IMG/VR virus record: IMGVR_UViG_3300026183_000792
Coordinates: 1 to 25,757 of that record
Reading direction: 5' to 3' (one strand)
From: a virus
DNA: 25,757 bases
The position numbers were made by a program, and so were the translations under genes. A model generated the notes under the pieces. That model saw only the letters and a list, made by a program, of their open reading frames with translations, was not told the origin of the DNA and did no database searches. Positions 1 through 25,757 of the stretch are shown here, one piece after another. How positions within the stretch are numbered: position 1 is the stretch's first letter; each line of letters begins with the position of its first letter.

Positions 1-256
1 AACACTCACAAACAACTCTTGTTATTCCTTTAGTAATCATTGCATCACTGTCATAGTATACATTAATTTTGTTTTCTTTCAAACCTACATCTACCCAAAT
101 TTTACTAACACAACCTGTAACTAGCCTGTCATCTGTTCTTAATTCTTCAGGCAATGTGGTTGATGATTTTGATAAATCCACAAGATAAGATAATCTTTCC
201 ATGCCTTCAAGCAGTCCTAAATTTTCTCCCCAAGTGGCTATTTTTTCTTTTATCAT
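1..256 (-). CDS. sufE: SufE-like sulfur acceptor protein, 3' end cut off by the window
   Basis: The first 85 residues are visible. SufE proteins accept persulfide sulfur from the cysteine desulfurase SufS and pass it to the SUF Fe-S scaffold in the cytoplasm. The family core is clear: LPEELRTDD near residues 35-43, VTGCVSKIW at 46-54 with the persulfide-accepting cysteine at Cys49 (Cys51 in E. coli SufE), and DSDAMITKG at 69-77. SufE is usually about 140 residues, so roughly 50 C-terminal residues lie outside. The ATG at 256 overlaps the stop of the upstream membrane-protein gene by 4 bp (ATGA), suggesting translational coupling. No SufS or SufBCD is visible, so the protein presumably works with host partners (inference). 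YgdK/CsdE is the main alternative name. Confidence 0.85.
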   Translation of the reverse strand, partial: MIKEKIATWGENLGLLEGMERLSYLVDLSKSSTTLPEELRTDDRLVTGCVSKIWVDVGLKENKINVYYDSDAMITKGITRVVCEC

Positions 257-531
257 ACAAACAATCTCCACAATGCAATAATGTTCATAGTAGAAAACCA
301 TGCTGTTAATACCATTACCCACACTGCTTGTCTATAATATGCACCAACAAAACCTGTCACACTGCCCACAAAATAAAAAGGCACAAATATATCTGGTCTT
401 GGGTTTAACACTGTGTATGTTAGTATAGCACTGCCAGTAATTACAAACACAGCACTGATCATTTCCATATAAAAAGCCAATGGATTTGATATGTAACTGT
501 CTTTCCAAAATTGTTTGATTTTTTTAAACAT
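253..531 (-). CDS. Small integral membrane protein with three predicted helices
   Basis: A 92-residue protein with a short basic N-terminus (MFKKIKQFWKD) followed by three hydrophobic stretches at about residues 20-43, 48-68 and 70-90. It should sit in the inner membrane, with the Lys-rich N-terminus in the cytoplasm by the positive-inside rule. I see no transport signature or holin-specific motif and do not recognise the family. It overlaps the sulfotransferase-like gene upstream by 8 bp and the sufE-like gene downstream by 4 bp, so the three genes form one unit. A holin-type role is possible from size and topology alone, but a position between two metabolic genes does not favour it. Confidence 0.7.
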   Translation of the reverse strand: MFKKIKQFWKDSYISNPLAFYMEMISAVFVITGSAILTYTVLNPRPDIFVPFYFVGSVTGFVGAYYRQAVWVMVLTAWFSTMNIIALWRLFV

Positions 532-1276
532 AATTTACCTTTGAATCATTTATTATTTGGTTGTTGTCTTTAAAATGAAGAAGCAACTGTTCATCACCTT
601 TGCATTTATGTGTTATATATGATTGATAACGAATACAAACCGATTGTACAATATCATAGACACGTTTTTTGACTTCATGGTCGTGTGTTCTATTTTGTGT
701 TGGTAAAGTTGTTTCTATGTCATTTCGAAAACTAACACCATTTTTTCTCATCCAGTCAAACAGTTGTTGTTCAGAAAATGTTTCATCCATCATGAAAACT
801 GTGAACTTGTTTAGATTTAAATCTCTAAAAAAATGAACTTGTTCAATAGTGTGTTCATCTATGTCAGTTATGTCAATTAATGCTTGTATTACATGCACCA
901 ATGACTGTTTGCTCATTGTGGCTGTGTCAATGCCAAATTTCATAGATATCCATTCTGTTAATCCAGACATGTAACGTTTATGAGGATCTCGCAAAAAAAC
1001 TAATTTTTTATCAATACCGTTTAATTCATTATTGTCAGTGTTGCGGTTTTTTGCAAAAAGATAATGATCACATAGTAAATTTTGAATTCTTAAAAATTCA
1101 ATAAAACTTGTTGACATGTTTTTGGCAATTGAAAGATAACCTATTTTACTGTTTATAATTGGCCAAAGTTGTCCTTCATTGAAATACGTGGTTCTAGTTT
1201 CTAATCTGAGTGTTCCATCAGTGTCAAAAGTATATTCGTACTTGCTTGGAAAACTGTCTGATATAATTTTTCTCAT
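524..1276 (-). CDS. Sulfotransferase-like protein
   Basis: A 250-residue protein with the two PAPS-binding hallmarks of the sulfotransferase fold. A phosphosulfate-binding loop reads GYLSIAKNMSTSF (about residues 46-58; Lys52, Ser55, Thr56, Ser57). A 3'-phosphate motif reads FLRDPHKRYMSG (about 94-105; Arg96, Ser104). A later EQVHFF segment near residue 145 is placed like the acceptor-site region of the carbohydrate and HNK-1-type (Sulfotransfer_2) families. It would move sulfate from PAPS to an acceptor, perhaps a surface glycan or a virion component; the acceptor is unknown. An AAGAG ribosome-binding site lies about 8 bases before the ATG. The gene follows the tmRNA and precedes a membrane protein and sufE-like gene. 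The motifs are good, but overall similarity cannot be measured here. Confidence 0.72.
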   Translation of the reverse strand: MRKIISDSFPSKYEYTFDTDGTLRLETRTTYFNEGQLWPIINSKIGYLSIAKNMSTSFIEFLRIQNLLCDHYLFAKNRNTDNNELNGIDKKLVFLRDPHKRYMSGLTEWISMKFGIDTATMSKQSLVHVIQALIDITDIDEHTIEQVHFFRDLNLNKFTVFMMDETFSEQQLFDWMRKNGVSFRNDIETTLPTQNRTHDHEVKKRVYDIVQSVCIRYQSYITHKCKGDEQLLLHFKDNNQIINDSKVNYV

Positions 1277-1340
1277 ATTACTCTTTTCTTTAATGCAACT
1301 TTTCTGTTGCCAGGTAAGTTGCCAACCCCGTTAGCCTAAA

Positions 1341-1388
1341 TTAGGCCGCAAGTGCTAGATTTTCATCTGCATTTGTAAGTTTGTTGCG
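1341..1388 (-). other. tmRNA tag reading frame
   Basis: The frame that ends in the canonical proteolysis signal reads (R)NKLTNADENLALAA then TAA. Its tail resembles the E. coli tag ending DENYALAA, which ClpXP and ClpAP recognise. An in-frame TAA at 1391-1389 bounds the frame upstream. The exact resume codon is unclear. The usual GCA after GTTAAC lies in another frame, reading ATNLQMQMKI and stopping at TAG, which has no degradation signal. The real resume triplet is therefore probably CGC or AAC, or the frame is set in an unusual way. A short inverted repeat, GCCTA/TAGGC, surrounds the stop codon, as in the stop-codon hairpin of other tmRNAs. Confidence 0.75.
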
Positions 1389-1453
1389 TTAACCGAGCTT
1401 CCGCCGAACAACTCCATTGCCTTTTTAATCGCCGTCGATCCTGGTTCACCCCC

Positions 1454-1514
1454 ATCATAAGCACTCTGTTTAGTTCTTGCGATCCACCCTCGTCAGGTTG
1501 GGATAGAGTGCTTA
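1454..1514 (-). other. Intervening segment removed from the permuted tmRNA precursor
   Basis: A 61-base spacer separates the mature CCA end (1515) from the mature 5' end of the coding piece (1453). Its flanks pair perfectly: 1505-1515 with 1457-1467, 11 bp, counting one base of CCA. The helix sits beyond the acceptor stem, so the precursor forms a long hairpin that would present the ends for cleavage. In alphaproteobacteria such spacers are removed by RNase P and 3' processing enzymes. The phage would depend on the host for this (inference). Confidence 0.8.
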
Positions 1515-1583
1515 TGGTGGAGGTGGTCGGTACTGCCCCGACGTCCGCACAACCTATTACAACAATTTCAACATTGCAAAATA

Positions 1584-1612
1584 TTTATAACACAGGTTTT
1601 TGAGTTTGTCAA
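1584..1612 (-). promoter_or_regulatory. Sigma-70-like promoter for the tmRNA
   Basis: On the minus strand, TTGACA (1612-1607) is followed by a 17-bp spacer and TATAAA (1589-1584), a perfect -35 and a 5/6 match at -10. The predicted start is near 1577, just before the acceptor piece. The -10 is embedded in TATAAATA (1589-1582), which is also the T4 late-promoter consensus, so the element may work in both early and late phases (inference). The first bases, TTGACAAAC, are shared with the nrdA promoter. Confidence 0.75.
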
Positions 1613-1618
1613 GTTGGA

Positions 1619-1927
1619 TTATTCAAAGTCAAGATACAGTGTGTATTTTGCTGTGAGTTCATCACCTGCTTTGATTGGTTTTATTGTGGTCAAATAACAC
1701 ACTGGTATTTGATGCCAAAACCCTTTTACATTTTTACAATTAGGATTGTCTGAATGATTATAAAAGGCACCTAGTGCAGTTCTAATGTATCCATGTGGAA
1801 AATTTTTATTTTCAATATGTACAATACCAAGTACAACATCAGCATCAAAATTTTTTGTGGCAAAAAGACCTAACCCTTGTAAATCTGATTGTTTAATTGT
1901 CAATCCATCTGGTAAAGGTCTATACAT
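1619..1927 (-). CDS. Small SET-domain protein, putative lysine methyltransferase
   Basis: A 102-residue protein made almost wholly of a SET domain, the SAM-dependent protein lysine methyltransferase fold. The N-terminal GLGLFATKNF (18-27) is the first SET strand and SAM-contact motif. YNHSDNPNC (56-64) matches the NHS/NxxxNC motif that joins SAM and the pseudoknot, and IKAGDELTAKY (85-95) supplies the closing strand and catalytic tyrosine. Most SET proteins are longer and have flanking zinc-binding segments, which are absent here. The substrate is unknown: host ribosomal or nucleoid proteins or a virion protein are all possible. The start has no clear ribosome-binding site and follows the preceding stop by one base, so translation is probably coupled. 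Confidence 0.85.
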   Translation of the reverse strand: MYRPLPDGLTIKQSDLQGLGLFATKNFDADVVLGIVHIENKNFPHGYIRTALGAFYNHSDNPNCKNVKGFWHQIPVCYLTTIKPIKAGDELTAKYTLYLDFE

Positions 1928-1928
1928 G

Positions 1929-2861
1929 TTACAGTGTTGTTTTTAAATTATTAATTGTTTGTGTAGTTGCAATTGCAGAATTAATCAAATATGCCGCACA
2001 AGGATCTTGCATCAATCCAGCCAGTAATCCAGCCAGTGCCGCTTGTTTTAATAATTCTAAAAACCTACCTAAGTTTGCTAAATCGTTTTTGATAAGATCA
2101 ATTATTAATTTTGCTAATCCAATAATTGCCAATGCCATTCCTAAAATACCTATAGCACTTTTTAACTTGCCAAGAATTTCTCCAAGTATCTGTCCTGCTT
2201 TAAACAAAGCACCTAGCATGTCTTCCATAAATTTACATGGTCCACTTGACACTGCTGGAACACTAGCAAGTGTGGTTGCTAATGAATTAATACTGCTCAA
2301 TGCACTCAGATAAGTGCCAATTGTAGGCACTGCAACACCGCCCGGAGAACCTGCTGTTGTTGGAATACTAACACCGTAATTTGGATAAATGGCCTCATTG
2401 CCCATTACAAGCCATTGAGCATTTGGGTTTGCATACTCTGTTATACACATTCCACTTTGTCTGGCCTGTAACCAAGTTAAATCTTTCAAAGCACCTTCAA
2501 CAAAATTAATATCATTAATTTCCATTGCAGTTAGTTTTCTATCAGGTTGTCCTGGTCCAATCAATGCACCTGACACAACTGCTCGTTGATTTATATCACT
2601 ATGATCCCAACCATCTGGTAACAACACTTTTTGTTGTTGAATAATTTGAGCAATTTCTTTTAAAGTATTTTCATGTGGATTTTTAAATCCAGCATAGGCT
2701 TTACAATCTCTACCCCATGGGTCAACATGATCTACAACATTAAGAGCACCACTGGCAATTAACTTTTTTTGAACTTCAGAAATTTGTATAGTGTTTGGAG
2801 TAATATCTGTTGGAAAGTTTAAACTGTCTGTTTGTAATCCTGGTATTGTTTTTCCGACCAT
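1929..2861 (-). CDS. Probable virion protein next to PAAR, with a hydrophobic C-terminal half
   Basis: A 310-residue protein with two parts. Residues 1 to about 165 are polar and globular (NFPTDITPNTIQ, DPWGRDCKAYAGF, a WDHSD segment). Residues 205-300 are rich in Gly, Ala, Leu and Ile with several long amphipathic or hydrophobic helices (GALFKAGQILGEILGKL, LGMALAIIGLAKLIIDLI, AALAGLLAGL). It lacks a signal peptide. It starts just after the PAAR gene, with an AGGA ribosome-binding site, and should share the PAAR late promoter. I do not recognise a named family; similar proteins appear beside PAAR in marine T4-like phages as far as I recall. A role at the tail tip, or a membrane-inserting cargo carried by the spike, is inference from context and hydrophobicity. 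Confidence 0.7.
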   Translation of the reverse strand: MVGKTIPGLQTDSLNFPTDITPNTIQISEVQKKLIASGALNVVDHVDPWGRDCKAYAGFKNPHENTLKEIAQIIQQQKVLLPDGWDHSDINQRAVVSGALIGPGQPDRKLTAMEINDINFVEGALKDLTWLQARQSGMCITEYANPNAQWLVMGNEAIYPNYGVSIPTTAGSPGGVAVPTIGTYLSALSSINSLATTLASVPAVSSGPCKFMEDMLGALFKAGQILGEILGKLKSAIGILGMALAIIGLAKLIIDLIKNDLANLGRFLELLKQAALAGLLAGLMQDPCAAYLINSAIATTQTINNLKTTL

Positions 2862-2870
2862 ATCTAATTC

Positions 2871-3158
2871 CTATCCTGCGTAAACACTGTCACTGCCTGT
2901 GCTAACTGAACTGCCACAAGCAACTGGATCTGTAATTCTTCCCACTGCTAATCCGTTAGCAAATACTGTAGATGACCCTGATTGTAATGTACTACCATGA
3001 CATGCTGGACCACAACAATGTACTGACCAACCATCAGTTTGTCTGTGTACAGGAATAGCATTTGCAAAAACATTTGGACTTGCACCATTACTTGCTCTTG
3101 GTGGCCAACATCCATGCCCTGTACAAATATCGCCTAATCTAGTTACTGGTTGTGTCAT
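2871..3158 (-). CDS. PAAR-repeat spike-tip protein
   Basis: A 95-residue PAAR protein. PAAR proteins form the sharp cone on the central spike of contractile tails (gp5.4 in T4) and type VI secretion systems, and bind a metal near the apex. Visible repeats are RLGDICTGHGCWPPRA (7-22), SPNVFANAIPVHRQTD (27-42), SSTVFANGLAVGRITDPVAC (62-81) and a final TGSDSVYAG. The His/Cys-rich centre HCCGPACHG (47-55) could supply metal ligands. The length is normal for a stand-alone PAAR protein with no toxin extension. A T4 late-type promoter lies directly upstream, as expected for a tail gene. The hydrophobic protein gene follows 9 bp downstream. Confidence 0.93.
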   Translation of the reverse strand: MTQPVTRLGDICTGHGCWPPRASNGASPNVFANAIPVHRQTDGWSVHCCGPACHGSTLQSGSSTVFANGLAVGRITDPVACGSSVSTGSDSVYAG

Positions 3159-3174
3159 TTGTTTATACCTTAAT

Positions 3175-3187
3175 AATAGTATTTATT
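3175..3187 (-). promoter_or_regulatory. T4 late-type promoter for PAAR
   Basis: The minus strand reads AATAAATACTATT (3187-3175), which differs from the T4 late consensus TATAAATACTATT only in the first base. It overlaps the stop codon of the Sm-like gene. Transcription should start near 3174, leaving a short leader with AAGG ahead of the PAAR ATG. Late promoters of this type need the phage sigma factor gp55, which is not in this window. Confidence 0.7.
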
Positions 3188-3494
3188 AAGTGATAATTGA
3201 CTGTTTTGGAGGCTGTACTATTTTTGATGTGCTTTGTGTATAAACTTCAGCGGCTTGTTTATTTGCTTTTGCTACAGTAATAATAACTTTTTTATCAAAT
3301 ACAAATTCTGCGTCAGCATCAGCCATTAACATATATGCTGTCATACCCGCACCATTTGGTCCCATTGCCAATGCTAGAGGTTTTGATACCACAAAATTAT
3401 ATTGTGATTCTTCAACTAATTTACAAATTACTTCATCACTACCTACTGTACGAAAAACAATTACATCATCTTTTTTTAATTTTTCTTTTAACAT
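3186..3494 (-). CDS. Small conserved phage protein, probable Sm-like beta barrel
   Basis: A 102-residue protein. The first 75 residues alternate polar and hydrophobic residues in a strand-rich pattern: DVIVFRTVGSDEVICKLVEE (9-28), then YNFVVSKPLAL, AYMLMADADAEFVF and KKVIITVA. An opening strand-Gly-strand unit that binds or modifies, followed by 'P-L/M', is typical of Sm/LSm-like barrels in marine T4-like phages. I infer this fold and cannot confirm it. The C-terminus (TQSTSKIVQPPKQSIIT) looks disordered. It starts 8 bp after nrdB ends, with an AGGAAA ribosome-binding site, and is the last gene of the nrd unit. An RNA-binding role is possible but unproven. Confidence 0.65.
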   Translation of the reverse strand: MLKEKLKKDDVIVFRTVGSDEVICKLVEESQYNFVVSKPLALAMGPNGAGMTAYMLMADADAEFVFDKKVIITVAKANKQAAEVYTQSTSKIVQPPKQSIIT

Positions 3495-3502
3495 AATTTC
3501 CT

Positions 3503-4603
3503 TTATAGTTTAAATCCTTTGAATGTGTCTTTGTTTACGTCTTGTTTAACACCACCTACAATATAACTTTCAACTTCAGTTTCTTGTGGTGCTACTTGTA
3601 ATCCTGAACTTGATAACCAATGCTGTGTCCACGGTAAAGGATTTTGAGTTACTGGTTGATCAAAAATAGGATCAAATCCTATTGCTTTCAATCTTTTGTT
3701 TGCAATAAATTCTACGTATCTATGTAACAGTGTTTCATTTAATCCAATAATAGATCCAGATTTAAACAGATGGTTTGCCCATGCTTTTTCTTCTTCAACA
3801 CATGTTTTAAACATGTCATACACTGTGTCTTTTTCATTTTTTATTACTTTTAACATTTCAGTATCATCACCTTGTTGCCAATTTTTAATAATGTGTGTTG
3901 ACAATGCTAAATGCTGAGATTCATCTCTAGCAATTAATGAAATAATTTTAGCAGAACCTTCCATCAGTTTCAATTCACCAAATGCAAAAGTACAAGCAAA
4001 AGAAACATAAAATCTCAAACCTTCTAAAATGTTTACGTTTACCATTGCAAGATATAATTGACGTTTGACTTCTTTTATATCTCCTTTGCCTCTATGAAAA
4101 TAATCTTCAGCAAGTTGGTTAAACTTGTCATAGTTTTTAGTAACACTAATTGCTCTTTTTACAATTTCATCATCATTTAAAATTGTATCAAAAACTTCAC
4201 TTGGATTTGAATAAACATTTTTCATGATATGTGTGTATGAACGTGAATGAATAGTTTCAAAAAAGTCCCAAGTAATAATACAACCTTCAAGTTCTGGATT
4301 TGATACATAAGGTAAAAAAGCCAAACTTGGACCACGTCCTTGAACTGAATCAAGTAATGTTTGGTATTTCAAATTTGATGTAAAAATATGTTTTTGTTCT
4401 GGTCTAAAATCTTGATAATCAGAACGATCTTTTTGCAAACTAACTTCTTCTGGTCTCCAAAAATATCCCAGCATGGTTTGATTTAATTTATCTAATTGTG
4501 GATATTTAAAAATATCATATCTCTGAAGATTTTGGTCAGCACCAAAAAACATTGGTTCTTTAGTAAAGTCAATTTCGTTTCTATTAAAAACAGTCTTTGT
4601 CAT
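3503..4603 (-). CDS. nrdB: Ribonucleotide reductase class Ia small (radical-generating) subunit
   Basis: A 366-residue NrdB that holds the di-iron/tyrosyl radical centre and works with NrdA to make dNDPs for phage DNA synthesis. All cofactor residues are present by alignment to E. coli NrdB: Asp85 (QTLLDSVQGR), Glu116 and His119 (FFETIHSRSY), Glu194 (ILEGLRFYVSFAC), Glu228 and His231 (IARDESQHLA). The radical tyrosine is Tyr123. The C-terminal tail ends KGFKL, the region that docks into NrdA. The length is close to the E. coli protein (376). The gene lies 14 bp after nrdA, with an AGAGGGAA ribosome-binding site, in the usual A-then-B order. It looks fully functional. Confidence 0.98.
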   Translation of the reverse strand: MTKTVFNRNEIDFTKEPMFFGADQNLQRYDIFKYPQLDKLNQTMLGYFWRPEEVSLQKDRSDYQDFRPEQKHIFTSNLKYQTLLDSVQGRGPSLAFLPYVSNPELEGCIITWDFFETIHSRSYTHIMKNVYSNPSEVFDTILNDDEIVKRAISVTKNYDKFNQLAEDYFHRGKGDIKEVKRQLYLAMVNVNILEGLRFYVSFACTFAFGELKLMEGSAKIISLIARDESQHLALSTHIIKNWQQGDDTEMLKVIKNEKDTVYDMFKTCVEEEKAWANHLFKSGSIIGLNETLLHRYVEFIANKRLKAIGFDPIFDQPVTQNPLPWTQHWLSSSGLQVAPQETEVESYIVGGVKQDVNKDTFKGFKL

Positions 4604-4617
4604 TATTCCCTCTTAAC

Positions 4618-6966
4618 TTATATTGTACAAGCTTCACAGTTTTCTTCATCTACTGCTACGTTATTACCTAGTATTTGTTGTCCTTCTTTTTCAAAAGTAT
4701 TAAATTCTTCAGCCGCTTTTTCTGTTGGTACTTCAACTTCTGCTGGATCAGTTTTGAAATCATATGTGTTTTGATAGTAACTTGTTTTCCAACCTAATTT
4801 ATAAGTTGTCAACAAATCTTTAAACATCACACTGGTTGGAATTTCATTGTTTTCATACTGTGTTGGATTGTAACTCCAGTTTCCTGATATTGCTTGATCA
4901 AAGAACTTTTGCATCACAGCAACAACATTGATATAACCGTCGTTGCCTTTCATATCCCATAACAGTGTGTAAAAGTTTTTCAACTGACTGTATTGTGGAA
5001 CAATCTGTTTTAAAGGACCTTTTTTGCTTTTTTTAATACTCAAATATGCTCTTGGTGGTTCAATACCGTTGGTTGAATTACTAACAACGGAAGAACTTTC
5101 TGATGGCATTTGTGCTGACAGTGTTGAATGTCGCATACCACTAGCAACAACTTCTTTTCTCAATTTTTCCCAATTGAGTTTTAATTTTGAGTTACAAACT
5201 TCATCTAATTCTTTTTTATAATGATCAATTGGTAACAATCCTTTTGAATATTTTGTTCTATCAAAATATTCACACTTGCCTTTTTCTTTTGCTAATTCAA
5301 CTGATGCAGAAATCAAGTAATATTGAAATGCTTCTGTTAATTCATGTACAACTCTTAATGCACCTTTGTCACTGTAGTTTACTTGATGTTTTGCCAAATA
5401 ATGTGCAAGACCAATATATCCAATACCTAAACTTCTACGTGCTTTTGTGCTGATCTCAGCCGCTTTTACAGGATACTTTTGATAATCAATAATTTCATCT
5501 AACGCTCTAACTGACAAGTCACATAATTCTTCAAGTTCATCAAGATCTCTTAATTGTCCTACGTTGATTGCTGATAAAATACACAATGCAATTTCACCAT
5601 CTCCGTCAATGTGTTCTATTGGTGTTGTGGGCAATGTAATTTCCTGACACAGATTAGACATACTAACTTTATCTAAAAACGAACTGTGTGAGTTAGCATG
5701 GTCAATATTCATAATGTAAATACGACCTGTTTCTGCTCTTTCTTTTAAAAGTTCTCCAAACAGTTCTTGTGATGATATTTTTGTTTTCTTTATGCTTGTT
5801 TTTCTTTCTGCTTTTTCGTACATGTCATCAAATTGATCTGTTCCAAATGCTTCATATAAACCAGGAACATCATGTGGTGAAAACAAAGTTATATCTTCAT
5901 TGTTTAAAAATCTTTCATAAAATAATTTTGATATCTGAATTGAATAATCAAGTTTACGTACTCTGTTGTCTTCTGTGCCTTTGTTGTTTTTTAATACAAG
6001 AATGTCTTTGATTTCTTGATGCCAAATAGGGAAATGAACTGTGGCACTACCACCACGTACTCCGTTTTGTGTACAACATCTTACAGTTGATTCAAATTTC
6101 TTAAGAAAAGGAATCACACCTGTGTGTGCAACTTCACCACCACGTATTTTTGAATTGATACCTCTAATTCTACTTGCATTGATTCCAATGCCGGCTCTTT
6201 GTGCAATATATCTACCAATGGCCATATCACTTGAAAAGATTGATGGTAGCGAATCGTTAACATCAACAAGAACACAACTTGCAAATTGTTTCATTGGTGT
6301 ACGCACACCTGCCATTACAGGTGTAGGAATATTAATTTTAAACTGAGATACTGCATTATAATATTTTTTGATATATTTCATTCTAGTATCTCTAGGATAA
6401 TCTGCAAACAGTGTTGCTGAAATCATCATGTACATGTATTGTGGTGTTTCAAAAATTGATCCACTGCTACGATCTTGTACAAGATATTTGTCAACTACTT
6501 GCCTTAGACCTGCGTATGTAAAATTCCAATCTCTATCATGTCTCATATATGAGTCTAATTTGGCCCATTCGTCATCACTATATTTTTCTAAAATAGCTCT
6601 GTCATATACACCTCTTTCAATGTTTCTAGCAACAACAAATCTCAAAGGAGTGTGTGCATCAGATGGTGTAAATTTACCAAACACATGTTTCTGTAAACTG
6701 AAAAGTAAAAGTCTTGCCGCAACATATTGATAGTTTGGTGACTCTAAACTGATTAAATCATTTGCTGACTTAATTAAAATTTCTTGTATTTCATTTGTGG
6801 TCATGCTGTCGGTAAATTGTAGTCCCGAATTCATTTCAACCTCAGATGAACTAACACCATTCAAACCTTCACAAGCCGCTTCAGTCATTTTGTGAACTTT
6901 GTTTATGTTTAGTATTTCTTTTGTGCCGTCTCTTTTGATGATGTATAGTTCTGTGTTCTTATTCAT
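4618..6966 (-). CDS. nrdA: Ribonucleotide reductase class Ia large (catalytic) subunit
   Basis: A 782-residue NrdA that reduces ribonucleoside diphosphates. An N-terminal ATP-cone (about 1-90: YIIKRDGTKE..., YQYVAARLLLF) implies allosteric activity control. Active-site residues match E. coli: Cys231 (KQFASCVLVD), Asn438, Cys440 and Glu442 (SNLCQEITLP), and Cys462 (IALCILSAIN). The radical-relay tyrosine pair is in SYYQNTYD. The C-terminal redox pair is CEAC, so Cys-x2-Cys rather than the Cys-x4-Cys of E. coli. I chose the ATG at 6966 because GGAG lies 5 bases upstream and MNKNTELYIIKRDG aligns with the E. coli start; a TTG at 6993 would add nine residues. It is driven by a sigma-70-like promoter at 7017-7046. 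Confidence 0.98.
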   Translation of the reverse strand: MNKNTELYIIKRDGTKEILNINKVHKMTEAACEGLNGVSSSEVEMNSGLQFTDSMTTNEIQEILIKSANDLISLESPNYQYVAARLLLFSLQKHVFGKFTPSDAHTPLRFVVARNIERGVYDRAILEKYSDDEWAKLDSYMRHDRDWNFTYAGLRQVVDKYLVQDRSSGSIFETPQYMYMMISATLFADYPRDTRMKYIKKYYNAVSQFKINIPTPVMAGVRTPMKQFASCVLVDVNDSLPSIFSSDMAIGRYIAQRAGIGINASRIRGINSKIRGGEVAHTGVIPFLKKFESTVRCCTQNGVRGGSATVHFPIWHQEIKDILVLKNNKGTEDNRVRKLDYSIQISKLFYERFLNNEDITLFSPHDVPGLYEAFGTDQFDDMYEKAERKTSIKKTKISSQELFGELLKERAETGRIYIMNIDHANSHSSFLDKVSMSNLCQEITLPTTPIEHIDGDGEIALCILSAINVGQLRDLDELEELCDLSVRALDEIIDYQKYPVKAAEISTKARRSLGIGYIGLAHYLAKHQVNYSDKGALRVVHELTEAFQYYLISASVELAKEKGKCEYFDRTKYSKGLLPIDHYKKELDEVCNSKLKLNWEKLRKEVVASGMRHSTLSAQMPSESSSVVSNSTNGIEPPRAYLSIKKSKKGPLKQIVPQYSQLKNFYTLLWDMKGNDGYINVVAVMQKFFDQAISGNWSYNPTQYENNEIPTSVMFKDLLTTYKLGWKTSYYQNTYDFKTDPAEVEVPTEKAAEEFNTFEKEGQQILGNNVAVDEENCEACTI

Positions 6967-7016
6967 TTTTTCTCCAAAAACATTAGTCAACAATGTATTT
7001 ACCTTAATTTTTTAAT

Positions 7017-7046
7017 ATTTTATGATATCAACCAGTGGTTTGTCAA
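7017..7046 (-). promoter_or_regulatory. Sigma-70-like promoter for nrdAB
   Basis: The minus strand carries TTGACA (7046-7041), an 18-bp spacer and TAAAAT (7022-7017); ATAAAA with 17-bp spacing is an alternative -10. The predicted start is near 7010, giving a leader of about 40 bases before the nrdA ATG. The rest of the 111-bp gap between 6966 and 7078 holds no ORF or strong hairpin. The element fits early or middle expression of nucleotide-synthesis genes. Confidence 0.7.
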
Positions 7047-7077
7047 GATATCTTTGCAATGATATTTAATTTTTTTG

Positions 7078-8349
7078 TTAAGAAGTTAACCAACGTTTTA
7101 ATACATACGACATTGATGCATCTGTAGTTAGATTGCTGTTTGTGTAGTTTAATGCAATGGTTGTTCCTGACACAGTTGGAGTGGAAAATACAACTGCTGA
7201 TGTATCATTTGTTTCAATCCTGTCGTCCATGTACTCAATATTTGTGCTATCTGGATGGTCAGATATTATTTTAATAGTTCCTACTGCATATGCAGTGCCT
7301 ATTTTTAATGAGTAATCAATGATAACAGTGTTTTCTGTTTGACCATTAAAATTTGTAACAGTTGCTGATGTGTTAGCAGTTAAAGTTTTTCTAATTAAAC
7401 CATTTGTTGCAATGTATTGATTACTTGTTAATGATGGCTTAGAATCTTGTGTAAAAATTTTTATATTACTTGCAACAGATGTTTGTGAAGTACCAAGTGC
7501 AATGTTAAGAAACGTTGACAATGTTAATGCCTGCGTAGGAGAATCAGTTTCAATTAACAATGTGCCAGGTACAAAAAGAGAACCTACTGCATAACCTAAC
7601 TGTGTAATTGCACCTCTGATATCTAATGTGGTGTTTGTACCAGTGTTTGAAAAACAGTCAATATAATCAGCACTGCCACTTGCACCTGATGTTGTTAATA
7701 AAGATGTTTCAATTTGAGACTGTGTATAACCTGATGATCCAATATCAATAAATCCTGTTCCTGTTGTTAAATCAATGTAAAGTTGATTTGTTGATAAAGA
7801 CTGATCAGTTACTAGATTTGGAAATTGGTTTTTGACTTTTGCTACGATTTCGTTTGATGTCCATTTTGATACAACAATTGTAGAATTTTGTTCCGGTATT
7901 GCTGAAGCAACAAAAGTTACTGTGAGATCATTTCCTGCTACAGACACTGTGTACTGTGAACTTTCTATAAAAGTTGGCACATTGTTAATATCAAACTTTG
8001 TAACTACAATGTCATCTGCATCAACTGGTGTAGATTTAGTTGACGGTAATGTTAATGCTGTACCACCGTTTAAAACTGTTGATGATGCATCTGTGCCATT
8101 ACCTTGAAAACTTTGAGTTTCTGCTAGTTTAAACATTACTAATCTATTATCAATCAAAGACTGTGATTGTAGTTCAGCATTTAAAAAACTATCTATTTGT
8201 ACCATACGGTTCTTTGAATCTTGTGAACCAGTACCAATATATAGTTCTCGTGTATCTGTTGCTAAACCTATTTCACCTTCTGCAAGAGGCTGTGGCAAGT
8301 TTTCCCTGTTTCCTCTACGGTTTTTTAATCTTACATAAGTCGTTGTCAT
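7078..8349 (-). CDS. Tail-fibre-like virion protein with an Mtd-type N-terminal segment
   Basis: A 423-residue protein. Residues 5-42 (LKNRRGNRENLPQPLAEGEI, then GLATDTRELYIGTG) match the 'RRGT...LaeGEiGlaTDT...yiGdG' segment found at the N-terminus of many phage tail-fibre and receptor-binding proteins, including the major tropism determinant family. The rest is Ser/Thr/Asn-rich and strand-rich with repeated short motifs (TALTLPSTKS, TTTGTGFIDIG, TNSNLTTDASM), as expected of a trimeric beta-structured fibre or baseplate appendage. An AGGAC ribosome-binding site lies before the ATG. It follows the exonuclease gene by 26 bp. Its exact place in the virion cannot be told from sequence. Confidence 0.8.
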   Translation of the reverse strand: MTTTYVRLKNRRGNRENLPQPLAEGEIGLATDTRELYIGTGSQDSKNRMVQIDSFLNAELQSQSLIDNRLVMFKLAETQSFQGNGTDASSTVLNGGTALTLPSTKSTPVDADDIVVTKFDINNVPTFIESSQYTVSVAGNDLTVTFVASAIPEQNSTIVVSKWTSNEIVAKVKNQFPNLVTDQSLSTNQLYIDLTTGTGFIDIGSSGYTQSQIETSLLTTSGASGSADYIDCFSNTGTNTTLDIRGAITQLGYAVGSLFVPGTLLIETDSPTQALTLSTFLNIALGTSQTSVASNIKIFTQDSKPSLTSNQYIATNGLIRKTLTANTSATVTNFNGQTENTVIIDYSLKIGTAYAVGTIKIISDHPDSTNIEYMDDRIETNDTSAVVFSTPTVSGTTIALNYTNSNLTTDASMSYVLKRWLTS

Positions 8350-8375
8350 ATTATTGTCCTAAACTATACTGTTAT

Positions 8376-9050
8376 TTAGTTTGTTTTGTAGTATTGTTCT
8401 ACTTTATCAAGCCACATATCTGTGTATTTTTTAAATTCTTCGCCTTTGACTGTAAATTCTTGGTATTCTCCTGAATGTGATACTATAAAAATTAACCCAG
8501 CACTTATATCTGTGTTATATATTTCGTTGTGAGCAAGGGCATAAGCGGCGCATTGCATAAAATAATCCTCAACCCATTCTCGCTTTTTGACCTGTCTTGA
8601 TGTTTTAAAATCACCAATTACAGGCTCACCTTTATATGTGCAAATCATGTCAGCCGTTCCGGCATACAATCCAGGAAAGCACAAACTCTGCTCAATCGCC
8701 CATACTTCATCAACACTGGTCATACCATTTTCAATAATGATATCACTCAATTGTTTGGCCTGTTGATAAATCAAATTACTGCCTTTTGGACGATCAACAC
8801 CTTCAATAAAACATTCTAAATGTTTGTGTGTAATTGTTCCTATATTAGCAGATTCTGTGACAATACGTTGAGCTTCTTGATTACCAACTCTTTTTTTCCA
8901 TTTGTTTAAACCAGTCATATCTTTTAAATGTGACAACACCGTTGTAACTGACGGGACAGGTTTTCCGTTGTTGTCTAGATAGTGACGCTTACCTTCTATG
9001 GTAGTTCTTTTCAAATTGTGATAATCAAATTTTTTTACTAATAATGACAT
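8376..9050 (-). CDS. PD-(D/E)XK exonuclease, RecB/MGME1-like
   Basis: A 224-residue nuclease. The core motifs are in order: His75 (GTITHKHLE), Glu120 (VWAIEQSL), Asp134 (AGTADMIC), the Asp147-Phe-Lys149 triad segment (VIGDFKTSR), and the QxxxY motif (YFMQCAAYALA, Gln166 and Tyr170). This is the arrangement of RecB C-terminal/Cas4-type and mitochondrial MGME1-type single-strand exonucleases. The likely role is host DNA breakdown, recombination or end-processing in replication. There is no Cys cluster for an Fe-S centre, which argues against Cas4 and AddB types. The ATG has a GGAAAC ribosome-binding site. Confidence 0.88.
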   Translation of the reverse strand: MSLLVKKFDYHNLKRTTIEGKRHYLDNNGKPVPSVTTVLSHLKDMTGLNKWKKRVGNQEAQRIVTESANIGTITHKHLECFIEGVDRPKGSNLIYQQAKQLSDIIIENGMTSVDEVWAIEQSLCFPGLYAGTADMICTYKGEPVIGDFKTSRQVKKREWVEDYFMQCAAYALAHNEIYNTDISAGLIFIVSHSGEYQEFTVKGEEFKKYTDMWLDKVEQYYKTN

Positions 9051-9067
9051 TTTGTTTCCAATAGTTA

Positions 9068-9096
9068 ATATTAAACTTTTTCGCTGAGAAATGCAA
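9068..9096 (-). promoter_or_regulatory. Weak possible sigma-70-like promoter for the exonuclease gene
   Basis: In the 70-bp gap between 9050 and 9121 the minus strand has TTGCAT (9096-9091), a 17-bp spacer and TAATAT (9073-9068). The match is only 3/6 and 4/6, but the gap is larger than usual for this genome and the exonuclease is a plausible early gene. Confidence 0.3.
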
Positions 9097-9120
9097 GAAT
9101 TAAATTTAAAAATAAATTCA

Positions 9121-9456
9121 CTATTTTAATGATTTAGCAATGGATTTACTTGCCAGTTTGTCAACTACTTTTTCATTGTCCATTTTACCATCATCGCTGT
9201 ACGTTGTTAAATTTACGTCTTTGTTGATTTTTATTTCTTTGTCATTAACACTTTGTATAAGATTTGAATCTTTTAATAAATCTTGTAAAGAACCAACAGT
9301 TACATTGTGTCCCATGCTTGATAATTCATTAATAAATTCATTAGTATCAATTGTGTCTTTCTTTTGTGCAATCAAAGACATCAAAAGATTCTTTGCATCT
9401 GTTTTGATTTTTGTAAAATAGTTTTCTTTTACTGATTGTAGTTCAGACAAACGCAT
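9121..9456 (-). CDS. Conserved hypothetical protein, mostly helical
   Basis: A 111-residue charged protein beginning MRLSELQSVKENYFTKIK and ending in a Lys-rich helix (KVVDKLASKSIAKSLK). The centre (IDTNEFINELSSMGHNVTVG, then SLQDLL) reads as a helix-loop-helix with a short strand, similar in outline to small winged-helix folds. I recognise no family. Its ATG lies 4 bases after the stop of the Cys/His-cluster protein gene upstream, so the two are probably co-translated and may act together. A 70-bp gap with a possible promoter follows. Confidence 0.65.
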   Translation of the reverse strand: MRLSELQSVKENYFTKIKTDAKNLLMSLIAQKKDTIDTNEFINELSSMGHNVTVGSLQDLLKDSNLIQSVNDKEIKINKDVNLTTYSDDGKMDNEKVVDKLASKSIAKSLK

Positions 9457-9460
9457 TGCA

Positions 9461-10312
9461 TTACGACTTTTTAGCTCTGCCTAATGGTTCTTCTTCAGGA
9501 CCTGCTGACGCTTCATCACCATCAGTTGATAAATCACTGTCTGCTGGTAAATCTAATTCTTCGTCATCTTGGTCATCCATTTGGTCATCTATTGAGTCAT
9601 CTGCTGATGCCATATCTGATGCTGGCATTTCACCTTGCAGTTTTAAAACTTCGTTGTTCATTTGTTCTTTTGTTTCTCTTGCAAGTGATAATAAATTTTC
9701 TAAAGATGATGAAACTGCATCATTGAATGCAACTGCTGTGTCGGCGCCTTTTTGATATGTCATTTGATCAACTATTGCACCTAATTCATCATTTTGCATT
9801 TTACCAAGTTTCTCAATGATCTGTTGCATCTCATCAACTAACTGTTTTGATGCTAAAATAACTTCTGCTTGTTCTAGCTCATCTTGTTCTTTGACAACTT
9901 CTTGCTTTGATTCAACTGCTTCAGAAGGTTTCAAAGTTACTGCTGGTTGATCAGCATTGCAACCACACTCACAATCACTAGGGCAATCACATGATTCATT
10001 GTGATCACAACCACAACTGTGTGTATGATCTGCTTTCATTCCTTCAATTGCAGAATCATCAATTTGACCAATCATTAAAACCACTGCTTCTGAAAGCAAT
10101 ATGTTTTTTGCATACTCTGGATTTTGATGATATGAGTTGAAAGGCAAAGATAATTTTAAACTTTCACGCTGTGCATCAAGGTCTGTTTTGACTCTGTACA
10201 GTTCTTCTAGCCCTACTTTGTCATAAACCTTAAAACCGTAAGTTTCTTCAAGCCAACGATTTACTCTTGCAATACGTGTTTCATACTTGGATGTTAAATC
10301 ATTTAGTTTCAT
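9461..10312 (-). CDS. Conserved phage protein with Cys/His-rich cluster and acidic tail
   Basis: A 283-residue protein in three parts. Residues 1-90 form a well-structured domain (RVNRWLEETYGFKVYDKVGL, LPFNSYHQNPEYAKNILL). Residues 96-118 pack seven cysteines (100, 102, 108, 110, 114, 116, 118) and three histidines (96, 98, 104), a likely metal-binding site. Residues 140-220 are helical or coiled-coil (EQAEVILASKQLVDEMQQI), and the last 60 are strongly acidic (DDSIDDQMDDQDDEELDLP). I do not know a function. The acidic tail and helices resemble scaffold or core proteins of proheads, but no capsid gene is in view. It starts just after the stop of the 228-residue protein gene. Confidence 0.7.
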   Translation of the reverse strand: MKLNDLTSKYETRIARVNRWLEETYGFKVYDKVGLEELYRVKTDLDAQRESLKLSLPFNSYHQNPEYAKNILLSEAVVLMIGQIDDSAIEGMKADHTHSCGCDHNESCDCPSDCECGCNADQPAVTLKPSEAVESKQEVVKEQDELEQAEVILASKQLVDEMQQIIEKLGKMQNDELGAIVDQMTYQKGADTAVAFNDAVSSSLENLLSLARETKEQMNNEVLKLQGEMPASDMASADDSIDDQMDDQDDEELDLPADSDLSTDGDEASAGPEEEPLGRAKKS

Positions 10313-10316
10313 ACTT

Positions 10317-11003
10317 TTATTTAGTCTCTTTTGCTTTAATTAAACGCGAGTATTTGCTGTTAATACCCCTATAAACCTGATTTAAGCTTCTTTTAAGCCC
10401 CATTACCATGTTTTTGTAGTAGTTGTACTCAGAATCTTCTGGGCTTGTAGCATCTAGTTTATTTTTTTGTGTATCATAGTTGAACACAATCTTTTTATAC
10501 TCAGCATGTTGTTCCAATATTTCTTCAACTGGCTGATTGCCAAAATCATAATCATTATGAAAACTGTGTACCAGCATAAAAGCAACTTCATACAATAGTA
10601 AATCTTTGACTAAAGGTCTGTTGTGTTTGTCATGTACACTGTATAGTTTTCTTGCAGATTTATCTGTTTTATAAATTTTAACAAAATATTCTCCAATTTG
10701 CACACCATCATTGGTTTTTGTAGTGTACAGTGCTAAACTGAAATCTTTATCCTCTGTTCCTTTTTTTACTACTTTTTTTATAAAAGATTTTTTAAACACA
10801 GACAAAATATCTTTCATTTCTTTGACTTTTTTACTTGAAGTACCTGCTAGTTTTGTAGTAAATTTATCAACTTGATTTCTCATGTGTTCTAAATAATCAC
10901 TTGGTACACCCGAGTATTTGAACAAAATTCTCACAAGTCTAAAATGCTCATATGCTTCATTTATGGTTCTATATTCTGGATAAGATGTTTGTTTTTTTGT
11001 CAT
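10317..11003 (-). CDS. Conserved hypothetical protein, basic and helical
   Basis: A 228-residue protein rich in Lys, Tyr and Asp. The N-terminal half is helical (RTINEAYEHFRLVRILF, VKEMKDILSVFKKSFIKKVVKK). A middle region with strand character (FSLALYTTKTNDGVQIGEYF) leads to a second helical part (LLLYEVAFMLVHSF, MVMGLKRSLNQVYRGINSKY). No catalytic motif or known family is visible. It starts a transcription unit: a good sigma-70-like promoter lies at 11027-11055 and an AAGGAAAA ribosome-binding site precedes the ATG. The Cys/His-cluster gene follows after 4 bp. Confidence 0.65.
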   Translation of the reverse strand: MTKKQTSYPEYRTINEAYEHFRLVRILFKYSGVPSDYLEHMRNQVDKFTTKLAGTSSKKVKEMKDILSVFKKSFIKKVVKKGTEDKDFSLALYTTKTNDGVQIGEYFVKIYKTDKSARKLYSVHDKHNRPLVKDLLLYEVAFMLVHSFHNDYDFGNQPVEEILEQHAEYKKIVFNYDTQKNKLDATSPEDSEYNYYKNMVMGLKRSLNQVYRGINSKYSRLIKAKETK

Positions 11004-11026
11004 GTGTTTTCCTTTTTATATACACT

Positions 11027-11055
11027 AATATAACAAAATTTTACAAAAAGATCAA
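11027..11055 (-). promoter_or_regulatory. Sigma-70-like promoter
   Basis: On the minus strand TTGATC (11055-11050) is followed by a 17-bp spacer and TATATT (11032-11027), 4/6 and 5/6 matches. It lies in the 55-bp gap before the gene starting at 11003 and gives a predicted leader of about 17 bases. Confidence 0.6.
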
Positions 11056-11058
11056 GTA

Positions 11059-11352
11059 TTATCTTCGTCTCAGCGACTTGTTCATTGACGCTACTCGCTT
11101 AGATGCTGGATTAAATCTTTTAGTAAACTTAATTTTTCTAACTAATCTTGAACCAAGTCGTGCCTTCATTTTTTTCATTGTCATACGTTTTTTGATATCC
11201 AATGGTGCACTGCACACACCCGGATTTGACACGATTCTTCCTTTTTTACGTCCAAAAGTACAACGATACTTTTTGACCACTTGTTTGCCTTTACGGCCAT
11301 AAATCATTTTTGCTTCATCAATATTGCTGTTAAATATGTCTGATATAAGCAT
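11059..11352 (-). CDS. Small basic Cys-x15-Cys protein, downstream paralogue (B)
   Basis: A 97-residue, very basic protein (start MLISDIF). It is a clear paralogue of the gene at 12401-12706. Both begin MLI, share RC-x2-G-x-KKG/RKG-RIV-x2-P-x2-C-x-AP with the cysteines exactly 15 residues apart, then a KKR-rich helix and a (Y/F)NPxSKxV motif, and both end in Arg/Lys. The ATG at 11352 overlaps the stop of the radical SAM gene by one base (TAATG), a sign of coupled translation; a longer in-frame start at 11388 would intrude on that gene. The charge suggests nucleic-acid binding or virion packaging. Being a substrate of the radical SAM enzyme is an alternative. Function unknown. Confidence 0.75.
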   Translation of the reverse strand: MLISDIFNSNIDEAKMIYGRKGKQVVKKYRCTFGRKKGRIVSNPGVCSAPLDIKKRMTMKKMKARLGSRLVRKIKFTKRFNPASKRVASMNKSLRRR

Positions 11353-12401
11353 TATACTATTCCACACCTTTTTTGACAGATATCCCATGGGTTTGAATCT
11401 AATGATTCAGGTAAAGTCTTTGTAAACCAAGGATCTGTCATTATATTATCCAAAGACCGTTTATATAAACTATTTATTCTTGTAATTGATTTATCAATAT
11501 CAGGGTGCCCATTACGAGTTTCAGTTTCAGCAATATGACAACATGGCCAAATATTACCCCAGCAATCCATTTGTATTATAGATCTTTTTAACCAAGGACA
11601 TTTAGATTTATTAATAGAATTTGTAATAAATTTTTTTTGAGAAGCTTTTATATAACTATTATTATCATCAAACCATATAATTTTATCGCTTACCGGACCA
11701 GGCAGTACGGCATCTGGAGTTGGAGGTGCAAACCACTCAGCATTTTCTGGTATTTTTCTATTTTTTTCAGCATAAATTGTAAAATTTTGATCTTTTGCAT
11801 TAACTTCCGTTTGGCCATACCGACTAGGTCTAAGTAAAATACCAGCACATCCCAATGAGCGTGCCATATCAATAAGTTCATTAATCTGATGCTGATTATG
11901 AGCAAATAATATAGTAAACATTTGTGCTATACCCCCTGCTTCAATAAAAGTTTTCATATTTTTAATTACTTTATTAAAGTCAGTATTGCGTCTATATATT
12001 GAATGAGTATCTTCTAACCCATCTACAGCAAACTGTACATTATGAAAAAAATCACTGTCATTTAAAACAGAAGCTAACTCTTGCCACCATTCTGAACTAC
12101 GAGAACTTCCGTTTGTTGATATTCGAATTACTGATTCAGGATAATTTTTTTTAAAAATTTTAATGATGTCAATAAGGTTAGGATGCATAATTGGTTCACC
12201 ATAGTTACCATTGAATAATATTTTTTTAATTTGAAACTTGTTTTTAATATCAGTTAAAAAATTATCCCAAAATTTTAAATCCAAGTGATGTAATTTTAAC
12301 CAAGATACTGTTTCACCACCATTATTATTTCTAGCACATCCAGGGCATTTGGCATTGCAATGACTAGTTACATCTAGATGAATTTCTTCAACTGTTTGCA
12401 C
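11352..12401 (-). CDS. Radical SAM protein with SPASM-like C-terminal cysteines
   Basis: A 349-residue radical SAM enzyme. Cys15-x3-Cys19-x2-Cys22 (HCNAKCPGCARN) binds the SAM-cleaving 4Fe-4S cluster. FNGNYGEPIMHP (63-74) is the GGE-type SAM-binding motif, and IRISTNGS (92-99) is a family strand. Six C-terminal cysteines (268, 280, 287, 288, 342, 346) fit a SPASM or twitch-like auxiliary cluster domain, common in peptide- and protein-modifying enzymes. The start is a GTG that overlaps the stop of the upstream basic protein (TAGTG), and its stop overlaps the start of the downstream paralogue (TAATG). The substrate is unknown: the flanking basic proteins are candidates, while a sugar or small-molecule role remains possible. 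Assembly would need host or SufE-aided Fe-S supply (inference). Confidence 0.9.
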   Translation of the reverse strand: MQTVEEIHLDVTSHCNAKCPGCARNNNGGETVSWLKLHHLDLKFWDNFLTDIKNKFQIKKILFNGNYGEPIMHPNLIDIIKIFKKNYPESVIRISTNGSSRSSEWWQELASVLNDSDFFHNVQFAVDGLEDTHSIYRRNTDFNKVIKNMKTFIEAGGIAQMFTILFAHNQHQINELIDMARSLGCAGILLRPSRYGQTEVNAKDQNFTIYAEKNRKIPENAEWFAPPTPDAVLPGPVSDKIIWFDDNNSYIKASQKKFITNSINKSKCPWLKRSIIQMDCWGNIWPCCHIAETETRNGHPDIDKSITRINSLYKRSLDNIMTDPWFTKTLPESLDSNPWDICQKRCGIV

Positions 12402-12706
12402 TACTTTTTTCCGGATTTTTTGAAAGTGGGTTTACTTCTTTTAATCTGTCTATTTAAGTTTTTAACAACTTTAGATGTTGGATTGTATTTTTTTGTATAG
12501 GTAGATCTTTTACCTTGTATTGTAGATAATTTTCTTCTAGTTGCTTTGAACTGCTGTCGTTTTCTTAGATTGATTGGTGCTGTACAAGTTGAAGGATCTG
12601 CTACAATTCTTCCTTTACGAGGACCTGCTTGGCAACGAAATCTTCGTTTGATACTGGATTTGTATTTTCCATATATTTGAGGTGTACCTATTTCAGCAAT
12701 CAGCAT
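12401..12706 (-). CDS. Small basic Cys-x15-Cys protein, upstream paralogue (A)
   Basis: A 101-residue, strongly basic protein, paralogous to the gene at 11059-11352. Shared features are the MLI start, FRCQAGPRKGRIV with the first Cys, PSTCTAP with the second Cys 15 residues later, a Lys/Arg-rich helix, KKYNPTSKVVKNLN, and a basic tail ending KKSGKK. It lies one base after the stop of the coiled-coil membrane protein gene, and its stop overlaps the GTG of the radical SAM gene. Two late-type promoters about 310 and 330 bp upstream may drive the set, suggesting virion or late function. It resembles small basic proteins seen in other marine T4-like phages (from memory). No function is assigned. 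Confidence 0.75.
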   Translation of the reverse strand: MLIAEIGTPQIYGKYKSSIKRRFRCQAGPRKGRIVADPSTCTAPINLRKRQQFKATRRKLSTIQGKRSTYTKKYNPTSKVVKNLNRQIKRSKPTFKKSGKK

Positions 12707-12707
12707 A

Positions 12708-12986
12708 CTATTGTAATAAAGGGACTATCAAAGTAGAAACATATATAGAAATCATAGTAAAGAACATAGTTCCAACTGACCACATAATTATTTTTTCTAT
12801 TTTAGAAAACCCTTTCTCCATGTTTAATTCTATTTTTTCCATACGAGCATCAACTCTATCAAACCTTGCACTGATTTCATCATGTCTTTCACGTGAAATT
12901 GCCACATGAAATTCTAAACTTTCTGATTCAATATCTTTGGTTAACTGAGATTTTGGTTCAGATTTGGGTGCTGGTTTGTTTTCCAT
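12708..12986 (-). CDS. Coiled-coil protein with C-terminal membrane anchor, XhlA-like layout
   Basis: A 92-residue protein: a polar, Pro/Lys-rich N-terminus, a heptad coiled coil at about 30-66 (ISARFDRVDARMEKIELN), and one hydrophobic helix at about 66-91 (IIMWSVGTMFFTMISIYVST). This layout matches XhlA-type haemolysin/holin-accessory proteins and related tail-anchored coiled coils. I chose the ATG at 12986, eight bases after GGAG; the TTG six bases upstream is too close to that site. The ribosome-binding site lies inside the end of the preceding gene. Two late-type promoters sit 26 and 47 bp upstream, which suits a late lysis or membrane function. That role is inferred from architecture only. 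Confidence 0.7.
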   Translation of the reverse strand: MENKPAPKSEPKSQLTKDIESESLEFHVAISRERHDEISARFDRVDARMEKIELNMEKGFSKIEKIIMWSVGTMFFTMISIYVSTLIVPLLQ

Positions 12987-12988
12987 TT

Positions 12989-13354
12989 TCAATGCTCCTT
13001 TGTAATATATGTATTTATATTATTACCCAATGTATTTATAGTATCATTAAAAAGGATGATTTTGTCTAATCTTTGCTGTAGCACACCCACTGGATTATCG
13101 CCTTGTTTGAACAAATTTTCTTGTTCAACACCAAATTTAAATGAATATAAACTGTCTTTGAATGCAGGCTTTGTAAAAAAAAGTATTTTACCATATATAG
13201 AAATCAACTGCTTGATATGATCAAAATCTTTTTCAGACAACTGGTCTGTTTTGTCATTGTTGTATGACAATGGAATTTTAGTAGACAACTTGTAAATTTC
13301 TAAAGTTTCTGCTATTTTGATATATGTTTGTTTGTTCTGATTATAGGTATACAT
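12989..13354 (-). CDS. Conserved hypothetical protein
   Basis: A 121-residue protein, mixed helix and strand, Tyr/Asn/Lys-rich. Visible segments are YIKIAETLEIYKLSTKIPL (11-29), FDHIKQLISIYGKILFF and a C-terminal helix with VLQQRLDKIILFNDTINTL. No motif or family is recognised. Its ATG overlaps the stop of the 628-residue ligase-like gene by one base (TAATG), so the two are probably co-translated and may act together. Its 3' end contains the two late-type promoters and the ribosome-binding site of the next gene. Confidence 0.65.
   Translation of the reverse strand: MYTYNQNKQTYIKIAETLEIYKLSTKIPLSYNNDKTDQLSEKDFDHIKQLISIYGKILFFTKPAFKDSLYSFKFGVEQENLFKQGDNPVGVLQQRLDKIILFNDTINTLGNNINTYITKEH
13012..13019 (-). 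promoter_or_regulatory. T4 late-type promoter, proximal copy
   Basis: An exact TATAAATA on the minus strand, followed by CATATATT. It lies inside the last codons of the 121-residue protein gene. Transcription should start near 13006, ahead of the GGAG ribosome-binding site for the coiled-coil membrane protein. It may extend into the basic protein/radical SAM cassette. Confidence 0.6.
13033..13040 (-). promoter_or_regulatory. T4 late-type promoter, distal copy
   Basis: A second exact TATAAATA on the minus strand, 21 bp (two helical turns) upstream of the copy at 13012-13019. Both are followed by CAT, and the surrounding bases are AT-rich. Both lie within the 3' end of the upstream coding region. 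Confidence 0.55.
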
Positions 13355-15240
13355 TAAACTGCACCGGGTGCCACACTTTTTCTTAATTTTAACTGTTTAC
13401 GAGGTTCATTAACTAAACGTCTTTCTCTAAACATATCTTGTAAAGGTCTGTAAAGCTCACTTCTTGGTACATAATTTCTGATTTGATGTAATACTAAATT
13501 GACAATATTTGCTTTGTCTTTTATTTTGAGAAAATCGTACATTGATAATTCTCTTCTAATTTTTTTAGACTGTGCTGATGACACGTTAAACTGCTTTTCT
13601 AATTTCAAAAGCAATCTGTTTGCTAATGAATTATCTACTTCTGTCATTTCAAGATAATTTAAAAAGTCTAAAAGAAAAAACTTGTTGTTAGATAATCTTT
13701 CAACATATGAGTCACTTGCACTTTTGTTTTTGAATTGTATAATACTTCCTGATCCAATTAAACTGTGAATCAGCAAATATAAATCTGTGCCATTTGTTCT
13801 AAAATAATCAAAATCACCATAACTCATAGTTCTTGTTGCATATTCTCTGGCTATTTTTTTATATTTAAATTCATTTTTTAATGTTGTCAGTGCTAGACAA
13901 TAAACATAAATTATTTCTCCAACTTCTTTGGCTGTGTAATTACCAACATCTTGTCGGGATCTAAAAGCTCTGCTTTCAGTTAAATCATTAACCAACTGTA
14001 AATTTTCTTTTGCAAAATTTTTTCTTGAAAAATCTAATCTGTCTACAACCTTCACAGCATTACCAATGTGATCAACTGCAACAAAACCTTCTTGATCTCT
14101 AACTTTATATGTGTCGCCTTCTTGATCAAATGCATCAATTGATTTGATGTTTCTTAGTTTTTGGTACAATGTATTTTTTATACTTGACAGTTTTAACCAC
14201 AAACTGTACCATGCCTCAATGTTTGCTTTGTTACTGTAATAAACTTTTTTCCAGTTTTCTAATGCTAACAATTTTCTTTGTCCTGCAGGACCTTCTCTAC
14301 CAGTTTTTAATTTGGCAATTTCTTTTTCAATACGTTGTTCATAATCTTTTGCAAATCCATCAAAAAATTTAGCAGGATCTTGTTCTATTGTTCCTGCTCT
14401 TACCATGTTGTTGTGATTTGCATGAATATATTCTTTTAATTTTTTTCCTAATTCAGAAGCATCTAAAAATGAAAATATATTCTGTGATTGTTGTATATAT
14501 TTTTCAGCATCATTAATTGCATTTGAAATTGATTGATATTCACCTGTAGTTAAATTCACTATGCCAGTAAAATCTTTGATGTAAGCATCATCGAACCATA
14601 CTTCTTTTGTTCTTGTCAATGCAGATAAATCAACTTCAAAACTTGCACTCATTGTTTCTAATGAACTACCCGAATATGATGTATGAAACACAATACCAAC
14701 ATCTGCTTGTTGAATTTCTTGTGCTAGGTTTGAATTACTAGGCACTGCATAAGTTATTGTGTTAGGTTTAAATGCAACATACGATTGTCCTTTGTGCTGT
14801 ATAGTCTTTAAACTGTCAGATGTAAAAAGCAAATCACCTTGTAATACATTTTCAATGCCTAACTTTGATAATCCAATAAATGCTTTTTTTAATTTTAATC
14901 GTAAATCTGCTTTATCACCAGGTTCTTTGGCATCTGGATGATTGATATCAATGTCTTTGATGCTTTTGTTAAGTTTAGCACCTTTGTTAAAAACTGCTTT
15001 TGTACCTACAAAAAATTTACCATCGCTAGGATCTGTACCACAAAACACTGCTGGTGATCCATCCCATTTGAGTGTGACATTATATTTTTTTGGGCTTGAC
15101 GTTTTGGCTAGATCGGCTAAATTTTTTAAAAATGCAATGGCTTTTTCAGCACCTTGCTTTCCTTGGAACAAAGCAAGATCTTCAAGATGTGTAAGATGAA
15201 GATTAGTGTCTTCTGATAAATTAAGTTCATTTGCTTTCAT
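13354..15240 (-). CDS. Large conserved phage protein with ligase/nucleotidyltransferase-like motifs
   Basis: A 628-residue protein that matches, from memory, a family conserved in marine T4-like phages and left uncharacterised (DUF6267-like). The N-terminal 170 residues hold TLKWDGSPAVFCG (56-68), with Lys58-x-Asp-Gly61 like motif I of DNA/RNA ligases and capping enzymes. These continue with FFVGTKAVF (77-85), VLQGDLLF (132-139, resembling motif III) and YVAFKPNTITYAV (154-166, resembling motif V). The remaining 450 residues are helical and charged. If the motifs are real, Lys58 would be the nucleotidyl-lysine. The ATG at 15240 lies inside the end of the preceding gene. I assign no activity; a virion or DNA/RNA-repair role are both open. 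Confidence 0.75.
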   Translation of the reverse strand: MKANELNLSEDTNLHLTHLEDLALFQGKQGAEKAIAFLKNLADLAKTSSPKKYNVTLKWDGSPAVFCGTDPSDGKFFVGTKAVFNKGAKLNKSIKDIDINHPDAKEPGDKADLRLKLKKAFIGLSKLGIENVLQGDLLFTSDSLKTIQHKGQSYVAFKPNTITYAVPSNSNLAQEIQQADVGIVFHTSYSGSSLETMSASFEVDLSALTRTKEVWFDDAYIKDFTGIVNLTTGEYQSISNAINDAEKYIQQSQNIFSFLDASELGKKLKEYIHANHNNMVRAGTIEQDPAKFFDGFAKDYEQRIEKEIAKLKTGREGPAGQRKLLALENWKKVYYSNKANIEAWYSLWLKLSSIKNTLYQKLRNIKSIDAFDQEGDTYKVRDQEGFVAVDHIGNAVKVVDRLDFSRKNFAKENLQLVNDLTESRAFRSRQDVGNYTAKEVGEIIYVYCLALTTLKNEFKYKKIAREYATRTMSYGDFDYFRTNGTDLYLLIHSLIGSGSIIQFKNKSASDSYVERLSNNKFFLLDFLNYLEMTEVDNSLANRLLLKLEKQFNVSSAQSKKIRRELSMYDFLKIKDKANIVNLVLHQIRNYVPRSELYRPLQDMFRERRLVNEPRKQLKLRKSVAPGAV

Positions 15241-15487
15241 CTGATTCAATTATTTTCTTAATACCACGTTCAAATTTTCTTGGATCTTGTGCTTTAATAC
15301 TGTTTATTAATCTTTTTACTAAATCATCTGCTGTGGATTCATCATACGATTCATATATCATTTTTGTTAAATTTATTGCTGAAGATATCACATGACTGGC
15401 TCTTGATTCAAGTAAATTATGTACATCCGCATGTGGTACTACTCTACTAATTTCTTCCAGTATAGAACGTGTATTTTTTTTCATCAT
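15227..15487 (-). CDS. Small conserved hypothetical protein
   Basis: An 86-residue protein (start MMKKNTRSILEEI) of three or four helices: ILEEISRVV, VISSAINLTKMIYESYDEST and ADDLVKRLINSIKAQDPRKF. Similar short proteins occur beside the ligase-like protein in related phages as far as I recall; function unknown. I chose the ATG pair at 15487/15484 over a TTG at 15505 because an AATAAATA late-type box (15493-15500) lies in the extra segment. No Shine-Dalgarno site is visible. The 3' end overlaps the next gene by 14 bp. Confidence 0.65.
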   Translation of the reverse strand: MMKKNTRSILEEISRVVPHADVHNLLESRASHVISSAINLTKMIYESYDESTADDLVKRLINSIKAQDPRKFERGIKKIIESDESK

Positions 15488-15492
15488 ACAAT

Positions 15493-15500
15493 TATTTATT
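15493..15500 (-). promoter_or_regulatory. Possible T4 late-type promoter, directly at a start codon
   Basis: The minus strand reads AATAAATA, one base from the late consensus. It ends only 5 bases before the ATG at 15487, so transcription would start at or beside the start codon and give a leaderless or nearly leaderless mRNA. Confidence 0.4.
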
Positions 15501-15525
15501 ATCAATTTACAATCATTTTATGATG

Positions 15526-16935
15526 TTATTCGTCGCTGAATAATTCACTTTGTGATTTCAATAAATCTCTTAAATTTTTTGCATTTTCTGTACGTTCTGC
15601 CACAACAACATTTTCAGTTTTGTTAGTTGACACTGTTGAAGTTCTTTTCTTAATTGCTGACGTTAAAGCATCTGCTGTTGTTATTGCCGCTTGATTTACT
15701 TCAGCATCTTCATCTAAATCTGTAATTCTTAATGTATCAATATCAAATCCTAAATCAATTTTTGATCCTATACCGCCTGAACTTCTAGTTTTCATCAATT
15801 GAATTTGATACCTTCCACGCTCACGCATTGCTCTACTTGTAAAAATACCAATAACATTGTCAGCAGTATTAATTTTACTAATACCTCCTGCAATATGACT
15901 TTGGTCAAATTCTACTTCTTCAATAGCACCTCTGTTAAGTTGCGATGCAGTAACCAAAACAAACTGATTTTCAACTGCAAAATTACGTAACTCTTCTGAT
16001 ACAAATTTATCTTTTAAAAACATGTCTGCTGGTGATATCTTTTTACTAATTGGCATCATAAGATCTAAATAGTCAATTAATACAACATCGGGTGCTACTC
16101 CTTTTTGTATTTGATATTCTTTCAAATATGATCTCAAATCATTAGTGCTTGACCCACTGCTCATATATTTCAGTTGAAACTTACCAGATTTTTTGCTCTG
16201 CATTCTGACTTCTAAATCAACATCATCAATCTTTTTAAAAATTTCATTGCTTGGTACTTCTGTTGTCATAGAATCAATTCTCATTGAACTTAATTCTTCA
16301 CTCAACTCAAATGTAAAATACAACACATTCATTTTTTGTGATATCCAGTTGAGTGCTAAATTCTGTAAAAACAAACTTTTACCAGCACCAGATGATCCTG
16401 CAAAGATGTTTAATTCACCTTTGTTAAATCCACCATACAATTTTTTATCTAATGCTTTCCAGCCTGTACTAATTGTACCATTGTTATCTTTCAAAGATAA
16501 TAATCTTGCTTTGGGATTTTCAAAATAATCTGTTCCAAGATCTTTTGTCAATCCAACTCTGACTGCATTTTTAATTTTTTCTTCAACTGGACCGTAGTCT
16601 CCTTTTTCTAACATGTCAGCACTTTCAATAATGGCTTTTTCAAGTGCTTTGTGTCTACAAAAAGTTTCAAACTCATCTAAGAACCAATCTTTCTGTGATT
16701 CATCAATGTCTGGTACCAGTTTTAAATCAATTTCACATTTTGCTTTGACTTGATCTACTGTGGGTAATGATTTATACTTTTCAGTGTACTCAACAAACAT
16801 TGCTGTTGTTTCAACATATTTTTTACTAAAGTATTCAGGTTGAATAATATTACGCACCCTGACAAATAATTCAGGATCTGTGACCATAAATTCTAAAAAT
16901 AATTTCTGTAAATCGTCTGTGTATACTGTTGCCAT
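15526..16935 (-). CDS. 41: Replicative DNA helicase, gp41/DnaB family
   Basis: A 469-residue replicative helicase that unwinds the lagging-strand template together with the gp61 primase. The N-terminal domain (1-140) is all-helical. The RecA-like motor has Walker A GSSGAGKS (180-187), a Glu after strand 2 (YFTFELSEE), Walker B VVLIDYLDLM (284-293), a sensor segment LVTASQLNRGA and the late motif QIQLMKTRSS. The C-terminal tail (about 410-469) is charged and likely disordered. The length is near T4 gp41 (475). It is transcribed after thyX with a 17-bp gap. No strong ribosome-binding site is visible before the ATG. Confidence 0.95.
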   Translation of the reverse strand: MATVYTDDLQKLFLEFMVTDPELFVRVRNIIQPEYFSKKYVETTAMFVEYTEKYKSLPTVDQVKAKCEIDLKLVPDIDESQKDWFLDEFETFCRHKALEKAIIESADMLEKGDYGPVEEKIKNAVRVGLTKDLGTDYFENPKARLLSLKDNNGTISTGWKALDKKLYGGFNKGELNIFAGSSGAGKSLFLQNLALNWISQKMNVLYFTFELSEELSSMRIDSMTTEVPSNEIFKKIDDVDLEVRMQSKKSGKFQLKYMSSGSSTNDLRSYLKEYQIQKGVAPDVVLIDYLDLMMPISKKISPADMFLKDKFVSEELRNFAVENQFVLVTASQLNRGAIEEVEFDQSHIAGGISKINTADNVIGIFTSRAMRERGRYQIQLMKTRSSGGIGSKIDLGFDIDTLRITDLDEDAEVNQAAITTADALTSAIKKRTSTVSTNKTENVVVAERTENAKNLRDLLKSQSELFSDE

Positions 16936-16952
16936 ATTATTACTATACTATA

Positions 16953-17570
16953 TTAATCTCTATTTCGCAAGTATTTCCAACTATATGGAAATTCTTCATT
17001 ACAAAACACATCAATTGAATTTGCTATAATTCTTGTTTCTTCTTGCGTGTCTTCTGCACATCTTAATTCACAAACCCTAGCAAATGCATATAAACTACCT
17101 GTCCAATACCATTCGGTCATCATGTTTTGTGGCAGTACCATTCTTGCTAATTCTGGAGCAATACCTTTGTCCAACATATCATTGTATGTTGTGTTGGCAT
17201 TTTTTATTGTATCAGCAATATCATATTCAATTGTTTCATTGCTACTACCTTGTTTTTTATCTTTTGCTCTTTTTCTAAAAAGTGTAGGAATATAATATTC
17301 TGGCTCATAATCAACATAACGTCTGCTGATCTCATTCCAACTTAAACCTACTTGATGCTTGACCAACTGCCTAGCAACAAAGATTGGTGCTTTAATCCTA
17401 AACTGTACACTGCAATGAGCAAATGGTGACCAATGATTATGTTTGGCTAAAAATGAAATTAATTTTTCATCAGATGCTTCAAACATTTCTTTGTTTTTTC
17501 CAAAACTTACCCTTGCGGCATTTACTACAGTTAAGTCACTGCCCATTTTATCAATTAGTTCTACTTCCAT
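16953..17570 (-). CDS. thyX: Flavin-dependent thymidylate synthase
   Basis: A 205-residue ThyX that methylates dUMP to dTMP using methylene-tetrahydrofolate, FAD and NADPH. Family features are VNAARVSFGK (16-25), HWSPFAHCSVQFRI (46-59), and the signature region ARQLVKHQVGLSWNEISRRY (66-85), with the putative catalytic Ser82 and Arg84-Tyr85. The usual RHR of the ThyX motif is KHQ here, and there is one extra residue before NExS. The C-terminal half has LPQNMMTEWYWTGSLYAF and LRCAEDTQEETR, typical of the dUMP-binding site. I chose the ATG at 17570, after AGGGAG; in-frame TTG or GTG starts lie 30-33 bases upstream. It completes the dNTP supply with nrdAB. Confidence 0.95.
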   Translation of the reverse strand: MEVELIDKMGSDLTVVNAARVSFGKNKEMFEASDEKLISFLAKHNHWSPFAHCSVQFRIKAPIFVARQLVKHQVGLSWNEISRRYVDYEPEYYIPTLFRKRAKDKKQGSSNETIEYDIADTIKNANTTYNDMLDKGIAPELARMVLPQNMMTEWYWTGSLYAFARVCELRCAEDTQEETRIIANSIDVFCNEEFPYSWKYLRNRD

Positions 17571-17616
17571 TATACTTTCACTCCCTGTAAAATTTTCCAC
17601 CAATTACTCTGTTTCA

Positions 17617-17826
17617 TTAAAAACCTATCTTGTACCCATTTTTTAGAGCTTGTTCATATCTTTCATCTGCTTCTAATAGTGTACAATCAATAATTTCTTC
17701 TGTGCTGTTCCATGTGTAATAATAGGTAACAGTTGCCCATTTTTTTCTTCTGTTTACTTCAAACGCAATACTGTCATCATTATCATTTATAAGAATCTGG
17801 CTTTTAACTTTTGTTTTTCCTGCCAT
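17617..17826 (-). CDS. Small conserved hypothetical protein
   Basis: A 69-residue protein (start MAGKTKVKSQILI). The middle has a strand pattern (ILINDNDDSIAFEVNRRKKW, ATVTYYYTW), and the C-terminus is helical (LLEADERYEQALKNGYKIGF). I chose the ATG at 17826, directly after the clpP stop and 6 bases from GAGGA. A longer in-frame start at 17889 would overlap clpP and lacks support. No family is recognised. It lies between clpP and thyX and is probably co-transcribed with both. Confidence 0.65.
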   Translation of the reverse strand: MAGKTKVKSQILINDNDDSIAFEVNRRKKWATVTYYYTWNSTEEIIDCTLLEADERYEQALKNGYKIGF

Positions 17827-17833
17827 TAATTCC

Positions 17834-18448
17834 TCAATAAGTTGATACAATTTTATCTGCAATACCATATTTGACTGCTTCTTTGGCACTTAACCAAACA
17901 TCTTCAGCAGGTAGTAATACTTCTCTAATTTTCTTTTCACTTAAACCGGTACACTTTTTGTAATGATCCATCATACGTGCTGTACTTAATTCAAATTCTC
18001 TTACTCTTGCAAATAATTCATGTTCTTTACCAGCACTGCCCCAACTGTATTGATGTGATAAAATACTTGTGTTAGGTGTAATGAATCTACGACCTTTAGT
18101 TCCTGACATAAAAGTTAATATACCACAACTAGCAATCATTCCTAATCCTATTGTTTTTATAGGTATAGCAGATCCTTTTATTGTATCAATTAGTGCAAAT
18201 GCTGAATGCACTTGTCCGCCAGGTGAATTAATTACTAGTGTAATTTCTTTTGGTCTTTCTTTTTGTGGTAAAAGGTTTTTTTCAATAATTGTATTAATTA
18301 CAGGTTTTGTAGTTGTGCTATCAAAGTGATCACTGAAATAAATTATTCCATTTTCATACATCAATTGCCCTGGTTGTAAAGGGGGCATTGGAGGCATCTT
18401 TGATTGTGGTTGTGAGCGTTTGCTCTGATCAGACGTATCAATTTTCAT
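17834..18448 (-). CDS. clpP: ClpP-family serine peptidase
   Basis: A 204-residue ClpP-like peptidase. The fold markers are in order: a Pro-rich, probably flexible N-terminal stretch (14-28), VINSPGGQVHSAFAL (72-86), the nucleophile Ser107 in GMIASCG (103-109), His132 in ILSHQYS, and Asp183 in AEDVWLSAKEAVKYGI, giving a full Ser-His-Asp triad. The length equals bacterial ClpP (about 200). ClpP forms 14-mers that degrade proteins fed by ClpX or ClpA. No unfoldase gene is in view, so host ClpX/ClpA would be needed. T4 itself uses an unrelated prohead protease (gp21). It starts 2 bases after the primase stop, with AGGAG about 10 bases before the ATG. The substrate is unknown; tmRNA-tagged proteins are an obvious candidate. 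Confidence 0.93.
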   Translation of the reverse strand: MKIDTSDQSKRSQPQSKMPPMPPLQPGQLMYENGIIYFSDHFDSTTTKPVINTIIEKNLLPQKERPKEITLVINSPGGQVHSAFALIDTIKGSAIPIKTIGLGMIASCGILTFMSGTKGRRFITPNTSILSHQYSWGSAGKEHELFARVREFELSTARMMDHYKKCTGLSEKKIREVLLPAEDVWLSAKEAVKYGIADKIVSTY

Positions 18449-18450
18449 TT

Positions 18451-19446
18451 TTAATTAACTCCTATTTTTTTTAAAACTTGAATTTTTGCATTGTTATTTG
18501 TAGCAGATTTAATAATAGTTTGTAAAGTATATAATCTACCATATTTTTGTACTGCTTCTGCTGTGTCTTTGACACCAGATTCCCATTCTGGATAACTAAC
18601 TTTCCAGTTATTTTCTGTTGCTATGTCTACTAAATTACCACCAGATTTATCACGATCAGGACAAACTATAACTTGAGATTTAACACTGTTAATTAAATCA
18701 ATTTGTGCCTGTGTAAGTTTGTTACCCAATGATGATACTCCATTAATTGCTAGTGCATCTAATACACCTTCAACTATCACTGTGTAAACTCTGTCTTCAA
18801 ACAGTTTATCAACATTATACAAATAATTTGGTTGCACAGATGAATAATATTTTGGTACATTTTCAACATCTTTAATAAGTCTTCCTGTGTAACCAACAAT
18901 TTTACCATTGTAATAAAAAGGAACCAAAAGTCTTTGACTAATTTTCATATAAGGATCCGAAGACCAATAAAAATTTTTATGAAAGTCTAAACCTCTATCC
19001 ATTATATATTTGTAAACAAACACAGCATCATTTGGTGGATTAGATTGCTTTATAACTTGTTCTATTGGCATAGCATCATTTGGCAATTTGATTTCTTTAA
19101 AATCTAGTGTCCATTTTGATAAGCCACCGGTTTGTGAATCATTACTTTGTTCTTTGATTGCTTGAAATTGTAACTCTTTGATTTTCTGTTCTGGTACACC
19201 AATTGCCAACATAAGTTCTCGCATTCTTTTGTTTATTAGTCTACCTTTTGTAAAAGATGATTTGAAATTACAGTTGAAACAATGATAACTGATTACTTCA
19301 CCAACTTTAAATCCACCACGCATTCTGGTATCATTTCTTACATGACCTTGTGTGGTACACATTGGACAGTTTACTGCTATCCAGCCTGATGGAGTCTTTT
19401 TAGACTTAGAACTAATATGCGATAAAATTACTGTTTGTATATCCAT
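18451..19446 (-). CDS. 61: DNA primase, gp61 type
   Basis: A 331-residue primase that makes RNA primers for lagging-strand synthesis with the gp41 helicase. The N-terminal zinc-binding domain has Cys27-x2-Cys30 (NCPMC) and Cys56-x2-Cys59 (HCFNCN). The Toprim catalytic core has VEGVLDALAINGV (225-237; Glu226, Asp230) and CPDRDKSG (262-269; Asp264, Asp266), which bind the catalytic metals. The length matches T4 gp61 (342). A sigma-70-like promoter (19456-19484) ends very close to the ATG, so the leader may be only a few bases. clpP follows at once. Confidence 0.94.
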   Translation of the reverse strand: MDIQTVILSHISSKSKKTPSGWIAVNCPMCTTQGHVRNDTRMRGGFKVGEVISYHCFNCNFKSSFTKGRLINKRMRELMLAIGVPEQKIKELQFQAIKEQSNDSQTGGLSKWTLDFKEIKLPNDAMPIEQVIKQSNPPNDAVFVYKYIMDRGLDFHKNFYWSSDPYMKISQRLLVPFYYNGKIVGYTGRLIKDVENVPKYYSSVQPNYLYNVDKLFEDRVYTVIVEGVLDALAINGVSSLGNKLTQAQIDLINSVKSQVIVCPDRDKSGGNLVDIATENNWKVSYPEWESGVKDTAEAVQKYGRLYTLQTIIKSATNNNAKIQVLKKIGVN

Positions 19447-19455
19447 AGTACCTAT

Positions 19456-19484
19456 ATAGTACTACATTTTTACTAAAATGTCAA
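19456..19484 (-). promoter_or_regulatory. Sigma-70-like promoter for the primase unit
   Basis: On the minus strand TTGACA (19484-19479) is followed by a 17-bp spacer and TACTAT (19461-19456), 6/6 and 4/6 matches. The predicted start is near 19449, only 3 bases before the primase ATG. That makes a leaderless or nearly leaderless mRNA likely, unless an internal start is used. Confidence 0.55.
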
Positions 19485-20459
19485 TTAAACTTTTAAGGTC
19501 ATTACACCAACACCTTGATCATTTTGACGAAATCTGTTTGGTGTGTTATGATAATGGTTTTCTAAAATTTCACAACAAACATCATAGAAACTTATTCTAT
19601 AATTAAGTGCATCATTCCAAAATTTAACAGCTTTTTCTTTAACCATTGGCATTAGTTGAAAACTGTCTTGTATACTTCTTGTTTGGATAGCCAGTCCTTC
19701 TGCCAAAATATTTGATCCAATGTTTACAAAATATGAAGGAACTACATGTATTTTTTTATCACTTAATTCTTTTATGTAATCTTTTTCTGTGTAATTTGTA
19801 GAAAAACATCCTACTGATATTATGATAGGTTTATTTGTTCCGTTAAATTCACTTACAAATTGTTCATCAATAACTCTGTCAGTTATTAGTATCGTGTCTT
19901 CATCTGTGCTGTGTGTGTATTCTAAAGAACAATACTTTACTATGTTATCTAATTCATCAACATAACTTTTTTCCCAATGACGAATGTCTAATTTTACTTT
20001 TGTTTTTAAAGTACATTCTTTTGTTGCCATCAATATCCATGTCAAAGAAACAAAATCTCCTTCTATGGCTTCGGCGTCTTCCCAATAATTTTGTGTTCTA
20101 GACACTTTGTAAAAATCATTGTTAGTTATAGATCCATCAGGATATATCATAATGTTTAGTTTCCTGATGTTTGCTGACACAATTTGATTAAGGTGTTTCC
20201 ATATGACTTTTCCTCTAGTATCAAAATCATCTGCAACAGTAAATGTTTGAAAATTTTGTGTAAGACCGTAAATTATTTTTTTTGCATTTTCATTGTATGC
20301 AATATCTTTGCAATTTTGTAAAAATGTACCTTTGTTAATAAAATTTGTTTTAGTATATCTTATAACATTTTTAAGAGAGGAATCAGAATCAATATCTGAC
20401 AAACATATAGCAACTTTGTCAGCCTCACTGACATACTCATATGTGATATTATGTTTCAA
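19485..20459 (-). CDS. Conserved hypothetical protein, TTG start, possible degenerate amino-acid-dehydrogenase-like fold
   Basis: A 324-residue protein beginning at a TTG, supported by AAGGAAC about 6 bases upstream; no ATG lies near. The C-terminal half has a Rossmann-like look: TILITDRVIDEQFV, then NKPIIISVGCFSTNYTEKDY, then KKIHVVPSYFVNIGSNILAE (about 240-260). The order resembles the NAD-binding half of Leu/Glu/Phe/Val dehydrogenases, in which 'gi...vPD...NaGG' is conserved. The catalytic Lys and GGGK motifs of the N-terminal half are not present, so an active dehydrogenase is unlikely. The similarity is by eye and weak. The gene lies between a structural gene and the primase promoter. 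Confidence 0.5.
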   Translation of the reverse strand: MKHNITYEYVSEADKVAICLSDIDSDSSLKNVIRYTKTNFINKGTFLQNCKDIAYNENAKKIIYGLTQNFQTFTVADDFDTRGKVIWKHLNQIVSANIRKLNIMIYPDGSITNNDFYKVSRTQNYWEDAEAIEGDFVSLTWILMATKECTLKTKVKLDIRHWEKSYVDELDNIVKYCSLEYTHSTDEDTILITDRVIDEQFVSEFNGTNKPIIISVGCFSTNYTEKDYIKELSDKKIHVVPSYFVNIGSNILAEGLAIQTRSIQDSFQLMPMVKEKAVKFWNDALNYRISFYDVCCEILENHYHNTPNRFRQNDQGVGVMTLKV

Positions 20460-20461
20460 AA

Positions 20462-21244
20462 TTAGTTCCTTAGTAAAACTTTATCTAAAGTACCTGCTGT
20501 TGTATTGTATTTTATTCTTATCCATTTCACTGAAGCCTCAAAAAAGAAAGGATCAACTCCAGTGTGACTTGTAAAACTTATACCATTTATACCTTGACCT
20601 TTGACATCTAACGGAAACCAATCATTGTCATCTGTACTTGCTTGATCATCTAAATTTCCTTCAACAAACACATTGCCAGTGAATCCAGTAGTGTACATTG
20701 CAACAGTGTGATTCCTTGCAGTAAGATTTCTTTCACTGCTTCCGCTAATAGAATTGCTGTAATAAAAATTATTTCTCAATGTAAAACTGTCAACAGTTTG
20801 TGTGGGTCTTGGTGATGGTAATCCACCTGATCTAACTTCTGCTGTGCCTTGAAAATCACCTGCTCTGTCTGTGTAAGCAATTTTTTGTGTTTGATCTGTT
20901 GATGATTGTGTATAAATTGAATAGTTGTATAAACCTTCAGATATATTATATACATCTTGTGATGTAAGATCTAGTTGTGCTTCACCTTTAGTAGCACTTG
21001 TAATGGTCATAATTTTGCTTACTACTGTTTCTTTGTTTTCTGTTCCAATCATATTAAAATAAACAGTGGTATTTGAAATATCATAAGGTGTACGGTCATT
21101 GTCTCTAAAGACAAAATTTATCTTGTTATCTACACCGTGATATAGTATTATATTTTTATCGTACATTGGCATATTACTATTTACTCCTGTAGACAGTGTA
21201 AGTGTGTGCGTTTGATTAAAAATATAAAGGTCATAAGTACTCAT
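20462..21244 (-). CDS. Virion structural protein, baseplate or fibre-like
   Basis: A 260-residue, strand-rich, Ser/Thr/Asn-rich protein. The N-terminal 130 residues (NIILYHGVDNKINFVFRDND, TPYDISNTTVYFNMIG, EAQLDLTSQDVYNISEGLY) form an immunoglobulin-like module like that at the N-terminus of BppU-type baseplate and tail proteins. The C-terminal half (TARNHTVAMYTTGFTGNVFV, EASVKWIRIKYNTTAGTLDK) looks like a second beta-sandwich. No transmembrane or catalytic motif is seen. I chose the ATG at 21244; a TTG 45 bases upstream would place the start inside the divergent gene. A late-type AATAAATAC box sits right in front, consistent with late virion expression. Confidence 0.72.
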   Translation of the reverse strand: MSTYDLYIFNQTHTLTLSTGVNSNMPMYDKNIILYHGVDNKINFVFRDNDRTPYDISNTTVYFNMIGTENKETVVSKIMTITSATKGEAQLDLTSQDVYNISEGLYNYSIYTQSSTDQTQKIAYTDRAGDFQGTAEVRSGGLPSPRPTQTVDSFTLRNNFYYSNSISGSSERNLTARNHTVAMYTTGFTGNVFVEGNLDDQASTDDNDWFPLDVKGQGINGISFTSHTGVDPFFFEASVKWIRIKYNTTAGTLDKVLLRN

Positions 21245-21249
21245 ATAAG

Positions 21250-21257
21250 TATTTATT
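21250..21257 (-). promoter_or_regulatory. Possible T4 late-type promoter between divergent genes
   Basis: The minus strand reads AATAAATAC, close to the late consensus, ending 5 bases before the ATG at 21244. Transcription would start at or next to the start codon. It occupies most of the 20-bp gap between two divergent genes. Confidence 0.45.
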
Positions 21258-21264
21258 GAAAAAC

Positions 21265-21636
21265 ATGGATTACACAGAACTAAAAACAAAGTTTCCTTTT
21301 TTATCGTGTGTTAAACACGTAAATGACGAGTTTGTCGGCATACTGCTCAATCAAGATCAGTTTGTCACATCAATCTATGTGTATGATGATATTTCTTCAA
21401 TAAAATTAAAACAAAAATTCTTGTCACTTGGCGAAGAATGGTGGTGGGAATCTAACCGAACTATACCAATTAACATATTTTTTAACAGAGATTTTGAAAT
21501 ATTTAAAAAATACATCAAAAGTTTTACTACAAAAGATGTGGAAATTGTGTTTGGTCCTGCTACAAGCCTAAACAATGTGCAGAAGAAACGTATAATTAGA
21601 AGAAATATTTCGCTAGTTAAAAAAACAAATAGTTAA
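21265..21636 (+). CDS. Conserved phage protein, the only plus-strand gene
   Basis: A 123-residue protein and the single plus-strand gene in this window. It is real by composition and conservation: a Trp-rich core GEEWWWESNRTIPINIFF, preceded by FVGILLNQDQFVTSIYVYDD and followed by KSFTTKDVEIVFGP and a basic tail (KKRIIRRNISLVKK). I recall the EEWWWESNR type as conserved in marine T4-like phages and without a known role. The start chosen is the ATG at 21265; a TTG nine bases upstream is possible. There is no clear Shine-Dalgarno site. Its promoter must lie inside the divergent structural gene. The stop is only 2 bp from the stop of the convergent DnaE-like gene. The basic tail suggests nucleic-acid contact (inference). 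Confidence 0.8.
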   Translation: MDYTELKTKFPFLSCVKHVNDEFVGILLNQDQFVTSIYVYDDISSIKLKQKFLSLGEEWWWESNRTIPINIFFNRDFEIFKKYIKSFTTKDVEIVFGPATSLNNVQKKRIIRRNISLVKKTNS

Positions 21637-21638
21637 AA

Positions 21639-22220
21639 TTACTGTTGTAATTGTTCACAAATTAAATTCATTTGTACCACAATAGCATGAGCATACGCAA
21701 TAGCATGTGCCTTTTTAAAATAGTATGCACCGTCTGTAGGCTTTGTCCATACTTCTTGCATGATTTTATTCCAATCACAATCAAGAAGATATCTTTTTGA
21801 CGGTCTTATTATTGCTAGAACTGCCGCTAACTGTTCTATTGTTGTGGGTTTTAATTTTTGTAATATTTGGCTGTGTTCGCCTACATGAAACAAGTTTTCT
21901 GCGAATTCTTTGTGACCAAGTAGATCCCATAATGGCTCCTTATTTAACAAACTGTCTAAATGCTGTTCATCTTTGATATCTTTGTACAATGAAACATTTA
22001 AAATATCAAACTTAACATATCCTCTTTCTTCAGCATTTTCATAATCTATTGTTGCCAAATCTGTAAGTGGATTTGTAGGAATATCAGTGAAATAAACACC
22101 AGTGTTGTGCTTTTTAAACTCATTATTATTACAAATACTTGCCACATTGTATTTGAATAAACTTAAAAGTTTATCTCTGTCGCCTGTATCTATATCAATG
22201 TCAGTCTGTACTTTTATCAT
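21639..22220 (-). CDS. Miniature DnaE-like protein with polymerase III alpha palm motifs
   Basis: A 193-residue protein that compresses the core of bacterial DNA polymerase III alpha. In DnaE order it has TDIDIDTGDRDKLL (6-19; Asp9 and Asp11 at the places of the catalytic Asp401/Asp403), HNTGVYFTDIPTNPLTD (38-54), YVKFDILNV (68-76; Asp72 at the place of the third catalytic Asp555), FAENLFHVGEHSQILQKLKP, TIEQLAAVLAIIRPSKRYL (127-145, like the 'RPGP' region), and FKKAHAIAYAHAIVVQMN (168-185, like FNKSHAaAYA..AYQT). PHP, beta-clamp and OB domains are absent; DnaE is about 1,160 residues. I chose the ATG at 22220, inside the preceding gene. Polymerase activity is unproven; it could be a regulator, a decoy or an end-filling enzyme. 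Confidence 0.85.
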   Translation of the reverse strand: MIKVQTDIDIDTGDRDKLLSLFKYNVASICNNNEFKKHNTGVYFTDIPTNPLTDLATIDYENAEERGYVKFDILNVSLYKDIKDEQHLDSLLNKEPLWDLLGHKEFAENLFHVGEHSQILQKLKPTTIEQLAAVLAIIRPSKRYLLDCDWNKIMQEVWTKPTDGAYYFKKAHAIAYAHAIVVQMNLICEQLQQ

Positions 22221-22473
22221 TGTTTCTTCTATATTCTTCAAATTGATTTTTTAATGCACCCAAATACATTTCAAGTTGTTTAACTCTAGTATCTAAATTA
22301 TTATAATTGTCTATAACACTTTGTATATTTTCTAAATTTTTTGCAAACAGTTCTTTTTCAGTTAATTGTGCCAAAACTTTCAACTGTAACCATTGTTTCT
22401 TTAAAGACTTGTTTTCAGTTTCAGACAATGCTAAACCCATAACTACATCTTCTAAAAAATCATCAGTTTTCAT
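22201..22473 (-). CDS. Small coiled-coil protein
   Basis: A 90-residue helical protein with heptad-like spacing: ETENKSLKKQWLQLKVLAQL (18-37) and VKQLEMYLGALKNQFEEYRR (64-83). It is likely dimeric or oligomeric. No enzymatic motif is seen. Its ATG overlaps the zinc-finger gene stop by 4 bp (ATGA), and its 3' end overlaps the start of the mini-DnaE gene by 20 bp, so the three are probably coupled. An accessory role for the DnaE-like protein is possible (inference). Confidence 0.7.
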   Translation of the reverse strand: MKTDDFLEDVVMGLALSETENKSLKKQWLQLKVLAQLTEKELFAKNLENIQSVIDNYNNLDTRVKQLEMYLGALKNQFEEYRRNNDKSTD

Positions 22474-23147
22474 ATGTTTGCCTTTTTTACAATTTCATGT
22501 ACAAAACTTACGTCATCTTGACTTTTCTTAAATCTACTTGCCCAAGCCGCCGGATCAATATAATCTTCAATCATTAATGTTTCTTGTTGATTTAATGACT
22601 GTAAAAAACTTATTCCAGTTTTACTGTTGTACAACAACCATGGTGATATTTGTCCAGACCTGATCATGTGAATACATCTTGATTTAGAAACTTTTTCAAA
22701 GAAAACATTCCACGGCATACTGTTAGACTCTCCCCAACCTTTCATTGATAGCACAGTTCTTTCAACTGCTCGTTCCACAGATTCTCTCACAGCAAACTCT
22801 TTAATATATTGCTCATACACAACATCACTTGGCCACCTATCTACTTTAACTCTATTTTTAAGTAACCATTCAATGTAATCTTCTACAGATGCCACATACA
22901 CATCAACTAGATAATTAGCAAACTTTACAAATGCTGTGTAATATTTGCTAGCCATAAAATCATCGTATGTTCTTTCAGTTTTCATAGCAGTTGATGTGAT
23001 CCTCCAAAAATGCTGATAACAACGAAATGCCAATTGTACGTTTCTGTCTTTACGATTGTTCCAACGTCTTTTTGGTTCACAAAGATGAGTAATTAGTGTT
23101 TTTTCAGAACTAAATGACTTTTTACAAAACTTACATTCAAATGACAT
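22470..23147 (-). CDS. Zinc-finger-like conserved phage protein
   Basis: A 225-residue protein. The N-terminus carries Cys5-x2-Cys8-x12-His21-x-Cys23 (ECKFCKKSF...THLCE), a C2H2-like finger whose last ligand is Cys. It leads into a basic stretch (EPKRRWNNRKDRN) that could contact nucleic acid. The remainder is helical with many Trp/Tyr/Phe (NVQLAFRCYQHFWRIT, DVYVASVEDYIEWLL, ESVERAVERTVLSMKGWGES). I recall similar proteins in marine T4-like phages near uvsW, with function unknown. It starts 2 bases after the stop of the upstream gene and overlaps the coiled-coil gene by 4 bp. Confidence 0.75.
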   Translation of the reverse strand: MSFECKFCKKSFSSEKTLITHLCEPKRRWNNRKDRNVQLAFRCYQHFWRITSTAMKTERTYDDFMASKYYTAFVKFANYLVDVYVASVEDYIEWLLKNRVKVDRWPSDVVYEQYIKEFAVRESVERAVERTVLSMKGWGESNSMPWNVFFEKVSKSRCIHMIRSGQISPWLLYNSKTGISFLQSLNQQETLMIEDYIDPAAWASRFKKSQDDVSFVHEIVKKANI

Positions 23148-23149
23148 AC

Positions 23150-23617
23150 TTACACCAATTGTTTAATTTCATTGTCTGTTAGCCCAGCATCTTTGGCTAA
23201 TTTTTTAATTTCCTTTTTTGATAATAATTTTTTTAACATTTCTTTTTCATCAGATTTATAATTAGGATACACTGTATCTAAAAATTCCATCATTTTAGTT
23301 TTTTTGCCTTTGCCTTTAGGTGCTTTGATCCATGGGTGAAACATTTTTTTTCCAACACCGCACAGTGCCAACAGTTTCCAAAACAGTTTGCTGTCATTTT
23401 CATGTTTTTGAATCAACGAAAAGTCTTTATTACAAAACTCATTTACATTTTGTATATACTCTTCTTGCAAACTGCTGATGCCTTTAACACTAGATGCAAA
23501 ACGCATAGCCACATATGGTGAAAAAGACTTCTTTTCTTCGTCTGATAACTTGTCATACCATTCCATATTACCTATATCAATATTGTATAACATTGTATTG
23601 AGATTGACTTTTGACAT
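23150..23617 (-). CDS. Conserved hypothetical protein in the uvsW cluster
   Basis: A 155-residue, mostly helical, basic protein. The first 55 residues (MEWYDKLSDEEKKSFSPYVA, MRFASSVKG) and the middle (FWKLLALCGVGKKMFHPWIK) resemble, from memory, a family found next to uvsW in marine T4-like phages. The last 60 residues are Lys-rich with two helices (KEMLKKLLSKKEIKKLAKDA, LTDNEIKQLV). I considered the clamp-loader small subunit gp62 and rejected it: the motifs differ. The ATG overlaps the stop of the upstream gene by one base (TAATG). Confidence 0.65.
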   Translation of the reverse strand: MSKVNLNTMLYNIDIGNMEWYDKLSDEEKKSFSPYVAMRFASSVKGISSLQEEYIQNVNEFCNKDFSLIQKHENDSKLFWKLLALCGVGKKMFHPWIKAPKGKGKKTKMMEFLDTVYPNYKSDEKEMLKKLLSKKEIKKLAKDAGLTDNEIKQLV

Positions 23618-24117
23618 TATAAAAAATCTCCCACTTGTATTTCATCAGGTATTTGATTAATATCTTTTGCAAAATAAACACAAGCAGGTGTTTTTCCTTC
23701 ATCAAGTGGAACTGCTAATATGTGTCCATGTTTAAGTTTTGGTAAGTACCATTTGACATCTTGAAAAACATTAATGATTTTAATTTCTTCTGATTGTATC
23801 ATGTAATCTGTTAACGGATTTGATACCAATGCATGAAAGCCTCTATCATTTAAACTAGTCAACGGAACCATTTCACAAATACCTAATTCTCTTTCTATAA
23901 TCATAATGCTCCAATCAATTGGCATCTGTACTGTTTTCTTTCCAATTTCTAATATCATGCTTGGCGCACTAAATGATTCCAAAAAGATTAATGGAATAAA
24001 AAAGAAATCAATATTGTTTTTGTTTGTGGTATCAAGTACACAATATTGCAAATCATCTACAAGTTCTGGTACTTTGTTCAAGTTATAACTTTTATTTTCT
24101 GTTGTTAAAATTTTCAT
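23617..24117 (-). CDS. Conserved hypothetical protein following uvsW
   Basis: A 166-residue protein rich in strands and hydrophobic turns: FFFIPLIFLESFSAPSMIL (38-56), MPIDWSIMIIERELGICEMV (64-83), LTSLNDRGFHALVSNPLTD and VKWYLPKLKHGHILAVPLDE. It looks globular and cytoplasmic rather than membrane-bound. The pattern is familiar from marine T4-like phages, always unassigned as far as I recall. The ATG overlaps the uvsW stop by 4 bp (ATGA), and its stop overlaps the next ATG by one base, so it is tightly coupled to uvsW. A part in recombination-dependent replication is inferred from position alone. Confidence 0.7.
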   Translation of the reverse strand: MKILTTENKSYNLNKVPELVDDLQYCVLDTTNKNNIDFFFIPLIFLESFSAPSMILEIGKKTVQMPIDWSIMIIERELGICEMVPLTSLNDRGFHALVSNPLTDYMIQSEEIKIINVFQDVKWYLPKLKHGHILAVPLDEGKTPACVYFAKDINQIPDEIQVGDFL

Positions 24118-25565
24118 ATATTCACCTTATTAATAGTATACGGATAATTTGCCTCTTTGTAAAACTTTTTTCTTGCCGTCAAGTGTCTTTTTGAAAATTT
24201 ACAATTTGAAGTTATATCCCATATTTGTACATGATCCTTGTCTTTGGCTTTTCTAATACCTCTTCCAATACTTTGTATTACTCTAACAAAACTTTTTCCG
24301 GGTTCTAGTAAAACCAAATTAAATATTCTTGGTATATTGATACCCACTGCCGCAATTCCGTAAGTTGCAATTAAAACTTTGTGTTGCTCAGTAGCAATTT
24401 CGCTATACTCTTCTTCTCTGTCTTCTGTTTTTGTTTTTCCTTGGACAAAGACCGATCCAGGAATTAATTCTTGTAGTAATTCTCCTGATTTGATTCTGTC
24501 AATCAAAATCAAAGTGTTTCCACCATCACGTATTTCTTCAATCAAGTTACTTAAAAATTTTAATCTTTCTAAATTTGTTGTCAAATATGCAAGTTCTTCC
24601 TGATAAGTTCTAAACGAATTAGCATCTTGTGTTTGTATAACATTCACATGACAGTTTGCAAGTACACCTTTGCTTTGTAATTCACTTGCTGATAATTGGC
24701 TTATAACTGTACCTAGTGAACAAATCAAACTCATTTTTTCATAATCTTCTTTTGGCACCGTGCCTGTTAATCCCCATCTAATTGGAATGTGTGCAAAAGG
24801 TCCAGTTAATAAAGATTTTAATACATCAGCCTTTGCCATGTGTACTTCGTCAACTATAATACAATTAACATCTTTTATGAATTCTTCAATAGGAAATTCT
24901 GCTTCATCTTTTTTTGTATTTTTATTTAAAATATTTAAACTTTGCCATGTGCAAATTGTGTGTTTGTGTCCTAGTTCTTTTCTTTCACCAAAATAAACAC
25001 CAACATCTAATCCTACATTTTTATAATCTTCTTCTGTTTGTGTAACAAGTGATTTGTTTGGTACTACTACAATTGATCTACCATAATTTTCACAAATTTT
25101 TGAAAGTGCCGCAGTGATAATTGTTTTACCAGCACCAGTGGCTATTTCTTGTAAACTTTGTGGATTACTGATAAAATCATTAATAACTTTAACTTGATAA
25201 TCTCTTAATACAATTGGCTGTCCTTCATGTGTATGACCTTTAGGCCAATTGATGTGTGAAAAAAAACTGTCAGTAACTTCTTCAAATGAAAAATCAAAAC
25301 TTTGTCTATGATCTTGTATCTGTATTTCATATCCATTGTTTTCAATAATTGGCAAAATTTGATCTAGCAAATTCAAATATGTTCTTCCGCCAATGTCACA
25401 AAAACGTATGTTACCATCCCATCTGCCTAACTTGTAAGCAGGCAAGTGAAATGCATATGGCACAAAAAATTTAAGTTTGTCAGAAATTTTACGTCTTGTT
25501 GAAACGTCAAGACCTTCAAACTTTACATTAACTTCATCTTTGATTATTAATGTTGCTTTAGCCAT
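24114..25565 (-). CDS. uvsW: UvsW-type DEVH helicase
   Basis: A 483-residue superfamily 2 helicase. In T4, UvsW unwinds R-loops and branched DNA and drives the switch from origin- to recombination-dependent replication. The motifs are in order: a Q-like segment LRDYQVKVINDF (120-131), Walker A ATGAGKT (142-148), VVVPNKSLVTQ (167-177), the DEVH box (239-242), GLTGT (near 265), and motif VI SIGRGIRKAKDK (near 436-447). The N-terminal 110 residues fit the small UvsW DNA-binding domain (WDGNIRFCDIGGRTYL). The length is near T4 UvsW (503). The ATG lies inside the end of the upstream gene, and the stop overlaps the next gene by 4 bp. Confidence 0.95.
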   Translation of the reverse strand: MAKATLIIKDEVNVKFEGLDVSTRRKISDKLKFFVPYAFHLPAYKLGRWDGNIRFCDIGGRTYLNLLDQILPIIENNGYEIQIQDHRQSFDFSFEEVTDSFFSHINWPKGHTHEGQPIVLRDYQVKVINDFISNPQSLQEIATGAGKTIITAALSKICENYGRSIVVVPNKSLVTQTEEDYKNVGLDVGVYFGERKELGHKHTICTWQSLNILNKNTKKDEAEFPIEEFIKDVNCIIVDEVHMAKADVLKSLLTGPFAHIPIRWGLTGTVPKEDYEKMSLICSLGTVISQLSASELQSKGVLANCHVNVIQTQDANSFRTYQEELAYLTTNLERLKFLSNLIEEIRDGGNTLILIDRIKSGELLQELIPGSVFVQGKTKTEDREEEYSEIATEQHKVLIATYGIAAVGINIPRIFNLVLLEPGKSFVRVIQSIGRGIRKAKDKDHVQIWDITSNCKFSKRHLTARKKFYKEANYPYTINKVNI

Positions 25566-25757
25566 GGATTCTCTTCTCTTAACTGCTTTATAGAATTTTG
25601 TAATCTAATTGTATACTCTTTACCTAATTCGCTGTATAAACTTAAAAATTGCACTAAAAATAACGAATCTACAGTGTTGTTAGCAACCATTTGATCTCTA
25701 ACTTTACGAAATCCGTCATATGCATTATGATGATTAATTAAATGATAATAGTAATCA
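25547..25757 (-). CDS. C-terminal fragment of an upstream gene, start outside the window
   Basis: The last 69 codons of a gene that continues past the window edge. The fragment is helical and charged (HNAYDGFRKVRDQMVANNTV, DSLFLVQFLSLYSELGKEY, IKQLREENPWLKQH). The stop TAA lies inside uvsW, giving a 19-bp overlap, so the two are probably co-translated. Nothing identifies a family from this part alone. Confidence 0.6.
   Translation of the reverse strand, partial: DYYYHLINHHNAYDGFRKVRDQMVANNTVDSLFLVQFLSLYSELGKEYTIRLQNSIKQLREENPWLKQH

Follow-up and report, generated by a model that had tools for sequence, protein, structure and literature searches.

The gene at positions 21639–22220 (minus strand) of the window, the 25,757-nucleotide stretch of IMG/VR record IMGVR_UViG_3300026183_000792 analysed here, encodes a protein that is probably the C-terminal half of a family C DNA polymerase core split over two genes, comprising the metal-binding palm strands and shortened fingers. 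The original prediction regarded a family C protein beside a family B polymerase as unexpected, but this arrangement had already been described: a split minimal Pol III alpha alongside a family B enzyme was reported for group 2.2 jumbo phages, with the proposal that it might help the synthesis of one strand, or repair (Iyer et al. 2021, PMC7824862). A 172-aa 'truncated' alpha-subunit homologue was noted in the phage CBB paper in 2017, a predicted alpha subunit was mentioned in the Atu_ph07 paper in 2018, and in a 2022 survey half of one cluster of marine jumbo phages had PF07733. The split enzyme has thus been known since 2021, and the window protein is a further example. As in the group 2.2 system (PHROGs 11778 and 11127), an N-terminal NTP-binding protein and a C-terminal metal- and template-binding protein are encoded by distant genes, with a family B polymerase beside them; the difference is that the window phage is an uncultured 25.8-kb fragment, for which the N-terminal half and the family B gene are known from relatives. 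We found no experimental test of the split enzyme in the open-access papers searched, most subscription journals lying outside the scope of that search.

The open reading frame starts with ATG, comprises 193 codons plus a stop, and is preceded by a purine-rich, ribosome-binding-like stretch. Its assignment to the C-terminal half of split minimal Pol III alpha rests on profile matches, conservation and fold. PHROG family 11778 ('DNA polymerase') matches the protein with E=1.8e-68, residues 3–190 of 193 aligning with positions 4–194 of 197, and there is an independent match to phrog_405, a family of full-length phage DnaE proteins (E=1.6e-8). A phmmer search of the PDB with the single sequence gave nothing useful, but a search with the family profile did. 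The family profile scored 34.9 against E. coli DnaE; none of 60 shuffled sequences scored above 25.1, and the reversed DnaE scored 14.6. Judged by these scores, the family C resemblance is not due to chance. The Pfam DnaE finger domain matches only weakly, below the cut-off, so that ordinary annotation would call the protein hypothetical, as most GenBank records do. Relatives are encoded in at least 260 IMG/VR stretches and in 63 cultured-phage records. Comparison with its closest variants gives 6 and 15 synonymous changes as against 3 and 8 that are non-synonymous, the numbers of sites being 112 and 467, and the gene looks to be under purifying selection.

All the family C motifs named in the original prediction are present, in the DnaE order: D7/D9/D11, H38, K70-D72, R139-P140 and K169-H172-Y176. 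Thinning at 85% identity left 51 homologues, in which these residues are invariant or nearly so; D7, D9, D11, H38, K70, D72, R139, P140, H172 and Y176 each occur in 51 of 51. DIDID (residues 7–11; 22188–22202, minus strand, as are all the motifs) has its counterpart in the sequence MPDIDIDFADR, with which most relatives start and which is the same as the DnaE motif. HNTG (residues 38–41; 22098–22109), in which H38 and G41 are invariant, is the counterpart of HAGG at position 511 of E. coli DnaE, and KFD (residues 70–72; 22005–22013) follows. IRPSK (residues 138–142; 21795–21809), with I138, R139, P140 and K142 conserved in 51 of 51, corresponds to FRPGP (E. coli 638–642), where the fingers start, in keeping with the weak Pfam finger match. 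KKAHAIAYA (residues 169–177; 21690–21716) corresponds to NKSHSAAYA, from E. coli position 757 on.

In the E. coli register, D7 and D9 are D401 and D403, D11 is D405, K70 is K553 and D72 is D555, the catalytic aspartates of E. coli DnaE being those named in PMC3919608; this register is given by HMMER and HHalign sequence and profile alignments together with end-to-end structural ranges, not by three-dimensional superposition of single residues. The three catalytic aspartates that had been claimed are therefore present, with one correction: they are the first two of DIDID (D7 and D9) and D72, whereas D11 is an extra conserved residue. The call for conservation of these aspartates in homologues is answered by the same alignment, D7, D9 and D72 each being found in all 51.

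The AlphaFold2 model of the protein, built from a 41-row alignment, has a pLDDT of 88.8. When this model was compared with the PDB using Foldseek, as had been suggested, the top 15 matches were all Pol III alpha, DnaE or PolC chains. Whole-length structural alignment with VIA-align placed residues 4–193 of the model on E. coli DnaE 399–781 (Z 8.9), and residues 1–193 on Taq DnaE 457–838 and PolC 967–1296 (Z 9.6 for each), whereas the best non-polymerase chain reached Z 3.7; the predicted fold is thus that of a family C palm and fingers. These Z values are moderate, which we counted against the split-core explanation. The protein shares the palm/fingers fold, motif order and catalytic residues with bacterial DnaE and PolC (E. 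coli DnaE, Taq 3e0d, G. kaustophilus PolC 3f2b), but it is one-sixth the length of DnaE, is split in two, has a shortened palm insert and shortened fingers, and lacks the PHP, thumb, HhH, beta-binding and OB domains. It spans only the equivalents of E. coli 399–781, and within that range the counterparts of fingers 643–751 (including RRAMGKK, 709–715) and of about 100 palm residues (413–510) are gone.

The GRGS/GS phosphate-binding motif is not in the 193-residue chain, in which DIDID starts already at residue 7; it sits in another family, phrog_11127. Searching ten large relatives with PF07733 revealed a separate second gene of about 170–185 codons in all ten. The minimal family C palm/fingers protein originally proposed has a genuine palm/fingers fold, but it is not supported as a polymerase on its own, the GRGS-bearing half of the palm being encoded by a separate gene in each of these relatives. 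The N-terminal halves cover PF07733 positions from about 13 to 99 and then stop, and the DIDID of the window family corresponds to positions from about 97 on. They end in ...GRGSSVASYxLYLIGxHxxDSxxYxLDxxEFLK, at a point where E. coli DnaE goes on with ...FLNPERVSMPDFDVDF, and GRGS is present in 74 of 74. On E. coli DnaE, HHalign places the N-terminal half at 319–396 and the window family from 398; VIA-align places the model of the N-terminal half (pLDDT 88.4) on E. coli DnaE 278–398 (Z 9.4) and on 5lew 307–418 (Z 10.2). Sequence and structure therefore agree on one shared cut point at DnaE 398/399, and by these alignments and models the two halves appear complementary, as though a single gene had been severed at this position. 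About 78 further residues at the N-terminus of the N-terminal half have no DnaE match. In the loci examined for the window family and for the N-terminal half, no single open reading frame matched both half-profiles, and the N-terminal half was absent from the plasmid collection. Variants of the N-terminal half with a different tail (LPIEEFFK) occur at loci L131, L132, L147 and L156; they score best against the single-chain polymerase described below and are possibly a separate lineage.

Among the matches listed on each side, 59 of 60 cultured jumbo-phage records agree in carrying both halves; one exception is a 109-kb record, and the other may be among three further records with the C-terminal half. 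Phages with the pair include RaK2 (NC_019526), Paride (OR805295) and Sharanji, the last recorded on E. coli K-12 MG1655. The N-terminal half adjoins the gp44 clamp-loader gene, lying just upstream of it, and in 20 records tested a strong gp44 match was obtained exactly where the N-terminal half is present. Records without that half look like fragments, because they also lack gp44 and, where tested, polB. Among nine N-half contigs of 200–462 kb, the window family is present in six, and the three without it are 202–229 kb long. The distance between the halves, in record coordinates, ranges from 14 kb (phage RAS14) to 224 kb (Phosso) in the ten large relatives. As a sign of interaction, a distance correlation between the two halves over ten genomes (r=0.71) is not discriminating, since shared ancestry could produce as much. 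In 10 of 10 large relatives with both halves a family B polymerase is encoded, which bears out the original prediction that phages of this type carry one; none was found in the window fragment. Neither the 25.8-kb window nor a 41.5-kb contig with an identical copy of the polymerase-half gene contains the N-terminal half, which for this phage is therefore predicted. Of 28 contigs bearing the polymerase-half gene in which it was sought, just two had it, the ones that extend into the gp44 region; two other matches in this set proved to be the separate single-chain polymerase.

Nearly all relatives share the gene order uvsW, phrog_11279, phrog_11758, phrog_11058, a small gene, the polymerase half, phrog_11637 (on the opposite strand), a 275-aa protein, primase and DnaB. 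In the window, the conserved neighbours include a UvsW-type helicase (24114–25565, minus strand), a primase (18451–19446, minus) and a DnaB-like replicative helicase (15526–16935, minus), the last two downstream of the polymerase half. The small gene (22201–22473, minus) encodes a 90-residue probable coiled coil and overlaps the start of the polymerase half; similar small genes are found there in relatives. The constant upstream neighbour phrog_11058 (22470–23147, minus) is a C2H2 zinc-finger protein with conserved C5, C8, H21 and C23. It had been suspected, from the sequence RSGQISPWLL, of being the missing N-terminal half, but its profile is unrelated to that of DnaE (HHalign probability 0.3%); nor did profile comparison relate phrog_11758, phrog_11279, phrog_11637 or the 275-aa protein to DnaE. 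The convergent neighbour phrog_11637 (21256–21636, plus strand), a lone opposite-strand gene beside the polymerase half, has a conserved WWxESNR motif.

From the observed homology, fold, residue conservation, complementarity of the halves, co-occurrence and synteny, we infer an assembly, a catalytic activity and a biological role. Since the two proteins together rebuild the palm with all the metal- and phosphate-binding residues, we favour a nucleotidyltransferase that is assembled in trans. The phrog_11127 protein, expected elsewhere in the genome of this phage, would contribute the initial portion of the palm with its nucleotide-binding loop, GRGSS, and the two subunits would assemble into one Pol-beta-like nucleotidyltransferase site. 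In such a site D7, D9 and D72 would hold two metal ions, with K70 close by, and GRGSS would grip the phosphates of the incoming nucleotide. Because the fingers (643–751), the palm segment (413–510), the thumb, the PHP domain and the clamp-binding parts are absent, we expect very low processivity, and the enzyme is likely to be an accessory one. Without the thumb, PHP, HhH, OB and clamp-binding domains, few nucleotides would be added per event. The split enzyme would act alongside the family B replicase, its sites of action probably being generated by the products of the adjacent primase/helicase or recombination genes. From the synteny with primase, DnaB helicase and UvsW, the likeliest role would be that of a short-range accessory polymerase, and primer extension, gap filling or repair are likely tasks, the link to primase and helicase coming from gene order. 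More specifically, but only tentatively, the in-trans family C site, of about 170 plus 190 residues, may be a dedicated short-range polymerase beside the T4-like family B replicase, for example one extending primers at the primase-helicase. If it works, this two-protein enzyme, which has no thumb, PHP or clamp-binding domain of its own, would to our knowledge be smaller than any other of family C.

The loss of the fingers and palm segments also means that polymerase activity may be weak or lost, and the split pair might instead be a non-catalytic relic whose fold is kept as a scaffold, or as a DNA- or nucleotide-binding accessory of the T4-like replisome. The disappearance of the E. coli 643–751 fingers, the 413–510 palm segment, the thumb, the PHP domain and the clamp-binding regions would fit such a history, as would the family B polymerase of the relatives; we nevertheless consider it unlikely, because all metal- and phosphate-binding residues are invariant in both families, which scaffolds rarely need, and because the gene is under apparent purifying selection. 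It is very improbable that the 193-residue protein suffices by itself as a minimal family C polymerase: it does contain the three catalytic aspartates and the KFD, RP and KKAHA motifs, but the GRGS loop and the first palm segment lie outside it, in a second protein that co-occurs with it and stops at the point where it starts. Its shortness relative to DnaE and the weak scores of bacterial DnaE models might suggest that a bacterial dnaE was captured and is decaying, the gene being a pseudogene remnant of it. Length, boundaries and synteny are the same in dozens of divergent phages, however, and there is an excess of synonymous changes; this reading is already contradicted by conservation and has almost no probability left. 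The core split over two genes, which we prefer to these alternatives, yields a prediction that can be tested directly, since the boundary at DnaE 398/399 is clean and the key residues are invariant. If the halves form a working enzyme, they would define the minimum for family C catalysis, which bears on the origin of bacterial replicases, and would reveal a phage replisome that mixes archaeo-eukaryotic-type and bacterial-type polymerases.

Some marine contigs encode a different family C polymerase, a single chain of about 550 residues without a PHP domain, for example at L187:7995–9623 and L209:7839–9641, and also at L216, L244 and other loci between L185 and L263. It carries the motifs TRGSAGSS, DLPDVDIDF, KHCGG, LKVDIL and RRAFAKK and a C-terminal extension. 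These phrog_405-like enzymes share the family C palm with the window protein, their TRGS, DxDxD and K-V-D motifs included, but they differ in being one chain, in having full fingers (RRAFAKK) and the C-terminal extension, and in being encoded by a gene separate from the window family. Two of the contigs that encode them (144 and 155 kb) yielded neither a family A nor a family B polymerase. The window family was present in 11 of 11 such contigs tested, the C-terminal half being kept in these marine phages despite the more complete single-chain family C enzyme.

Elsewhere in the window, the protein encoded at 11352–12401 contains a CxxxCxxC motif (HCNAKCPGCARN) and resembles a radical SAM enzyme. 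It is flanked by two small basic proteins (11059–11388 and 12401–12706) with similar stretches, KKYRCTFGRKKGRIVSNPGVC and KRRFRCQAGPRKGRIVADPSTC, and these two proteins look like paralogues of each other.
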